Positions 1 to 64,000 of a stretch of 64,000 nucleotides of DNA are shown here, piece after piece; the first letter of the stretch is position 1, and each line of letters starts with the position of its first letter. The stretch comes from Aminomonas paucivorans DSM 12260 (GTDB lineage: Bacteria; Synergistota; Synergistia; Synergistales; Synergistaceae). The notes beneath the pieces are model-generated. The model searched no databases, had not been told where the DNA came from, and saw nothing but the letters and a program-made list of their open reading frames with translations. Position numbers and translations under genes: made by a program. Where the stretch lies: contig NZ_CM001022.1 of NCBI RefSeq assembly GCF_000165795.1, positions 1,645,812-1,709,811 of the forward strand. Direction: 5' to 3'.

Positions 1-2
1 TG

Positions 3-536
3 GGCCGGGTGACCAAGCGAGCGGCGGTTTTCGACCTGGACAAGCTGAACCACGTGAACCAGGAACACCTGAAGAGAATGGAACCCCACCGGCGCCTCGC
101 CACCATCCGCCCCTTCTGGACGGAACTGGGGCTGGATCCGGACCGTTTCGAGGATGTCTATCTGGAAAAGGCCCTCACCCTCCTTGCCGGTCGGGGACAG
201 ACCACCCGCCAGCTGGCGGAGTACACGGACTACCTCCTGAGCTTCGACGCCGTGACGACCCGCTACGAGGGAGGGGATCTGACGGAGGAGACCCGATCGC
301 GCCTGCGACCTTTCTACGATGCCTGGCTGACAGGTTGCCGCCCCTGGGAGGGAGAGACGATGGAGGCCTTTGCCCGGACCTGGTCCGAGGAGAAAGGGCT
401 GTCCCTGAAAGAGATCGCCATGCCCCTGCGGTGGGCCCTGACGGGGCGGAAGGTGAGCCCGGGGGTCTTCGAGGTGGCCCAGCTGCTGGGGCCGGAGGAG
501 TGCCGAAGACGCCTGGAGCACTACGGTCTGGCCTGA
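3..536 (+). CDS. gltX: Glutamate--tRNA ligase, C-terminal fragment (5' end outside window)
   Basis: Class I aminoacyl-tRNA synthetase that charges tRNA with glutamate in the cytoplasm. The frame is open from the first complete codon, so the gene continues left of the window; the GTG at position 9 is an internal Val codon. About 177 C-terminal residues are present. They begin just before the segment AVFDLDKLNHVN, which is typical of the region after the KMSKS loop in GltX, and run through the helical anticodon-binding domain (EMEAFARTWSEE-like and ALTGRKVSPGVFE segments, the latter a GltX C-terminal signature). The stop at 534-536 is followed by a strong terminator. GatCAB further right suggests GltX may be non-discriminating and also load tRNA-Gln, but the discriminating residues lie outside the window. 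The KMSKS and HIGH motifs cannot be seen here. Confidence 0.93.
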   Translation, partial: GRVTKRAAVFDLDKLNHVNQEHLKRMEPHRRLATIRPFWTELGLDPDRFEDVYLEKALTLLAGRGQTTRQLAEYTDYLLSFDAVTTRYEGGDLTEETRSRLRPFYDAWLTGCRPWEGETMEAFARTWSEEKGLSLKEIAMPLRWALTGRKVSPGVFEVAQLLGPEECRRRLEHYGLA

Positions 537-572
537 GGCAGAGGGGAAAGCGGGCAAAAGCAGGAAAGCACA

Positions 573-609
573 AGGGCGAGGCTCCCCCCAGGGGAGCCTC
601 GCCCTTTTT
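573..609. terminator. Rho-independent terminator between gltX and asparaginase
   Basis: A perfect 15-bp GC-rich stem (573-587 with 591-605, loop CCA) is followed by a run of T on the plus strand. It ends gltX and may also serve the converging asparaginase gene, although the T-run on that side is weak. Confidence 0.9.
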
Positions 610-632
610 CGGCCGCCCCTCTTCCCTTCCCG

Positions 633-1661
633 TCAGGAAAAGGTCTTCAGATGCCGGGACAGCACGTCCTCCGGAGCCTCGGGACGCGCCAGCAGGGCGA
701 AACATCCCAGGGCGTGGACGAACTCCAGGGGGCTGTCCATCTGGCTGAAGACCCGAAACCCCGACCGGCTCAGGGAAGCGATCCCCACGTTCCGGTAGGC
801 TCCCGGGTTCTTGAAATCCCCTTCCGCCTGGCTGCACGCCAGGATCAGGGGTTTGCGATCCCTTTTCGCGTAGGTCTCCTCCACCTGCCGCAGAAGACGT
901 TGGGGCACGTTGCCCGCCCCGTAGCCCACCAGCCCCAGCACCTCTTCGTCCCCCCGAAGACAGAGCCCGCACCCGGGAAAGCAGAAGTGCCACCCCATGC
1001 GGGAACAGACCGCACGAGCCGTTTCCGGGGTGTGGGCAAGCAGCGCCCGCAGGTCCTTCCCGGGGTTCCAGGTCTTCTTGGGGTGCTCGAAGGAGGAGGA
1101 AAGCCCCCACTCGGGGTTGAAGTACACGGGGATGCCGTTGGTGGAAACGAAGGCATCGGGGTGGCTGGCCCGGGCCTTGTGGGCTCGAGCCCCGGGAATG
1201 AGCTTCCAGTTGAAGTACAGCCACACCCCGGGAAAGGAGGAGCAGAGGACCTGGGCCGCCCCCCGAAGGTTCACGCTCCCGTCCTCGGGGGTGAAGTCTC
1301 GGGTGAACTGGCTTCCCGTGAGCACCACCGAAACGGGCACCCCCGCGAGGCACAGGGAAAGCCACGCGGAGGTATAGGCCATGGTGTCCGTGCCGTGGAG
1401 GATCAGCACGCCCCCACACCCTTCCTCCAGGGCCTCCGCCACCTCCCGGGTGAGGGCCACCCAATGCCCCGGATCCAGGTCGGAGCTGTCCAATCCCGCC
1501 TCTCCCCAGAGGGAACGGAAGAGGGGGACCACGCCCCTCTCCCGAAAGAAGCTGTCCAGCAGCCCCACCAGGGAGCGGGCCGTAGCTCCGTCGGGCTCCG
1601 CTCCTCCCTCCCGGAAACCGCTGGCGATGGTGCCTCCGGTAAGCAGGACCCGGACGTTCAT
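633..1661 (-). CDS. L-asparaginase / asparaginase-glutaminase family protein
   Basis: Predicted to hydrolyse L-asparagine to aspartate and ammonia. The 342-residue protein has both threonine motifs of the family: TGGTIAS at residues 8-14 (nucleophile Thr11) and HGTDTMAYTS from residue 89 (Thr91-Asp92). No signal peptide is seen, so it should be cytoplasmic (type I-like). I chose the ATG at 1661 over longer upstream starts because the conserved fold begins directly there and because it overlaps the stop of the preceding ferredoxin gene by 4 bp (ATGA), which implies translational coupling. It is therefore the last gene of the mbh hydrogenase operon, an unusual position for an asparaginase. Alternative substrates (Gln) cannot be excluded from sequence. 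Confidence 0.88.
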   Translation of the reverse strand: MNVRVLLTGGTIASGFREGGAEPDGATARSLVGLLDSFFRERGVVPLFRSLWGEAGLDSSDLDPGHWVALTREVAEALEEGCGGVLILHGTDTMAYTSAWLSLCLAGVPVSVVLTGSQFTRDFTPEDGSVNLRGAAQVLCSSFPGVWLYFNWKLIPGARAHKARASHPDAFVSTNGIPVYFNPEWGLSSSFEHPKKTWNPGKDLRALLAHTPETARAVCSRMGWHFCFPGCGLCLRGDEEVLGLVGYGAGNVPQRLLRQVEETYAKRDRKPLILACSQAEGDFKNPGAYRNVGIASLSRSGFRVFSQMDSPLEFVHALGCFALLARPEAPEDVLSRHLKTFS

Positions 1662-2071
1662 GGCTTCGGCCCGGAATCCACCACCACCTGCTCCCGACGA
1701 TCCGTCCCGGAAACCAGGCACTCTCGGGTCATCCAAAGGCAGGACACGGGACAGATCTCGGTGCACTGCTCGCAGAAGCAGCAACGATCCACGTGGATCC
1801 GGATCTTCTTTTCCTCGGGAACGAACTCAATGGCGTTGGCGGGGCAGACCTTGATGCAGAGACGGCAGCCGATGCACTTTCCCCGGTCGTAGGCAATGCG
1901 CCCTCGATAGCCCTCGGGAGGCTCCACGGGGGGACACAGGGACCGCTTCCCCTCCGCCACATCCCGCAGAAACCCGCACAGGCTCTCGGGCATGTGCTTC
2001 GCAGGAAAGGGATTCGTCGCCGAGGGGGCACAGATCTGGCGCAGGGCCTGCACGGTCATTCGGTTGAGCAT
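1658..2071 (-). CDS. mbhN: Mbh-type hydrogenase ferredoxin subunit (NuoI/MbhN-like)
   Basis: Peripheral two-cluster subunit that passes electrons from soluble ferredoxin towards the NuoB-like subunit. The 137-residue protein has two 4Fe-4S motifs, C66-x2-C69-x2-C72-x3-C76 followed by Pro, and C97-x2-C100-x2-C103-x3-C107 followed by Pro, in the arrangement of NuoI/MbhN/EchF. There is an extra Cys98. A ribosome binding site (GGAGGGAG) precedes the ATG. It lies 13 bp after the NuoH-like gene and overlaps the asparaginase start by 4 bp. Identity rests on motifs plus position as last subunit gene of a Pyrococcus-type mbh order. Confidence 0.9.
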   Translation of the reverse strand: MLNRMTVQALRQICAPSATNPFPAKHMPESLCGFLRDVAEGKRSLCPPVEPPEGYRGRIAYDRGKCIGCRLCIKVCPANAIEFVPEEKKIRIHVDRCCFCEQCTEICPVSCLWMTRECLVSGTDRREQVVVDSGPKP

Positions 2072-2084
2072 GCCTCTCCCTCCT

Positions 2085-3080
2085 CTAGGCTGCCTTCAGG
2101 ATGTCCAGGGTCATGAGGAGCATCCCCGCAAGGGAGAGCCCTCCTACGGGAACCCAGTAAAACCAGGAGGCCTGCCAGATCTTGATCCTCCCGAAGGCAG
2201 TCCGGACCAGCGTCACCCCCAGAACCTGCACGGCGAACACCTTGACCCAGAAGGCCAGAAAATCCAGGGCGAAGAGAGACAACCCCGACACCCCCAAGGC
2301 GCCGCCTAGGGACCAGGGGAGGAAGAGGTTCACCACCAGTGCGCACATGGCCAGCTGGCGCAGGGCGAAGACGATCTTGATGAGGGCCAGGTTTCTCCCG
2401 GAGTACTCCACGATCAGCCCTTCCAGGATCTCCGTCTTCGCCTCCGGGATATCCATGGGGGCCTTGCCCACCTCCGCAGGGACCACCGCCAGGAGCACCA
2501 GGAAAAGGCTTCCCAGTCCCAGCAACCCGTTGAGGCCCACCACCCCCCAAAGGGGAGTGGCCACGAAGGTCTCCAGGCTGAAGGGTTCTCCGGGCATGCC
2601 CGTGCGCAGGGCATACCAGGCCAGGGTACACACCACCATGGACAGGGGGAATTCGTAGCTCATCATCAGGACCATCTCCCGGCTGGCCCCCACGCTGGCG
2701 TAGGGAGAACCGCTGGCATAACCTCCCGCCACCAGGCAGACCGCCGAGGTCGCCAAAAGGTAGAGCACCAGGATGACGTCCCCCTCCGTGCCCAGAATCG
2801 GCGGCAACGCTCCCATGGGGAGATAGAGGAACAGCATCAGAGTCACGGTCAGGGAGGCCCAGGGCGCTCCGTTGAAGACCCAAGCCACGGCCCTCCGGGG
2901 CACGATGGTCTCCTTGCAGAGGAGTTTGAGCACGTCGTAGTAGGTCTGCAGGAGCGGCGGGCCCGTGCGCCGCTGCATCCGAGCGTGGAGGATGCGATCC
3001 GCCCCGTCGTTCAGCAGCGCCAGCATCATCACGATGGGCAGAAGGGCGGCCCCTGCAATCAGCTTGGTCAGCAAGAGCAT
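2085..3080 (-). CDS. mbhM: Mbh-type hydrogenase membrane anchor subunit (NuoH/MbhM-like)
   Basis: Integral membrane subunit (331 residues, roughly eight hydrophobic segments) of the NuoH/HyfC family that anchors the hydrogenase arm and forms the site where redox energy enters the membrane. Family features visible are the early segment GADRILHARMQRRTGP and the acidic loop APMDIPEAKTEILEG, followed by EYSGRN, which match conserved NuoH loops. The start ATG lies inside the 3' end of the NuoD-like gene (13-bp overlap). No quinone-specific feature can be judged by eye; with the rest of the operon a ferredoxin:proton role is expected. Confidence 0.92.
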   Translation of the reverse strand: MLLLTKLIAGAALLPIVMMLALLNDGADRILHARMQRRTGPPLLQTYYDVLKLLCKETIVPRRAVAWVFNGAPWASLTVTLMLFLYLPMGALPPILGTEGDVILVLYLLATSAVCLVAGGYASGSPYASVGASREMVLMMSYEFPLSMVVCTLAWYALRTGMPGEPFSLETFVATPLWGVVGLNGLLGLGSLFLVLLAVVPAEVGKAPMDIPEAKTEILEGLIVEYSGRNLALIKIVFALRQLAMCALVVNLFLPWSLGGALGVSGLSLFALDFLAFWVKVFAVQVLGVTLVRTAFGRIKIWQASWFYWVPVGGLSLAGMLLMTLDILKAA

Positions 3081-4318
3081 GACCCCATCAACCTCCTCGT
3101 CTTCTCACGGCTCATCCGCACCAGCTCCTCCCTGTCCAGAAGGCGCCGGTTCCCCCGGACCCGATCCGTGGCCAAGGTGCGCTCCATACAGGAAATGCAG
3201 GGGTCCACGCTGTTGATGATGAGCGAAGCATCCGCCAAATCCTGATTTCGGAACATCAGGGGCCAGGCCACGGCGTTGGAGTAGGTGGGCGCCCGAACCT
3301 TCCACCAGTTCACGTTCTCCTCCCCCGCCTTGAGGCGCACCACGTGGGTGTCGTCTCCTCGGGGACCCTCGATGCATCCCCACCCGGTGCCGTCCGCCTG
3401 CTTCAGGTATGCCAGCAGCTTCACCAGCTTGGGCTCCCACACCAGGGGTCCTTCAGGCAGTCCCGCCAGAATGGTCTCCAGGATCTCCAGGGATTGATAG
3501 ACTTCGTGAACCCGCACCAGGAAGCGGTCGAACACATCTCCCCGGACCTCCCCCATGGTATCCTGCGGCACCACCGGCTGGACCACCAGATCCTGGTAGG
3601 CTTCGTAGGGGGCATTCCAGCGCACATCCACCCGGTGGCCGCTACCCCGCAGGGTGGGCCCCAGGGTGCAGTACTTCACCGCGTCCTCGGGGGCCAGGGT
3701 CCCCACGTCCCTCATGCGCGCCCGTGCCACCAGGTCCTCCGTGACGATATCGTAGAAGACCCGGAACTCCCTACGATAGAAGGAGAGCATCTCCTGGATC
3801 GCCTTGCCCACGCCGGGGGTCACGTCTCGACGCACCCCTCCCACCGTCCCGATGCCGTAGTTCACCCGGTTGCCCGTGAAGGCCTCCAGCACGTCCATGA
3901 CCTTCTCTCGAAGCTGCATTCCCAAGTGGAAGGCCGAGTCGAATCCCAGGGTGTAGCAGGCCACTCCCGCCCAGAGGATGTGGGAGTGGACCCGTTCCAG
4001 CTCCAGGACCAGGGAACGGATGTACTGGGCTCGTGGGGGAACGGGGATCTTGGCGGCATCCTCCACCGCCCGGACGAAGGCGACGATGTGGGTAAAGGAA
4101 CAGATCCCGCAGATCCGCTCCGCCAGATAGATCACCTGGATGGGGTTTCGTTCCCGGGCCATGAACTCGATGCCCCGGTGGATCGCTCCGGGGCGGATGG
4201 TGGCGTCCACGATCCGCTCCCCGTCCACATCCAGCCAAGCGGTGATGGGCTCCTTAAGCCCTACGTGCACGGGACCGATAGGAACCCGGTAGGTTTTCGT
4301 GTGCGATTTCGATGCCAT
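3068..4318 (-). CDS. mbhL: [NiFe]-hydrogenase large subunit, group 4 (NuoD/MbhL-like)
   Basis: Catalytic subunit of a membrane-bound, ferredoxin-linked [NiFe] hydrogenase (416 residues). Both nickel-binding motifs are intact: R-x-C70-G-x-C73-x3-H77 near the N terminus and D-P-C374-x2-C377-x2-R380 near the C terminus. This separates it from complex I NuoD and from MbxL-type sulfur-reducing relatives, which lack a complete set. About 36 residues follow Arg380, ending in GSCSC; whether this tail is proteolytically removed cannot be read from sequence, and no maturation protease gene is in the window. It sits between the NuoC-like (11-bp gap) and NuoH-like (13-bp overlap) genes, the MbhK-L-M order. 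Confidence 0.95.
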   Translation of the reverse strand: MASKSHTKTYRVPIGPVHVGLKEPITAWLDVDGERIVDATIRPGAIHRGIEFMARERNPIQVIYLAERICGICSFTHIVAFVRAVEDAAKIPVPPRAQYIRSLVLELERVHSHILWAGVACYTLGFDSAFHLGMQLREKVMDVLEAFTGNRVNYGIGTVGGVRRDVTPGVGKAIQEMLSFYRREFRVFYDIVTEDLVARARMRDVGTLAPEDAVKYCTLGPTLRGSGHRVDVRWNAPYEAYQDLVVQPVVPQDTMGEVRGDVFDRFLVRVHEVYQSLEILETILAGLPEGPLVWEPKLVKLLAYLKQADGTGWGCIEGPRGDDTHVVRLKAGEENVNWWKVRAPTYSNAVAWPLMFRNQDLADASLIINSVDPCISCMERTLATDRVRGNRRLLDREELVRMSREKTRRLMGSCSC

Positions 4319-4329
4319 CGCCGCGCCTC

Positions 4330-4878
4330 CTACTGCAGCTCCCGGACCTGGTCAGGGCCCGGTGCCGTCTCGTCCCGCCGCCAAGGCTTGACGTCGTCGT
4401 CCCAATCCTCGGGGAGAAAAATGTTCCCCCTGTTGGGCATCCCCGCAAACTCCACCCCCAACATCTCCCGCATCTCCCGTTCGCTGTACTCCGCCCCAGG
4501 GATCCGGTCCTGAAGCGAGGGCATGGACAGGTCGCCCTTCGGCAGCAGGACGGAAACGGAGAGCCCCACGCGGGCGGAACGGCTGCAGGCGATGAACAGA
4601 GAGAAGTGGTAGATGAGGCGCACCCCGTCCCCCTCGTCATCCCCGGAAATCACATGAAAATGGGGAAAATCCAGGGTGAACAGAAACTGGATCAGGTCGG
4701 GGAAATCACGACGGTCCACCTCCACCCACAAATCCTGGTAGCCCCTCACTTCTTCCAGCCCCGATCGGTGTTCTCGAAGCTCCCAGGAAAAGGGCCTCTC
4801 CCCCATATGCTCCACCAGTTTCTCCGCCACCCGGTCTCCAGAAAGGACCTCTCGGGAAAAGCGATCCAGAAAGATCAT
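4330..4878 (-). CDS. mbhK: Mbh-type hydrogenase NuoC-like subunit (MbhK)
   Basis: Structural subunit of the hydrogenase arm, related to the 30-kDa subunit NuoC of complex I (182 residues). The NuoC signature region is visible near the C terminus: IPGAEYSEREMREMLGVEF followed by GMPNRGNIFLPEDW, as in the conserved W/E-RE-x-D-x-G motif of NuoC. The N-terminal half is more variable. The ATG at 4878 was chosen because it overlaps the NuoB-like stop by 4 bp (ATGA). It carries no metal-binding motif and is expected to bridge the large and small subunits. Confidence 0.88.
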   Translation of the reverse strand: MIFLDRFSREVLSGDRVAEKLVEHMGERPFSWELREHRSGLEEVRGYQDLWVEVDRRDFPDLIQFLFTLDFPHFHVISGDDEGDGVRLIYHFSLFIACSRSARVGLSVSVLLPKGDLSMPSLQDRIPGAEYSEREMREMLGVEFAGMPNRGNIFLPEDWDDDVKPWRRDETAPGPDQVRELQ

Positions 4879-5336
4879 GCGATCACCTTCTTTTCTGCAA
4901 GGGAGGCACGGCGGCGCTCCAACAAGGCCACGGCCTGAGCCACTCCATCGATCATCGCTTCCGGTCGGGGTGGGCATCCGTGCACGTAGACGTCCACGGG
5001 CAGAACCCGATCCACCGGCCCTTCCAGGTTGTAGGACTTGTAGAAGACATCCCCCGAGCAGCCGCAGTTTCCCACGCAAATGACCACCTTGGGGTCGGGA
5101 ATCTGGGCATGAATCCGCTTGACTCGCTCCACCATGTAATGGGTCACCGGCCCCGTCACCAGAAGCGCATCGGCGTGGCGAGGACTCCCCACCAATTTCA
5201 TGCCAAGACGCTCGATGTCGTAACGGGGAGTCAAAGTCGCCACGATTTCGATATCGCAGCCGTTGCAGGAACCGCTGTTGCAGTGAAACACCCAAAGGGA
5301 GCGAGGAAGGACCTCCAAGGCTCGTCGTTCGTTCAT
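4875..5336 (-). CDS. mbhJ: [NiFe]-hydrogenase small subunit (NuoB/MbhJ-like)
   Basis: Small hydrogenase subunit carrying the 4Fe-4S cluster nearest the NiFe site (153 residues). The four ligands of the NuoB/PSST family are present: the C24-x2-C27-D motif (SCNGCD), a Cys in VGNCGCSGD and the Cys in HGCPPRPE. It accepts electrons from the ferredoxin-like subunit and delivers them to the large subunit. It lies 16 bp downstream of the MbhI-like gene and is coupled by a 4-bp overlap to the NuoC-like gene. Confidence 0.94.
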   Translation of the reverse strand: MNERRALEVLPRSLWVFHCNSGSCNGCDIEIVATLTPRYDIERLGMKLVGSPRHADALLVTGPVTHYMVERVKRIHAQIPDPKVVICVGNCGCSGDVFYKSYNLEGPVDRVLPVDVYVHGCPPRPEAMIDGVAQAVALLERRRASLAEKKVIA

Positions 5337-5352
5337 GCCTACCCCGCCTCTC

Positions 5353-5691
5353 CTAGAACAGAACGAGGACCGCCAGCAGGGCGATCATCGCGACCATCAG
5401 GCCGACATAGTCCGTGGCGATCCCGGAATGCAGGGCCAACAGGGGACGGTAGTAACCCTCCAGGGCTCGGGTAAACCCCCAGTACGCCGACGAGGCGGGA
5501 ACCCGAAAATCCGCCCCGTCCTCCGGGACCGGGTTGCCCCCCCAAAAGATTTCGTCCTGCTCCGTCCCTGCCTTGTAGTCCTTGCACCCCCGCGAGCGGA
5601 TCCACCCGGAGATACCTGCCGCCACCAGGGCAAAAACGATCCAGGTCCAAACATCCCAGTATCCGAACCCCGTCAGGACCTTCGACATCAT
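5353..5691 (-). CDS. mbhI: Small membrane subunit linking antiporter and hydrogenase modules (MbhI-like)
   Basis: A 112-residue protein with two hydrophobic segments, one near residues 12-30 (WTWIVFALVAAGISGW) and one at the C terminus (VGLMVAMIALLAVLVLF), separated by a polar, probably amphipathic stretch. Its sequence family is not recognisable by eye. The call rests on position: in the archaeal mbh operon the gene between the MrpD-like and NuoB-like genes is mbhI, a two-helix subunit with a lateral amphipathic linker. The start (ATG ATG at 5691) overlaps the MrpD-like stop by 4 bp. Confidence 0.7.
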   Translation of the reverse strand: MMSKVLTGFGYWDVWTWIVFALVAAGISGWIRSRGCKDYKAGTEQDEIFWGGNPVPEDGADFRVPASSAYWGFTRALEGYYRPLLALHSGIATDYVGLMVAMIALLAVLVLF

Positions 5692-7262
5692 GGTTGTCCA
5701 CCTCCCGCGGCAAGCACCGATTGGATGTAGGAGGAACGTTCCACCAAGGCCTGAGAGGCGGGCCCCACCAGGGAGTCCATCGTCCAGGAGGGGAACAGGG
5801 AAAGGACAAGCACGCACAGAACCAACACTCCCATGCCGACTCTCATGGACAGGGGAACCTCGCGGACCTTTTCGAAACAGGCCAAAGCAGGACCCAGAAA
5901 GGCCGTCTGGAATACCTTGAGGAAGGAGGCAAGGGTCAGGATGGACGTCACCATGGCCACCACCGCCAGGAACGGATGGACGGCAAAGGTGGATTCATAG
6001 ATCAACAGCTTGGAGACGAACCCGTTCAAGGGAGGCAACCCTGCGATGGCCGTCGCCGCCACAAGGAAGAAACCCGTCGTCCAGGGAAGGTTTCGGGCCA
6101 GCCCCCCCAACTCGTTGAGGTTTCGGGAGCCAGCGGAGTAGGCCAGTGCCCCGGCGGTCAGGAAAAGCAGCCCTTTGTAGATGGTGTAGTTCAGGAGATG
6201 GTAGACCCCCCCCTGCAGAGCCCCGAACCCATATTCCGCCATGGCCTCGGGGTCGTCGAGGCAAAGAAGGCCCACCCCCAACCCCAGAAGGAGATAGCCC
6301 ACCTGCGAGACGGAGTGGTACGCCATGAGCCGGAACACGTCCTTCTGCACCACCGCCATGGTGACCCCCACGAACATGGAAAGGCACCCCAGGATCACCA
6401 CCGTCCAGGGGATGATGGTGGGGCAGAGGAGCTGACCGTAAAGGGAGAAGCACACCCGGGCCAACCCGTAAAGAGATGCCTGGCTCGTGGCCACCAGGAG
6501 GCAGGTCACCGCAGCAGGGGCCTCCGCATAGGCATCGGGGACCCAGCAATGCATGGGGACGGCGCCGCATTTCATGGCCAGCGTCCCTACCAGGAAGACC
6601 AGGGCGATCTTCTCGGGAACCCCGAGCTGGAGCACCTGGGCTACCGCGGCCACGGTGACCAGGTTGTACCGTCCGTAAAGGAACCCGATGGCGAGAAGCA
6701 CGAACAGCGCCCCCACCGTGGACACCAGCATGTACTTGAAGGCAGCCTCGATGGCTTCCGGTCGATCCCGGTAAAACGCCACGAGCCCGAAGGAAGCGAC
6801 GGAAGCGATCTCCAGGAAGACGAAGAAGTTGAAGAGATCCCCCGTGTACTCCATGCCCAACAAACCCACGGTGAGGAGAAAGAACAGGGACGTATACTTG
6901 TCCAACCCGGAGAACCGGTCCAGAAAGCGCAGAGAAAAGCAGGCCCCCGCGAAGCTGGCCACGGCGCCGAACACCCCCAGAAGGGCGGAAAAGGCGTCGA
7001 TCTCCAGGAGAATTCGAACCGGAAAGGCAAGCCCGGAGGGCAGGGCCAGGTTCCAGGAATCCGCTCCCATCACATAGACCAGGGTGCCCTGGGCGCGCAC
7101 CTGGGTCCAGACCAGGACCGTCAGGACCAGGGTCAGCAGAGACCCCACCACAAAGAGGGCCTCCCGGACCCTCCGCCCGCCGAGGCTCGCCAGAGGGGCT
7201 AGGAAGGCACAGGCCAGGGGAACGGCCAGAACAAGCGCGGGCAGATGGTCGATCCAGTTCAT
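5688..7262 (-). CDS. mbhH: MrpD/NuoN-like antiporter subunit (MbhH)
   Basis: Large ion-translocating membrane subunit (524 residues, about 14 hydrophobic segments) of the proton-translocating NADH dehydrogenase/Mrp antiporter family. Characteristic residues are visible: the Glu in FNFFVFLEIAS (transmembrane helix 5), the Lys in VGTLAMKCGAVPMHCW, and the later half with HSVSQVGYLLLGLG, LNYTIYKGLLFL and LPPLNGFVSKLLI. It should couple ferredoxin oxidation to proton or sodium movement. It overlaps the MrpC-like and MbhI-like genes by 4 bp on either side. Confidence 0.94.
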   Translation of the reverse strand: MNWIDHLPALVLAVPLACAFLAPLASLGGRRVREALFVVGSLLTLVLTVLVWTQVRAQGTLVYVMGADSWNLALPSGLAFPVRILLEIDAFSALLGVFGAVASFAGACFSLRFLDRFSGLDKYTSLFFLLTVGLLGMEYTGDLFNFFVFLEIASVASFGLVAFYRDRPEAIEAAFKYMLVSTVGALFVLLAIGFLYGRYNLVTVAAVAQVLQLGVPEKIALVFLVGTLAMKCGAVPMHCWVPDAYAEAPAAVTCLLVATSQASLYGLARVCFSLYGQLLCPTIIPWTVVILGCLSMFVGVTMAVVQKDVFRLMAYHSVSQVGYLLLGLGVGLLCLDDPEAMAEYGFGALQGGVYHLLNYTIYKGLLFLTAGALAYSAGSRNLNELGGLARNLPWTTGFFLVAATAIAGLPPLNGFVSKLLIYESTFAVHPFLAVVAMVTSILTLASFLKVFQTAFLGPALACFEKVREVPLSMRVGMGVLVLCVLVLSLFPSWTMDSLVGPASQALVERSSYIQSVLAAGGGQP

Positions 7263-7606
7263 CCTCGAAGCCTCCGGATCTCGCGGACATCCAGTGTCCC
7301 GTAATGTCGGTAGAGCAACATGGTCAGAGAAAGCATCAACGCGGTCGTGGCCAAACCGATGACGATGGCCGTGAGGGTCAGGGCCTGGGGTGTCGGAAGG
7401 ACCATGGTCTGCGTCTTCCCCGCCATGGTAAACACGGGGATCGCTCCTCCCGTCCGGTACCCAAGGACGATGAGGAACAGGTTCACCGCGGACTCCACCA
7501 AGGACACGCCGATGGCGATCTTGATGAGGTTCCTTTCGAAGACCACCGCAGCCAGACCGATCAGGAAGAGGGCCCCCACGACGAGAAAGGGCAGATTACC
7601 GATCAT
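7259..7606 (-). CDS. mbhG: MrpC/NuoK-like antiporter subunit (MbhG)
   Basis: Three-helix membrane protein (115 residues) of the MrpC/MnhC/NuoK family. The family motif PTPQALTLTAIVIGLATTAL is visible in the last third, and a conserved region with Glu (GVSLVESAVNLFLI) in the second helix. Overlaps the MrpB-like gene upstream by 11 bp and the MrpD-like gene downstream by 4 bp. Works with MrpD in the antiporter module. Confidence 0.93.
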   Translation of the reverse strand: MIGNLPFLVVGALFLIGLAAVVFERNLIKIAIGVSLVESAVNLFLIVLGYRTGGAIPVFTMAGKTQTMVLPTPQALTLTAIVIGLATTALMLSLTMLLYRHYGTLDVREIRRLRG

Positions 7607-8093
7607 GTCCCGCCTCCCCTTTCCCCTGGGTCTCGTACAACCGAATTCCCTTGAACATCACCAGGAGGATCATGGAAAGACCTGCCATGACCTCCAAACC
7701 CACCGCCAGGTTCATCAGAGCGATGGTGCCCGATGTACCCAACACCCCGGAATTCGCCCCAAGTGGGGTTGGTTGCCCAAACCAGAAGGAACCCGTATTG
7801 GCCAAAGCGTTATAGAAGAAGGCCCTTCGAACCCCAAGGAACCCCAAGGCCAGAAAGACTAGGAGACCCAGGCTCTCCAGGAAGGTCAGGTAGAGGGGCC
7901 GAACCCAGGGGAGCAGACGATCTCCCCCCTGAGCCACAAGGAGAAAAGCAATCCCCGTGGCCACCACGGCACCCCCCTGGAAACCGCCACCGGGAGTCAG
8001 ATGTCCATGGACAATCACGTAGGCCCCAAAAACCATCAAGAACCACGTAAACATGTTGCTTACCGTCCGAACGATCACGCTCATGGGCTTCAT
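7596..8093 (-). CDS. mbhF: MrpB-like antiporter subunit (MbhF)
   Basis: Four-helix membrane protein (165 residues) of the MnhB/MrpB family, identified by the signature YVIVHGHLTPGGGFQGGAVVA near the N terminus. A second conserved region GLEVMAGLSMILLVMF lies near the C terminus. I used the ATG at 8093 (MKPMSVIV), which overlaps the upstream stop by 4 bp. Part of the sodium/proton module of the hydrogenase. Confidence 0.92.
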   Translation of the reverse strand: MKPMSVIVRTVSNMFTWFLMVFGAYVIVHGHLTPGGGFQGGAVVATGIAFLLVAQGGDRLLPWVRPLYLTFLESLGLLVFLALGFLGVRRAFFYNALANTGSFWFGQPTPLGANSGVLGTSGTIALMNLAVGLEVMAGLSMILLVMFKGIRLYETQGKGEAGHDR

Positions 8094-8365
8094 TTGCCGT
8101 GGCCTCCCTGCCTGAAAAGGGCCGCCACGGAGCAGATCGCCGTGAACAAGACCGCTCCCTCCCCAAGGGTATCGAAACCCCGGTAGTCGAAGACGATAGC
8201 GGTCACCACGTTGTTTGCCGCTTTCTCCGGCTGAGCCTTCTCCAGGTAATACTGGTCCATGGGCACCTCTCCCGGATCGCCGAAGGGGTGGACGCTGACC
8301 AGTCCCTGCCAGAGAATCCCCCCCAGAAGAAGAAGCGCCACGAGGTACAAGGCCTTGCTCCTCAT
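8090..8365 (-). CDS. mbhE: MbhE-like subunit (MrpA C-terminal domain homologue)
   Basis: A 91-residue membrane protein matching the C-terminal end of MrpA. The family segment NNVVTAIVFDYRGFDTLGE is clearly visible, with one transmembrane helix at each end. In Mrp antiporters this region is fused to MrpA; in mbh operons it is a separate gene, as here. It is coupled to its neighbours by 4-bp overlaps on both sides. Confidence 0.9.
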   Translation of the reverse strand: MRSKALYLVALLLLGGILWQGLVSVHPFGDPGEVPMDQYYLEKAQPEKAANNVVTAIVFDYRGFDTLGEGAVLFTAICSVAALFRQGGHGK

Positions 8366-8631
8366 CGGGGATCATCTTCCTTCTTCAGGCGTCCCAGCCG
8401 ACCACAGCCTTTTAGGGCGATCACGTAAATCGCCGTGGACAGGCCAGCTCCGATGGCAGCTTCCGCGATGGCCACGTCGGGGGCCTGGAGAATGTAGAAC
8501 TCCACGGAAAGCACGAGGCTCAAGCCTCCAAGAGCTATGACCGAGGACAGCATGTCCCGGGACCAAATGGCGTAAAACCCCGAGACCACCAGGAGCGTCA
8601 ACACCGCAATGTGGAGAAGATCCGCGCTCAT
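8362..8631 (-). CDS. mbhD: MbhD-like subunit (DUF4040, MrpA-related)
   Basis: An 89-residue three-helix membrane protein of the DUF4040/MrpA-related family. The characteristic segment LQAPDVAIAEAAIGAGLSTA contains the acidic residues conserved in this family. Corresponds to another stretch of the MrpA C-terminal region encoded separately. It starts on the last base of the MrpG-like stop (TGATG) and overlaps mbhE by 4 bp. Confidence 0.9.
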   Translation of the reverse strand: MSADLLHIAVLTLLVVSGFYAIWSRDMLSSVIALGGLSLVLSVEFYILQAPDVAIAEAAIGAGLSTAIYVIALKGCGRLGRLKKEDDPR

Positions 8632-8999
8632 CAGACCACCTTCCCCTTCCTGCGATCCTCCGCCAGCCGATCCACCACCGCATGGATCGGCGCCACACCG
8701 CTTCGATGGGCAGCCCGTGCCATGGCGTGGGCTCCCGTTGCGTTGGTCACCAGAAGAGCCACCACCGCCACAAGGGCATGAACGATCAACACGAGATACC
8801 GCCCTTCCCCTCCCTCAAAAAAACGATGGAGACCGTAAGCCACCACCGCCGCCGAGGTAAAAAGGCTGCCGAAGGTGGTACACTTCGTGGCTCCGTGGAG
8901 GCGGGTATACACATCCGGAAAGCGATAGAGGGCAAAGGTCCCCAGCAGGTTGAACCCCACCCCCACCAGAAGGAACAGGGCGACCAGGATTTGGACCAC
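8631..8999 (-). CDS. mbhC: MrpG-like antiporter subunit (MbhC)
   Basis: Three-helix membrane protein (122 residues) of the MnhG/PhaG family, recognised by GTFALYRFPDVYTRLHGATK and by the C-terminal half LVTNATGAHAMARAAHR. The start is either GTG 8999 (used, 4 bp after the MrpF stop) or TTG 9002; the Shine-Dalgarno GGAGGGGGG overlaps the end of the MrpF gene. Part of the Mrp module at the start of the operon. Confidence 0.9.
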   Translation of the reverse strand: MVQILVALFLLVGVGFNLLGTFALYRFPDVYTRLHGATKCTTFGSLFTSAAVVAYGLHRFFEGGEGRYLVLIVHALVAVVALLVTNATGAHAMARAAHRSGVAPIHAVVDRLAEDRRKGKVV

Positions 9000-9003
9000 C
9001 AAG

Positions 9004-9264
9004 CTACATCCCCCCTTCGATGAAGCGGGCAATGAACAGGGTTCCCACAAAGGAGAGAGCCGCATAGACGATGGAGATGTCCACCATGACCACAGAATCG
9101 TAGACCACGGAAAGAAGGATCATGATAGCGATGACCAGAGTGTTCATGGTGTCGTAGGCCACGAGACGATCCGAAGCCGTGGGGCCCGCCACGAGTCTCC
9201 CCATGATGAAGACTGCGGCCACTCCCAAGGCGGCTGCAACCCCAAGAAAGAGATTCTCCATCAT
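9004..9264 (-). CDS. mbhB: MrpF-like antiporter subunit (MbhB)
   Basis: Three-helix membrane protein (86 residues) of the MrpF/MnhF family, with the family motif RLVAGPTASDRLVAYDTMNT between the first two helices. ATG ATG start at 9264 overlaps the MrpE-like stop by 4 bp. Confidence 0.92.
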   Translation of the reverse strand: MMENLFLGVAAALGVAAVFIMGRLVAGPTASDRLVAYDTMNTLVIAIMILLSVVYDSVVMVDISIVYAALSFVGTLFIARFIEGGM

Positions 9265-9752
9265 TCCGCAATCCTCCGCGCCCAGGTCTCAAAGCTCCCG
9301 TACAGATCCTCCGGGGAGGGGGTCTCTTCCGCCAAGTAGAGACAATGGATGTAGAGGCTCCGATCCTCTTCGTCCACATCCACCGTCAAAGTACCGGGGG
9401 TCAAGGTGATGGAGTTGGCCAAGAGCGTCAATCCCGCATCGGAACGAAGGGCCGGAGTCACCTTCACGATTCCCGGACGGATGTGCCCCGTGATGACCCT
9501 CTTCGCCACATCCAGATTGGCCTTGACGAGCCCCACAAAAAACGGTCCGACGAGATAGCAGAGAAAATAGCCCCAACGGAGGGGATTGATTCCCGAAAGG
9601 GTGAAGTGCTTGTCCTTCATTCGCCTCTTGGCCACCAGGGAAATCCAGAACCCCACAAAACAGGCGATGCCGATTTCTCCCGGATCCAGTCCGCCCCCGG
9701 ACCAGGCCAGGAGCAGGTACGCCGCCACAGAAATCACGAAAACCACAACCAT
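9261..9752 (-). CDS. mbhA: MrpE-like antiporter subunit (MbhA), first gene of the mbh operon
   Basis: Membrane protein (163 residues) of the MrpE/MnhE family; two hydrophobic hairpins at the N terminus and the conserved cytoplasmic segment ANSITLTPGTLTVDVDEE. The ATG at 9752 has a good ribosome binding site (GGAGGGGG, 6-7 bases upstream). It opens the 14-gene operon, and the preceding 319-bp divergent region holds the presumed promoter. Confidence 0.92.
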   Translation of the reverse strand: MVVVFVISVAAYLLLAWSGGGLDPGEIGIACFVGFWISLVAKRRMKDKHFTLSGINPLRWGYFLCYLVGPFFVGLVKANLDVAKRVITGHIRPGIVKVTPALRSDAGLTLLANSITLTPGTLTVDVDEEDRSLYIHCLYLAEETPSPEDLYGSFETWARRIAE

Positions 9753-10071
9753 TTGGGTCCCCCTCCCCCTGAGTTGCTTCGTCCTGCACTCGCTTCCCTC
9801 GTCTTTTCTTGACGCTGAGGGGTACATACACAACACCTTGGGCTTCTTCCCTTGGAAGAAGCCCCCCCCCGGCTCGCCCATATGTCTTGTGCATCCATTA
9901 TACATACCGCGGCATCTGCGGGCATGGGAATATCATGAAAGAAAATAAAGAAACGATTCACGAAGCCCTGCTCTTCCTCGCTCTTGCGAAGAGCTTACCT
10001 CTCTTTCCCGGGTTCTCCTGAAAGCTGCTCACCACTATAATCAAAAGAACAAGGGGCAAGGAGGGGACTTC
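9753..10071. promoter_or_regulatory. Divergent regulatory region between mbhA and the HD-GYP gene
   Basis: This 319-bp region has no convincing gene. On the minus strand a TATAAT at 9902-9897 is the best -10 for the mbh operon, with no clear -35. The resulting leader of about 140 nt would contain a perfect 10-bp hairpin (9841-9850 with 9854-9863, loop CTT) beside a run of ten C (ten G in the transcript). On the plus strand TATAAT at 10036-10041 with a weak -35 (TTCTCC at 10013-10018, 17-bp spacing) fits the HD-GYP gene. Promoter calls are by eye and unproven. Confidence 0.5.
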
Positions 10072-12441
10072 ATGAGTTTAAGGAAGCGGCTGATCCTTCT
10101 GATTCTGGGAACCCTCGTCCTGACCCTGGGGCTCACCTGGTTCTCCTATGAAAGGAGCCACCGGGTCCTCCATTCCAACCTCAACCAGATGGGTAACCAT
10201 ACGGCCCTCCAGGTGGCCAAGGTGGTGGATGAATATGTGGATCGGCTCCAATCCACCGTCATCAACGTAAGCCAAATGGTTCGCCTTGCCCACGCACAAA
10301 ACCCCAACGCCAAGGATGACGATTTGGCACCCCTTTTCCAGCAGGCTTTTTCCGTCAACAAGGGGAAGGGGATCGTGGATGTCTTCATGGGTCTGGAAAA
10401 GGACGGCAGTTTTGTGGACGGGACCGGATGGCGCGAACCGGAAGGCTACGACTGCAGGCGCCGTCCCTGGTACCGGGAAACGATCCGGGGAAGGGGACCG
10501 ATCCTGACGACCCCCTATCTGGACATGATTACGGGACGGCCGGTTGTCAGCGTGACCCTGCCCCTCTACGAAGAAACGGGGACACTCCTTGGAGTCGTGG
10601 GGATCGATGTGGACCTCAAACCCCTGGGAGACATGGTGGCACGGCAACAGCTCCTAGGGGAAGGCTACGGCATCCTGACGGACGCATCGGGGTCCCTGTT
10701 GGCCTACCCCGATCCCAAGGCCCTTTTGGAGGAAAACATTTCAGCACCCTCCAGCAGGCTTTCCCCTTCTCTCACGGCCATCGGACGGAACATGGTGGCC
10801 CGAAAGACGGGATTTGGTGACTTTTTCGCCCCCGGCTCTCGGGATCCCATGCGCGCTTTCTATGCCCCCACACGAAGCGGCCTCCTCGTCGCCATCGTCT
10901 TCCCCCGCAAGGCGCTCGACACCTACCTCCGCTCCCTTGCCCTCGAAAGCGTCTGGGGGACCCTCGGGACCCTCGTCCTTGTTCTCGCCCTTCTGGTTCC
11001 GGTGGTTTGGGGCATCCGCAGGCCGCTGATCAGCCTCCTCCAGACTTCCGAGAGCATCCAGCATCAGCTCTCCCAGACCGCGACCTTCGAAGACGTGGCC
11101 TTCTCCCTCCAACGCCTCACCAAGGACATCCAGAACCAGACGGAAAAGGTCCGGGTTCCGGAAATCCAAAAGCTCCTTGGCAGCTTGGGGCAAACGCTGC
11201 AGGTCATCTCCCAGCAACAGGAGGAAATCACCGCCTACATCGAAGAAACCACCGCCATGAACAACACCCTTGAGGACATGAACTTTGCCCTCCAGCAGAG
11301 GGAACGGATCTGGTCCCGCACCCTCGACGTCTCCCGGGCGGTGACGGGGACCATGGATTTCTACAAGGAGCTGCGGCACATTGCCGACACGGTCCATCAG
11401 GTGGCGGAGGCCTTCGGCGTTTCCATTTGCACCCTCGAGGAGGAAAGGTTGGTTCCCCGGACCTTTGTGGGCTACGAAAACCGGACCTACCTCGGGACCA
11501 TCCCGCTGCAAAACTCGGTGGCAGGAAGAGCCTTGGACCGGAAACAGCCCATTTGGGTCCCGCGGGTGGACCAGGAAACGGAATACGTGGAGTTCCACCC
11601 CAACGTCGTTTCGGAGGTGGAAATCCCGCTCCTCCATTACGGGGAAACCGTGGGGGTCCTGGATATCGGCTTCGATCAGGAAAGGCAACCCGACGCAAAA
11701 CTCCTGGAGACCCTCATCCCCGTGGCCTCCGCTCTGGCAGGGTTTATCCACGCCTCCCGATCTCAGAAGGAGATCCGGAATTCCTACCGCTACCTGGCGG
11801 ATAAGCTCCAGAACATCACCGGCATCTACCATGACGAAACGGCGGAGCACCTCGAGCGGGTGGGAGCCTACTGCCGCCTGATGGCCCAATGGCTCGGTCG
11901 CAGCCCCCAGGAACGAGAGGATATCGCCCTCTTCTCTCGCCTTCACGATATCGGGAAAATCCGTATCCCCCTTTCCATCCTGGCAAAGCCCTCCGCCTTG
12001 ACTCCAGAGGAGATGGAGGTCATGAGACAGCACACCACCTGGGGGGCGGAGCTTTTGGGCGACGCCCGCTGGCTCCGCATGGCCCGCAACATCTGCCTTT
12101 GCCACCACGAAAAATGGGATGGATCCGGCTACCCTCGGGGGCTTCGAGGAGAGGAGATCCCCTGGGAAGGGCAGGTGGTGGCCCTCGCGGACATCTACGA
12201 CGCCCTTCGCGCAAAGCGCGTCTACAAGGGGCCCATGCCTCATGCCGAAGTGGCCCGGGTCATCCTGGAAGGGGACGGCAGAACCATGCCCAACCACTTC
12301 AGCCCCACCATCCAAGCCTTCTTCGCGGACAACATCTACACATGGGCGCCATCTTCGACCAAGCTCTCCTGCTTGCCCCCTCACCCACAAAGCCCCCGGA
12401 ATGATCAGCCCGGAAGCCATTCCCCGCTCAGCCCGGAATAG
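10072..12441 (+). CDS. Membrane receptor with dCache, GAF and HD-GYP domains (c-di-GMP phosphodiesterase)
   Basis: Predicted ligand-regulated phosphodiesterase of cyclic di-GMP (789 residues). Order: N-terminal membrane anchor (residues 6-24), extracellular dCache domain (about 30-285), second membrane helix (about 293-315), a HAMP-like and coiled-coil region (to about 420), GAF domain (about 430-560), and HD-GYP domain (about 575-760). The HD motif LHDIGK (near 624) and the HHEKWDGSGYP motif (678 on) are complete, so it should be catalytically active. In the dCache domain Tyr126, Arg131, Trp133, Tyr134, Tyr149, Asp151 and Asp179 match the spacing of the amino-acid-binding motif known from PctA-type receptors. 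RBS AAGGAGGGG precedes the ATG. The last 30 residues are proline-rich and unlike the family. Confidence 0.9.
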   Translation: MSLRKRLILLILGTLVLTLGLTWFSYERSHRVLHSNLNQMGNHTALQVAKVVDEYVDRLQSTVINVSQMVRLAHAQNPNAKDDDLAPLFQQAFSVNKGKGIVDVFMGLEKDGSFVDGTGWREPEGYDCRRRPWYRETIRGRGPILTTPYLDMITGRPVVSVTLPLYEETGTLLGVVGIDVDLKPLGDMVARQQLLGEGYGILTDASGSLLAYPDPKALLEENISAPSSRLSPSLTAIGRNMVARKTGFGDFFAPGSRDPMRAFYAPTRSGLLVAIVFPRKALDTYLRSLALESVWGTLGTLVLVLALLVPVVWGIRRPLISLLQTSESIQHQLSQTATFEDVAFSLQRLTKDIQNQTEKVRVPEIQKLLGSLGQTLQVISQQQEEITAYIEETTAMNNTLEDMNFALQQRERIWSRTLDVSRAVTGTMDFYKELRHIADTVHQVAEAFGVSICTLEEERLVPRTFVGYENRTYLGTIPLQNSVAGRALDRKQPIWVPRVDQETEYVEFHPNVVSEVEIPLLHYGETVGVLDIGFDQERQPDAKLLETLIPVASALAGFIHASRSQKEIRNSYRYLADKLQNITGIYHDETAEHLERVGAYCRLMAQWLGRSPQEREDIALFSRLHDIGKIRIPLSILAKPSALTPEEMEVMRQHTTWGAELLGDARWLRMARNICLCHHEKWDGSGYPRGLRGEEIPWEGQVVALADIYDALRAKRVYKGPMPHAEVARVILEGDGRTMPNHFSPTIQAFFADNIYTWAPSSTKLSCLPPHPQSPRNDQPGSHSPLSPE

Positions 12442-12562
12442 ACCAGGGCTTCGGGGACAGTCCGGAGGGCTTGTGGTAGAGTGGACTCCGTTGGAGACGG
12501 GCGCTGTGGGCCTGTCTCGTGCGCTCTTGCCCCTAATGACACGAGACGAGAGGAGCGACCGG

Positions 12563-13168
12563 ATGAGAATCCTGATGGACGGCGCGGAATGGAAACCCCG
12601 CGAGAGCTCGGTCCCCGTCGAACACGCGGCGCTGCTGGAAACCTTGAAGGTGGAGGCTCTTGCGCAAGGGCGCGTCCTGCTGCAGCTTTCCGTCGACGGC
12701 AGCGAAATCGACGAGGAAGGGTTTCGAACCCTGCAGGGAGGCCTGGAGCTGCGGTGCACCACGTGCCCGGTGCGGGACTTGGTGCGGGATTCCCTTCGCC
12801 AGGCACGAGACTTCTTCCCTGCCCTGCTTCGTGGAGTGGAAGGCATCGCGGACCGGTTGGAACAGGGAAAAACCCAAGAAGCCCTCCAGCTTCTCCAACA
12901 AGCAACGGAAGGCATCGGGTGGATTCTCCACGTCCTTCAGAACTGCCGTCTCCTCCTGGGCATGACTCAGGAAGACCAGGAATCGGGAACCATCCAGACG
13001 GACTGCATCCGTCTTCAGGGTTTGCTGGAGAACATTTCTGAATCCTTGGAACAGGAACGTTTCTTCGAGCTCGCCTTCCGCCTTCGGGAGGAACTTCTGC
13101 CCCTTCTCAGGAGGCTGGAGCGCTATGCAGAGCAATACCTGACCACTGCCGAAGAAGGGGTCCAATGA
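12563..13168 (+). CDS. Uncharacterised helical cytoplasmic protein
   Basis: I do not recognise this 201-residue protein. It has no signal peptide or membrane segment. After a short beta-rich start (residues 1-50, including VLLQLSVDGSEIDEEGF) it is almost wholly alpha-helical with long amphipathic stretches rich in Leu, Glu and Gln. One Cys pair (RCTTC) lies near residue 70. The ATG at 12563 was chosen because a GAGGAG ribosome binding site lies 8 bases upstream and codon use changes there. It lies 121 bp after the HD-GYP gene and 62 bp before the UPF0104 gene on the same strand. A signalling or flagellar accessory role is possible but not shown. Confidence 0.6.
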   Translation: MRILMDGAEWKPRESSVPVEHAALLETLKVEALAQGRVLLQLSVDGSEIDEEGFRTLQGGLELRCTTCPVRDLVRDSLRQARDFFPALLRGVEGIADRLEQGKTQEALQLLQQATEGIGWILHVLQNCRLLLGMTQEDQESGTIQTDCIRLQGLLENISESLEQERFFELAFRLREELLPLLRRLERYAEQYLTTAEEGVQ

Positions 13169-13230
13169 CCTGCTGGCCCGGCACGACGCAGCCTTTTCCT
13201 CTGGCCATTTCGGATTCGTGGTAGCGGACC

Positions 13231-14286
13231 GTGACGGTACGAAAAGGATTCACTCTTTTTCTTGTTTTCGCGTTTACCATGAGCCTCCTGGTTTTGGGGT
13301 TCAGCATGGACAAGCAGACCTTCGCGCTTGTCCTGGAGGCCCATAGGGGAAAGCTCCTTTTCGCCTGCAGCCTGGTCCTTTTGATGTGGACACTGGATGC
13401 CTTCAAGTTCATCTTCCTTACAAAGGCGGCAGGAGAAAAGCTCTCTTTCCGCCTCTCGATGCTTTTGGTCTGGCTGAACTACTTCGGCTGCGCTATCACT
13501 CCCATGCAAAGCGGTGGAGGCCCTTTCCAGATCTACCTCCTTTACAAGAACGGCATCTCCGTAGGCAAGGGTTTTGCCATCACCTTGGTACGAACGCTCC
13601 TCACCCTCTTCGTCCTGGGCCTCGCCTTCCCCGTTGCGCTGCTTCTCCAGCCAGACCTGCTTCAGGGACACCATTATCTCAAGGGATTCATCACCTATGT
13701 TCTGGTCCTCCTCATGGCAATCTGGGGCTTGGTCACGCTGAGCCTCGTTCGTCCAGACTGGATCAAACGCTGGGCCCGCGTCGGGACCCTTTGGCTGAAG
13801 CGATTGGGTGTGGTCAAGCCGGGAAAGGTCCTGCGCATCGTCCGGCACATCGGCCGAGAGATCGACGTCTACAACGACAACATCCGGCTGTTCTGCACCT
13901 CCGGACGCAAAGATCTCTTCTACGCCACCCTTCTGGCGATCCTTCAGGTGGTGGCGCAGCTGTCGGTGCTCCCCTGCCTCATTTGGGCCATGGGGCTTCC
14001 CGTGGAGTACCTCAAAGCGTTGCTCCTCCAGGCGCTGTTTCTCTTCCTGCTCTACTTTGTCCCCACCCCCGGAGGGAGCGGCGCGGCAGAAGGTGGGGCC
14101 GCCGCGGTCTTTCGACTCCTGGTTCCCTGGAATATGGCGGGCCTGATGGCCATTTCCTGGAGGTTCCTCACGGAGTACACGGGCATCCTCCTGGGGACCT
14201 GGGTCGCCCTGCGCTACCTGGGGTGGAATCTGGCGGAGCAGCTGATGCAGGAAAAGGGACAGGAAGACACCGTGGAAGGGGAATAA
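13231..14286 (+). CDS. UPF0104 / lysylphosphatidylglycerol synthase-type membrane protein (flippase-like)
   Basis: Integral membrane protein (351 residues, about eight hydrophobic segments) of the family formed by the membrane domain of MprF-type proteins. Two family motifs are clear: ITPMQSGGGPFQIYLLYKNG (about residues 90-109) and FVPTPGGSGAAEGG (about 275-288). The catalytic transferase domain of full MprF proteins is absent, so a role in moving or modifying lipids or glycolipids is more likely than aminoacyl transfer. GTG start with no strong ribosome binding site. Followed directly by a strong terminator. The substrate cannot be predicted. Confidence 0.8.
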   Translation: MTVRKGFTLFLVFAFTMSLLVLGFSMDKQTFALVLEAHRGKLLFACSLVLLMWTLDAFKFIFLTKAAGEKLSFRLSMLLVWLNYFGCAITPMQSGGGPFQIYLLYKNGISVGKGFAITLVRTLLTLFVLGLAFPVALLLQPDLLQGHHYLKGFITYVLVLLMAIWGLVTLSLVRPDWIKRWARVGTLWLKRLGVVKPGKVLRIVRHIGREIDVYNDNIRLFCTSGRKDLFYATLLAILQVVAQLSVLPCLIWAMGLPVEYLKALLLQALFLFLLYFVPTPGGSGAAEGGAAAVFRLLVPWNMAGLMAISWRFLTEYTGILLGTWVALRYLGWNLAEQLMQEKGQEDTVEGE

Positions 14287-14297
14287 GCGGCCTTTTG

Positions 14298-14347
14298 CGT
14301 CGGGGGGAAGGGGATCTTTCGCATCCCCTTCCCCCCGACGTTTTTTT
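14298..14347 (+). terminator. Rho-independent terminator after the UPF0104 gene
   Basis: An 18-bp perfect stem (14298-14315 with 14323-14340, loop CTTTCGC) followed by seven T. One of the strongest terminators of the window. Confidence 0.95.
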
Positions 14348-14356
14348 GGGGGCGGA

Positions 14357-15601
14357 TCAGATACGAGCCATGTTGCTGCCGTACAGTCTCTGCCACGTAT
14401 CGTTGTACACCTGTCCCACCGGTAAGGGCTGAGCCGCCAACCCCTCTTCGATGGCTTTTTGCGCCACCGCCTCCGCCACGCGAGGGGCGACTTCGTCGCA
14501 AAACGGATCGGGGATGATATGCATGGGAGAGAGCTGTCGCTTATCCACCACCCCGGCGAGGGCGTAGGCCGCAGCCAGGAGCATGGAATCCGTCAAAGCC
14601 CGAGCCCGGACGTCCAAGGCCCCTCTCATGATGCCGGGGAAGGCGTGGAGGTTCGGCATGGAATTATGGCTCTCTCCCGCCCCGGTAGCCACAACTTCGG
14701 CCCCCGCAGCCACCGCCGCTTCGTAGGAGATCTCCGGCTCCGGAAGGGCAAGGGAGAAGACCACGCTTCGCGGAGCCATCCGTCGAACCTGCTCCGCTTC
14801 CAAAGCACGGCTCCGAGAAAGCCCGATGAAGACATCCGCCCCTTCCAGAGCCTCCGCCGCACCTCCCTTAAGACCCTCCGGATTGGTCCTCAGGGCGAGC
14901 TCCGTCTGGATGTGGTCCATCCTGGGGTTGGCCTCGTTGAGGATACCCGAGCTGTTGAGGCAGATGAGATTTCTGGCCCCCGCCTTCAGGAGCAAATCCG
15001 CCGTCGCTACCCCTGCAGCCCCAGCCCCCATCACCACGATGCGGGTTGTTTCGAGCTTTTTCTCCACCAATCCCAGGGCATTGACGAGAGCTGCCAGGAC
15101 CAGCACCGCCGTTCCCTGCTGGTCGTCGCAGAGAACCGGGATGTCCAGCGAATCGCGAAGCGCCCGGACCACGGTGAAGGTGTTGGGGCTTGCGATGTCC
15201 TCGATGTTGATGCCTCCCACCGTCGGGGCAAGAAGGCGGACGCAATGGACCACATCTTGAGGATCCCGGGTGTCCAGACAAATGGGGAAAGCGTTGATGT
15301 CCCCGAAGAGCTTGAAGAGCAGACACTTTCCTTCCATCACCGGCAAAGCCGCATGAGGGCCCACGTCCCCCAGACCCAGGACCGCGCTCCCATCCGTGAC
15401 CACGGCAATCCGGTTGCCCCTTCCCGTGTAGTCGTAGCTGAGAAGGGGATCCTCCGCGATGGACAGTGCGGCAGGGACGCTTCCGGGAACATAGGCCATG
15501 GCCAGGTCGTCTTCGTTCTGCACGTTCATACTGGGGTAGATCTTGATCTTCCCGCGCGCTTTCCGATGCAGTTCCAACGCTCGAATGCGGTCAATCGTCA
15601 T
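14357..15601 (-). CDS. NAD(P)-dependent malic enzyme (malate oxidoreductase, decarboxylating)
   Basis: Predicted to convert malate to pyruvate and CO2 with reduction of NAD(P) (414 residues, the short bacterial form without the phosphotransacetylase domain). Recognised segments are YTGRGNRIAVVTDGSAVLGLGDVG, the metal-binding region INIEDIASP, DDQQGTA, the nucleotide-binding GAGAAGVATADLLLKAG and the late SHNSMPNLHAFPG. The family histidine before DDQ is Cys here (LCDDQQGTA) and the usual FAGID motif reads FGDIN, so it is a somewhat divergent member. Its start overlaps the stop of the MBL-fold gene by 4 bp. Cofactor preference is not assigned. Confidence 0.85.
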   Translation of the reverse strand: MTIDRIRALELHRKARGKIKIYPSMNVQNEDDLAMAYVPGSVPAALSIAEDPLLSYDYTGRGNRIAVVTDGSAVLGLGDVGPHAALPVMEGKCLLFKLFGDINAFPICLDTRDPQDVVHCVRLLAPTVGGINIEDIASPNTFTVVRALRDSLDIPVLCDDQQGTAVLVLAALVNALGLVEKKLETTRIVVMGAGAAGVATADLLLKAGARNLICLNSSGILNEANPRMDHIQTELALRTNPEGLKGGAAEALEGADVFIGLSRSRALEAEQVRRMAPRSVVFSLALPEPEISYEAAVAAGAEVVATGAGESHNSMPNLHAFPGIMRGALDVRARALTDSMLLAAAYALAGVVDKRQLSPMHIIPDPFCDEVAPRVAEAVAQKAIEEGLAAQPLPVGQVYNDTWQRLYGSNMARI

Positions 15602-16512
15602 GATGGCAGGACCTCCTTGGATGAGGGCTCTGGTGATATCGATACGGTGGTTTCTTTCAAAAACCTCTCGGTGTGGCTTCCCCAGGCCGGGGCGAAACTA
15701 CCCCCCGGGTGAAGGGTTCCAGCCTGGAGATCCACCACCAGTCCGTCCCTGGCGGCCACCACATCCGTCCTCCCGGACCCCAGCGAGGATGCGAGAGTCT
15801 CGGGATCTCTGCTAAGGATGCCACGACCAAGGTGGGTGAGCAACAAAACCCGCGGGGCCATTTCCTGAAGCAGGCGCTCCACGTCGGGAATGGCGAAATG
15901 GTCCAATCCAGGCAGCTCTCTCTGCAACGTCACGTTCAAAACCAGGATGTCGCAGCAGGAAAATCGTTCCGCCAGGGCGGCAAAGGGGCGCGTATCGCTG
16001 ATGATTCCCCAGGGGGGCAGCCCCTCCCCTCGGAACACCATGCCATAACACTGGACTCCGTGATGGAGAAGCCCCACCGCCTCCACTTCCGCCCGGTCCC
16101 CCAAGGACAGCCTCGTACCGTCCCGCCACGTATGCAGGTTCTCTACCTTGCGGGCCAGGTACTGCAGGAGAACCGGTTCCTCTCCCCGAAGAGCATCCTC
16201 CGGGAGCGCCACCGTGCCTCGCTGAACGAATCCTCCCTCCATCATGGCCTCCACGAGGACGTTCATGTCCGTGCAGTGGTCGATGTGGCGATGGCTCAGA
16301 AGGACGCCATCCAAAGCCGTAGGGTTCAGCTCCGGGACAGCGCTACAGAGGTGCACCAGACATCCCGGGCCAGGATCCACCACCCCCCGGAACCCCCCGT
16401 AGGAAAACCAGAGCCCCCCAGAGGCACGCATCTGGTGCATCGTGGCGAATCGTGCACCTGCAGTGCCCAGAAATCGGAGGGAATGCGCAGGATAACAGGC
16501 AAGTGCGTTCAC
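15598..16512 (-). CDS. MBL-fold metal-dependent hydrolase
   Basis: Metallo-beta-lactamase superfamily protein (304 residues) without signal peptide. The metal motif H-x-H-x-D-H is seen as SHRHIDHCTD (about residue 74 on), followed by later metal ligands in LLHHG, SDTRP and LTHLG. This pattern belongs to the beta-lactamase-like phosphodiesterase/nuclease-type hydrolases and the substrate is unknown. The start is uncertain: GTG 16512 was used because an AGGGGG element lies at good distance; TTG 16518 also fits. It is the first gene of a pair with malic enzyme (4-bp overlap). Confidence 0.78.
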   Translation of the reverse strand: MNALACYPAHSLRFLGTAGARFATMHQMRASGGLWFSYGGFRGVVDPGPGCLVHLCSAVPELNPTALDGVLLSHRHIDHCTDMNVLVEAMMEGGFVQRGTVALPEDALRGEEPVLLQYLARKVENLHTWRDGTRLSLGDRAEVEAVGLLHHGVQCYGMVFRGEGLPPWGIISDTRPFAALAERFSCCDILVLNVTLQRELPGLDHFAIPDVERLLQEMAPRVLLLTHLGRGILSRDPETLASSLGSGRTDVVAARDGLVVDLQAGTLHPGGSFAPAWGSHTERFLKETTVSISPEPSSKEVLPS

Positions 16513-16561
16513 GACCAAGACCCCCTTCGCCTTGCCCCAAGCAGGACAGGTTTCAGCAAAA

Positions 16562-16569
16562 ATTATAAG
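16562..16569. promoter_or_regulatory. Overlapping divergent -10 elements
   Basis: The AT-rich ATTATAAG gives TATAAT on the minus strand (16567-16562, towards the MBL/malic enzyme pair) and TATAAG on the plus strand (16564-16569, towards the gene at 16591). Neither has a good -35. The plus-strand leader would be only about 15-20 nt, just enough for the ribosome binding site. Confidence 0.4.
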
Positions 16570-16590
16570 TTTTCCTGGAGGAGCTGTGCT

Positions 16591-17220
16591 ATGCTCTCAA
16601 GGATCAAAAAACAGGGGTGGGAGGTGACCGACGTGAACGAACAGCGCCCGGAGGAGCACGAGGATCAGCAACTGACCATTCGCGACGTCCTGGAGGCCAT
16701 GAGAGGGCCCCATTATCCCGGCTATCTGGAGAAGCTTCTCCAACAGGTGCAACAGTGGCTCACCGCGGCGGTCTCCGGAGAGTATCCTCCCGAAGCGGAG
16801 GATACCTTTTGGGGCAACGGCGATCGGATGCATTTCTCCGAAAGCGATGCCCTCCTTCCTCAGCTGGCGTGGGCTCAAGCCTATGCGGATATCCTTCCGA
16901 CCCTGGGGGATCTGTCCGGCCGAGAGGAAGCAGTCGTCCTCGGGGTCGGGCCCATCCTCTTCGACGAGGGGCTGAGGATGGCCCTGGATCAGGGTTCCCT
17001 GTTCGGCAGAGGACGATGTCAGCGGGTGTGGCTCGTCACGGACAGCTGGCAGATGGTGGATGTGGCTGCCTACATGGGCCACCTCAAGGCATTGGAAGAT
17101 CAGGGCATTGAGCTGCGGTTTCTTTTCGTCACCCCTTGGGGTTGGACGGAGGTTCCCTGGGGAACCCAGCCAGGCTGCCCCGGTAGGATGATCTGGAAAA
17201 ATGGCCGGGAAAAACCCTAG
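16591..17220 (+). CDS. Uncharacterised protein
   Basis: I do not recognise this 209-residue protein. It is soluble-looking, acidic in the first half (EQRPEEHEDQQ near residue 20), and has an alpha/beta second half with VVLGVGPILFDEGLRMAL and IELRFLFVTPWGWTEV, which might form a Rossmann-like core. A GGAGGAG ribosome binding site 7-8 bases before the ATG supports the start. It is transcribed alone, divergently from the MBL/malic enzyme pair, and ends at a strong terminator. Nothing in the context gives a function. Confidence 0.6.
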   Translation: MLSRIKKQGWEVTDVNEQRPEEHEDQQLTIRDVLEAMRGPHYPGYLEKLLQQVQQWLTAAVSGEYPPEAEDTFWGNGDRMHFSESDALLPQLAWAQAYADILPTLGDLSGREEAVVLGVGPILFDEGLRMALDQGSLFGRGRCQRVWLVTDSWQMVDVAAYMGHLKALEDQGIELRFLFVTPWGWTEVPWGTQPGCPGRMIWKNGREKP

Positions 17221-17262
17221 AACCCTTTAGGGACGAGACCGAAACAGTATCAACGACAAAGG

Positions 17263-17296
17263 AAGGGAGGCGGGGATTGGCCCGCCTCCCTTTTTT
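17263..17296. terminator. Bidirectional rho-independent terminator
   Basis: A 12-bp stem (17263-17274 with 17281-17292, loop GATTGG) with a T-run on the plus strand and a T-rich stretch (TTCCTTTG) on the minus strand. It ends both the plus-strand unknown gene and the minus-strand AOR operon. Confidence 0.9.
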
Positions 17297-17334
17297 CCGT
17301 GGTCTGTTTCGCCTCTTCTGATTCCTGGGGGACC

Positions 17335-17547
17335 CTAACCCCCGCTGATCATGTGGAGCACCTGCACCTTGGCCCCCTCGGCGACCTGGGCGGCGTCAAA
17401 ACGATCCCGCTCCACCGGTCGGTCGTCGACCCACACCGCCAACATCCGGAAGGTGTAGTTCTTCGCTTTCAGCACGTCCCGGATCGTCATGCCCTCCCTC
17501 CAGGGAAGAGGATCCCCGTTGACGGTGATGGTGGGCTCCCCACTCAT
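17335..17547 (-). CDS. MoaD/ThiS-like sulfur carrier protein
   Basis: A 70-residue beta-grasp protein ending in Gly-Gly, the feature that is adenylated and thiocarboxylated in MoaD, ThiS and similar carriers. Visible family features are TITVNGDPLPW, REGMTIRDVL, VWVDDRPVERDRF and the ending LHMISGG. It follows the AOR-family oxidoreductase gene by 6 bp and so is most likely cotranscribed with it. A role in making or sulfurating the pterin cofactor of that enzyme is an inference; ThiS is an alternative, but no thiamine genes are nearby. Confidence 0.82.
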   Translation of the reverse strand: MSGEPTITVNGDPLPWREGMTIRDVLKAKNYTFRMLAVWVDDRPVERDRFDAAQVAEGAKVQVLHMISGG

Positions 17548-17553
17548 GGGACC

Positions 17554-19749
17554 CTAGTCCTTCCAGTCGTCCTCGGGCTTCAGGTGCTTCTTGAGAAGCT
17601 CCACCACCTCGGGGGTGTCGATACCCAGCCGTTTGACCGTTTCCAGGGTGGGGATGCCGTTGCGGTTCCACCCCCGACGTTTGTACACCGCGTCCACCAG
17701 AACTTCCCACTGCCCTCGACGGTACTCCTGGAGCTTCTCCACCTTCTGCTCCACCGTGAGCCCTTCGGGAGCGATTCCCGCCTCCCGGAGCTTCCCGTCG
17801 AAGTAGTCCGGCCGGGCTTCGTACTCGTCCGCGAACACGGGGCCCAGCCCCCGCGCGGGGATGTTGTGCCAGGCCCGGGTCCCCTTGCCCATGCGGAGGT
17901 TGAAGATCCGCTCGAAGTTGTAGACCTTCTCGGACTGGGTGATGATGTCTTCCTTGGAGATGTTCTTGCCCGTCACGGCGTTGAAGATGTCCACGTAGTT
18001 CTGTACGTGTTCCGGCACCTTCGCTGCTTCGATCCCCCTGTACTTCACGTGGTTGTCCGCGGGCTCGATGTCGTTCCAGGGCAGCTTGCAGAGACCCACC
18101 AGGGAGAACCAAAGACGGAAATTGGGGAAGTAGTAGAGAGCTTCCGCCTTATCCTCAAAGGTGGGCAGCTGCTTGTTCACCATATCCATGAAGATGAGCC
18201 ACGCCTCGTCGTGCTGCGGTCCCTTTAGGGTAAGGAAATACCCGCCCCACTGGGCAATGGACTCCTGGCAGCGGTACTGGGAAGTCTCCAGTCCCTGTCC
18301 CTCCATACCGATGTTCTCCATGGTCTTGGGATCCGCGCCGTAGCGCTCCGCGAAGATCTCCTTCATCTTGCGGATGCCCAGTCCCACCGCCACGGCGAAG
18401 TCGTCCTTCCCCTCCGCCATGCGATGGATCAGGGTCATCAGCTCGTCCTTCTTGCCGAAGGAGAGATCCAGCCCCCCGGTGTGCTCCTTGGTGATCAGAC
18501 CCAGCTCGTAGCACTCGCACACAAAGGCCAGGGCGGTGCCAATGGAGATGGTGTCGAAGCCGTAGTGGTCCGCGTAGAAGTTCCCCTCAATGGTCCACTT
18601 GGCGTCGAAGACCCCGATGCAGGATCCCATGGAGCCCGCCGTCTCGTACTCCGGCCCGTCCACGGTGACCTTCCGGCCCTTCCAGGGGCCGGTCTGCAGC
18701 TCAAAGTTGTCCGCCGCCTTGGCGCAGGCCAAGGAGCACCCGTACCAGCACCCATCGGGAAGTCCCTGGGTGAACAGGCTGGTATAGACGTCCGAATGGA
18801 TGTTGGCGATATCCTTGTGGTGACCGAACTTGTAGTTGTTCACCGGCAACAGCTCGTAATCGTTCATGATCTCGTTGAGATGCGCGGTGCCTACCTTGCG
18901 CATCTTGCACTGCACGTCGTCGTAGTCGTGGATTTCCTTGTGCAGCTTGGCCCCCACCTTTTGGAGAGTAGCCAGGTCCGCCGGATCGTTCTCCAATCCC
19001 GTGACCTTGCGCCTTTTTACCACGATGGCGTGGACTCCCTTGTTGCGCAGCACCGTCCCGCCGCCGCCGCGCCCTGCCTGCTTCAGGCGGGCCACCTTGC
19101 GGCGGAGATCATAGAAACTCATGTTCATGCCGCAGATGAAGCTGTGTTTCGCTGCCTGTCCCGTGGAGACCACGGAGATCGCCCGTTTGCCCTGCTCCCG
19201 ATCCGGATCGCCTTCGGAGAAGTAGTCGTGCAGCTCCTCGGTAATGGTATAGGAATTGGCATCCTCGTCGAAGGGGGACTCGAATACCTGGAGCTTTCCC
19301 TCGTCCCCATCCACATAGATCACCACGCTGCGGTCCGCGATGCCTCGCAGCTCGAAGGAATCAAAACCGGAGAACTTGATGAGGGGACCAAAGTAACCAC
19401 CCGCATTGCTGCTGTAGGTCTGCTCCGTGGCGGGAGAGAGGAACACGGAGTAGCACTTGCCTGCCCCGGGGTACTGAGTCACGCCGCAGAGAGGCCCTCC
19501 GGAGATGACCACCTCGTTCTCCGGGTCATTCCATTTCGTGTGTTCGTTCACCGAATCCCAGAGCAACCCCAGGCCAAACCCACGCCCACCGGTAAACCGA
19601 TCCACAAACTCATCGGAAAGGCTCTTCGGGGTGAACTGGTACTTGCCATCCCGGTTGCCCAGGTCCACGACGCAGACTTCCTTGGTATAGCCCCGGGTGA
19701 TGGGCTTCGGGACATAGGACCACTCGGCGAGAAGCTTCATTTTTTGCAT
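17554..19749 (-). CDS. Aldehyde ferredoxin oxidoreductase family protein (tungsten/molybdenum pterin)
   Basis: Predicted to oxidise an aldehyde (or related substrate) to the acid, passing electrons to ferredoxin. The 731-residue protein is longer than the usual AOR of about 600-620 residues. N-terminal pterin-binding features are visible: GGRGFGLGLLWD, ISGGPLCGVTQYPGAGK and SSNAGGYFGPLIKFSGFD. Cluster ligands would be Cys334, Cys338, Cys342 and Cys554; the first spacing is C-x3-C instead of the usual C-x2-C. The ATG at 19749 is preferred over a TTG seven codons upstream that lacks a ribosome binding site. It is flanked by a four-cluster ferredoxin and a MoaD/ThiS-like gene. The substrate cannot be told. 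Confidence 0.85.
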   Translation of the reverse strand: MQKMKLLAEWSYVPKPITRGYTKEVCVVDLGNRDGKYQFTPKSLSDEFVDRFTGGRGFGLGLLWDSVNEHTKWNDPENEVVISGGPLCGVTQYPGAGKCYSVFLSPATEQTYSSNAGGYFGPLIKFSGFDSFELRGIADRSVVIYVDGDEGKLQVFESPFDEDANSYTITEELHDYFSEGDPDREQGKRAISVVSTGQAAKHSFICGMNMSFYDLRRKVARLKQAGRGGGGTVLRNKGVHAIVVKRRKVTGLENDPADLATLQKVGAKLHKEIHDYDDVQCKMRKVGTAHLNEIMNDYELLPVNNYKFGHHKDIANIHSDVYTSLFTQGLPDGCWYGCSLACAKAADNFELQTGPWKGRKVTVDGPEYETAGSMGSCIGVFDAKWTIEGNFYADHYGFDTISIGTALAFVCECYELGLITKEHTGGLDLSFGKKDELMTLIHRMAEGKDDFAVAVGLGIRKMKEIFAERYGADPKTMENIGMEGQGLETSQYRCQESIAQWGGYFLTLKGPQHDEAWLIFMDMVNKQLPTFEDKAEALYYFPNFRLWFSLVGLCKLPWNDIEPADNHVKYRGIEAAKVPEHVQNYVDIFNAVTGKNISKEDIITQSEKVYNFERIFNLRMGKGTRAWHNIPARGLGPVFADEYEARPDYFDGKLREAGIAPEGLTVEQKVEKLQEYRRGQWEVLVDAVYKRRGWNRNGIPTLETVKRLGIDTPEVVELLKKHLKPEDDWKD

Positions 19750-19781
19750 ATCCGTTCGGGCTCCTTTCAAAAAAGGTCAGG

Positions 19782-20168
19782 CTACTGTCCCAGAATCTCC
19801 AGGGCACCCACCGGACACGTCTTCGCGCAAATGCCGCAGGCGATGCACTTGAAGGGCTGAGACTGCTTATCCGCATTGAAAAACATGCTGGCAGTGGGGC
19901 AGTACCCGACGCACATCATGCAGGAGGTGCACTTCTCCTTGCGGAGCTGTACAACCCCGTTCTTGTCCCTCTCCAGGGCCTGGGTGGGGCAGACTTCGAT
20001 GCAGGCGCCACACTGGTTGCATACGTTCATCTGCGCCATGCTACCCACATCGCCGATCCGAATGCGAGACAACTCCGGTTCATCTTCTTTGAAGTACGCC
20101 TTCGAGCATGCGGTCATACAAGCCCCGCAGCGCACACACCTATCCGCATAGGTCTTCAGGAGCTTCAC
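19782..20168 (-). CDS. Four-cluster (4x 4Fe-4S) ferredoxin, electron partner of the AOR-family enzyme
   Basis: Soluble electron carrier of 128 residues with four C-x2-C-x2-C-x3-C motifs: CVRCGACMTAC, CNQCGACIEVC, CTSCMMCVGYC and CIACGICAKTC, the last three followed by Pro. This is the layout of polyferredoxin subunits (HycB/YdhY-like) that accompany AOR-type enzymes. GTG start with a GGAGGG ribosome binding site. It is the first gene of the operon, 32 bp before the AOR gene. Confidence 0.9.
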   Translation of the reverse strand: MKLLKTYADRCVRCGACMTACSKAYFKEDEPELSRIRIGDVGSMAQMNVCNQCGACIEVCPTQALERDKNGVVQLRKEKCTSCMMCVGYCPTASMFFNADKQSQPFKCIACGICAKTCPVGALEILGQ

Positions 20169-20481
20169 GCGTATCCCTCCTCGAAATGTGGATCAAACAC
20201 TCTTCGGCCCTAGAGCCGCCCCCATGAGTGCTTTCGTGCATGATACCACAGCCCCATCAAAAATTCGGCCTTGCTCGACAATGACCCCCATGCCAAACTC
20301 CTTCTCCGTTCTCACCTTCGAAACAAAGGGGCTGCACGGCAAATTACTCTTTGTGTAACGATGGCGATCAATTCTTGAATCCTCGCCTATTTGCCCTCCC
20401 CCGGAGAAGCAGGGCGGAATCCCAATCCCTTTGTGCTAAAATTCGGTCAGAGTTTCATTCATTTTTATCCGGGAGGTGTGT
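20169..20481. promoter_or_regulatory. Divergent intergenic region between AOR operon and amino-acid-binding protein gene
   Basis: The 313-bp region contains no gene I can support. Towards the minus strand an extended -10 (TGG-TATCAT, -10 at 20245-20240) could drive the ferredoxin/AOR/MoaD-like operon. Towards the plus strand TGC-TAAAAT (-10 at 20437-20442) also has the extended TGn form and lies about 40 bp before the start of the binding-protein gene. No clear -35 elements accompany them. Confidence 0.45.
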
Positions 20482-21642
20482 GTGTTGAGGAAAGGGTTGT
20501 TGCTCGTTGCGGTGCTGGCCTTGGGGCTTCTCTTTGCGGGAAGTGCCTTTGCGGCCGGGGAGATCAAGGTGGGTTACCTGACTGCCTTGACGGGGGACTA
20601 CGCAGGCTACGGTCAGACGGAATTGAAGTCGGCGCAGCTTGCGGTTGAGGAAATCAATAAGAAGGGCGGCGTTCTGGGCAAGAAAATCGTCCTGGTTCCC
20701 TACGACTGGCGGACCCGGGCGGAGGACGCGGTGAACGCGGTCCGCCGCATGATCGCCCAGGACAAAGTGGTGGCCATCATCGGGGCCAACGCATCCGGAG
20801 CCAACATCGCCACCGCTCCCATCGTCAACAAGGCCGGGGTGCCTCAGATCGGCACCGTTTCCACCAACCCTCTGGTGACGGTGGATGAAAAGGGCAAGGT
20901 GCGCCCCTTCTCCTTCCGCATCTGCTTCACCGATCCCTACCAGGGCAAGCTTCTCGCCAACCTGGCCGTCAAGAAGCTGAACAAGAAGAAGGGCGCCATG
21001 CTCTACGACGTGGCTTCCGACTATTCCCAGGGACTCCGGCAGTTCTGCATGGAGGACTTCGCGAAGCTCGGCGGCAAGATGGTGGCCGACGAAGCCTACA
21101 AGGGCGGCCAGGACAGCGACTTTAGGGCACAACTCACCAACATCCGGAACTCCGGAGCCGACGTCCTCTTCCTGCCCGGCATGGGCAAGGAGATGGCCCT
21201 CATCATCAAGCAGGCACGTGAACTGGGCATGAAGGACCTGGTGATCATGGGTGGCGACGGCTACGCCGACTTCATGTACGAGATCGCTGGCCCCGCCCTC
21301 GTGGGGACCTACTGGGTCAACCACACCTCCCTGGAGGACCCGGGGATGCAGCCCTTCTTCAAGGCCTACAAGACAAAGTACAAGGACGAGTGCAAGGAGT
21401 TCGTGAACGGCGTTTTGGCCTATGACTCCGTCTATTGGCTGGTGGACGCCATCAAGCGGGCCGGGAAAGCCGACAGTGCCGCCATCGCCAAGGCTCTTGA
21501 GAGCACCAAGGAAGTGAAACTCCACCACGCCATGCTGTCCGTGGACCCCAAGGACCACAATCCCATGAACAAGACCGGCGTCGTCCTGGTCATCAAGGAT
21601 GACGGAAAGGCCCACTTCTTCACCCGGATCCAGCCGAAATAG
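20482..21642 (+). CDS. ABC transporter substrate-binding protein, branched-chain amino acid (LivK) type
   Basis: Periplasmic ligand-binding protein (386 residues). A typical signal peptide (LRKGLLLVAVLALGLLFAGS) ends at AFA before AGEIKVG and there is no lipobox. The mature part starts with IKVGYLTALTGDYAGYGQ and continues with LAVEEINKKGGVLGKKI and IIGANASGANIATAPI, all typical of the Peripla_BP_6/LivK fold. GTG 20482 is used; GTG 20476 and TTG 20485 are in frame too, but the first overlaps the GGGAGG ribosome binding site. There are no permease or ATPase genes next to it, so it either feeds a transporter encoded elsewhere or acts in sensing. The ligand is probably an amino acid, by family only. 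Confidence 0.9.
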   Translation: MLRKGLLLVAVLALGLLFAGSAFAAGEIKVGYLTALTGDYAGYGQTELKSAQLAVEEINKKGGVLGKKIVLVPYDWRTRAEDAVNAVRRMIAQDKVVAIIGANASGANIATAPIVNKAGVPQIGTVSTNPLVTVDEKGKVRPFSFRICFTDPYQGKLLANLAVKKLNKKKGAMLYDVASDYSQGLRQFCMEDFAKLGGKMVADEAYKGGQDSDFRAQLTNIRNSGADVLFLPGMGKEMALIIKQARELGMKDLVIMGGDGYADFMYEIAGPALVGTYWVNHTSLEDPGMQPFFKAYKTKYKDECKEFVNGVLAYDSVYWLVDAIKRAGKADSAAIAKALESTKEVKLHHAMLSVDPKDHNPMNKTGVVLVIKDDGKAHFFTRIQPK

Positions 21643-21660
21643 GCGGATCGCCCGGCTTGT

Positions 21661-21690
21661 TTGACGCCCCCTCCTAGGGGGTGTTACAAT
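21661..21690 (+). promoter_or_regulatory. Promoter of tRNA-Pro
   Basis: TTGACG (21661-21666) and TACAAT (21685-21690) with 18-bp spacing, ending 10 bases before the tRNA. A good sigma-70 type promoter. Confidence 0.75.
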
Positions 21691-21700
21691 CCTCGCCGTT

Positions 21701-21778
21701 CGGGGCGTAGCGCAGTCTGGTTAGCGCGCTTGGTTCGGGACCAAGAGGTCGGAAGTTCGAATCTTCTCGCCCCGACCA
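21701..21778 (+). tRNA. tRNA-Pro (anticodon CGG)
   Basis: The acceptor stem CGGGGCG (21701-21707) pairs with CGCCCCG (21768-21774), followed by A and an encoded CCA (21776-21778). The D-arm (GTAGCGCAG, GGTTAGCGCG), the anticodon stem CTTGG/CCAAG with CGG at 21736-21738 and the T-arm with TTCGAAT are all clear. The first base pair C1-G72 is typical of bacterial tRNA-Pro. Reads codon CCG. Confidence 0.97.
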
Positions 21779-21788
21779 ATGAAAGCCG

Positions 21789-21820
21789 CGGGACCCCCTT
21801 GCCGGGGGTCCCGTTTCTTT
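21789..21820 (+). terminator. Rho-independent terminator after tRNA-Pro
   Basis: A 10-bp stem CGGGACCCCC/GGGGGTCCCG (21789-21798 with 21804-21813, loop TTGCC) followed by TTTCTTT. Confidence 0.9.
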
Positions 21821-21832
21821 GTCCAGTCATCC

Positions 21833-21861
21833 TTGACCAATGGTGACAATTGAGCTATCCT
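21833..21861 (+). promoter_or_regulatory. Promoter of smpB-ssrA
   Basis: TTGACC (21833-21838) and TATCCT (21856-21861) with 17-bp spacing, 19 bp before the smpB start. Since ssrA follows smpB after only 4 nt, both are probably transcribed from here. Confidence 0.6.
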
Positions 21862-21880
21862 CGCACAGGGGAGGATTCCC

Positions 21881-22354
21881 ATGAGCGAAAACGGCGACCG
21901 CACGGTGGCACAAAACAAGAAGGCCCGTTTCGACTACTTCATCCTTGAATCCATGGAGGTAGGAGTGGTCCTTACCGGAACAGAGATCAAATCGGTCCGC
22001 GCGGGACAGGTGAACCTGAAGGAGGGGTACAGCGCCGTCAAGGACGGGGAGCTTTGGCTTTTCGGAGTCCACATCGCCCCCTACGAAAAGGGCAGCTACT
22101 ACAACCCCGACCCGGTTCGTCCGCGCAAGCTTCTGGCGACCAAAGGACAGATCCTCCGGTTGTCCCAGAAGGTCAAGGAAAAGGGATTGACGCTGGTTCC
22201 CCTGAAAATGTACTTGAAAGAGAACCGATGGGCCAAGGTGGAACTGGGCTTGGCCAAGGGCAAGCAGGCCCACGACAAGCGGGATTCCGTGGCGGAACGG
22301 GACGCGGAACGGGAAATTTCCCGGGCGTTGCGACGTCGCCAGGAAGACGACTGA
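21881..22354 (+). CDS. smpB: SsrA-binding protein SmpB
   Basis: Binds tmRNA and places it in the decoding centre during rescue of stalled ribosomes. The 157-residue protein is of normal length, with the family segments NKKARFDYFILESMEVGVVL, GTEIKSVRAGQVNLKEGY and the C-terminal LAKGKQAHDKRDSVAERD leading into the basic tail. GGGGAGGA ribosome binding site in front of the ATG. The tmRNA gene starts 4 nt after its stop. Confidence 0.98.
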   Translation: MSENGDRTVAQNKKARFDYFILESMEVGVVLTGTEIKSVRAGQVNLKEGYSAVKDGELWLFGVHIAPYEKGSYYNPDPVRPRKLLATKGQILRLSQKVKEKGLTLVPLKMYLKENRWAKVELGLAKGKQAHDKRDSVAERDAEREISRALRRRQEDD

Positions 22355-22358
22355 CTAG

Positions 22359-22709
22359 GGGGGCGAACGGTTTCGACGGCAGGACGGAGGGCACAGAAGC
22401 GCGGGTCGAGGCTGGGGCATCCTCGCTAATCAGGCTCCACAAGCAAAACGCCAACGATAACTACGCTCTGGCTGCTTAAGTAGCAGTCACGTTCCTCGGA
22501 GCTTCGCCACCGGGCTCCGAAGGGGCGACACGAAGGTGGCTGGGTTGTCGCAGCTTGTTTCCCGAGCGACGCCGAGACTCTAGGGGAACTGGAACGGAGG
22601 GATCCCGTCCGTGGGAGCCCCGAGTTTGAGACCAAATCGCGGACTACACCCGTAGGGCTTCTGGGCTGGCCCCTGTCGGACGGGGGTTCGATTCCCCCCG
22701 CCTCCACCA
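22359..22709 (+). ncRNA. ssrA: Transfer-messenger RNA (tmRNA)
   Basis: Rescues ribosomes on broken mRNAs together with SmpB. The 5' end GGGGGCGAACGGTTTCGAC and the 3' end (T-arm GGTTCGATTCC, then CGCCTCCACCA with encoded CCA) form the tRNA-like domain; GGGGGCG pairs with CGCCTCC. The tag reading frame ends NANDNYALAA followed by TAA TAG-like stops (near 22446-22482). I cannot fix the resume codon; a GCC giving (A)ANDNYALAA is most likely. Total about 351 nt, a normal one-piece tmRNA. Confidence 0.96.
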
Positions 22710-22869
22710 TAATCAGCGTGACCCATTGCGGCCACGATATCGAGGACCGGGTAATCTTGAGATTTCTCTCGTCAAGTTGCTTCGACTTGAAGAGGGTGTG
22801 CTCGGGGTTTATAACGGTCCTCCTTCCTTTTCCCACGCTGTCCTCCACACCCGATGGTCCTGTCAAGAC

Positions 22870-22898
22870 GAGACACCATCCTCCCTTGGCGGTATAAT
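22870..22898 (+). promoter_or_regulatory. Promoter of the structured RNA upstream of fliD
   Basis: GAGACA (22870-22875) and a perfect TATAAT (22893-22898) with 17-bp spacing. Transcription would start about 22905, directly at the 5' strand of the closing stem of the RNA described next. The 160 bp before it (22710-22869) hold only a short hairpin (TCAAGT/ACTTGA, around 22774-22792) and no gene I can support. Confidence 0.7.
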
Positions 22899-22904
22899 CT
22901 CGTG

Positions 22905-23070
22905 CGGGGGCGGGAAGGTTTTCACAAAAATGGGCTACCCACCCAAGCATGAGAAGACTTACCGCCAGCCGTCCGTTTGGCGGCAGTCCCCTAGGGACGC
23001 TAGCAGTACACCAAGGCTCCCACTCCTTGGTGAGGCTAGAAGCAGTGCGTGCACCAAGCACCCGCCCCCA
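22905..23070 (+). ncRNA. Probable structured non-coding RNA (6S-RNA-like candidate)
   Basis: A segment of about 166 nt begins just after a strong promoter and ends before a terminator hairpin. Its ends pair perfectly: GGGGGCGGG (22906-22914) with CCCGCCCCC (23061-23069). Inside are TGGG/CCCA, CCGCCA/TGGCGG, GTCCC/GGGAC and a long hairpin in which CTAGC and CACCAAGG (8 bp) pair with CCTTGGTG and GCTAG. No convincing coding frame starts inside it. The size and the long closing stem recall 6S RNA, but several internal hairpins do not fit a simple rod, so the family is left open. SRP RNA and RNase P motifs are missing. It could instead be a leader element of fliD. Confidence 0.5.
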
Positions 23071-23090
23071 TCTTCCTTCGTGGCAAAGGC

Positions 23091-23112
23091 GCTCCGGGCG
23101 GAGCCTCTTTTG
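23091..23112 (+). terminator. Terminator-like hairpin after the structured RNA
   Basis: GCTCC/GGAGC (23091-23095 with 23100-23104, loop GGGC) followed by CTCTTTTG. The stem is short, so termination may be partial, allowing read-through into fliD. Confidence 0.55.
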
Positions 23113-23278
23113 TGCGTATCAATCCATTGGTCCCCTCCTTGTACAAGAACGATTTGCTTGCCCTTCCCTCTTTTCCCGTCTTCCCCTACAGAAAAGGTCC
23201 GGTGAAGCCGAATACAAAGGAAGAATCCTGCCCTCTCCGGGAGGTCTTGGAGAGGTAGAGTCCAAGGAGGGACCGGAC

Positions 23279-25804
23279 ATGTCGGATCCTATGTTTCAGT
23301 TCACCGGTGTGGCCTCTCAGATCGATTGGGGCACCATGCTCGACAAGATCATGGCCAAGGCTCGCAAGCCCGAGGAACTCTGGAAGTCCGAGAAGGACAC
23401 CCTGGAACTCAAGAAAGGGCTTTACGAGGAGTTTTCCGGAGGCCTTAAGCAGTTCCGGACCACCCTTGCCTCCCTGAAGCTCCCTTCCACCTACCAGCAG
23501 AAGGCGGCGGAATTCGCCACCCTGGAGCCCAGCGGAAAGGACTCCAAATCCATCGTCACCGCCACGGTGGACACCAGCGCTGCCATCAACCAGTGGAAGA
23601 TCAAGGTCAACCAGACGGCCTTGAACGAGCGACGGGTTTCCGACCGCACGGACAGCGTCAGCGAGGCGCTGAACCTCGCCGGGACCTTCCGGGTCTACGT
23701 AGGCCAGCAGTGGGCGGACATCGAGGTCAAGTCCTCCGACAGCCTTCGAGACATCAATCTGAATCTGCAGAAGGCTCTGGACAGCAGCAGCAAACCCCTG
23801 GCCATCACCGCGAAGATCGTGGACAACCGGCTGGTTCTGGAAAGCTCCCAGTCCGGCCTGGGCTCCACGGGCCTGAGGAGCAGCGAGACCTTCACCATGG
23901 GCTCCTCCGACGCCGTCTACCTCACCCGCGAGGCCAGCGGCCTCTACCCAGACAGCGTGACCATCAAATCCGGCACCAAGACCTACACCGCAGGGACGGA
24001 CTTCACCTACGACGCGGCCCAAGGGCTCATCACCTGGACCGGGGCCACCAAACCCGCCGCCGGAACCACCTTCGAGGTTACCTACACCCAGGAATCCGTG
24101 ACCCGAGGTTCGGGAGCGGACCTGGAAGATTCTCTGGGCACCCCGGCACCGCATCCGGCGGGCATCACCATCAAGTCCGGTTCCACGTCCTACACCCTGG
24201 GGAAGGACTTCACCTACGACCAATCCGCAGGGACCATCACCTGGCTGGCCACGGGAAGCCGCCCCGCCGACGGGGCAACCTACACGGTCACCCACCAGCA
24301 CAGCTTCGACAACAACGTCTTCACCCTCCAGGACATCACGGGGACCCTGGTCTCCGGCACCCTGGCCTCGGGCACCGGGCTGGGGTTGGGGCAGGCGGCG
24401 AACCACACCGCCGCCCAGGACGCCCTGCTGGAAATCGACGGGCTCGCCGTGACCCGCTCCTCCAACGAGATCAACGACCTCATCGCCGGGGTGAAACTGA
24501 AGCTCGTGGGAACGGGGACGGTGAACCTCGACGTGACCCTGGATGCCGAGGCGGCGGTCAAGGGGATCCAGTCCTTTGTGTCCGCCTACAACGACGTGAT
24601 GGACTGGATCAACATCCGCCTCTCCGAAGAGAGCAAGGTGGACAAGAGCACCACCAGCGACGCCACGAAGAACGACGATTTCTACAAGAAGTTCGGCCTT
24701 CTCCATGGGGATTCCATGCTCTGGCAGATCAAGGACCAGATGCGCCTGTTCTTCGCCACCCCCGTCACGGGGCTTCCCAACGCCCAGACGACGAAGTCCT
24801 TTTCCTCCTCCACCAACTCCCTGGGCCTGTCGGGGACCTTCACGGTGGACGTGGCGGGCAAACGCGGCAAGATCGAAGTGACCCCTTCGGATTCTCTGGA
24901 GAGCCTCCGAGCAAAGCTCACGGGAATCAAGGACATCACCGAGGGAAGCGCCGGTACCGCCTTGGGAGGGGAGCTGCCCCTCACGGTGAGCATCCAGAAC
25001 GGGCGGCTGGTGATCCAGACCACCTCCAGCGGCACGCCGGGCACCACCACCCGCAGGGAATCGATCATGCACAACAACGGTACCAACGAGGACGTCCTTC
25101 CCTTCACTCCCAACGCCAATCCCCCCATCTCCGGCCGCTTCAGCATCAGCCAGGGGAGCACCGTCTTCCAGGAGGGGGTGGACTACCGCATCGAAACCCG
25201 ATCCGACGTGGAGCACGGCACGGTGGAGAACCGGGTGGTGTGGCTTTCCGGCAAATCCCCTTCGGCTTCCGCAGCCTACACGGTGAACTACACCTACGAC
25301 CCCAACATGACCGTGGTCACCACCGACGGGACGGGACTGGACTCCCTGGACTTCCACCAGGACAACAGCAAAACGTCCCTTGCCTACGCGGGACTCGCCA
25401 CGGAAAAGGCCAACTACGGGAAAAGCGGCAAGCTGGAGTTCGACACCAAGACCTTCATGAGCCGCATGACCACGGACAACGACGCCATCGCCAACCTCAT
25501 GTCCACCGCCATGGGCAAGTTGGACACGTACCTGGGCAACCTGGTGGACTCCAGCCAGACCACCGTGGGCGACACCACCGCGGTGAAGGGACGGGTGGCC
25601 AGCCAGATCAAGTCCATTGAGAACCAGATGAAGGCCATCGACAAGCGCATCACCGACTTCGAGGTGCGCATGACCCTGATGCAGCAGAGCTACTACTCCC
25701 AGTTCGTCGCCATGGAAAAAAACATGTCCAAACTGAACCAGCAGCTCTCCTGGATGACCAGCATGACCGCCAAACTGAACGGGACCGCCTCCGCCTCCAG
25801 CTGA
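23279..25804 (+). CDS. fliD: Flagellar hook-associated protein 2 / filament cap FliD
   Basis: Caps the flagellar filament and guides flagellin assembly; exported through the flagellar secretion apparatus. The 841-residue protein is longer than the usual 450-650. The N terminus (FTGVASQIDWGTMLDKIM) and the C-terminal coiled coil (IKSIENQMKAIDKRITDFEVRMTL then YYSQFVAMEKNMSKLNQQ) are typical of FliD. The middle carries three related beta-rich units of the form IKSG-x-TYT-x-G-x-DFTYD...G-x-I-x-W (about residues 220, 292 and, more diverged, 627), which account for much of the extra length. AAGGAGGG lies 8 bases before the ATG. fliS and flagellin genes are not next to it. Confidence 0.93.
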   Translation: MSDPMFQFTGVASQIDWGTMLDKIMAKARKPEELWKSEKDTLELKKGLYEEFSGGLKQFRTTLASLKLPSTYQQKAAEFATLEPSGKDSKSIVTATVDTSAAINQWKIKVNQTALNERRVSDRTDSVSEALNLAGTFRVYVGQQWADIEVKSSDSLRDINLNLQKALDSSSKPLAITAKIVDNRLVLESSQSGLGSTGLRSSETFTMGSSDAVYLTREASGLYPDSVTIKSGTKTYTAGTDFTYDAAQGLITWTGATKPAAGTTFEVTYTQESVTRGSGADLEDSLGTPAPHPAGITIKSGSTSYTLGKDFTYDQSAGTITWLATGSRPADGATYTVTHQHSFDNNVFTLQDITGTLVSGTLASGTGLGLGQAANHTAAQDALLEIDGLAVTRSSNEINDLIAGVKLKLVGTGTVNLDVTLDAEAAVKGIQSFVSAYNDVMDWINIRLSEESKVDKSTTSDATKNDDFYKKFGLLHGDSMLWQIKDQMRLFFATPVTGLPNAQTTKSFSSSTNSLGLSGTFTVDVAGKRGKIEVTPSDSLESLRAKLTGIKDITEGSAGTALGGELPLTVSIQNGRLVIQTTSSGTPGTTTRRESIMHNNGTNEDVLPFTPNANPPISGRFSISQGSTVFQEGVDYRIETRSDVEHGTVENRVVWLSGKSPSASAAYTVNYTYDPNMTVVTTDGTGLDSLDFHQDNSKTSLAYAGLATEKANYGKSGKLEFDTKTFMSRMTTDNDAIANLMSTAMGKLDTYLGNLVDSSQTTVGDTTAVKGRVASQIKSIENQMKAIDKRITDFEVRMTLMQQSYYSQFVAMEKNMSKLNQQLSWMTSMTAKLNGTASASS

Positions 25805-25838
25805 TCAGAGCGGGGACACCCTCCGGAACAGTTTACGT

Positions 25839-25890
25839 GGAGACGAGCGAAGGTGGGGCGGCCTAAGCCGCCCCACCTTCGCTCGTCTCC
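25839..25890. terminator. Long perfect hairpin between fliD and the response regulator gene
   Basis: A 24-bp perfect inverted repeat (25839-25862 with 25867-25890, loop CTAA) between convergent genes. Neither side has a T-run, so intrinsic termination is not certain; it may instead protect 3' ends. Confidence 0.7.
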
Positions 25891-25933
25891 TATAGCAAAC
25901 CCCAAGAGGTCGGTGCTCTCCCTCTCGACCCCG

Positions 25934-26614
25934 TCAGGGGGCGACGTCCCCTCCGCAGATGGAATCCGCGGAGCGCTGGGCAAGCCCCATCTTCCAGGCC
26001 AGCACCGCCGCCTGGGTCCGGTCGTTGAGTTCCAGCTTCCGCAGCACGTGGCTCACGTGGTTCTTCACGGTCTTCTCGGAAAGGACCATCTTGAGGGCAA
26101 TCTCCGCGTTGCTGAAGCCCTGGGAGAGCCAGTAGAGGACCTCCCGTTCCCGAGGGGTCAGGTCCACCAGCAGGTCCCGTTCCTCTCTCCGGCGATGGAA
26201 GGAGGTGAGCAGCTTTCCCGCCACCTTGGGGTCCACGTAGTTCTCCCCCCGGGTGACGGAGCGCACCGCAGAAAGCAGCTCCACGAGCCCCGAAGCCTTG
26301 AGGACGTACCCGTCGATGCCTACGGAGGAGAGGGCCGCCAGATGGTCCTCGTCGTCAAAGGCGGTGATGGCGACGTACTTGATGTTCCGGCAGGTTTCGT
26401 GCAGTTCTTTGACCACCTGGACGCCATCCATGCGCGGCATGTTCACGTCGAAGAGGAGGACATGCGGCTGCAGCTGCTTCACCACCGCCACCGCCTCGTA
26501 GCCGTCCTTGGCCTCTCCCACCACCTCGATGTCCGCTTCCATCTCCAAAAGCCGCTTGAGTCCGTCCCGAAACAACCGGTGATCGTCCGCCAGCACCACG
26601 CGAATCGTGTTCAT
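25934..26614 (-). CDS. NarL/LuxR-family response regulator (DegU-like)
   Basis: DNA-binding response regulator (226 residues). The receiver domain (residues 4-120) has the acidic pair Asp10-Asp11, the phosphoacceptor Asp56 in LLFDVNMPRMDG, Thr in ITAFDDE and Lys in GYVLKAS. The C-terminal LuxR-type helix-turn-helix (about 150-210) contains LTPREREVLYWLSQGFSNAEIA and LSEKTVKNHVSHVLRKL. It follows the sensor kinase gene after 2 bp, so the two form one operon and presumably one signalling pair. Target genes cannot be named; the neighbouring fliD makes motility a possibility. Confidence 0.92.
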   Translation of the reverse strand: MNTIRVVLADDHRLFRDGLKRLLEMEADIEVVGEAKDGYEAVAVVKQLQPHVLLFDVNMPRMDGVQVVKELHETCRNIKYVAITAFDDEDHLAALSSVGIDGYVLKASGLVELLSAVRSVTRGENYVDPKVAGKLLTSFHRRREERDLLVDLTPREREVLYWLSQGFSNAEIALKMVLSEKTVKNHVSHVLRKLELNDRTQAAVLAWKMGLAQRSADSICGGDVAP

Positions 26615-26616
26615 CC

Positions 26617-27753
26617 TTAGACCTCCCCGACGGGAACCGAGAGTGAAACGATGGTACCCCTTCCTGGAGCACTCTCAATTCTAAAGGATCCTCCCGCAAA
26701 TCGGGCCCTCTCTTCCATGTTTGTCAGCCCGTAGGATCCCCGCTCCTGCGCCTTGACGTGTTCCGCGTGGACGTCGAACCCGATGCCGTCATCCACGACC
26801 TTGAGGGAAACGGTCTCCGCTCCGAAGCTGCCCAGGATCTGTACCTTCCGCGCTCGGCCATGGCGGATGGCGTTCATGGTGGCCTCCTGAACGATCCGAT
26901 AGAGATTCACCCGAAGCATGGAGGGAAGCGAATCCGGTCGCCCCTGCAAGGTGACGGCGATCTCCACCCCGTACCGTTCCTTGAGCGTTTCTGCAAGACG
27001 GGAAAGGCCCTTCTCCAAACTCAGATCCAACCCCACAGGCTTCAGCCGCAGCAGGAAGGTCCGGAACTCCCCCAGGGCGTCCTTCAGCTGTTCGCGAAGC
27101 CGATCTGCCTCCTGAAAGGCCTGTTCCCCACGGCCAAGCTGGAGGTTTTTCTGCATGTGATCCAGCAGGAGGATTGCCCCGGAACACTGCTGAGCTGGCC
27201 CGTCATGGATGTCCCGAGCCAGGCGAAGGTTCTCCTGTTCCGCGAATCGAAGCGCCAGGGCCACCATCTTGTAGTCCCTTTCCGTCCCCAGCTGGTTCAT
27301 ATCCTCCAGACGGTTCTTCAGGATCTCCATGGCCAACCGGAGCTTGCTCATGGTCTCCTCGCTGCGGGTGAGGATCCGCTCCAGACGGACCCTCTCCCGC
27401 TCCACTTCGTCCCTTCGTCGGCGCAGGTTCCGCTCCCGCTCCTCAAAGCTCCCTTTGAGCTTCATGTAGTGTTCCGCTTCTTCGTAGGCCTTGGCTTGGG
27501 CGGCGTTGTCCTGGCGTTCCGCAGCCTGGGCCAGGTTCACCCGAGCCTTGCGGTAGGCGATCCCCACGGAGTCGTTGGCTTCGATGACCTCGACGACCTC
27601 CAGCTTCAGGGTCTCAAGCTCCTTTTCCAGATCCTCCACCCCACGGCGAACCTCCGCACGAATCTCCACCACATGGTCTATGCTATAGTTCAGCGATACG
27701 CTCGCTTTATCGAGAACATCCTGCAACTCCGAGTTCCATACGTCCTGTGGCAT
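26617..27753 (-). CDS. Cytoplasmic sensor histidine kinase (DegS-like, HisKA_3)
   Basis: Sensor kinase of 378 residues without membrane segments. The N-terminal half (about 1-170) is a long coiled coil, as in DegS. The dimerisation/phosphotransfer motif RLARDIHDGPAQQ carries the phosphorylated His183, and the ATPase domain shows the N-box region QEATMNAIRHGRA and the G-box VVDDGIGFD with YGLTNMEERA. The ATG at 27753 is preferred over an upstream TTG that has no room for a ribosome binding site. It is the first gene of the pair with the response regulator. The signal is unknown. Confidence 0.9.
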   Translation of the reverse strand: MPQDVWNSELQDVLDKASVSLNYSIDHVVEIRAEVRRGVEDLEKELETLKLEVVEVIEANDSVGIAYRKARVNLAQAAERQDNAAQAKAYEEAEHYMKLKGSFEERERNLRRRRDEVERERVRLERILTRSEETMSKLRLAMEILKNRLEDMNQLGTERDYKMVALALRFAEQENLRLARDIHDGPAQQCSGAILLLDHMQKNLQLGRGEQAFQEADRLREQLKDALGEFRTFLLRLKPVGLDLSLEKGLSRLAETLKERYGVEIAVTLQGRPDSLPSMLRVNLYRIVQEATMNAIRHGRARKVQILGSFGAETVSLKVVDDGIGFDVHAEHVKAQERGSYGLTNMEERARFAGGSFRIESAPGRGTIVSLSVPVGEV

Positions 27754-27864
27754 CCTGGAGACCAACCTCCTCTTGCCGGGAACGTCCTATTCCTGGCTTC
27801 GTGTCCCTCATAGAGGATCGGCAGAAGCGGTCCGGGAGTTGAACCGCAAGGAGGGTTCCCGACG

Positions 27865-28641
27865 TTGTCCAAACCCGGCCAGGAAAGACCGCCTCTGGCT
27901 CGAAGCATTCGACGAGCCATCGGGCAAGCGGTGGAGTCCTTTTCCCTGATCCTCCCCCATGACCGCATCCTCCTGGGCCTCTCCGGGGGCAAGGACAGCA
28001 TTCTCCTGGCTTTGGGGCTTCGGGAGCTTCAACGCAGGAGCCCCGTCCCCTTCCACCTTCAGGCCTGTTTCGTCGATTCCCATGGAGAGGACTCCGTCCC
28101 CCCCTCCCTGCAGGATTTCGCCGCATCCCTAGGCATCCCCTTGGTCACCCGATCCTACCCCATCTTCCCCATCTTGAAGGAGCGGGAGGAAGCCCATCCG
28201 TGCAGCCTTTGCGCCCACCTGCGCCGCGGCATTCTGGCCTCCTGCGCCCAGGAAACGGGCAACAACGTCCTGGCTTTGGGGCACCATCTGGACGACGCCC
28301 TGGAGACGACGTTACTGAACCTGTGCCATGCGGGAAGGTTCCGGTGTTTTTCGCCCCACATGACCATGAGCCGATCGGGCATTCGGGTCATCCGTCCCCT
28401 CGTCTTTCTGGAGGAGTCGGCAGTGGCCGCAGAAGTCGCGCGACTGGGATACATCCCCTCTGCCCCTCCCTGCCCCTTTGGCATGGAAGGACGGCGAGGG
28501 GCAATGAAACACCTCCTGAAAGAGCTGGAGACTTCCATCCCCGAAATCAAGGGAAACCTGCTGCACGCTCTCCAAACCCACCCCCTGCCCGACGGCTGGG
28601 GAACTCCTTCCGGCGCTTCGCGCCGACGAAGCGCCCCCTGA
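27865..28641 (+). CDS. TtcA-like PP-loop tRNA thiolation enzyme
   Basis: ATP-dependent PP-loop protein (258 residues), probably a tRNA sulfurtransferase of the TtcA/TtuA type. The PP-loop SGGKDS lies at residues 40-45. The paired cysteines Cys113 and Cys116 (CSLC) and a third one near residue 204 (APPCPF) are the likely ligands of a 4Fe-4S cluster, as in TtcA. GHHLDDALETTLLNL (after NNVLALG) is the typical second motif. TTG start with AAGGAGGG 8 bases upstream. It is 10 bp from the next gene. The exact modified base (2-thiocytidine or other) is not certain. Confidence 0.85.
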   Translation: MSKPGQERPPLARSIRRAIGQAVESFSLILPHDRILLGLSGGKDSILLALGLRELQRRSPVPFHLQACFVDSHGEDSVPPSLQDFAASLGIPLVTRSYPIFPILKEREEAHPCSLCAHLRRGILASCAQETGNNVLALGHHLDDALETTLLNLCHAGRFRCFSPHMTMSRSGIRVIRPLVFLEESAVAAEVARLGYIPSAPPCPFGMEGRRGAMKHLLKELETSIPEIKGNLLHALQTHPLPDGWGTPSGASRRRSAP

Positions 28642-28651
28642 AGGGAGATCG

Positions 28652-30403
28652 ATGGCCATGCAGGACCAGGAAACGCTGAACCGCTACTTTGCGTGGGACC
28701 CCCGGGAGGATCCGGAATTTTCCCCTTGGCTGGTGGGAGAAGGCCCCATCGGGGGCAAGGGACGCTCCCTCCTGTTCGCCATCCGCAAACTCCGGGCCAG
28801 CGGAGACGAGAACCTGGCCTCCGTGCGCATCGCCCCTTCCCGCTTTCTGGGGGTGGGGGTTTTTCGGGAGGTGGCAGCCCAGATCCCGAACCTCGCGGAG
28901 CTTCGCCGAAAGGAAGACCCGGAGGCACTGGAATCCGCCTTCCTCCAGACGGTCCTACCGGGGTACGTCCGGGAAGCTCTTCGGGAATACCTGGAAGGGA
29001 TGACCGACCCCGTGGTGGTCCGCAGCAGCAGCATCCTGGAGGACTCCATCAAGCACTCCTTCGCGGGAAAGTACCTCTCCACCTTCCTGCTCAACCAGGG
29101 CACGCTGGAGGAGCGGCTCCAGGCGGTATGCGAACAGATCCAGCGCATCTACTCCCGGATCTACTTTCCCACGGCCCTGAGCTACCGGGCCAAGCACGGA
29201 CTCGGGGAAGACGAAATGGGGATCATCGTGATGCGCATGGCGGGGCGGTGGCGGGGACGCACCTACTACCCCACCACGGGAGGGGTGGGATACTCCCGCA
29301 ACATGCGCCGATGGACCACCCGGGTGCGCATGGAGGACGGCATCCTGCGCTTCGTCTTCGGTCTGGGGACCATGAGCACCAAGCGGGGCTACGCCCGGAA
29401 TTTCTCCCTCACCAACCCCATGCTGCGCCCCGAGGGGCCCAACCCCTACAAGGTGATGAAGCATGCCCAGGAACGCTACCAGGTCATCGACGGGCAGCGG
29501 GGGGAACTGGTCACCCTGGACGTGAAGCAGACGTGGCGGGATCTTCTGACCCAGCACCCCGATCTGGGAATCTACGCCCAGCTGTACCAAACCGACGGAG
29601 ACGAGGGGTATTTCTCTTCCGTGGACTACTCCACGGTGCTTCCCGAACGATTCGCCAAGATCTGCTTCACCTTCGAGGATTTCCCCCGACGATGCAAGCC
29701 CTTCTTCACCCGCATGAAGGCTCTGCTCCCTCTCCTGGAACAGAGCATGGGGGTCCCTGCGGACATCGAGTACGCCTACGAACCTCGAGAGGACGAACTG
29801 GAGCTGCTTCAGTGCCGCCCCCTCTGGATCGGGGGTTCCGCCGCCGGGGGAGCCCGCATCCCGGACCTGTCCGGGCGAAGGACCATCCTTCGGGCGGATC
29901 GGATGGTCACCGACGGGGTCCTGGAGAACGTCCCGGTTCTGGTCTACGTAGACCACCGGATCTACTCCGTGGAGCCGGATTTCCACGCCGTGGCCCGCGC
30001 CATCGGGCTGGTGAACCAGACCCTGGGGGATCAGCGCTACGTCCTCGTGGCCCCGGGGCGAGTGGGCTCCAGCAACCCGGAACTGGGAGTGCCGGTGCAG
30101 TACAACGAGCTGACCCAGTGCGCCTGCATCGTGGAACTGGGAATCCCCCGCTCCGGGCACATGCCCGAACTCTCTTACGGTACCCACTTCTTTGCGGACC
30201 TGGAGACGGACAACGTGCTCTACATGCCCGTCTACGAAGGGGAAAGGCACAATCTGTACGACGAGACCTGGTTCGACGAGGCCCCCTACGCCGAGGGTCC
30301 CCACCCGGCGGTGCGAATCTACAGGGGATCCTTCTCCGCCTACATGGACGGGGGGGAAAACACGGGGGTACTGGTGGCAGACCGGGTGGAAACGGGGTGC
30401 TAG
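28652..30403 (+). CDS. PEP/pyruvate-binding (PPDK_N) domain protein lacking the swivel and PEP domains
   Basis: A 583-residue protein related to the ATP/pyruvate-binding half of PEP synthase and pyruvate phosphate dikinase. Family features: GPIGGKGRSLLFA near residue 34, VVVRSSSILEDSIKHSFAGKYLST near 125, and the closing ELELLQCRPLW near 388. The phosphohistidine swivel domain and the TIM-barrel PEP domain of complete enzymes are absent. About 180 further residues after position 400 (from RRTILRADRM) are of unknown type. It therefore cannot make PEP by the usual mechanism alone; a phosphotransfer or regulatory role is conceivable. Start supported by GGGAG 5 bases upstream. Followed by a strong terminator. 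Confidence 0.8.
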   Translation: MAMQDQETLNRYFAWDPREDPEFSPWLVGEGPIGGKGRSLLFAIRKLRASGDENLASVRIAPSRFLGVGVFREVAAQIPNLAELRRKEDPEALESAFLQTVLPGYVREALREYLEGMTDPVVVRSSSILEDSIKHSFAGKYLSTFLLNQGTLEERLQAVCEQIQRIYSRIYFPTALSYRAKHGLGEDEMGIIVMRMAGRWRGRTYYPTTGGVGYSRNMRRWTTRVRMEDGILRFVFGLGTMSTKRGYARNFSLTNPMLRPEGPNPYKVMKHAQERYQVIDGQRGELVTLDVKQTWRDLLTQHPDLGIYAQLYQTDGDEGYFSSVDYSTVLPERFAKICFTFEDFPRRCKPFFTRMKALLPLLEQSMGVPADIEYAYEPREDELELLQCRPLWIGGSAAGGARIPDLSGRRTILRADRMVTDGVLENVPVLVYVDHRIYSVEPDFHAVARAIGLVNQTLGDQRYVLVAPGRVGSSNPELGVPVQYNELTQCACIVELGIPRSGHMPELSYGTHFFADLETDNVLYMPVYEGERHNLYDETWFDEAPYAEGPHPAVRIYRGSFSAYMDGGENTGVLVADRVETGC

Positions 30404-30409
30404 ACGCGC

Positions 30410-30452
30410 GAGGGGGCGGGCCGGTCACCGGCCCGCCCCCTCAGGGCTTTTT
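30410..30452 (+). terminator. Rho-independent terminator after the PPDK_N protein gene
   Basis: A 15-bp GC stem (30410-30424 with 30428-30442, loop TCA) followed shortly by TTTTT. Confidence 0.9.
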
Positions 30453-30466
30453 CCGCAAACCGCTTC

Positions 30467-31417
30467 CTACCGCAGCAGCCCCGCCACGATGGCGTCTACC
30501 GCCTGGTCCTCCGAAAGCCCCTTGGCCATGAGCCCGGCGATCTTATCGTCGGCGATGCGGCCGATGGCGGCCTCGTGGGTGATCTCCGCCTCGGAGTGAG
30601 ACGCCCGCACCACCGGAGAGGCCTCCGCCACCGCCTCCCCCTGCACGATCTCCGTGCAGTCCACATGCCCCCGAGCTCCAGGAGCGGCGCCGTCGATGGT
30701 TCCCAGAAAGACCCCTCGAGCCTGGTCCTTCAGCACCACCCGAGCCTTGATGAGGGCAGTGCTCTCCGCCCCGGTGAGGCGCACCACGTCCTGGACCCGA
30801 CACTGATCGTCGTACTTCCCGTAGACCTTGGAGGTGATCTCCACGCGGCTCTTGGAACCGGCAGCCTCCACGTCGATGTCGATGGAGAGGTCCCCCACCC
30901 GCCCCTCCACCAGGGTGAAATCTCCCAGATAGCTGGCGCCGTGGTCCAGGCGCACCCGCGTGGAAGGGCGAACGGTGATTTTCCCCTCCGGGCCGTGGAC
31001 GTGGACCTCGTTATAGGTGAAGCAGGCTCCTTCCCCCAGCTCGATGTCCCCTTCCATGGCGTGGAGAAACTCCACGGCATTGGGAAAGACACAGTGGGCC
31101 TGGAAGACCGCTCTCGCCCGAGCCCCCAGGCGGATGTGGGTTTCGATGGTCTGACGACCTTCCGTCCCCAGGTGGCCGAAGCACAGGTGCACGGGCTTCT
31201 CCACCACCACCCCTTCGTCCAGGGTGATGACGGCCCGGATGCCGTCCTCCGTCTCCGTCGCCTCGATGCGCACGCCAGGCAGGGCGTGGGAACTCAGGAT
31301 GCGGTTGCCATGCACCACCACGGACACCACGTCCTGGGCTCCGAAGGGGTGGGAGCCTCCGGCGCTGCGTTCCGCAATCTCCACCAGGGTTCGGTATTCC
31401 GCCGCCACGTCAAACAC
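30467..31417 (-). CDS. smsB: SufB/SufD-family Fe-S scaffold protein (SmsB type)
   Basis: Scaffold on which Fe-S clusters are assembled, with its ATPase partner encoded just upstream. The 316-residue protein has the right-handed beta-helix core of SufB/SufD, seen in repeated short strands such as GEGACFTYNEVHVHGPEGKI and LDHGASYLGDFTLVEG. The C-terminal part carries SEAEITHEAAIGRIADDKIAGLMAKGLSE, the conserved end of SufB with its histidine and acidic residues. It is shorter than SufB (about 470). A GTG start overlaps the stop of the ATPase gene by 8 bp. No SufS, SufE or SufU gene is nearby. Confidence 0.88.
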   Translation of the reverse strand: MFDVAAEYRTLVEIAERSAGGSHPFGAQDVVSVVVHGNRILSSHALPGVRIEATETEDGIRAVITLDEGVVVEKPVHLCFGHLGTEGRQTIETHIRLGARARAVFQAHCVFPNAVEFLHAMEGDIELGEGACFTYNEVHVHGPEGKITVRPSTRVRLDHGASYLGDFTLVEGRVGDLSIDIDVEAAGSKSRVEITSKVYGKYDDQCRVQDVVRLTGAESTALIKARVVLKDQARGVFLGTIDGAAPGARGHVDCTEIVQGEAVAEASPVVRASHSEAEITHEAAIGRIADDKIAGLMAKGLSEDQAVDAIVAGLLR

Positions 31418-32156
31418 GCTTGGCCACCTCCCCGGACATCTCGGGGGCATTGTCCCCGCAGGGTTCGCATTGGGAGAGGAAGTACCGCTTCACCGCCTCG
31501 GCGCTGCCCTCCAGGATGATGTGCCCCCGGCACATGAGGTAGGAGCGATGGCACTGGGATGCCACGTCCTCTCTGTGGGTGATGATGAGCACGCCGCTGC
31601 CCTCCTGGGCCAGGCGACGGAAGAGACTCAGGATATCCCCCAGAGCCAGGAGGTCCACTCCCGAATCCGGTTCGTCCAGGATGGCCAGTTTGGGGTGCAT
31701 CAGGTACACCGAGGCCAGCTCGATGCGCTTGCGTTCCCCCCCGGAAAGGGCCTTGTCCACCAGACGATCCAGATAGGATGGCGCCAGCTGGACCAGTTCC
31801 AGGGATTCGGTCAATTCCGCTTCCCCGGCCCCGGAGGCGGAGAGCTTCAGGTAGTCCCGAACGGTGATCCCTTCGTAGCGGGCCGGATGCTGCCACGCAA
31901 GGGTCAATCCTCCCTGAGCCCGTTCGGTGATGGACCAATCGGTGATGTCCTCCCCGGCGAAACGGATGCACCCTTTGGAAGGAGCGTAGGCGGGAAGGCC
32001 CATCAGCGCATAAGCCAAGGTGGACTTTCCTGCCCCATTCCGCCCCAGGACCCCGGTGATCTCCCCGGCCTGGGCCTGGAGGTTCACCCCCTGGAGGATG
32101 GGCACCCCCTCCCGGGAGACGTGGAGCTGTTCCACGCGAAGCAGCGGATCGTTCAA
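31410..32156 (-). CDS. smsC: SufC-family ABC ATPase for Fe-S cluster assembly (SmsC type)
   Basis: Cytoplasmic ATPase (248 residues) that drives the SufB/SmsB scaffold. Walker A is GRNGAGKST (about residues 38-46), the signature LSGGERKR, Walker B LAILDEPDSGVD and the switch His in IITHRED. SufC-specific features include LTLAWQHPARYEGITV after the Walker A. The TTG start is supported by an AGGAGG 7 bases upstream. A promoter-like TTGACA lies 74 bp upstream. The gene pair matches the minimal two-gene SMS arrangement of many anaerobes. Confidence 0.9.
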   Translation of the reverse strand: MNDPLLRVEQLHVSREGVPILQGVNLQAQAGEITGVLGRNGAGKSTLAYALMGLPAYAPSKGCIRFAGEDITDWSITERAQGGLTLAWQHPARYEGITVRDYLKLSASGAGEAELTESLELVQLAPSYLDRLVDKALSGGERKRIELASVYLMHPKLAILDEPDSGVDLLALGDILSLFRRLAQEGSGVLIITHREDVASQCHRSYLMCRGHIILEGSAEAVKRYFLSQCEPCGDNAPEMSGEVAKRV

Positions 32157-32206
32157 CGAACAACCTCCTATCCCTGGATCATCACCGCACCCGAAGGGAA
32201 GGTGAC

Positions 32207-32235
32207 ATGGCAAATCACCTAAACAGAACTGTCAA
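32207..32235 (-). promoter_or_regulatory. Putative promoter of smsCB
   Basis: A perfect -35 TTGACA (32235-32230 on the minus strand) followed 17 bp later by a poor -10, TGCCAT (32212-32207). It lies in the short gap after the glutaminase gene. Confidence 0.45.
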
Positions 32236-32242
32236 CACACCC

Positions 32243-33163
32243 TCACAGCACCCGGAGGGAGAGTTCCTGGGATAGGCGTTCCAGGATTCGGACTCCCCCG
32301 AGGGAGTTGCCTTTCGGGTCCAGCGCGGGGCCGAAGACCCCGATGCCATACCTCATGGGAACGGCGGCCACGATGCCCCCCCCTACCCCGCTCTTGGCGG
32401 GGAACCCCACACGCACCGCGAACTCTCCCGATCCGTCGTACAGACCACAGGTAGCCATGAGGGCCCGAAGGATCCGACAGACCCGGGGAGCCAACACCCG
32501 CTCTCCCGTGAAGGGGTTCACGCCCCCGGAAGCGAGGGTGACCCCCAGAACGGCCAGGTCCTTGGCGGTGACCCGGAGGCTGCACTGCCGGAAATAGCTG
32601 TCCAGCAGGTCCTCGATGTCCCCCTCCAGGGCCCCCACGCTCCGGAGAAAGTAGGCCAACGCTCGATTCCGGTCGCTGGTCTGCTTTTCCGAAAGGTACA
32701 CCGCCTCGTCCGCGTCCAGGTCCGGGTTTCCCAGCAGCCGCCGCGCCAAGGCTCGCACCGCCAGAAACCTCTCCACCCCGTCCCCGTAGGGGAGCAAGGA
32801 CAGGGTCACGATGGCCCCCGCGTTGATCAGCGGATTCTGGGGACGGTGGGGAGCCACCATTTCCAGACGCATGATGGAATTGAAGGGGTCCGCCGTGGGG
32901 TCCACCCCCACTCGGGAGAAGACCCTCTCCTCCCCCAACTCCGTCAAAGCCAGCCCCAAGGAGACCACCTTGGAAATGGACTGCATGGTGAAGGGAGTCT
33001 CCGCATCCCCCGCAGCCCAGAGATCCCCCTGCATGGAAACCTGTGCCACCCCCAACAGCTCCGGACTCTGTTTGCCCAATTCGGGGATGTAGGTCGCCAC
33101 CTGCCCCTTGAGGGCCTCAGGTCGGACCTCCTCGACGATGCTCCTCAAGGCCCCTTCGATCAC
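32243..33163 (-). CDS. glsA: Glutaminase (GlsA family)
   Basis: Hydrolyses L-glutamine to glutamate and ammonia. The 306-residue protein belongs to the serine-dependent beta-lactamase-like glutaminases: catalytic Ser62 and Lys65 lie in FTMQSISKVVSLGLAL, followed by NPLINAGAIV, the Tyr/Asn region YLSEKQTSDRNRALAYFL and the C-terminal KSGVGGGIVAAVP. GTG start with GGAGG 7 bases upstream, overlapping the pgi stop by 4 bp, so it is translated with glucose-6-phosphate isomerase. It supplies glutamate and ammonia, in line with amino-acid fermentation. Confidence 0.95.
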   Translation of the reverse strand: MIEGALRSIVEEVRPEALKGQVATYIPELGKQSPELLGVAQVSMQGDLWAAGDAETPFTMQSISKVVSLGLALTELGEERVFSRVGVDPTADPFNSIMRLEMVAPHRPQNPLINAGAIVTLSLLPYGDGVERFLAVRALARRLLGNPDLDADEAVYLSEKQTSDRNRALAYFLRSVGALEGDIEDLLDSYFRQCSLRVTAKDLAVLGVTLASGGVNPFTGERVLAPRVCRILRALMATCGLYDGSGEFAVRVGFPAKSGVGGGIVAAVPMRYGIGVFGPALDPKGNSLGGVRILERLSQELSLRVL

Positions 33164-34545
33164 TCCGTCACCTCCGCGTCTTCCCCGAGGGGGCCCTCAA
33201 GGGTTTCTCCGTCGATCCGGGCGAACCACTCCTGCGCCTCCACGGCGTGCTCCTCGAATCCCTTTCGCCCCATGAGCCCGTAGGTGTAGCGTTTTCCCTG
33301 TTCCACGCCGGGCTGGTCGAAGGGGTTCAGATCCATCATCCGCCCTACCATCGCGGTGAGGACCTCGTAGAAGTAGACCAGCTGTCCGAGGGAACGGGCG
33401 TCCAATCGCTCCATGTCGATCCAGACCAAAGGGCGCCCCCGGCTCGCCAACGCGGCGGCGGTGGCCCGGGCCTCCCGGGAGAGCATCTCCCCGAGCCCCC
33501 GGCCGCCCAGGTAGCTCAGCCCCCGTAGCGGTTCGTCCACCACCTGCGGGAGGAGGAGATCCTCCTCGCCGCCCACGTGCAGGAAGGTGGCAAACTTGTC
33601 GTCCGGTCCGTCCACGTACAACTGCACCTGGGAGTGCTGGTCGATGGCCCCCAGGGCCCGGATGGGGGTGGTCCCCTGCCCCCCCTTGCCGAGGCTCTCC
33701 GCCCAAAGCTGGGCGTACCACTCCGCAAACCGCTCCAGTCGGCTGGAGTAAGGGAAGAACACCGCCATGGGGCGCCCCTGGCGCTCGTGGTAGCGGTGCA
33801 GCGCCGCCAGCCGCAGGGCAGGGTTTATCCTCCTGTCCGAGCACCCCCGCAGGAAGGAGCGCATCTCCCGGGCCCCGCAGAGGAGGGCTTCCACGTCCAC
33901 CCCCAGGGCAGCTGCGGAAAGAAGCCCGGAAGGGGAGAGGACGGAATAGCGTCCCCCCACATCCGAAGGGATGGGCAGGCTTCGACACCCGGTCTGGTTC
34001 ACGTAGGCCCGGAAGACCCCTTCCGCCGGGTCCGTCACCAGGAGGATTCGATCTCCCACCGGTCCGTCGATGCGACACTCCATCTGTTCCTTGAACCAGA
34101 GGAACTGGGAGGTGGTCTCCGCGGTGGAACCGGACTTGCTCACCCCCACCAGAGCGGTGCGTCGATCCTTCACCCGATCCCATATCTCCCGCACCTTTGC
34201 GGGGTCCGGGTTGTCCGCCAGGTAAAAGCGAAGGGGGCCTCTCTCGTTCACCGTATCCCCCAACAGGGCCTGATGAAGCATCAGGTTTCCCAGGGCGGAC
34301 CCGCCGATGCCCACCTGAACCACCGCCTCGAAGGAACGAAGCCAGCCGGCGGCCTCCAGGACGTCGTCGCAGGAACGCAGGGGCAGATCTGCCCAGCCGA
34401 AACCGGCGGAACCGTCCCCCTCTGCCAGATACCAGCGGTGAGCCTCCGTCTGCAAGGGTTCGTACAGCGCAAAGGGGTCCTCCCCGGGACGGAGCACCAC
34501 CCGCCCCAGGGAAGCCCCGAAGGAAAAACGAAGGAGAGGGTTCAT
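33160..34545 (-). CDS. pgi: Glucose-6-phosphate isomerase
   Basis: Interconverts glucose-6-phosphate and fructose-6-phosphate in glycolysis/gluconeogenesis. The 461-residue protein shows the bacterial PGI motifs VQVGIGGSALGNLMLHQAL, VSKSGSTAETTSQF (sugar phosphate binding), EWYAQLWAESLGKGG, IDQHSQVQLY with the catalytic His, and NPFDQPGVEQGK. It lies 13 bp after folB and overlaps glsA by 4 bp. In an amino-acid fermenter it is probably gluconeogenic. Confidence 0.95.
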   Translation of the reverse strand: MNPLLRFSFGASLGRVVLRPGEDPFALYEPLQTEAHRWYLAEGDGSAGFGWADLPLRSCDDVLEAAGWLRSFEAVVQVGIGGSALGNLMLHQALLGDTVNERGPLRFYLADNPDPAKVREIWDRVKDRRTALVGVSKSGSTAETTSQFLWFKEQMECRIDGPVGDRILLVTDPAEGVFRAYVNQTGCRSLPIPSDVGGRYSVLSPSGLLSAAALGVDVEALLCGAREMRSFLRGCSDRRINPALRLAALHRYHERQGRPMAVFFPYSSRLERFAEWYAQLWAESLGKGGQGTTPIRALGAIDQHSQVQLYVDGPDDKFATFLHVGGEEDLLLPQVVDEPLRGLSYLGGRGLGEMLSREARATAAALASRGRPLVWIDMERLDARSLGQLVYFYEVLTAMVGRMMDLNPFDQPGVEQGKRYTYGLMGRKGFEEHAVEAQEWFARIDGETLEGPLGEDAEVTE

Positions 34546-34558
34546 GACCGTCGTCGCA

Positions 34559-34939
34559 TCAGAAGTCCGAAAGGTCCTCCCGGTCCACCGTCAGCTCCAC
34601 ATCGGCAGATCGGATGTCACCGGGAATGAAGAGCTGCTTGCGACGGATCACCACCGTGGCAAGCTGGACCGGTTCGAAGACCTGAAGCACCCGTCGGGCG
34701 ATTTCCAGGGCCAACCCTTCCAGGGCCTTGTACTTCGTGCTCATGACGACCTTCTGGACCTGTTCGAACACCGTGGCGTCCAGCACCTGGGGCTGGGTCT
34801 CGGAGGTCATGCGGGAAACCTGCACATCGTAAGCGAGGCTCAAGTCGATTTCCAGGACCTGTCCGAGTTCGCGCTCCACCTCCAAAGCTCCGTGGAAGGC
34901 ATGGAAGTGCATCCCCTTGAGCGTCATCGTTGCCAACAT
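34559..34939 (-). CDS. folB: Dihydroneopterin aldolase (FolB) family protein
   Basis: Probable folate-pathway enzyme (126 residues, normal length) cleaving 7,8-dihydroneopterin. Typical are the opening MTLKGMHFHAFHGALEVERE with its catalytic region, then GQVLEIDLSLAYDV, a middle Glu in LEGLALEIARRVLQVF and a closing strand ADVELTVDRE. The ATG at 34939 has GGAGG 8 bases upstream; a longer in-frame start exists but lacks homology. First gene of a folB-pgi-glsA operon. The two later genes are metabolically unrelated. Confidence 0.82.
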   Translation of the reverse strand: MLATMTLKGMHFHAFHGALEVERELGQVLEIDLSLAYDVQVSRMTSETQPQVLDATVFEQVQKVVMSTKYKALEGLALEIARRVLQVFEPVQLATVVIRRKQLFIPGDIRSADVELTVDREDLSDF

Positions 34940-35013
34940 TGCCCTCGCCTCCTTCGTTCCCTTCGTGCGAATGAGGTACCCCTTCATGATACTCAAGGAA
35001 CCGCAAATGGGGA

Positions 35014-35039
35014 AACGGGCCCGAAAAACGGGGCCCGTT
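35014..35039 (-). terminator. Probable terminator after the glutaredoxin gene
   Basis: A 9-bp stem AACGGGCCC/GGGCCCGTT (35014-35022 with 35031-35039). On the minus strand it is followed by TCCCCATTT, only weakly T-rich. Confidence 0.55.
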
Positions 35040-35068
35040 CCTCTCCTGTTGTCTTTTCCCGGGAACGC

Positions 35069-35311
35069 CTAGAGAAGCCCCGCTTCGCGAAGGCAGGTTT
35101 CCAAAGACCCGGGATCATACCCCACGATGAAGCGGTCTTCGATCTGTGTCACCGGGACCCCCATCTGCTTGGTTTTCTTCACCAGTTCCATGGCCGCTTC
35201 GCGATCCGCGCTCACGTCCACCTCGTCGAAGGCCACGTGCAGCGAATCCAGGTACTCCTTGACCTTCACGCACCACGGGCACGTCTTCGTGGAATAGACC
35301 TTCACCGTCAA
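35069..35311 (-). CDS. Small glutaredoxin-family redox protein
   Basis: An 80-residue thioredoxin-fold protein with the active-site Cys11-Pro-Trp-Cys14 (VYSTKTCPWCVKVKEYL), the cis-proline region MGVPVTQIED and the Gly pair YDPGSLE. This resembles NrdH/YruB-type glutaredoxins of anaerobes, which do not use glutathione. The TTG at 35311 is preferred because a GGAGGGG lies 5-6 bases upstream; GTG 35305 is an alternative. It stands alone between folB and nfnA. Its electron donor is unknown. Confidence 0.85.
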   Translation of the reverse strand: MTVKVYSTKTCPWCVKVKEYLDSLHVAFDEVDVSADREAAMELVKKTKQMGVPVTQIEDRFIVGYDPGSLETCLREAGLL

Positions 35312-35351
35312 AGGAACCCCTCCTTCTTCTTGCGGTATACCCACGCAGGGT

Positions 35352-35357
35352 ATTATA
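35352..35357 (-). promoter_or_regulatory. Extended -10 of the glutaredoxin gene
   Basis: TGG-TATAAT on the minus strand (35357-35352). It is part of a small palindrome (GGTATAATACC), which might be an operator. There is no clear -35. Confidence 0.5.
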
Positions 35358-35456
35358 CCACGGTTTCCCCCTTCTCCAGGAAAACCAGACCGTTGATCCC
35401 CGTGGAGACAAAAGGTTGAACCACCCCACCCCAATGCGAGAATCGGGACAAACGGC

Positions 35457-35462
35457 TATAAT
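35457..35462 (+). promoter_or_regulatory. -10 element of nfnAB
   Basis: A perfect TATAAT about 78 bp before nfnA; the -35 region is poor. Confidence 0.5.
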
Positions 35463-35539
35463 CTCCCCGGTGAAGGCACCGGGCCTTCATTCAGGCATAT
35501 GATTGCGCATTGCCGCAAAGGCTGCAAGGAGGGTTGGGC

Positions 35540-36385
35540 ATGTTCGCCATCGTTTCCAAACGACGCATCGCACCCAAGGAATATGACATCTGGGTCGAAG
35601 CGCCCCGCATCGCGTCCCACGCCGCACCGGGACAATTCGTGGTGGTCAAGCCGGACGAGCACGGGGAGAGAATCCCCCTCACCATCGCCGACTTCGACCG
35701 TGAGAAGGGCCAGATTCGCCTGATCTTCCAGGTGGTGGGCAAGACCACTGCCACCATGGCTGCGCTGAAGGAAGGACAGGCGCTGCAGGACATCTCCGGC
35801 CCCTTGGGGACCCCCAGCGAAGTGGAGAACTTCGGCACCGTCCTGATGGTAGGCGGCGGGGTGGGCATCGCCGCCCTCTTCCCCATCCTCAAGGACCTGA
35901 AAAAGAAGGGGAACCGGGTCATCACGATCCTGGGAGGCCGCACCGCCGACCTGGTGATCATGAAGGACGAGTGCGCCCAGTGGTCCGATGAACTCATCAT
36001 CACCACCGACGACGGCTCCGAGGGCATGAAGGGCGTGGTCACCGACGCCATGCGTGCCGTGGTGCAGCGGGGGGAGAAGGTGGACCGTTGCTGGGCCATC
36101 GGCCCCTCCATCATGATGAAGTTCGCTTCCCAAGCTGCCGTGGAACTGGGGATCCCCGTCTGGGTCTCCCTCAACCCCATCATGATCGACGGCACGGGGA
36201 TGTGCGGATGCTGCCGGGTGACCGTGGACAACCAGATCCGGTTCGCCTGCGTGGACGGTCCGGAGTTCGACGGGGCCAAGGTGAACTGGGGCGAGTTTAT
36301 GAACCGCCTCCGCCAGTACCGGGACGAGGAGAAAATTTCCTACGATAAGTACGCAGAGGAAGTGGGTGACCTGTCGTGGCTTTGA
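35540..36385 (+). CDS. nfnA: NfnA: FAD and [2Fe-2S] subunit of ferredoxin:NADP+ oxidoreductase (electron-bifurcating)
   Basis: Small subunit (281 residues) of the NADH-dependent reduced ferredoxin:NADP+ oxidoreductase, also described as sulfide dehydrogenase beta subunit. The FAD domain shows APGQFVVVKPDEHGERIPLTIAD, the NAD domain MVGGGVGIAALFPILKDL and ILGGRTADLVIMKDE. The [2Fe-2S] motif near the C terminus is GTGMCGCCRVTV with a last Cys in RFACVDGPEFDG. AAGGAGGG ribosome binding site. It is transcribed with nfnB (1-bp overlap). It links NADH, NADPH and ferredoxin pools, which suits a ferredoxin-driven hydrogenase. Confidence 0.94.
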   Translation: MFAIVSKRRIAPKEYDIWVEAPRIASHAAPGQFVVVKPDEHGERIPLTIADFDREKGQIRLIFQVVGKTTATMAALKEGQALQDISGPLGTPSEVENFGTVLMVGGGVGIAALFPILKDLKKKGNRVITILGGRTADLVIMKDECAQWSDELIITTDDGSEGMKGVVTDAMRAVVQRGEKVDRCWAIGPSIMMKFASQAAVELGIPVWVSLNPIMIDGTGMCGCCRVTVDNQIRFACVDGPEFDGAKVNWGEFMNRLRQYRDEEKISYDKYAEEVGDLSWL

Positions 36386-37788
36386 TGGCGCCGAAGCAGA
36401 AGACTCCCATCGCGGAGCAGGACCCGAAGGAACGCTGCCACAACTTCAAGGAGGTCTGCCTGGGGTACACCCTGGAAGAGGGAATCGCCGAGGCCAAGCG
36501 CTGTCTCCAGTGCAAGACCGCCCCCTGTGTGAAGGGCTGCCCCGTGTCCATCGACATCCCCGGTTTCATCAAGGCAGTGGCGGAAGGAGACATGCCCAAG
36601 GCCGCGGAGATCATGGGCCAGTACACCAACCTCCCGGCGGTGTGCGGGCGGGTCTGTCCGCAGGAATCCCAGTGCGAGGGGGTCTGCACCCTCGGCAAGG
36701 TGCCGGGATTCGAGCCTGTGGCCATCGGGAAGCTGGAACGGCTGGTGGCGGACTGGAAGTACGAGCACACCTCCGACGCCAAGCCCCAGCTTCCTGGGGA
36801 GAAGAAGGGCCGCGTTGCGGTGATCGGCTCGGGACCTGCGGGCCTCACCGTAGCGGGGGACCTGGCGAAGAAGGGCTACGAGGTGGTGATCTACGAAGCC
36901 CTCCACGCCGCCGGAGGGGTGCTCATGTACGGCATCCCCGAGTTCCGTCTCCCCAAGAGCATCGTGCAGAAGGAGATCCAGGCGATGAAGGACCTGGGGG
37001 TGCAGGTGGAGACCAACGTGGTGGTGGGCAAGACCCTCACCATGCAGGAGATCCTGGCCCAGTTCGATGCGGCCTACATCGCCGTGGGGGCGGGGACTCC
37101 CCACTTCCAGGGCGTCCCCGGAACCACCCTCAACGGGGTCTACTCCGCCAGCGAATACCTCACCCGGATCAACCTGATGCACGCCTACGAGTTCCCCGGG
37201 TACGACACCCCCACGAAGCGCTCCAAGCGGGTGGTGGTGGTGGGAGGGGGCAACGTGGCCATGGATGCCGCCCGGTCCGCCAAGCGACTGGGGGCCGAGG
37301 AGGTCCAGGTGGTTTATCGGCGCTCCCTGAAGGAACTCCCCGCCCGGATCGAAGAGTACCACCACGCGGTGGAGGAGGGCATCGTCTTCAACTGGCTCAC
37401 CAACCCGGTGGAGTACATGAACGACGGCAACGGGCAACTCTGCGGCGTGAAGTGCATCCGCATGGAGCTGGGCGAGCCCGACGCCTCGGGCCGCCGCCGT
37501 CCCGTGGCAGTAGAGGGCAGCGAGTTCGTCATCGAGGCGGACACGGCCATCGAGGCCATCGGCCAGGGGTCCAACAAGGTGCTCCTCTCCACCTTCCCGG
37601 AGCTGAACCTGAACAAGTGGGGCTACATCGTGGCGGACGAGAAGACCGGCGCCACTTCCGTCCCGGGAGTCTATGCGGGAGGGGACATCGTCACCGGGGC
37701 CGCCACGGTGATCCTGGCCATGGGGGCGGGCAAGGACGCCGCCGTGGCCATGGACGAATACATCACCAAGAAGCGGGCCTCCGCCTAG
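36385..37788 (+). CDS. nfnB: NfnB: large subunit of ferredoxin:NADP+ oxidoreductase (GltD-like)
   Basis: Large subunit (467 residues), also known as homotetrameric glutamate-synthase-like protein. The N terminus has two cysteine clusters, CLQCKTAPCVKGCPVSIDIP and CGRVCPQESQCEGVC, for two 4Fe-4S clusters. Then follow the FAD motif VIGSGPAGLTVAGDLAKKG and the NADPH motif VVGGGNVAMDAARSAKRLG, and the closing GDIVTGAATVILAMGAGKDAA. The ATG at 36385 shares one base with the nfnA stop; an upstream GTG at 36376 is also in frame. With NfnA next to it, bifurcation is much more likely than glutamate synthesis. Confidence 0.94.
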   Translation: MAPKQKTPIAEQDPKERCHNFKEVCLGYTLEEGIAEAKRCLQCKTAPCVKGCPVSIDIPGFIKAVAEGDMPKAAEIMGQYTNLPAVCGRVCPQESQCEGVCTLGKVPGFEPVAIGKLERLVADWKYEHTSDAKPQLPGEKKGRVAVIGSGPAGLTVAGDLAKKGYEVVIYEALHAAGGVLMYGIPEFRLPKSIVQKEIQAMKDLGVQVETNVVVGKTLTMQEILAQFDAAYIAVGAGTPHFQGVPGTTLNGVYSASEYLTRINLMHAYEFPGYDTPTKRSKRVVVVGGGNVAMDAARSAKRLGAEEVQVVYRRSLKELPARIEEYHHAVEEGIVFNWLTNPVEYMNDGNGQLCGVKCIRMELGEPDASGRRRPVAVEGSEFVIEADTAIEAIGQGSNKVLLSTFPELNLNKWGYIVADEKTGATSVPGVYAGGDIVTGAATVILAMGAGKDAAVAMDEYITKKRASA

Positions 37789-37801
37789 GGAGGGCCCACC
37801 C

Positions 37802-38020
37802 GTGACCTCCCCGACGGAACCCGCCTGGGAAGCCTTCCGCGATCGGGTGACCTCCCTGGCCTCCCTCCGGGAGGACGAGGAGTTCCTCCGCTACGTGGCG
37901 GGGGTGACGGAGCGCATGTGGTGCCATGTCCTGGAGGACGAACACCTCCAACCGGAGCAGGCGGAATCCCGCCTTTTCGGGTTCTTTCAGGAGGACCGGC
38001 GCTTCTTCACCAAATCCTGA
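37802..38020 (+). CDS. Small uncharacterised protein downstream of nfnB
   Basis: A 72-residue soluble, acidic, helical protein (residues such as REDEEFLRYVAGVTERMWCHVLEDEHL). I recognise no family. GTG start 13 bp after the nfnB stop with GGGAGGG upstream, same codon use as nfnB, followed by a strong terminator, so it is probably the last gene of the nfn operon. Confidence 0.65.
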   Translation: MTSPTEPAWEAFRDRVTSLASLREDEEFLRYVAGVTERMWCHVLEDEHLQPEQAESRLFGFFQEDRRFFTKS

Positions 38021-38041
38021 AAGGAAACGGAACGGATCGAA

Positions 38042-38078
38042 AAGGGGGCGGTCCCCACAGGGACCGCCCCCTTCGTTT
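38042..38078. terminator. Rho-independent terminator of the nfn operon
   Basis: A 14-bp stem (38042-38055 with 38060-38073, loop CACA) followed by CGTTTTA. Also lies at the 3' end of the converging EF-G-like gene. Confidence 0.9.
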
Positions 38079-38106
38079 TACGCCCTTCGGAACCGGCAAG
38101 GGAGTC

Positions 38107-40200
38107 CTACTCCTCCTCCTCCGTCTTCCGTTCCGCCGCAGCGGCGGCGATGACCTTCTTCGCCGTCTCGGCGGGAACCTCCTCGTAGTGGGAGAACTCC
38201 ATGGTGAAGTTGCCCCGCCCGGAGGTCATGGAGCGAAGGATGATGGCGTACCGGAACAGCTCCGAAAGGGGGCACTGGGCCTTGACGACCTGGAGTTTCC
38301 CGTTGCTGTCGATCCCGGCGATGCGGCCTCGACGGCTGTTGAAGTCCCCCATCACGTCCCCGAGGCACTCCTCGGGCACCGTGACCTCCACGTTCATGAT
38401 GGGTTCCTGGAGCACCGGGGCGGCGTCCGTGAAGGCCTTCTTGAAGGCCATGGACGCAGCGATCTTGAAGGCCATTTCCGAGGAGTCCACGTCGTGGTAG
38501 GAACCGTCGAAGATGGCGCAGGAGAAGTCCACGGCGGGGTAGCCCGCCAGGACCCCCTTGGCAGCCGCCTCCCGAAGCCCCTTCTCCGCCGCGGGGATGA
38601 AGTTCTTGGGGACCACGCCCCCCACCACGCGATCCAGGAAGGTGACCCCGGAGCTCTTCTCGGCGGGAGCAAGCTCGAACCACACATCCCCATACTGGCC
38701 CCGTCCCCCGGTCTGCTTCTTGTACTTGCCCTGGGCCTTGGCGGTCTTCTTGATGGTCTCCCGGTAAGGGACCTTCGGGGTGTGGGTGTCCAGCTCCACC
38801 TTGTAGCGTTCCTTGATGCGGGAGAGGACGATGTCCAGGTGCAGGTCTCCCATGCCGGAGAAGACTGAATCCCCCGTCTCCGGGTTCTTCAGGAAGCCCA
38901 GGGTGCGGTCCTCTTCCAGGACCTTGTGCATGGCGTTGCCGAGCTTGTCCTCGTCCGCCCGGCTCTTCGGGGTGACCGCCACGCTGTACACGGGCTTGGG
39001 GAAGGCGATGGGGGGAAAGCGAAGCTCCTGTCCCTTCACGCTCAGGGTGTCTCCCACCTGGGTGCTGTCCAGCTTGGGGATCGTGAGGATGTCCCCCACG
39101 CAGATATCCTTGACCTCCTCCCCGTCCTTGCCCTTCATGAGGCGGAAGGAGCTGATACGCTCCTCCTCCCCCCGAGTGACGTTGAGGATGTTCTGGTCGC
39201 TGGTGAGCTTCCCGGAAAAGACCCGAAGGAAGGAGAGCTTGCCCACATAGGGGTCCACCATGACCTTGAAGCAGAGGGCATAGAAGGGAGCCTGGGGATC
39301 GGGAGCCACCGTCGTCTCGGCCCCTTCGCCTTTCAGGGCGGCTCGGGGGGCCATCTCCAGGGGGGAGGGCAGCACCTCCGCCACCACGTCCAGAAGCTGG
39401 CACACCCCCACGTTCAGGGTGGTGGACCCGGGAAGGACCGGAAAGACCAGCCGGCCCAGCACGGCCTTGCGCAAGGCTCCGGCGAGCTCCTCCTGGGTCA
39501 GCTCCTCCCCGTCCAGGTAGCGCATCATGAGGTCGTCGTCCGCCTCCACGATCCGCTCCACCAGGGTATCCCGGACCTTCTGCGCCTGTTCCTGCAGGTC
39601 CGAGGGCACGGGGACCTCCTCGAAGGCCTTGCTCCCGTCCGCCTTGTACTGGTAGGCCTTCCCGGAGAGGACGTCCACCAGCCCCTTGAAGGAGGCCTCC
39701 TGCCCCATGGGAAGAAACAGGGGCAGGGCCCGGTCGGAGAGGGATTCCTGGATCTCCGAAAGGGTCTTCTCGAAGTCCGCGTGCTCTCGGTCCATCTTGC
39801 TCACGAAGAAGAGGGCGGGGATCTTCAGGTCTTCCGCCTGATCCCAGGCACGCTGGGTCTGGACCTCTACCCCGTGGACGCCGCTGACCACCAGAAGGGC
39901 CGAATCCGCCACCCGGAGGGCGCAGACCTGCTCTCCCTGAAAATCCGCGAAACCCGGGGTGTCCAGGACGTACAGCGTCCGGCTCTTATGGGAAAGGGTC
40001 GTCACCGCGGTGCTGATGGAAATCTGTCTTTTGTGCTCCTCCGCATCGAAGTCCGAAACGGTGTTCTTGTCCTCCACCTTGCCCATCCGGGAGATGGCGC
40101 CCGTATCGAAAAGCATGGCCTCGGTGAGGGAGGTCTTCCCTGCCCCACCGTGCGACACGACGGCCAGCGTCCGGATATCCTCAGGTTTCCTAGTCCCCAT
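38107..40200 (-). CDS. Elongation factor G paralogue (EF-G2-like GTPase)
   Basis: Translational GTPase of 697 residues with all EF-G domains. G1 is SHGGAGKT (residues 16-23) in place of the usual GHIDAGKT; G3 is DTPGFADF; G4 is SKMD, with Ser in place of Asn. Domains II to V follow, with KVPYRETIKK, TGGRGQYGDVW and, in domain IV, VVPKNFIPAAEKGLREA. The same G1 type is known from the second EF-G (FusB/EF-G-2) of several bacteria, so a main translocation role is less likely than a specialised one (recycling, stress). The canonical fusA is not in the window. ATG 40200 has AGGAGG 8 bases upstream. Confidence 0.9.
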   Translation of the reverse strand: MGTRKPEDIRTLAVVSHGGAGKTSLTEAMLFDTGAISRMGKVEDKNTVSDFDAEEHKRQISISTAVTTLSHKSRTLYVLDTPGFADFQGEQVCALRVADSALLVVSGVHGVEVQTQRAWDQAEDLKIPALFFVSKMDREHADFEKTLSEIQESLSDRALPLFLPMGQEASFKGLVDVLSGKAYQYKADGSKAFEEVPVPSDLQEQAQKVRDTLVERIVEADDDLMMRYLDGEELTQEELAGALRKAVLGRLVFPVLPGSTTLNVGVCQLLDVVAEVLPSPLEMAPRAALKGEGAETTVAPDPQAPFYALCFKVMVDPYVGKLSFLRVFSGKLTSDQNILNVTRGEEERISSFRLMKGKDGEEVKDICVGDILTIPKLDSTQVGDTLSVKGQELRFPPIAFPKPVYSVAVTPKSRADEDKLGNAMHKVLEEDRTLGFLKNPETGDSVFSGMGDLHLDIVLSRIKERYKVELDTHTPKVPYRETIKKTAKAQGKYKKQTGGRGQYGDVWFELAPAEKSSGVTFLDRVVGGVVPKNFIPAAEKGLREAAAKGVLAGYPAVDFSCAIFDGSYHDVDSSEMAFKIAASMAFKKAFTDAAPVLQEPIMNVEVTVPEECLGDVMGDFNSRRGRIAGIDSNGKLQVVKAQCPLSELFRYAIILRSMTSGRGNFTMEFSHYEEVPAETAKKVIAAAAAERKTEEEE

Positions 40201-40231
40201 CACTCCTGCCTCCTAGAGGAACATTCTTTCC

Positions 40232-40263
40232 CCGAACGACCGGGACATCTCCTTTTCGTTCGG
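40232..40263. repeat. Inverted repeat in the leader of the EF-G-like gene
   Basis: CCGAACGA (40232-40239) and TCGTTCGG (40256-40263) form a perfect 8-bp inverted repeat with a 16-nt spacer. A second small palindrome, AACACAAGTGTT, lies at 40269-40280. Both are upstream of the EF-G-like gene and could be a leader hairpin and an operator; no function is shown. Confidence 0.45.
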
Positions 40264-40324
40264 ATTGAAACACAAGTGTTATCTTACGGCAGTTCAGAAG
40301 AAGGCGTCAAATCCGCCCCCGATA

Positions 40325-41785
40325 TTAAGCCCCACGGACCAGGTCCTGAAGGAGCGTCCCCACTTCCTGCGGGTCCGCCTGGCCACGGGCGGCCCGCATC
40401 ACCAGCCCCTGGAGAAACTTGAGTTTCGCTCCCTTTTTGTCCTTTCCGGAACGGATCTCCTCCAGCACTTCCTGCTGTCCCTCCAGAACCTGACGGATCA
40501 GGGCGGACAGGGCCTCCCCGGCAAGGCGTCCCCCGATGCCCGTGCGCTTTCGCGCCTCCTCCAGGGAACACCGGTCCCGCACCATGCGATCCAGCACCGC
40601 CTTCGCGGCGGTGGCGGAAAGCTCCTTGCTCTCCGTCAGTTCCCCCAGGGCCACCACGTCGTCGGGCAGCACCGGCAGGGAGGTCAGGGGCACCCCCTCT
40701 TCCCGGGAAAGGCGCAACAGGTCCATGCGCACCCACAGGGACGCGGACTTGGGCGCCCCGCCCCGGGCGACGCAGGCTTCGAAGAACTCCGCCACCTCCC
40801 GACGCTCCGCCAGCACCGCCGCGTCCTCCGGGGACAGCCCCCAGTCCTGCTCGAACCGTCGCCGCTTCTCCCAGGGAAGCTCCGGCAGGGACAGGCGGAT
40901 CTCCTCGATGCGCCGATCCTCCACCACCAGGGGCGGCAGGTCCGGATCGGGGAAGTAGCGGTAGTCGTGGGCCGCCTCCTTCTCCCGGGAGGACCGGGTC
41001 ACCCCTTCCCCGTCGTCCCAATGACGGGTCTCCTGGACCACCGCCCCTCCCTCGTCCAGGATCCTCCCCTGCCGGAGAATCTCGTATTCCAGGGCCCGCT
41101 CCAGGGAGCGCAGGGAATTGAGGTTCTTGATCTCCACCTTGGTACCCAGGGAACCGTCGGGATGGGAGAGGGAGACGTTGGCGTCCGCACGGAGGGAGCC
41201 GTTTTCCATGTCCCCGTCCGAGACCCCCAGGTAGCGCACCAGCTGGCGCAGGCGCACCACGTACTCCCGGGCCTCCTGGGGGGTGGTCAGGTCGGGCTGC
41301 GACACGATCTCCATCAGGGGGACCCCCCCCCGGTTGTAGTCCACCAGGGAGAAGTCCGACCCCGCCAGCCTCCCGTCGGAGGCCCCGTGGACCAGCTTGC
41401 CCGCGTCTTCCTCCAGGTGGAGGCGTTCGATCCGGATCCGCCGCCCCCCCGCTTCGGCGGGAAGCTCCATTTCTCCGTCCCGTCCGATGGGAAGGTCGAA
41501 CTGGCTGATCTGGTAGGCCTTGGGGAGATCGGGGTAGAAGTAGTTCTTCCGGTGGAAGCGGGTCCGCCCCGCCACCCGGCACCCCAGGCCGAAGGAGGTG
41601 AGCACCGCCGCTTCCACGGCGGCCCGGTTGGGCACCGGCAGGGCGCCGGGCAGGCCCAGGCAGACGGGACACACGTGGGTATTGGGCAGAGCTCCGATGT
41701 AGTCCGTGGAACAGGGGCAGAACAGCTTGCTCTTCGAGGCGACCTGCACGTGGACTTCCAGGCCGATGACCACTTGGCGGCTCAT
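40325..41785 (-). CDS. gatB: Asp/Glu-tRNA amidotransferase subunit B
   Basis: tRNA-binding and kinase subunit of GatCAB (486 residues), which converts Glu-tRNA-Gln or Asp-tRNA-Asn to the amides. Typical are GLEVHVQVASKSKLFC with CPCSTDY and CPVCLGLPGALP (zinc-binding cysteines), HRKNYFYPDLPKAYQISQFD, the DYNRGGVPLMEIV core and the C-terminal YqeY-like helical domain. It overlaps gatA by 4 bp. Last gene of a ten-gene run on this strand. Confidence 0.97.
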   Translation of the reverse strand: MSRQVVIGLEVHVQVASKSKLFCPCSTDYIGALPNTHVCPVCLGLPGALPVPNRAAVEAAVLTSFGLGCRVAGRTRFHRKNYFYPDLPKAYQISQFDLPIGRDGEMELPAEAGGRRIRIERLHLEEDAGKLVHGASDGRLAGSDFSLVDYNRGGVPLMEIVSQPDLTTPQEAREYVVRLRQLVRYLGVSDGDMENGSLRADANVSLSHPDGSLGTKVEIKNLNSLRSLERALEYEILRQGRILDEGGAVVQETRHWDDGEGVTRSSREKEAAHDYRYFPDPDLPPLVVEDRRIEEIRLSLPELPWEKRRRFEQDWGLSPEDAAVLAERREVAEFFEACVARGGAPKSASLWVRMDLLRLSREEGVPLTSLPVLPDDVVALGELTESKELSATAAKAVLDRMVRDRCSLEEARKRTGIGGRLAGEALSALIRQVLEGQQEVLEEIRSGKDKKGAKLKFLQGLVMRAARGQADPQEVGTLLQDLVRGA

Positions 41786-43256
41786 CGGGATTCCTCCTTT
41801 CCCAGGGGGGCGACGGAGGGAGCCCCGAAGGCCCGCTCCAGCATCACCCCGATGCGCACAAGGCGCTGGTCCTTGCGCCAGGGCCCCAGGATCTGCACCG
41901 CCGTGGGCAGTCCCTCGGCGATCCCCGCACAAAGCGACAGGGCGGGGAGACCCGCCAGGTTCGCGGGAAGGGTGAAGGCATCCCCCAGGTACATGCGGAT
42001 GGGGTCGTCCAAGTGTTCTCCCTGCCGGAAGGCCCGGGTGGGAGCGGTGGGGGTCAGGATGGCGTCCACCTGACCGAAGACCTGGCGGAACTCCCGGACG
42101 ATGGCCCGTCGGGCCTTCTGGGCCTTCAGGTAGAAGGCGTCGTAGTACCCCGAACTCAGGGCGTAGGTCCCCGTGAGGATGCGGCGCTTCACCTCCGGGC
42201 CGAAGTCCGCCCCGCGGGTCCGCAGGTACAGGTCCTCCAGGCAGGAAGCCTCCTCGGCGGATCCGTAGCGCACCCCGTCAAACCGGGCCAGGTTGGAGCT
42301 GGCCTCCGCGGGGGCCAGGATGTAGTAGCTCGCCAGGCCGTATTCCAGGGACAGGGGAAGGCGGACCTCCGAAAGCAGGGCTCCCGCATCCTGACAGTAG
42401 CGTGCCGCCAGCACCAGGGCCTTGCGGATGGGCTCCTCCACCGCCGAGTCGTCGAACCCTCCCAGAACGCCGATGCGAAGGCCCTTCAAGTTGTCCGTGT
42501 GCACCGCGTCCAGGAAACGGGGACGCTCCTCCCGACAGGAAGTGGCGTCCAGGGGGTCCGGTCGGGCGATCACGTCCATTCCCAGGGCCAGGTCCCCCAC
42601 CTCCCGGGCCAGGGGGCCCACCTGATCCAGGGAGGAGGCGTAGGCCACCAGGCCGTAGCGGCTCACCAGACCATAGGTGGGCTTGAGCCCCTGGATCCCG
42701 CAGAACGCCGCGGGCTGGCGGATGGATCCCCCCGTGTCGCTCCCCAGGGCCAGGGGAGCGAATCCCGCCGCCACCCCGGCGGCGCTGCCCCCGGAGCTGC
42801 CCCCGGGAACCCGCTCCGGATCCCAGGGATTGCGGGTGGGACCGAAGGCGGAGTGTTCCGTGGAGCTTCCCATGGCGAACTCGTCCATGTTGGTCTTTCC
42901 CAGAAGGATCGCCCCCGCCTCCTTCAGGAGACGCACCGCCGTGGCGTCGTAGGGGGGCTCCCAGTCTCCCAGGATGCGGGAACCGCAGGTGGTCCGGGTT
43001 CCCACGGTGCACAGGTTGTCTTTCACCAGCACGGGGACTCCGGACAAAAGCCCCGGGTCCTCTCCCCGGGCCAGGGCCCCGTCCACCTCCCGAGCCTTTT
43101 CCAGAGCCCGATCCTCCAGCACCGTCAGACAGGCCTTCACCCGCCCGTCCAGGGAGCGGATCCGATCCAGGCAGGCCCGGGTCACCTCCAGGGCGGAAAA
43201 CCGCTTTGCCGCCAAGCCCTGAGCCACCTGCCACGCCGACAGTTCGTGCAGGTCCA

Positions 43257-43257
<1 letters not shown>
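41782..43257 (-). CDS. gatA: Asp/Glu-tRNA amidotransferase subunit A
   Basis: Amidase subunit of GatCAB (491 residues) that frees ammonia from glutamine. The Ser-cisSer-Lys triad regions are visible: VPVLVKDNLCT (Lys), PGGSSGGSAAGVAAG (cis-Ser) and GSDTGGSIRQPAAFCG (nucleophilic Ser). The ATG at 43257 shares one base with the gatC stop; a GTG directly before it is also possible. Confidence 0.97.
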
Positions 43258-47157
<3,900 letters not shown>

Positions 47158-47217
47158 TGCGGGCGGGTCTCCTTTCGATCGTGTGTCGCACCATTCCCCG
47201 GAAGGGGACAGAGTACA

Positions 47218-48240
47218 TTATCCTTCAATGCGGGGAGGTCGGTCCAGTTCTTCCCGGTCCGGCCATTCCTGGATCTGCTTTCGCAGGGAGGCCCAATCCC
47301 GGGTGAGCACCGCCCGGTGGCGCCGTTCCGCCGCGCCGTGCCCCCCCCGGAACCACCCCGCCACCATGCGTTTGGCCAAAAGGAGGGCGGTGCGTTCCCC
47401 CTCCCGGAGAAACAGATCGTCCCCCAGCTCCAGCAGGGCCTCCCGGGGATTCCGGCGGCCTTCTCCTCCCAGGGGGAGGGGAAACCCCAGCTCCTCCAGG
47501 ATGCGGGGCACCAGGAGAGGGTCCTTGAGGAGCCCCCGAGCCACCAGGACGGAGGCGCACCCCCCCTCCAGGTACGCCCGAGCGTCCTCGGGGGTGAAGA
47601 GGTCCCCCGAGGCCCCCAGGAGTCCCGGGTAGAGCCGGGCCAGGGCACAGACGGCGTCCCGGTCGGCGGTGCCTTCGTAGCGCTGTCCCGGGGTGCGGCC
47701 GTGGACCAGGAGGAACGCCGCCCCCGCATCCAGGAGAGCCTCGCAGAACCGGGCCGTGGCGGTCGCCGCCCCTCCCGGGAGCAGGCGCACCTTGACCCAC
47801 AGGGGAACCCCCAGGGCGGCGCAGCTGCGCACCGCCCGCACAGCCTCGTCGGGCCGCTCCAGCAGGGCCGCTCCCGCACCCTTCCGGGCCACCTTGGGCA
47901 TGGGACAGGCCATGTTGATCTCCAGGGCCTGGAAGGGGTGGACGGCCAGGGTCAACCGGGCCCCTTCCGCCAGGGAGGGGGCATCGGGCCCGAAGAGCTG
48001 CGCGGCCAGGGGGCCCTCCCCCTCCAGGACCGTCAGGAGTTCTCGGGTCTTCTTCCCACGATAGGCAAGGCCCAGGGCGCTCACCATCTCCGTGTGGGCC
48101 AGCCCCGCCCCCAGGCGCCGGTGGAACCGCCGCAGGGCCGGGACGGTGATCCCCGCCAGGGGGGCCAGCCAGACCGGGTTGTCCACCTCCACCCCCCCCA
48201 GGGAGCGGGGAAAGGAAGCGGGAAAAGACGGAGGGATCAT
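47218..48240 (-). CDS. tRNA-dihydrouridine synthase (DusB-like)
   Basis: FMN enzyme that reduces uridines of tRNA (340 residues). TIM-barrel features: PVWLAPLAGITVPALRRFHR, EMVSALGL, the catalytic Cys112 in INMACPMPKVARKGAGAALL, VKVRLLPGG, LVHGRTPGQRYEG and GASGDLFTPEDA. The usual N-x-GCP motif reads NMACP. The C-terminal helical domain is present. The start overlaps the coaX stop by 4 bp. Confidence 0.9.
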   Translation of the reverse strand: MIPPSFPASFPRSLGGVEVDNPVWLAPLAGITVPALRRFHRRLGAGLAHTEMVSALGLAYRGKKTRELLTVLEGEGPLAAQLFGPDAPSLAEGARLTLAVHPFQALEINMACPMPKVARKGAGAALLERPDEAVRAVRSCAALGVPLWVKVRLLPGGAATATARFCEALLDAGAAFLLVHGRTPGQRYEGTADRDAVCALARLYPGLLGASGDLFTPEDARAYLEGGCASVLVARGLLKDPLLVPRILEELGFPLPLGGEGRRNPREALLELGDDLFLREGERTALLLAKRMVAGWFRGGHGAAERRHRAVLTRDWASLRKQIQEWPDREELDRPPRIEG

Positions 48241-49004
48241 CGGGAGGCGTTGCGCTGGTGGAGGAGCCGAAGCCCCTTGAGGGTCAGCCAGGGGTCGACG
48301 TGCAGGAGGGTGCGGGAATGCTTCGCCAGGATCGCCGCGTGTCCTCCCGTGGCCACCACGGGACAACGGGTTCCCAGTTCGTCGAACACCCGCTCCACCA
48401 GGGCGTCGATGAGCCCTGCGTAGCCGTAGACGATGCCCGAACGGATGGACTCCAGGGTGGACCTGCCGATGACGCTCTTGGGAGCCTCCAGGCTCACCTG
48501 GGGCAGCTTCGCGGTCCGGGAGAAAAGGGTTTCCATGCTCACCACCAGTCCCGGGGCAATGGCCCCCCCCAGGTAGGCCCCGTCCCGGTCCACCACGTCC
48601 AGGGTGATGGCGGTGCCCAGATCTACCAGAGCCAGGGGGCATCCGTACTCCGCCACCCCTGCCACGGCGTTCACCAGCCGATCCGCCCCCACTTCCTGGG
48701 GCACCCCGTAGCGCACCTCCATGCCCAGGTCCAGGGCCGTGGACACCACCAGGGGATCCAGGGAACCGTAACGGGACAGGGCCTCTTTCCAGGGTTCCTC
48801 CAGGGACGGGACCACGCTGGAGAGGATGGCTCCGCCGAAGTCCCGGGGGGTCCAATCCCGGGAGCGGAGCAGGTTCAGCAGCAGCAGCCCCAGCTCGTCG
48901 GCGGTGCGCCGCTCCGAGACCAGACGCCAATGCCCCAGGAGTTCCGCCTCCCGAAAGACCCCGATCACCGTGTTCGTGTTGCCGATATCCACCACCAGGA
49001 GCAA
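48237..49004 (-). CDS. coaX: Type III pantothenate kinase
   Basis: First step of coenzyme A synthesis (255 residues). ASKHA-type features: VVDIGNTNTVIGVF (phosphate 1), YGVPQEVGADRLVNAVAG, LVDLGTAITLDVVD (phosphate 2) and VVATGGHAAILA. TTG start with GGAGGG 6 bases upstream. Starts 51 bp after comEC. Confidence 0.95.
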   Translation of the reverse strand: MLLVVDIGNTNTVIGVFREAELLGHWRLVSERRTADELGLLLLNLLRSRDWTPRDFGGAILSSVVPSLEEPWKEALSRYGSLDPLVVSTALDLGMEVRYGVPQEVGADRLVNAVAGVAEYGCPLALVDLGTAITLDVVDRDGAYLGGAIAPGLVVSMETLFSRTAKLPQVSLEAPKSVIGRSTLESIRSGIVYGYAGLIDALVERVFDELGTRCPVVATGGHAAILAKHSRTLLHVDPWLTLKGLRLLHQRNASR

Positions 49005-49055
49005 GGGGTTCCCTCCTCTTCCTTTTCGGCTGGCCTGCCGATCATGGGCCCCATT

Positions 49056-50486
49056 CTACACCCCCGCGAGGACCCGCACGGACCAGGCCAGGACCCCTCC
49101 CGCAAGGCCCAGGGCCGCCAGAATCGCCCGAGGGACGGAGCAGGAGGAGGCGCGAAGGGCCCCGAAGGCCGCCGCTCCCGCCGCCAGGCTTGCCAGGAGG
49201 GGGGAAAAGGGAACCTGCCAGGGCAGGATCCGACAGATCCCGTCCGCCACGAGCGCAAAGGCCTCCGCCATCAGCTCTCCGGGAAAGGCGAGCAGGGCGC
49301 TCCCGGGAAGACCCGCAAGGGCGGGAAGGGACAAGAGGGAGACCAGGGGGAAGAACAGGGCGAAGAAGGGTAAAGCCAGCAGGTTCACCGCCAGCCCCGC
49401 CACGGGGACCGTGCCGAAGGCCCAGGTCACCAGGGGAGCCGTGACCAGCCACACCAGGGGACCCGCCAAGGGGAGGAAGGGACGGGGAAGCCCGCTCCAG
49501 GAGGAGAGCACCAGCACGGAGAGGACGGAGAGGCGGAAACCCAGATCCGTGAAGAGCCAGGGGTTCAGGGCCAGGAGGAGCAACGCCGCAACGCAAAGGG
49601 AGTGGAAGGCCCGGGAGGGACGCCCCAGGGCACCCCCCAGCAGCACCACCTGGATCATGGCCCCCGCACGAAGGGCGCTGGCGGCGGCCCCCGCCAGGAG
49701 CACGTAGCCCCACAGGAAGAGGCTCTCCCAGAGCAGCCTCCCCGGGACCCGGCGCAGGAGGAGGTGGAGGATCCCCACCACCAGAGCCACGTGAAACCCC
49801 GAGACCGCCAGGATATGGGAGGTCCCCCATCGGGCGTGCTGCCTCGCCAGGTCCGGGTCCCTTCGGCCCAGCCAGGCCGCCAGGAGGTACCCCCGAACCG
49901 GGGAGGGGAGGTTCAGCAGCAGGGCGGATCGGACGCCGTTTCTCCAGGCGACCCACCCGGACGGGGGAGAGCGGAACTCCAGAAGCGCCGCGTCCAGGAC
50001 CCCCTGCGCCCCCCGGCATCGCCAGTAGGCCTCCTCGTCGAACCCCCGAAGGGAATCGGAAGACCGAAAAGGACGAGGTCCGCCCCGCACCCGATACATC
50101 TGCCCTTCCATCGCCCCGGTCCCCCAGGGAAGGGCCACGAGAAAACGGCCGGAGGGGAACCCCATGAGGGCCACCCGGGAAGACCCCCAGGAACGTTCCA
50201 GGAGGACCCGCCCCGTTTCGTCCAGGCGCCGGGGCAGTTCCGGGGCTTGGACCAACCGGGCGGCGACCCACCAGGACCCCAGGAAGGAGACGAGAAGGAT
50301 CAGGACCGCCGGGGGCAGGCTCCCCGGGGCGGGGAAAGCCCCTTCTCCCAGAAGGAGCACCGCCGCGGTGCACAGCCCCCCCGCCGCGGCGGCCGCAATC
50401 GGGGAAACCCCCAGGCGAACCGCCGAGAGGGCGCCGATCCAGCCGCACAGGACGGCGAACGCCGGGGCTCGGGTCAGGAGGGACAC
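49056..50486 (-). CDS. comEC: ComEC/Rec2-type DNA uptake channel, membrane part only
   Basis: Inner membrane protein (476 residues, about ten hydrophobic segments) for transport of single-stranded DNA in natural transformation. The family core GTSHILAVSGFHVALVVGIL is clear, and a hydrophilic N-terminal domain (residues 75-180) precedes it. The C-terminal metallo-beta-lactamase nuclease-like domain found in long ComEC proteins is absent, and the frame ends shortly after the last membrane segments. GTG start 4 bp after comEA. It forms an operon with comEA and miaB. Confidence 0.87.
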   Translation of the reverse strand: MSLLTRAPAFAVLCGWIGALSAVRLGVSPIAAAAAGGLCTAAVLLLGEGAFPAPGSLPPAVLILLVSFLGSWWVAARLVQAPELPRRLDETGRVLLERSWGSSRVALMGFPSGRFLVALPWGTGAMEGQMYRVRGGPRPFRSSDSLRGFDEEAYWRCRGAQGVLDAALLEFRSPPSGWVAWRNGVRSALLLNLPSPVRGYLLAAWLGRRDPDLARQHARWGTSHILAVSGFHVALVVGILHLLLRRVPGRLLWESLFLWGYVLLAGAAASALRAGAMIQVVLLGGALGRPSRAFHSLCVAALLLLALNPWLFTDLGFRLSVLSVLVLSSWSGLPRPFLPLAGPLVWLVTAPLVTWAFGTVPVAGLAVNLLALPFFALFFPLVSLLSLPALAGLPGSALLAFPGELMAEAFALVADGICRILPWQVPFSPLLASLAAGAAAFGALRASSCSVPRAILAALGLAGGVLAWSVRVLAGV

Positions 50487-50490
50487 GGGA

Positions 50491-51186
50491 TCAGGGGGAC
50501 AAGCGAAGGAAGGGTCGCATCTGCTCCAGCTTCTTCGGGCCGATGCCCTTCACCCGAAGGAGGTCCTCCGGCACCCGAAAAGGGCCGTTGGCCTCCCGGA
50601 AGGCTACGATGGCCTCCCCGGTCTTGGGCCCCACTCCGGGGAGGGCCTCCAGCTCCTTGGCGGTGGCCCGGTTGGGATCCACCGTGGCCGTCTGGGGAGA
50701 GGCGCCTCCCCGAACCCCTTCCGTCTCCTTGGTGGTGGATCGGGAAACCGGGGCCCCTGCGGCGCTTCCTCCTCCCGCAGGGGGCGCGCCCTTTTCGGGC
50801 ACCCGGACGTGGTCTCCGTCCCTCAGGAGGGCGGCCAGGTTGACCCCTTCGGGGTCCGCCTTTTCCGTGAGCCCTCCCGCCTTGTCCACCGCCTCGTAGA
50901 CCCGGCTCTCCGGGGGCACCCGGACGATGCCAGGATGCCTCACCTCCCCGGTGACGTAGACGATCCAGTCCGGAGTCGCCTCGGGAGGGAGAGACGGGGG
51001 CGCCGTCTCTCCCTCTCGGGGCTGGGCAGCCTCAGGGGCCGCCACCCGGAGGATGTCCCCCGCCACCTGTCGGTTCTCCCCGCTGCGGAACCGTCCGGCA
51101 AAACCCCAGACGAGGGCGAAGGCCACGAGGAAACAGACCAAACCTCCCAGGGCCGTCCAGAAGGGGCGTCTCTTCAGGAAATCCAC
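50491..51186 (-). CDS. comEA: ComEA-like DNA-binding competence protein with SLBB domain
   Basis: Membrane-anchored DNA receptor (231 residues): N-terminal anchor (residues about 9-29, FWTALGGLVCFLVAFALVWG), SLBB domain (about 70-125, VYVTGEVRHPGIVRVP), a variable linker, and a C-terminal double helix-hairpin-helix (about 170-231; LPGVGPKTGEAIVAF and KGIGPKKLEQM) that binds DNA without sequence preference. GTG start with GGAGGAG upstream, overlapping the miaB stop by 13 bp. Confidence 0.92.
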   Translation of the reverse strand: MDFLKRRPFWTALGGLVCFLVAFALVWGFAGRFRSGENRQVAGDILRVAAPEAAQPREGETAPPSLPPEATPDWIVYVTGEVRHPGIVRVPPESRVYEAVDKAGGLTEKADPEGVNLAALLRDGDHVRVPEKGAPPAGGGSAAGAPVSRSTTKETEGVRGGASPQTATVDPNRATAKELEALPGVGPKTGEAIVAFREANGPFRVPEDLLRVKGIGPKKLEQMRPFLRLSP

Positions 51187-52514
51187 GGTCTCTCCTCCCC
51201 CGGCCTTTGCACCTCCCCGCGCAGGTACCAGGTCTCCGCCGACACGATCCTCACGAGGATCTCTTCTCCCGCCGTCGCCGGCCCAGGGAAGAGCACCACC
51301 TTGTCCTGGGGGGTACGCCCCTGCCAGAACCCCTCCCCTTTGGGTGCGGGGCCCTCCGCCAGGACGGGGAGGACGCGCCCCACATAGGTCTCGTTGATCT
51401 CCCGAGCGATGCGGGACTGAAGGTCGTTCACCTCGCCTAGCCGCCGCATCCGGGTCGCCTGGTCCAGGTGCCCGGGCAAGCTCTCGGCTCGGGTCCCCGG
51501 GCGCACGGAGTAGGCCGCCGAGTGGACCTGGTCGAAACGAAGTTCCTCCAGCAGGGAAAGGGACTCTCGGAAGTCCTCCTCCGTCTCCCCGGGGAACCCC
51601 ACGATCAGGTCCGTGGTGAGCCCCGCGTCGGGAACCCGTTCCCGCAGGAGTCCCACGGATCGTCGGTAGGAGGCCCCGTCGTACCCCCGCCCCATGGCCG
51701 CCAGGATCCGGTCGCTCCCGGACTGGACGGGCAGGTTCAAGGCGGGGCAGACCCGGGGATGCTCCGCCATGACCCGCACCAGCTCCTCCGAAAAGTCCAC
51801 GGGGTGGGACGTGGCGTAGCGGACCCGCAGCACCCCGGGAACCTCCGCCACCTCCCGAAGGAGCCGGGGGAAGGAGAACCCGTCGCTTCGGTCGACCCCG
51901 AACCGGTTCACGTTCTGCCCCAGGAGGGTGATCTCCCGGACTCCCCGATCCGCCAGACACCGGACCTCTCGGAGGATCGCCTCCGGGTCCCGGGATTGGA
52001 AGCGTCCCCGGACGTAGGGGACGATGCAGTAGGCACAGAAGTGGTCGCATCCGTGGGCGATGGTCACGTAGGCCCGGATGCTTCCCGGAGTCACCTGGGG
52101 AGGAAAGCGAAGGTCCTCCAGGGCTCGCGGGTCTTCGTCCAGGAAGACGCGAAGCTGGTCGTCCTCCAGACAGCGCCCCAAGGCCTCGGGGACTCGCCCT
52201 AGGTGCCGGGGTCCCGCCAAGAGGCGAACCCAGGGGAACCGCCGCGGGATGTCTTCCCCCAGCCTCTGGGCCATGCAGCCCAAGAGGGCCACCACGGGGG
52301 CCTTTCTGCCCCCTCCGGGACGATAACGCCCCAGCTCGCTGGCCACCTTCTGCTCCGCCTTGTCTCGGATGCTGCAGGTGACGAAGAGGACCGCATCCGC
52401 CTCGTCCTCCCCCTGGACCTCCGTCCAACCGGCCCCGGACAGGGCCGTGCGCAGCCGGTCCCCGTCGTAGGCGTTCATCTGGCATCCGTACACGTCGATC
52501 TTGAAGGAGCGCAC
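51174..52514 (-). CDS. miaB: tRNA-2-methylthio-N6-isopentenyladenosine methylthiotransferase
   Basis: Radical SAM enzyme that methylthiolates A37 of tRNAs (446 residues). The N-terminal cluster cysteines are in VYGCQMN, VTCSIRDKA and LLGCMAQR; the radical SAM motif is CDHFCAYC; the C-terminal TRAM domain covers the last 65 residues. GTG 52514 chosen because the family begins here (residues RSFKIDVYGCQMN) with GAGGAG upstream; a longer in-frame ATG at 52610 adds no recognisable sequence. Confidence 0.94.
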   Translation of the reverse strand: MRSFKIDVYGCQMNAYDGDRLRTALSGAGWTEVQGEDEADAVLFVTCSIRDKAEQKVASELGRYRPGGGRKAPVVALLGCMAQRLGEDIPRRFPWVRLLAGPRHLGRVPEALGRCLEDDQLRVFLDEDPRALEDLRFPPQVTPGSIRAYVTIAHGCDHFCAYCIVPYVRGRFQSRDPEAILREVRCLADRGVREITLLGQNVNRFGVDRSDGFSFPRLLREVAEVPGVLRVRYATSHPVDFSEELVRVMAEHPRVCPALNLPVQSGSDRILAAMGRGYDGASYRRSVGLLRERVPDAGLTTDLIVGFPGETEEDFRESLSLLEELRFDQVHSAAYSVRPGTRAESLPGHLDQATRMRRLGEVNDLQSRIAREINETYVGRVLPVLAEGPAPKGEGFWQGRTPQDKVVLFPGPATAGEEILVRIVSAETWYLRGEVQRPGEERPWIS

Positions 52515-52667
52515 CCGATCCTCTCCTCTGTCTCCACCGGGGATCGAACCCCGGGAAGGTCCCGCCTCGGGGAACCATCCTCTCCCGAAAAGGGAAGGAA
52601 CGTCCCTCAAGGCCTTGCGTCCTGATTCGAGGGAAGTTTATCATAACCGGGCTGTCAGGAACCGGAG

Positions 52668-53150
52668 GTGATCCCCCTGCGTCTTGTCCGACCCACCCTA
52701 TGCGCCCTGTTTTTGGCCTGGGCCACCGCTGCCTGGGCACTGCCCGTCTCCCCGGAGGCCCTTCCGGATCTGGAGGGGTGGACCTCCCTGTCCGCCCCCA
52801 AGACGACCCCCATCACCACCCCTTCCGGGGACAAAGGAACCTGGGTCCAGCGGGACTACCGAAACGCCCAGGGCGACCGCATCCACGCGGAGTGGCTCGC
52901 CGGCCCCCTGGTGGCGGACTGGAAGGCCCCCCAGCCGGGAATCCGGGGGAACGACGCCCCCCTAGGCTTTGGGGCCACCTACCAAACCTCGGAGTGGAAG
53001 GGATGCCTCGCCATCCTGGAGGCCCGCCCCCACCTGGGGCTTTCCCTGACCCTCTCCCTCCCCGGATCGGGAGTCCTCACCCTGGAGAGCCCCACGGCGG
53101 ACGAGGCATCCCTGAACGCCCTGGGGGAGCACATCCTGAACAGACCCTAG
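52668..53150 (+). CDS. Small exported protein of unknown function
   Basis: A 160-residue protein with a signal peptide (RLVRPTLCALFLAWATAAWA, cleavage probably after AWA before LPVSPEA). The mature part of about 135 residues looks beta-rich, with one Cys (GCLAILEARP). No family recognised. GTG start directly behind a GGAGG-like element. The only plus-strand gene within 20 kb; an inverted-repeat hairpin follows. Confidence 0.6.
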   Translation: MIPLRLVRPTLCALFLAWATAAWALPVSPEALPDLEGWTSLSAPKTTPITTPSGDKGTWVQRDYRNAQGDRIHAEWLAGPLVADWKAPQPGIRGNDAPLGFGATYQTSEWKGCLAILEARPHLGLSLTLSLPGSGVLTLESPTADEASLNALGEHILNRP

Positions 53151-53157
53151 GAAACGG

Positions 53158-53191
53158 CGAAGGGGCGACCCGAACGGGCCGCCCCTTCGCG
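53158..53191. terminator. Hairpin between the exported protein gene and rubredoxin
   Basis: An 11-bp stem GCGAAGGGGCG/CGCCCCTTCGC (53158-53168 with 53181-53191) with an inner CCCG/CGGG. Weak T content on either side; probably a shared terminator of convergent genes. Confidence 0.65.
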
Positions 53192-53215
53192 CAGGAAGAT
53201 CCGACGCGGGATCGG

Positions 53216-53377
53216 TCACTCCGTGACTTCGAACATGTCCTTGGCGACCCCGCAGACGGGACAGACCCAGTCGTCGGGGATTTCTTCGAAGGGGGTCCCG
53301 GGGGCGATCCCGGAATCCGGATCTCCGTTGGCGGGATCATAGACGTATCCGCAGACCGTGCAGACGTACTTCTTCAT
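53216..53377 (-). CDS. Rubredoxin
   Basis: Small electron carrier (53 residues) with a single iron bound by four cysteines: CTVCG at residues 6-10 and CPVCG at 39-43, separated by the typical [19 protein letters not shown] and PDDWVCP. GGGAGG lies 8 bases before the ATG. In anaerobes rubredoxins serve reductases of oxygen and peroxide, among others; no partner gene is adjacent. It follows the M24 peptidase gene by 76 bp. Confidence 0.97.
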
Positions 53378-53453
53378 CGAACAGGCCTCCCTCATCTCGG
53401 ACTGGTGACGCGCACCTCCGTCATTATAGACGAATCCCCTCCCAGGCAGCCAG

Positions 53454-54560
53454 TCAGCGAAGGACGAAGAACTCCCGGGGCAAGGCCTGGGTGATCCGGT
53501 CCGGCCCCTCCATGCGCAGGACGTAGTCGTCCTCCACCCGCAGTCCCCCCCGTCCCTCCACGTACACCCCCGGCTCCAGGGTCACCACGTCCCCCGCCTC
53601 CAGGATGTCCTCTCCCCGAGGCGAGACACGAGGGGCCTCGTGCAGCTCCAGCCCGATGCCATGGCCCAGACCGTGGGAGAACGCCTCCCCCCACCCCGCC
53701 TGTTCGATCAGGCTCCGGGCGACCCGGTCCACCTCCCGCCCCGAGACCCCCACGCAGAGAGCCTCCGCCGCGGCATCCTGGGCGGCCACCAACAGTTCGT
53801 GGAGATCCCGGGCCCAGGGATCCAGGGTCCCCACGGCCACGTTGCGGGTGATGTCGCAGACATAGCCTTCGTATCGGGCCCCGAAGTCCACGGTGAACCA
53901 CTCCCCCGGGGCAAAGCGCCGTTCCGTGGGGGTGCCGTGAGGCAGGGCGCTCCGGGGCCCGGAGGCCACGATGAAGGAGTGGGACCCCCATCCTCCCTCC
54001 GCTCCCGAAACCTGCAGGCGATACTCCAGCAGAGCGGCGAACTCCCGCTCGCTCATCCCGGGACCCGCGACCCCCAGGGTCTCCATGAAGGCTCCCGCTG
54101 CCTTCCGCGCCGCCTCCTCGATCAGGCGGAGTTCCTGTTCTTCCTTGATCCGCCGCAGAAGGGGCAGGAGGTCCGAACGGTCCACCCACTCCACGGGGCA
54201 GCGGGACTCCATCTCCCGGTAGACGCGCAGGGACACCCGTTCCGCCTCGAAGCCCACCCGGCGCAGACGAAGACGCCGGATCTCCTCCCCCGCCGCCTCC
54301 ACGAGGGAGCGGTTCCCCTGCTCCACCACGGAAAAGGGGGACTGGCTCCTCGCCTGGACCAGATAGCGCCCGTCGGTGATCAGGATCTCCTCGTCCCGGG
54401 ATACCAGCAGCGCGGCGCTGGTCCCCCGGTAGCCGCTCAGGTAGACGGCGCTCTCCCAGTTCTGCCCCTCCCGAACCAGGAGAAGAACTCCGTCCAGGTC
54501 CTCCTGGATCAGGGCCCCCCGAAGCCGGGCCAGGCGCCCGGCGCAGGCGGAAAAGCTCAC
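53454..54560 (-). CDS. M24-family aminopeptidase (Xaa-Pro dipeptidase/aminopeptidase type)
   Basis: Cytoplasmic metallopeptidase (368 residues) likely removing residues N-terminal to proline. The N-terminal creatinase-like domain (about 1-135) is followed by the pita-bread domain with metal ligands Asp in [11 protein letters not shown], Asp in CDITRN, His in [14 protein letters not shown], Glu in TLEPGVYV and Glu in [11 protein letters not shown] start overlaps the AIRS-like stop by 4 bp. It may contribute to peptide use. Confidence 0.92.
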
Positions 54561-55540
54561 GACCGGACTTCCAGGGGACGGCGCAGCAGTCCCCATAGCT
54601 CCTCCCGGGTGGACACGTCCCCGTGGAAGGCCTCCTGAGCCACCTCCCCCACGGAGGCCCAGGGGATCCCCAGGTCGTCCAGACGCTTCCCCGCCTCCTC
54701 CAGGGCTTCCGGAGGCAACACCGCCAACAGGCTTCCCGAAGCGATGAGGTGCAGGGGGTCGAAACCCAGCCTCTCCGCCGCCCGAAGGGTCAGGGGGTGC
54801 AAGGGGACGCGGTCCTCCTCCACCCGGAAACGGTGCCCCGCCAGGCGCTCCATCTCGCTTACCCCTCCCCAGAAGCCGCCCTCCGTGGGGTCGTGGAGGA
54901 ACCGGGCCAGATCCCGAAGGGCCCGAGCCTCCGGCACCACGGAGGTCAGGGCGCCCCAGGACGCCACCTCCATGAGTTCGCCCCGGTCCATGCAGGGTTC
55001 CAACAGATCCGGCCGATCCTGGGCCAGGATGGACAGACCCTCGATGGCCAGGTGCTTCGTCGCCAGGAGCCGATCCCCGGGGCGGATGTCCCGGGCGGAG
55101 AGCACCCGGTCCGCCATCCCGATCATGGCTCCCATGAGCACGGGGCGGTCGTAGCGGTCGTTGAACTCCGTGTGCCCCCCCGCCACGGCGATCCCCAGCT
55201 CCGCGCAGGCCCCGTGGATCTCCGTCATGAGGGAACAGGCCCCCGCCTCTCCCAAGGAAGGGGGGAGGATCAGGGTCACCGCGAGAAAGGCCGGTTCCCC
55301 CCCTTTGGAGGCCACGTCGTTGGCGTTCACCTGGACCAGGAGCCTTCCGGCCCCCGCTCCGGCCCCCACGATGGGGTCGGAGGTGAAGACCAGGAACTTC
55401 CCGTCGGGCCAGCGGATCACCGCCGCATCCTCTCCCACCGCAGGTCCCACCACAAGCTCCGGACGCGTGGCCCCTCCGAAGTGAAGCACGCAGCGCTCCA
55501 GCGATTCCGGGGCCAGTTTTCCCGAGGGCATGGAGTTCAT
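54557..55540 (-). CDS. AIR synthase-related (PurM/HypE-like) protein
   Basis: ATP-binding protein of the PurM/HypE/ThiL/SelD fold (327 residues). Visible: AVGEDAAVIRW (ATP/Mg), VNANDVASKGGEP, GGHTEFNDRYDRP and HDPTEGGFWGGVSEM. HypE proteins end in a Pro-Arg-Ile-Cys needed for cyanide transfer, but this protein ends LEVRS with no Cys, so it is not a functional HypE by this test although a hydrogenase operon is in the window. Function unknown. Starts with a 4-bp overlap to queH. Confidence 0.8.
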   Translation of the reverse strand: MNSMPSGKLAPESLERCVLHFGGATRPELVVGPAVGEDAAVIRWPDGKFLVFTSDPIVGAGAGAGRLLVQVNANDVASKGGEPAFLAVTLILPPSLGEAGACSLMTEIHGACAELGIAVAGGHTEFNDRYDRPVLMGAMIGMADRVLSARDIRPGDRLLATKHLAIEGLSILAQDRPDLLEPCMDRGELMEVASWGALTSVVPEARALRDLARFLHDPTEGGFWGGVSEMERLAGHRFRVEEDRVPLHPLTLRAAERLGFDPLHLIASGSLLAVLPPEALEEAGKRLDDLGIPWASVGEVAQEAFHGDVSTREELWGLLRRPLEVRS

Positions 55541-56100
55541 CCTTCCTGCCCCTCCCTTCTGCTGTACACACAGCCGCACCAGGTCTGGCGGTACAACCCC
55601 AGCCTGTGGCTTTCCGTCACCGAACGTTTGAATCCGTCGTTTTTCCGCCACACCCGATCCTCCCAGAGGAGACCGAACTGGGAGGCCACCTGTCGCCCCA
55701 TGCGGTTGATCCGCTCCGGATCCTTGTGGGGGCTGATGGTAAGGGTGGTGCAAAGGTGGGTGCACCCCTCTCTTTGCGCCGCCCGTGCCGCCCCCAGGAG
55801 CTGCAGGGCGAAGCACAGCCCGCAGCGGCGACCTCCCTCGGGCTCATGCTTCAAAGCCGCGACCGCTTCCAGCCATCGGGGGGGATCGTAGGGCTCGAAA
55901 ACCGCGGCCCCTCCCCGGCTTTCCGCCAGGGCGCGGACACTCTCCGCCCTGCGGCGGTATTCCTCTTCCGGGTGGATGTGGTGGCCCGTGAAGTACCCCG
56001 TCACGCGAAAGCCCTGGGCCTCCAGATCCGGCCAGGGGACCGTCCCGTCGGGGGCGCAACAGAGATGGAGCAGCAGGGCGATCCCCTTAGAACTCTCCAT
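55537..56100 (-). CDS. queH: Epoxyqueuosine reductase QueH
   Basis: Last step of queuosine synthesis in tRNA, replacing QueG in many anaerobes (187 residues). The cysteine pairs are LLHLCCAPDGT (residues about 12-22), GGRRCGLCFALQL and QTWCGCVYS near the C terminus, with TISPHKDPERIN and FKRSVTESHRLGLY in between, all typical of the DUF208/QueH family. Overlaps trmI by 14 bp. Confidence 0.94.
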   Translation of the reverse strand: MESSKGIALLLHLCCAPDGTVPWPDLEAQGFRVTGYFTGHHIHPEEEYRRRAESVRALAESRGGAAVFEPYDPPRWLEAVAALKHEPEGGRRCGLCFALQLLGAARAAQREGCTHLCTTLTISPHKDPERINRMGRQVASQFGLLWEDRVWRKNDGFKRSVTESHRLGLYRQTWCGCVYSRREGQEG

Positions 56101-56956
56101 GCTCCTCGGAAGTCGGCTCTTTCTGTTCCTCCCCCGGCGCCTCCAGGAGAACCACCGCCTCCGGTGCGGCCTGCTCCTCCGGCAAGACCACGGGATCCGC
56201 CTTGCTGGCGAAGATCAGGTACCCCGTGTGTCCCACCATCATGTCCTCCGGCCGGATGCGCCTCGGGTCCGTCTTGAGGTAGCGCAGCATCAGCTCCAGA
56301 ACCTGGGGATCCGCAAAGTGGTGCTCCCGCAGGACGTCCAGGGTCCGCTCGATCTGGTTGGTGGTGGGCACCAGGATGGCCAGGCGGTTTCCCGGGGCCA
56401 GGGCCTCCTCGGCGGCGGCGATGTAGTCCCAGGGGTTGGGCAGGTCCAGGAAGACTGCGTCCGCATCCCTCTCGTCGAAGCCCTCGTCCAGGCTGCGGAC
56501 CTTGAAGGTGATCCGGTCCGCCACCCCCCAGCGCTCCGCGTTCTTTCGGGCCAGCTCGGAGAAATCCTCCCGCCGGTCGTAGGTACACACTCTCCCCGTG
56601 GGCCCCACGAAGTGGGCGAAGACGCAGGTGAGGCTTCCCGACCCGGTGCCGCACTCCACCACCGTGGCGCCGGGGCCCAGGTTCAGGTGCATCACCAGGA
56701 ACCCCGCCTCCTTAGGGTAGACGATCTGGGTGTTCCGCTTGATCCGCCGGGTGTATTCCCCCAAGGTGGGGCGCAGCACCGCGAAGGACTCCCCGCTGTG
56801 GCTTCGCACCACGCTTCCGTACTCCTTGCCCACGAAGTCGTCATGCCGCAGCTGACCCAGGCGGGAACCCTGCACCGCCCCCTTGGCCAGGCGCAGGAGG
56901 AAGGCATCCCCCTTCTTGGGGGACCAGAGAAAGACCAGGTCGCCGTACTCAAGCAT
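56087..56956 (-). CDS. trmI: tRNA (adenine-N1-)-methyltransferase TrmI
   Basis: SAM-dependent m1A58 methyltransferase (289 residues). Features: an N-terminal beta domain (YGSVVRSHSGESFAVLRPT), TQIVYPKEAGFLVMHLNLGPG, the SAM motif VVECGTGSGSLTCVFA, FLDLPNPWDYI (substrate adenine) and GHTGYLIFASK. The last 35 residues are an acidic, low-complexity tail not usual in the family. Overlaps the transketolase stop by 8 bp. Confidence 0.93.
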   Translation of the reverse strand: MLEYGDLVFLWSPKKGDAFLLRLAKGAVQGSRLGQLRHDDFVGKEYGSVVRSHSGESFAVLRPTLGEYTRRIKRNTQIVYPKEAGFLVMHLNLGPGATVVECGTGSGSLTCVFAHFVGPTGRVCTYDRREDFSELARKNAERWGVADRITFKVRSLDEGFDERDADAVFLDLPNPWDYIAAAEEALAPGNRLAILVPTTNQIERTLDVLREHHFADPQVLELMLRYLKTDPRRIRPEDMMVGHTGYLIFASKADPVVLPEEQAAPEAVVLLEAPGEEQKEPTSEEHGEF

Positions 56957-58895
56957 GGGAAGCCCGAAGGGACAGGAAGGCGTCCCGGATTCCCGGGGCG
57001 TCCAGCCCCATGCGGCGGTACACGTCCCGAGAGGCCCCGGAGTCCCCGTAGCGGGTGACCCCCAGGGTGCGCAGGGGCACGACCCGGCCGGAGCGGGCCA
57101 GGATCAGGGCCACGGAGGCCCCCAGCCCCGTGTCGACGTGGTGGTCCTCCACCGTCACCAGGGGTCCCGTCCCCAGGAGGGGAAGGAGCTCCTCCGGGTC
57201 GAGGCCCAAGGGGCAGGCGGTGTGGAGCACCTGAACCTCCAGGCCCTCCCGGGCCAGCAGGTCCCGGGCCTCCAGTGCCCGCCCCGCCAGGGCTCCCAGG
57301 GCAAGGAGGGATCCGTCCCGACCGGGGCGCAGCACGTCCACCTCCCCGTAGCGGAAGGAGTATCCGTCCCCGAAGAAGGGGGTCCCGTCCTCCCGAAGGA
57401 TCGGGGGCACCACGCTTCGCCCCATGGCCAGGCAGACGTTTCCGGGCTCCGTCAGGGCCCAGCGCACCGCCCGGTCCGTCTGGTTCGGGTCCGCCGGGAC
57501 CACCAGCCTCCAGTCGAAGGTGTTACGAAGCAGCCCCGCATAGTCGATGCACTGGTGGGTCTTCCCGTCCTCCCCCACGTCCAGACCCACGTGGGTGAGC
57601 ACCAGCTTCAGGGAGGAGCCGTTGATGTCGTTGAGACGCTGCTGGTTGTAGGCCTCGTCCAGGCCGAAGACCCCGAAGTCCGCCCACACCGAGACCACCC
57701 CGGCGGTGGAGGCGGCTCCCGCCGCGGTGGCCACGGCATGCTCCTGGATCCCCGCCTCCACGAACCCTTCGGGGCAGGCGGCGGCAAAACCGTCCACCTT
57801 CACGGAACCCGCCAGGTCACAGTCGAACACCAGCAGGGGCGTGCGCCCGGCAACTCCTCGGTTTCTCGCCCCCAGGTCCGCCAGGGCCTTCCCGAAGGCA
57901 GATCGGTTGTCCGTTTTCGTCTCCGCCCCATAGGTGAGGGGACTCCCCGCGTCCAGACAGGGAACGGGCGGCCGGACCTCCCGTCCCCGGGGAAGAGGCG
58001 CATCCCGCAGCTTCACCACCCGTGCCGCCTCGGCCTCCGAAGCCCCCAGCTCCTCCAGGGCCAGACGAAGCCGGTCCCCCGACGCGACCTTTCCGTGGTA
58101 GTCCGGAATCCCCTCCATGAAGGAGACCCCCTTGCCCATGACGGTGCGACACAGCAGGACCGTGGGACGGTCGCCCTCCCGGGCCTCCCGGAGGGCGACG
58201 TAGAGGGCCCCCACGTCGTGCCCGTCCACCTCCGCCACCCGCCATCCGTCGGCCTTCCACAGCGCCACCAGGTCCGCAGGCATGATGGCCTCGGTGGTGC
58301 CGCAGATCTGGATGTGGTTCAGGTCCACCAGGACGGTAAGCCGGTTCAGACGCTCCTTGGCGGCGATGCGTCGGGCCTCCGCCACCTGCCCCTTCACCTG
58401 CTCCCCGTCCCCCATGAGGACGTAGGTCCAGGCCTCGGAACCCCGAGCCCGGGCGGCCAGGGCAAACCCCACCCCTGCTGCCAGTCCCTGCCCCAGGTTG
58501 CCGGTGCCCCAATCGATCCCCGGGACCTCCCGTTCCACGTGCCCCTGGAAGGGGCTTCCCGCCTGCCGGAAATGGGGAACCAGGTCCTCCTCGGAGACGA
58601 AGCCCCAGAAGGCCAGGGCCGCGTAGGCCCCCGGGGAGGTGTGGCCGTGGCTGACCACCACCCGGTCCCGGTCCGGGTCGTCGGGATTCTGGGGATCGAT
58701 CCGGGCCGCTCCGTAGGCCAGCAGGTACAGCTCCATGCTGGACAGGGATCCGGCGGGGTGTCCGCTTCCCGCAGCGGCGGTCATGAGAACCCCCTGGATC
58801 CTCCCTTTTCGCGCCCCTTCCCGAAGCGCCATCTGCTGTTCCTCCGTCAGGGTCGGCGCCTTCATGGATTGCAGAGCTTCTTTCAACGTGTTCAT
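56949..58895 (-). CDS. tkt: Transketolase, full length
   Basis: Thiamine-diphosphate enzyme of the pentose phosphate pathway (648 residues in one chain, not split). Visible: TAAAGSGHPAGSLSSME near the N terminus, the TPP motif LMGDGEQVKGQVAEA followed by VDLNHIQICG, the second-domain GIQEHAVATAAGAAS with VWADFGVFGLDEAYNQQRL and the C-terminal domain (ALGALAGRALEARDLLAREG). The first gene of the tkt-trmI-queH-AIRS-like-M24 run. A DXS-type enzyme is less likely because the middle domain reads as transketolase. Confidence 0.92.
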   Translation of the reverse strand: MNTLKEALQSMKAPTLTEEQQMALREGARKGRIQGVLMTAAAGSGHPAGSLSSMELYLLAYGAARIDPQNPDDPDRDRVVVSHGHTSPGAYAALAFWGFVSEEDLVPHFRQAGSPFQGHVEREVPGIDWGTGNLGQGLAAGVGFALAARARGSEAWTYVLMGDGEQVKGQVAEARRIAAKERLNRLTVLVDLNHIQICGTTEAIMPADLVALWKADGWRVAEVDGHDVGALYVALREAREGDRPTVLLCRTVMGKGVSFMEGIPDYHGKVASGDRLRLALEELGASEAEAARVVKLRDAPLPRGREVRPPVPCLDAGSPLTYGAETKTDNRSAFGKALADLGARNRGVAGRTPLLVFDCDLAGSVKVDGFAAACPEGFVEAGIQEHAVATAAGAASTAGVVSVWADFGVFGLDEAYNQQRLNDINGSSLKLVLTHVGLDVGEDGKTHQCIDYAGLLRNTFDWRLVVPADPNQTDRAVRWALTEPGNVCLAMGRSVVPPILREDGTPFFGDGYSFRYGEVDVLRPGRDGSLLALGALAGRALEARDLLAREGLEVQVLHTACPLGLDPEELLPLLGTGPLVTVEDHHVDTGLGASVALILARSGRVVPLRTLGVTRYGDSGASRDVYRRMGLDAPGIRDAFLSLRASHA

Positions 58896-58963
58896 GGTCT
58901 GGTCCGATCTCCTCTCCGCTTGAGGTTCGGGGCTATTGTACCTCGGGGGGACCGACGAGACGC

Positions 58964-58995
58964 AAAAGCGCCGGGGAGGGTCTCCCCCCCGGCGC
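58964..58995 (-). terminator. Terminator of the alanine dehydrogenase gene
   Basis: Stem GCGCCGGGG/CCCCGGCGC (58968-58976 with 58987-58995), extended by a G/C run; on the minus strand it is followed by TTTT (58967-58964). Confidence 0.85.
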
Positions 58996-59026
58996 GGCCT
59001 GCTCTGCGGGTTTTCTTCTGGGAACT

Positions 59027-60145
59027 TCAGATCTTCAGGAGCTTCTCCGGGGTCAGGAACTCCAGCCCGAAGGCCTCCGCCACGGGGAGACAGGTCACCT
59101 TGCCCCGAGCCAGGTTCAGTCCCAGGCGCAGGGGGAGGCTGTCCCGGCAGGCCTGCTCCCAGCCCTTGTTGGCCAGCTGCTTGCCGTAGGCGATGGTGGC
59201 GTTGTTCAGGGCGAAGGTGGCGGTGCGGGAGTAGGCCCCGGGCATGTTGGCCACGCAGTAGTGCACGATGCCGTCCACCAGGAAGACCGGGTCGCTGTGG
59301 GTGGTGGGGTGGGAGGTCTCGAAGCACCCCCCCTGGTCGATGGCCACGTCCACCAGCACCGCCCCGGGCTTCATGGTCTTCAGATGCTCCCGCCGCACCA
59401 GCTTGGGGGCCTTGGCACCGGGGATGAGCACCGCCCCGATGACGATGTCCGCCTCCTTCAGTCCCTCCTCCAGGGTCATGGGGTCGCTGTACACCGGGAA
59501 GACGTTTCGGGGCATGATGTCCCCCAGAAACTCCAGGACGCCGGGGCGCAGATCCAGGATGGTGACCCGGGCGCCGAAACCCGCGGCGATGCGGGCGGCG
59601 TTGCGCCCCACGATGCCCCCCCCCAGGATAAGGACGTTACAGGGAGCCACCCCGGGCACCCCCGAGGCCAGGACACCCCGCCCCCCGTGGGCCCGTCCCA
59701 GGTAGTAGCTGCCCATGAGCCCCGCCATGCGCCCGGCCACCTCGCTCATGGGCTTGAGGAGCGGCAGGGTCCCGTCGGCCTCCTGGACGGTCTCGTAGGC
59801 CAGGGCGACGATCCCCCGGTCCAGACAGGCCCGGGTCAGCTCCTCCGACGCGGCGAAGTGGAAGTAGGTGTACAGGAGCTGCCCCTCCCTCATGAGGGGA
59901 TACTCCTGGGGCAGGGGTTCCTTGACCTTGACGATCATCTCCCCCCGGGCCCACACCTCCGCCGCATCCTGGAGGATGGAGGCTCCCGCAGTCTGATACT
60001 CCTCGTCGGGAATCCCGGACCCCACCCCTGCATCCCGCTGCACGAACACCTCGTGTCCCGAGTCCACGTAGGCCCGAACGGCGGCGGGAATCAGGCCGAC
60101 TCGATACTCGTGGTTCTTGATCTCCTTCGGGCATCCGATCTTCAT
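59027..60145 (-). CDS. ald: Alanine dehydrogenase
   Basis: NAD-dependent oxidative deamination of L-alanine to pyruvate and ammonia (372 residues). Typical: MKIGCPKEIKNHEYRVGLIP at the N terminus, VKVKEPLPQEYPLMREGQ (Lys near 74), TYFHFAAS with the catalytic His, NVLILGGGIVGRNAARIAAG for NAD, VDVAIDQGGCFETSHPTTH with Asp and VHYCVANMPGAYSRTAT. Together with the adjacent racemase and symporter genes it forms a locus for D/L-alanine catabolism. Confidence 0.97.
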   Translation of the reverse strand: MKIGCPKEIKNHEYRVGLIPAAVRAYVDSGHEVFVQRDAGVGSGIPDEEYQTAGASILQDAAEVWARGEMIVKVKEPLPQEYPLMREGQLLYTYFHFAASEELTRACLDRGIVALAYETVQEADGTLPLLKPMSEVAGRMAGLMGSYYLGRAHGGRGVLASGVPGVAPCNVLILGGGIVGRNAARIAAGFGARVTILDLRPGVLEFLGDIMPRNVFPVYSDPMTLEEGLKEADIVIGAVLIPGAKAPKLVRREHLKTMKPGAVLVDVAIDQGGCFETSHPTTHSDPVFLVDGIVHYCVANMPGAYSRTATFALNNATIAYGKQLANKGWEQACRDSLPLRLGLNLARGKVTCLPVAEAFGLEFLTPEKLLKI

Positions 60146-60217
60146 GGACCTTCCTCCTTTGAGTGGGATTCCCCGTGCCTTGATTGACGGAATATTGGGA
60201 ACAAAAGAAGGTACAAC

Positions 60218-60249
60218 AGATCCCCCAGCTCCGAAGTGCCGGGGGATCT
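60218..60249 (-). terminator. Terminator of the alanine racemase gene
   Basis: AGATCCCCC/GGGGGATCT (60218-60226 with 60241-60249) directly at the alr stop, followed on the minus strand by GTTGTACCTTCTTTTG. Confidence 0.75.
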
Positions 60250-60250
60250 T

Positions 60251-61369
60251 TCAGTCTTCCAGATGGACCCGAGGCACCCGCTCCGAAAAGAGGCCGGGGA
60301 TCTCGTAGACGATGGTGCCCAGCCACCGGGCCATCTCCTCCGCCTCGATGGACCGGTCCCCCTGCCTTCCCAGAAGGACCACCTCGTCCCCCACGCACAC
60401 CTCCGGCAGGGAGGTCACATCCACCAGGCACTGGTCCATGCAGATGGTCCCCACCACGGGAACCCGGTGTCCCAGGATCAGCACCTCCGCCTTGCCCGCC
60501 AGGGCCCGGACGTAGCCGTCCCGGTACCCCAGGGGCAGCACCGCCAGCCTCTCCCGTCCCCGGGTGACGTAGCGCAGGCCGTAGCTGACCCCCGAGCCGG
60601 GGGGCAACTCCCGCAGCGCCGCCACGGAGGTCTTCACCTCGAAGGCCGGGGACAGGGGGAAGGGGACGGGGCACCCGGGAGAAGGACGCAGGCCGTAGAG
60701 GATCACCCCCGGGCGCACCGCGTCCAAGTGCATCTCCGGACAGCGCATCAGGGCGGCGCTGTTGCAGGCATGACGCAGACGCACCCCAACCCCCCGGTCC
60801 CGCAGCTCCTCCAGCACATCCCCGAACCGGCGGAACTGCGTCCAGGTGTAATCCAGACGCTCTTCGTCGGCGGTGGCAAAGTGGGTGAACACCCCCTCGA
60901 AGTCCAGGTTTCCCAAGGCCAGAAGCTCCGGCAGGAGCGAAGGCAGCTCCTGGGGAAGAAAACCGATGCGCCCCATGCCCGTGTCCACCTTCAGGTGGAA
61001 GCGGGCGGGCCGCCCCTGGCGGGTCGCCTCCCGGCTCAGGACCTGGGCGAAGGAAAGGTCCGCCACCGTGGCGGCTACATCCTGGGCCACCAGCTCCCCC
61101 GCCGCATCTGCGGAAGAAGCCCCCATCACCAGGATGGGGTCACCGATACCGCACCGCCTCAGTTCCAGGGCCTCTTCGGGGGTAGCCACGGCAAAGCGGG
61201 TACACCCCGCCTCGCGCAGGGCCGACGCCACGGGAACCATGCCCGTTCCGTAGGCGTTGGCCTTTACCACCCCCATCACCTGGGCTCGGGCTCCCACGTG
61301 GGAGCGGATGGACCGATAGTTCTCCTGGATCCGGCCCAGGTGGACCTCCATTCGGGTAGGACGCAGCAT
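60251..61369 (-). CDS. alr: Alanine racemase
   Basis: PLP enzyme interconverting L- and D-alanine (372 residues). PLP lysine Lys36 in VVKANAYGTG; HLKVDTGMGRIGF, the HACNSAALM motif, RPGVILYGL and the second-domain Tyr/Asp region VGTICMDQCLVDVT. Between ald and the alanine symporter it could feed imported D-alanine into the dehydrogenase as well as provide D-alanine for peptidoglycan. Confidence 0.97.
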   Translation of the reverse strand: MLRPTRMEVHLGRIQENYRSIRSHVGARAQVMGVVKANAYGTGMVPVASALREAGCTRFAVATPEEALELRRCGIGDPILVMGASSADAAGELVAQDVAATVADLSFAQVLSREATRQGRPARFHLKVDTGMGRIGFLPQELPSLLPELLALGNLDFEGVFTHFATADEERLDYTWTQFRRFGDVLEELRDRGVGVRLRHACNSAALMRCPEMHLDAVRPGVILYGLRPSPGCPVPFPLSPAFEVKTSVAALRELPPGSGVSYGLRYVTRGRERLAVLPLGYRDGYVRALAGKAEVLILGHRVPVVGTICMDQCLVDVTSLPEVCVGDEVVLLGRQGDRSIEAEEMARWLGTIVYEIPGLFSERVPRVHLED

Positions 61370-61394
61370 GACAGGACTCCTTCCAGGTCAAAGA

Positions 61395-61421
61395 AGGGCG
61401 GGAGGATTTTCCCCCCGCCCT
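61395..61421 (-). terminator. Terminator of the alanine symporter gene
   Basis: AGGGCGGG/CCCGCCCT (61395-61402 with 61414-61421) followed on the minus strand by TCTTTG. Confidence 0.75.
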
Positions 61422-61428
61422 GTCCGGC

Positions 61429-62805
61429 TCAGTCCTTCAAGACACCGGTACGCCGCTTCTCGTCGAAGTCCCGTACCAAACGCCTCATCTCTCCGGACAT
61501 CAACAGGAGGGCCACCAGGTTGGGGATGGCCATGAGGCCGTTGAGAGTATCCGCCAGATCCCACAGGTTGACCAGGATCTCCGCTCCTCCCCAGCCACCC
61601 AGGATCACCAGGACGATCCAGAGGACCTTGAAGGGCATGATGACCTTGGTCCCGAAAAGGTACGTCGCAGCGGTTTCCCCGTACCAGTACCAGCCCAGCA
61701 CGGTGGAATAGGCGAACAGGGCCAGTCCTACGGAGAGGATCATGGTGCCCGTTCCCCCCAGGACGCTCTGGAAGGCCGACAGGGTGAGCTTGGCCCCCGT
61801 CAGCTCCGGCTGCGCCGTCAGGACTCCCGTGGAAAGGACGCAGACTGCGGTGATCATGCAGATCACGATGGTATCCATGAACACTTCGAAGAGCCCGTAG
61901 ACGCCCTGGCGCACCGGATGGTCCACGATGGCCGTGGCGTGCACCATGGGGGCGGAGCCCAGGCCCGCTTCGTTGGAGAAGACCCCCCGGGCGATGCCTT
62001 TGGTCATGGCGATCTTCACGGTCCAGCCTGCCAGGGCTCCCGGCATGGCCATGGGATCGGAGAAGGCGTAGTGGACGGCGCTGCCGATGGCGGCGGGCAC
62101 CTGGGAGAGGTGGGCCGCGATCACCGCCAGACCGCCCACGATGTAGAAGATGGCCATGAAGGGGGTCAGGTAGGTGGTGACGGTGGAAAGCCGCGTCAGC
62201 CCTCCCCAGATGACCAGGGCGGTAAGGATCGCCAGGGCGATGGCGGTGTACAGATGGGGGATGCCGAAGCCCAGGTTCAGTCCCTCGGCGGTGGAGTTGG
62301 CCTGCACCATGTTCCCGATGCCGAAGGAGGCGAAGAAGGTGAAGACGGCGAAGACCACCGCCAGCCACTTCATCCCCAGGGCTTTTTCGATGATGTACAT
62401 GGTGCCGCCCCGCCAGTTCCCCTGATCATCCTTGTCCCGGAACCGGACCGCCAGGGAGACCTCGCAGAACTTGGTGGTCATGCCGAACACCGCGGAGATG
62501 AACATCCACACCATGGCGCCCGGCCCCCCCAGATGAAGGGCCGTGGCGACCCCGGCGATGTTGCCGGTGCCCACGGTGGCGGAAAGGGCCGTCGCCAGCG
62601 CCGCAAAGGAGGAGATGGACCCCTCTCCCTCCTTTTTCTTCCCCAACTTCCCCAGAACTTCCTTGAACATGAAACCGAAGTAGCGTACCTGGGGGAAACC
62701 CAGCAGCACCGTGAGATACACGCCCGTCCCCACGAACAGGACCAGCATCCACGGCCCCCAGACGATGCCGTTGACGACACCGTTGATCTTCATGATCGCG
62801 TCCAC
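61429..62805 (-). CDS. Alanine/glycine:cation symporter (AGCS family)
   Basis: Sodium- or proton-coupled uptake of alanine or glycine (458 residues, about ten to eleven membrane segments). AGCS features: SSFAALATALSATVGTGNIAG (substrate/sodium site), GGPGAMVWMFISAVFGM, KFCEVSLAVRFRDKD, RGGTMYIIEKALG, RGVFSNEAGLGSAPMVHATA (family signature) and TVLGWYWYGE. GTG start with AGGAGG 7 bases upstream. Adjacent alr and ald support alanine as a substrate. Confidence 0.95.
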   Translation of the reverse strand: MDAIMKINGVVNGIVWGPWMLVLFVGTGVYLTVLLGFPQVRYFGFMFKEVLGKLGKKKEGEGSISSFAALATALSATVGTGNIAGVATALHLGGPGAMVWMFISAVFGMTTKFCEVSLAVRFRDKDDQGNWRGGTMYIIEKALGMKWLAVVFAVFTFFASFGIGNMVQANSTAEGLNLGFGIPHLYTAIALAILTALVIWGGLTRLSTVTTYLTPFMAIFYIVGGLAVIAAHLSQVPAAIGSAVHYAFSDPMAMPGALAGWTVKIAMTKGIARGVFSNEAGLGSAPMVHATAIVDHPVRQGVYGLFEVFMDTIVICMITAVCVLSTGVLTAQPELTGAKLTLSAFQSVLGGTGTMILSVGLALFAYSTVLGWYWYGETAATYLFGTKVIMPFKVLWIVLVILGGWGGAEILVNLWDLADTLNGLMAIPNLVALLLMSGEMRRLVRDFDEKRRTGVLKD

Positions 62806-63112
62806 AGGTGCACCTCCTCTCTGCTACCCTCGTTTCTTGGCTCTTGCAGGCGTTTCCCAGGGTCTTGGGCGTCTTGGAAAACCGGTCACCTCCCTTTGGA
62901 GGCAGCGGGGACGGGGCGGGCAAAGAAGAGGGAAGATTCCGTCAACACAAAACCCCATTTGCCGCCCGGTTCCGCCTTATGCCTCGAACCAAATTGTAGA
63001 TCACCGTGGAAACACACCGCAAGTGTCTTCTTGCAAAGCGAGGGGGGGTTCCCCGGCAAGTTGCCGAAGAACCCCCCGGGAAGTGTGCTTGGGTGGCCAA
63101 ATTGAACGGGGC
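62806..63112. other. Intergenic region between alanine symporter and grdD-like gene
   Basis: A 307-bp region without a supported gene. Near its right end are two hairpins placed after the grdD-like gene on the minus strand: GGGGGGTTC/GAACCCCCC (63043-63051 with 63069-63077, inner GGC/GCC) and GCAAG/CTTGC (around 63019-63034), likely a terminator region though T-runs are poor. On the minus strand a TTGACG near 62940 could be a -35 of the symporter gene; no good -10 goes with it. I looked for a glycine riboswitch and did not see one. Confidence 0.5.
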
Positions 63113-64000
63113 TTATAGGTACCCCGCGCTTTTCAGGATGCCCTCTGCCCGCTCCAGATCCTTGCGAGGGACCTTCACCACCGGGCCGGTGCACCCCATG
63201 GCGGATTCGGCGTAGATCCCCGCCTTCCACAGCTCCCGGGTGGCGTCGTCTACGGAAAGGACGTCGATGCCGTGGATCTCCTCCTCCGTGGGCTCCTTCG
63301 GCGGAGCGGACACCTCCGCCTCCCCGGTTCCCGCGGCGGGCTTCGGCGCCAGGGAGACCAGGACCTCCTCCAGCCCCGAGGCCTTGGCCGCCCCGATTTC
63401 TTCCGCCACCCGCTCCGGCAGTTTTCCCCGAACCACCGAGGCGGTGTACAGCAGCGCCCCGGCGACCACGGGCTCTCCGGAGGCCCGGGAGATGATGGAG
63501 ACCACCTTGGGCCATCCTTCCCCGACGGAGGGGCCGTAGCCCCATCCGCTGGCCTCGTAGCTGCCCCCGGTGGTGAAGGCGGAGAAGAGCTTCACCAGCA
63601 CGTTCCCCGTGAGGGTATCGGTGACGCACAGGTCCACCGCCCCCGCCAGCAGGTCGTTGCCCCGAAGCACCGCGCCCCCGTCCGCCCGGACGCTTTCGCC
63701 GAAGCGGATCGGGTACCCCCGCTCCGCGAGGCGACCCAGGGCACGGACCACCAGCTGCGCCCCGTCCACGTTGAGCACCCCCACGGTGGGGTCCTCCATT
63801 CCCAGGGAGCGGGCCACCGCCCGACCCAGGATGGCGTTGCGCACCATGGCCTCCAGACGCTGGGACGAGGAGGCTCCGGTGGTGGAGGCCAGGATCAGGG
63901 GTTTTCCCTTCCCCGGGGTGACTACCCTTCCGACGGTGGTGACCCCAAGGGGGAAGGGATAGTGCAGCGCCACGGCGCCCTCCACCCGTCCTTCCGCCAG
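63113..64000 (-). CDS. grdD: Glycine/sarcosine/betaine reductase component C subunit alpha-like (GrdD), partial
   Basis: The frame is open to the right edge, so the 5' end lies outside the window; about 295 C-terminal residues are seen. It is a PlsX-related protein with VLNVDGAQLVVRALGRL, LLAGAVDLCVTDTLTGNVLVKL (PlsX-like core) and, 25 residues from the end, the conserved Cys in SAMGCTGPVVKVP that carries the acetyl group in GrdD. It would release acetyl phosphate in Stickland-type reduction of glycine. A basic fatty-acid role (PlsX) is less likely because of the C-terminal Cys extension. Other grd genes are expected beyond the edge. Confidence 0.85.
   Translation of the reverse strand: MAEGRVEGAVALHYPFPLGVTTVGRVVTPGKGKPLILASTTGASSSQRLEAMVRNAILGRAVARSLGMEDPTVGVLNVDGAQLVVRALGRLAERGYPIRFGESVRADGGAVLRGNDLLAGAVDLCVTDTLTGNVLVKLFSAFTTGGSYEASGWGYGPSVGEGWPKVVSIISRASGEPVVAGALLYTASVVRGKLPERVAEEIGAAKASGLEEVLVSLAPKPAAGTGEAEVSAPPKEPTEEEIHGIDVLSVDDATRELWKAGIYAESAMGCTGPVVKVPRKDLERAEGILKSAGYL

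Follow-up and report, generated by a model that had tools for sequence, protein, structure and literature searches.

A probable structured non-coding RNA gene between ssrA and fliD in Aminomonas paucivorans

The intergenic region between ssrA and fliD of Aminomonas paucivorans probably houses an independent non-coding RNA (ncRNA) gene, with a promoter of its own, a predicted fold beyond chance expectation and no coding frame. Taken as a whole, the explanation we consider likely is that of an independent, constitutively transcribed, lineage-specific and structured ncRNA gene, the product of which is likely to act in trans as a regulator. If transcribed, the candidate would add a highly structured and so far unannotated RNA gene to the Synergistota, a phylum for which we found no small-RNA study in the literature searched. 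A first-pass annotation of the same DNA had offered three readings (a divergent 6S RNA, a new ncRNA or a leader controlling fliD); the second is supported here by the promoter, the fold, the lack of coding character and the lack of any Rfam match, the first can be set aside and the third has become unlikely. The candidate also illustrates a limit of comparative ncRNA discovery, in that a convincing RNA gene in a single genome can be invisible to homology methods.

The host genome is a single contig of 2,630,170 bp, and positions given below are those of the window, the whole 64-kb stretch of DNA analysed, unless stated otherwise. Genes follow one another in the order tRNA-Pro, smpB, ssrA, candidate RNA, fliD, and the two immediate neighbours of the candidate are as follows.

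22359..22709, + strand: ssrA (tmRNA, tag ANDNYALAA), upstream neighbour
23279..25804, + strand: fliD, downstream neighbour, its start backed by alignment with Thermanaerovibrio FliD

Between them lies a non-coding gap of 569 bp (22710-23278), in good agreement with the 570 bp without a coding frame reported at first pass. Open reading frames within the gap, on both strands, gave codon scores between -0.14 and -0.63, whereas genes scored +0.29 to +0.48; the latter are the five neighbouring genes on which the score was trained. Five intergenic reading frames were compared with Pfam and none gave a match above cut-off.

The limits of the proposed transcript were placed using a promoter and a terminator-like hairpin.

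22870..22898, + strand: sigma-70-type promoter GAGACA-17 nt-TATAAT, score 10/12, 7 nt before the closing stem P1
22904..23112, + strand: proposed transcript of ~209 nt including the terminator hairpin, as predicted from the promoter and the terminator-like hairpin
23084..23112, + strand: terminator-like GC hairpin (core 23091-23104) and short U-tract CUCUUUU

The promoter, already described as strong in the first-pass annotation, is the sole such site within 22700-23300, where 0.1 would be expected. Only two sites in the 64 kb, both strands included, combine a score of 10/12 or more with a near-perfect -10 box, and the other sits before tRNA-Pro. Promoters of established RNA genes in the same genome reach the same score of 10/12: TTGCAA-16-TATAAT for 6S RNA, TGGACA-16-TATACT for RNase P RNA and TTGACG-18-TACAAT for tRNA-Pro. 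In these three the distance from promoter to 5′ end is 8-10 nt, compared with 7 nt from promoter to stem in the candidate. Transcription would be expected to start at G22904 or G22906, and an RNA trimmed at its closing stem would measure about 165 nt. The terminator-like stem noted at first pass is likewise present, at 23091-23104 and followed by CTCTTTT; because this U-tract is short (4 T), the predicted terminator is moderate at best.

Folding of the intervening sequence predicted a single dominant architecture, a junction of five helices whose pair probabilities are high, made up of the following elements.

22906..22914, + strand: closing stem P1, 5′ strand GGGGGCGGG, pair probabilities 0.65-1.0
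23061..23069, + strand: closing stem P1, 3′ strand CCCGCCCCC, forming 9 perfect pairs with GGGGGCGGG
22916..22960, + strand: arm P2 of the predicted fold, 8 bp + 2 bp + 4 bp, loop CUACCCA (strands 22916-22926/22950-22960; 4-bp tip 22931-22934/22942-22945)
22962..22983, + strand: hairpin P3, at most 7 bp, loop CCGUCCGU, pair probability ~0.5-0.75 (strands 22962-22968/22977-22983)
22986..22998, + strand: hairpin P4, 5 bp, loop CUA, pair probability 0.99-1.0 (strands 22986-22990/22994-22998)
23000..23039, + strand: arm P5, 5 bp + 8 bp, loop CUCCCACU, pair probability 0.93-1.0 (5 bp, 23000-23004/23035-23039; 8 bp, 23009-23016/23025-23032)
23040..23060, + strand: mostly unpaired stretch beginning GAAGCAGUGCGUGCACCAAGC, 5′ of the P1 3′ strand

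The fold has a minimum free energy (MFE) of -75.5 kcal/mol (z = -4.1), matched by none of 1,000 shuffles, and the segment 22901-23075 gave z = -3.9. After correction for dinucleotide composition, the candidate ranked 12th against 3114 other 164-nt segments of the window, within the top 0.4%. The perfect 9-bp closing stem seen at first pass was recovered as P1, and a closing stem of at least 9 bp arose in only one of 5,000 dinucleotide shuffles; at least nine pairs near both ends of the MFE fold occurred, however, in 12% of native 164-nt segments, so that the stem is striking against shuffles and less so against native GC-rich DNA. Within it, the earlier 8-bp plus 5-bp hairpin corresponds exactly to P5 and the two small hairpins to P3 and P4, but the count of interior elements was incomplete, the P2 arm at 22916-22960 having been overlooked. 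A near-repeat, AGCAGTACACCAAG and AGCAGTGCGTGCACCAAG, was also observed in 23003-23058, at a length close to chance expectation; the second CACCAAG might displace the 5′ strand of P5, a possible conformational switch.

Searches for homologues were negative at every level. At the DNA level, 40 relatives and 188 Synergistota genomes yielded short matches only; those examined, at 22902-22940 and elsewhere, lay in coding-looking sequence and were judged to be chance. A match on L111 fell within a duplicated element of genome G062 and was judged likewise; this GC-rich element (AGAAGGTTTTCACAGGCAGGCAACCGG..., L111 1510-1600 and ~2515-2676) is probably an interspersed repeat. Covariance-model searches of 41 and of 188 genomes found no homologue, with the limited sensitivity of a single-sequence model under strict filters. 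The candidate was not found in the ssrA and fliD neighbourhoods of relatives, and the sister genus Thermanaerovibrio lacks it beside both genes. A GTDB scan with FliD returned distant loci only and nothing useful, and no second Aminomonas species was among the relatives searched. Absence beyond the species may thus reflect true restriction or fast divergence alike. Orphan intergenic regions are common in the Synergistota (PMC6429828), and in Thermovirga lienii 31 of the 78 intergenic regions examined were without a homologue (PMC6429828). With these ‘unnamed’ regions (PMC6429828), likened here by description only, the candidate shares its phylum, the lack of a homologue and the lack of an assigned function; unlike them, it has a clear promoter, an aligned closing stem and a terminator-like hairpin.

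Several findings count against the ncRNA reading: no homologue in 188 Synergistota genomes, its absence beside ssrA and fliD in the sister genus, a short U-tract, the 11 of 3114 native segments that fold better, a C-richness of the loops within the range of shuffles and a host in which no Hfq was detected. The region might instead be GC-rich DNA that is non-functional or decaying and whose fold and promoter arose by chance, for instance as remnants of a rearrangement involving fliD and ssrA. Such a reading would account for the missing homologues, fits the frequency of homologue-less intergenic regions in the phylum (31/78 in T. lienii; PMC6429828) and draws on a gene order unlike that of the sister genus. 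Two of the genomes searched, G002 and G022, appear to be Thermanaerovibrio; in G002 (probably T. acidaminovorans) fliD and ssrA converge, ~85 bp apart, whereas in A. paucivorans the two genes stand in tandem, and this difference in orientation suggests that the ssrA-fliD gap is a point of rearrangement. Against this explanation, which we hold to be unlikely, the promoter, a closing stem aligned with the start, a strong fold and a terminator are combined in the right order and at the right spacing.

The restricted distribution of the candidate would also suit an RNA belonging to a mobile element, or to a defence or selfish system, brought into the gap, and the 3′ ends of ssrA genes are common integration sites. 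Against this, no meaningful similarity to the candidate was found in phages or plasmids, two exact-pattern scans of viral contigs came back empty, no second copy exists in the host genome and the 569-bp gap contains no protein gene. We therefore regard a mobile origin as very improbable. The own-genome match examined (L002) lies inside a histidine-kinase-like gene and was rejected.

The reading of the region as a 5′ leader of fliD, a riboswitch or attenuator in which a conditional terminator would allow read-through into fliD mRNA, draws on the position of the candidate on the fliD strand, its hairpin separated from the start of fliD by 166 nt. Two short matches could serve such a device, a 7-nt match that could pair 23014-23020 with the 3′ arm of the terminator and an 8-nt match complementary to the Shine-Dalgarno region of fliD; chance would give matches of about these lengths. 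Against a leader speaks a separate promoter predicted for fliD, 75 nt past the terminator-like hairpin.

23187..23214, + strand: sigma-28-type promoter of fliD, TACA-N16-GCCGAATA (full site TACAGAAAAGGTCCGGTGAAGCCGAATA), outside the RNA gene and marking its downstream limit

This pattern has four matches in 2.63 Mb, compared with one for a reversed-pattern control; another of the four precedes a flagellin gene (L117), and a corresponding site, TAAA-N16-TCCGAAAA, stands 61-76 nt before fliD in both Thermanaerovibrio genomes. The candidate RNA itself is absent upstream of fliD in those two genomes and was not found near the other fliD relatives searched. By duplex energy with the RNA, the fliD start region ranked 24th of 94 candidate start regions, and in a joint fold with the fliD region the RNA’s domain was unchanged. 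Since fliD has its own conserved flagellar promoter, shared in type with the flagellin gene and both Thermanaerovibrio fliD genes, the leader role proposed at first pass is disfavoured and we hold it to be improbable; two separate transcription units appear to be the most economical reading. A. paucivorans is reported to lack both flagella and motility (PMC3035310).

Were the candidate a divergent 6S RNA or another 6S paralogue, it would trap sigma-70 RNA polymerase and template product RNAs. There are points of likeness to 6S (RF00013): the candidate falls in the same length class, has sealed 5′ and 3′ ends, forms a single intergenic gene and carries a sigma-70 promoter, at 6S-like spacing, a few nucleotides ahead of its first stem. 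Its predicted five-helix, multibranched junction nevertheless differs from the 6S design, in which a long closing stem, a large central bubble and a terminal stem make up a rod. Moreover, the host has a 6S RNA of its own at G000:C1:1892360-1892538, 0.22 Mb from the candidate, which scores 46.1 bits with the Rfam model (cut-off 46.4). The search with that model suggested in the first-pass annotation gave no match to the candidate at E-values up to 10. We also built a Synergistota 6S covariance model from 18 aligned 6S sequences of the phylum. It gave 159.1 bits to the host’s true 6S RNA and 77-128 bits to five 6S loci left out of its building, against at most 4.6 bits, a chance-level score, for the candidate region. 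Identity with 6S RNA, as judged from these comparisons, is rejected, and a 6S-like role is barely credible.

The remaining familiar RNAs were equally unhelpful as identities. RNase P RNA (276.8 bits), SRP RNA (86.8 bits) and tmRNA (178.5 bits, the separate gene ssrA) were all placed elsewhere in the host by covariance matches, none of them matched the candidate and each was discarded; indeed, the candidate has no match to known Rfam families. Using cmscan, we recorded a sub-threshold match to the permuted tmRNA family RF04321 (22678-22925, 36.9 of 47 bits), which links the 3′ end of ssrA with the opening 20 nt of the candidate. A duplicated or permuted tmRNA was rejected, since most of the match is owed to the 3′ end of ssrA, and the resemblance was judged to be chance; tmRNA similarity was below the shuffle mean, with 861 of 1,000 shuffles scoring as high. 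The first 17 nt of the RNA do resemble a tmRNA 5′ end (GGGGGCG..AAGGTTT; RF00023, RF04321), but the candidate lacks a recognised tRNA-like 3′ end and ssrA is intact. Bacterial Y RNAs (YrlA, which functions with a Ro/TROVE protein) are similar in outline, with a stem closing the ends and a branched distal part; unlike a Y RNA, however, the candidate stands without an Rfam match in a host genome where no Ro/TROVE protein was detected. Nor was Hfq detected in the host genome, and the tail is only CUCUUUU rather than the long U-tail of an Hfq-dependent sRNA. Without a detected Hfq or Ro protein, both the Hfq-dependent and the Y-RNA modes of action are unlikely. A CsrA sponge was also discarded, the hairpin loops being without GGA.

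We accordingly return to an independent ncRNA gene. On the proposed mechanism, housekeeping RNA polymerase, directed by the promoter at 22870-22898, would initiate on the first base of P1 or beside it, giving constitutive synthesis, and would stop at the hairpin 23084-23112 or slightly past it. The monocistronic RNA would then fold as a compact five-helix junction, its ends sealed by P1 and so presumably shielded from exonucleases; with both ends paired, it should be stable. Its most likely role would be that of a trans-acting regulator, in which the loops CUACCCA, CCGUCCGU and CUCCCACU, or the single-stranded 3′ section, would contact target mRNAs or a protein without Hfq.

RNAs of the RsaE/RoxS type base-pair with Shine-Dalgarno sequences through C-rich loops, and the candidate’s predicted exposed CCC/CUCCC loops resemble theirs. 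All three loops are C-rich and would suit pairing with purine-rich Shine-Dalgarno sequences; unlike the RsaE/RoxS type, this C-richness is not significant (112 of 1,000 shuffles) and comes with no conserved target shown. With no Hfq detected in the host, any such pairing would be Hfq-independent. Base pairing through the loops is a tentative choice of mechanism. It is similarly speculative that the candidate represents a new class of Hfq-independent ncRNA, a sealed five-helix RNA made constitutively, restricted to Aminomonas or too diverged to be recognised elsewhere, and serving as a global RNA or protein regulator.

Other stretches of the window also fold well. At 55638-55841 and 37926-38129, composition-corrected folds were about as strong as that of the candidate (best z between about -3.6 and -3.9). 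A near-perfect inverted repeat at 25838-25890, with ~25 bp per arm (GAGACGAGCGAAGGTGGGGCGGC..GCCGCCCCACCTTCGCTCGTCTC), gives the strongest fold of all 64 kb; it lies between fliD and a convergent response-regulator gene and is probably a bidirectional terminator.
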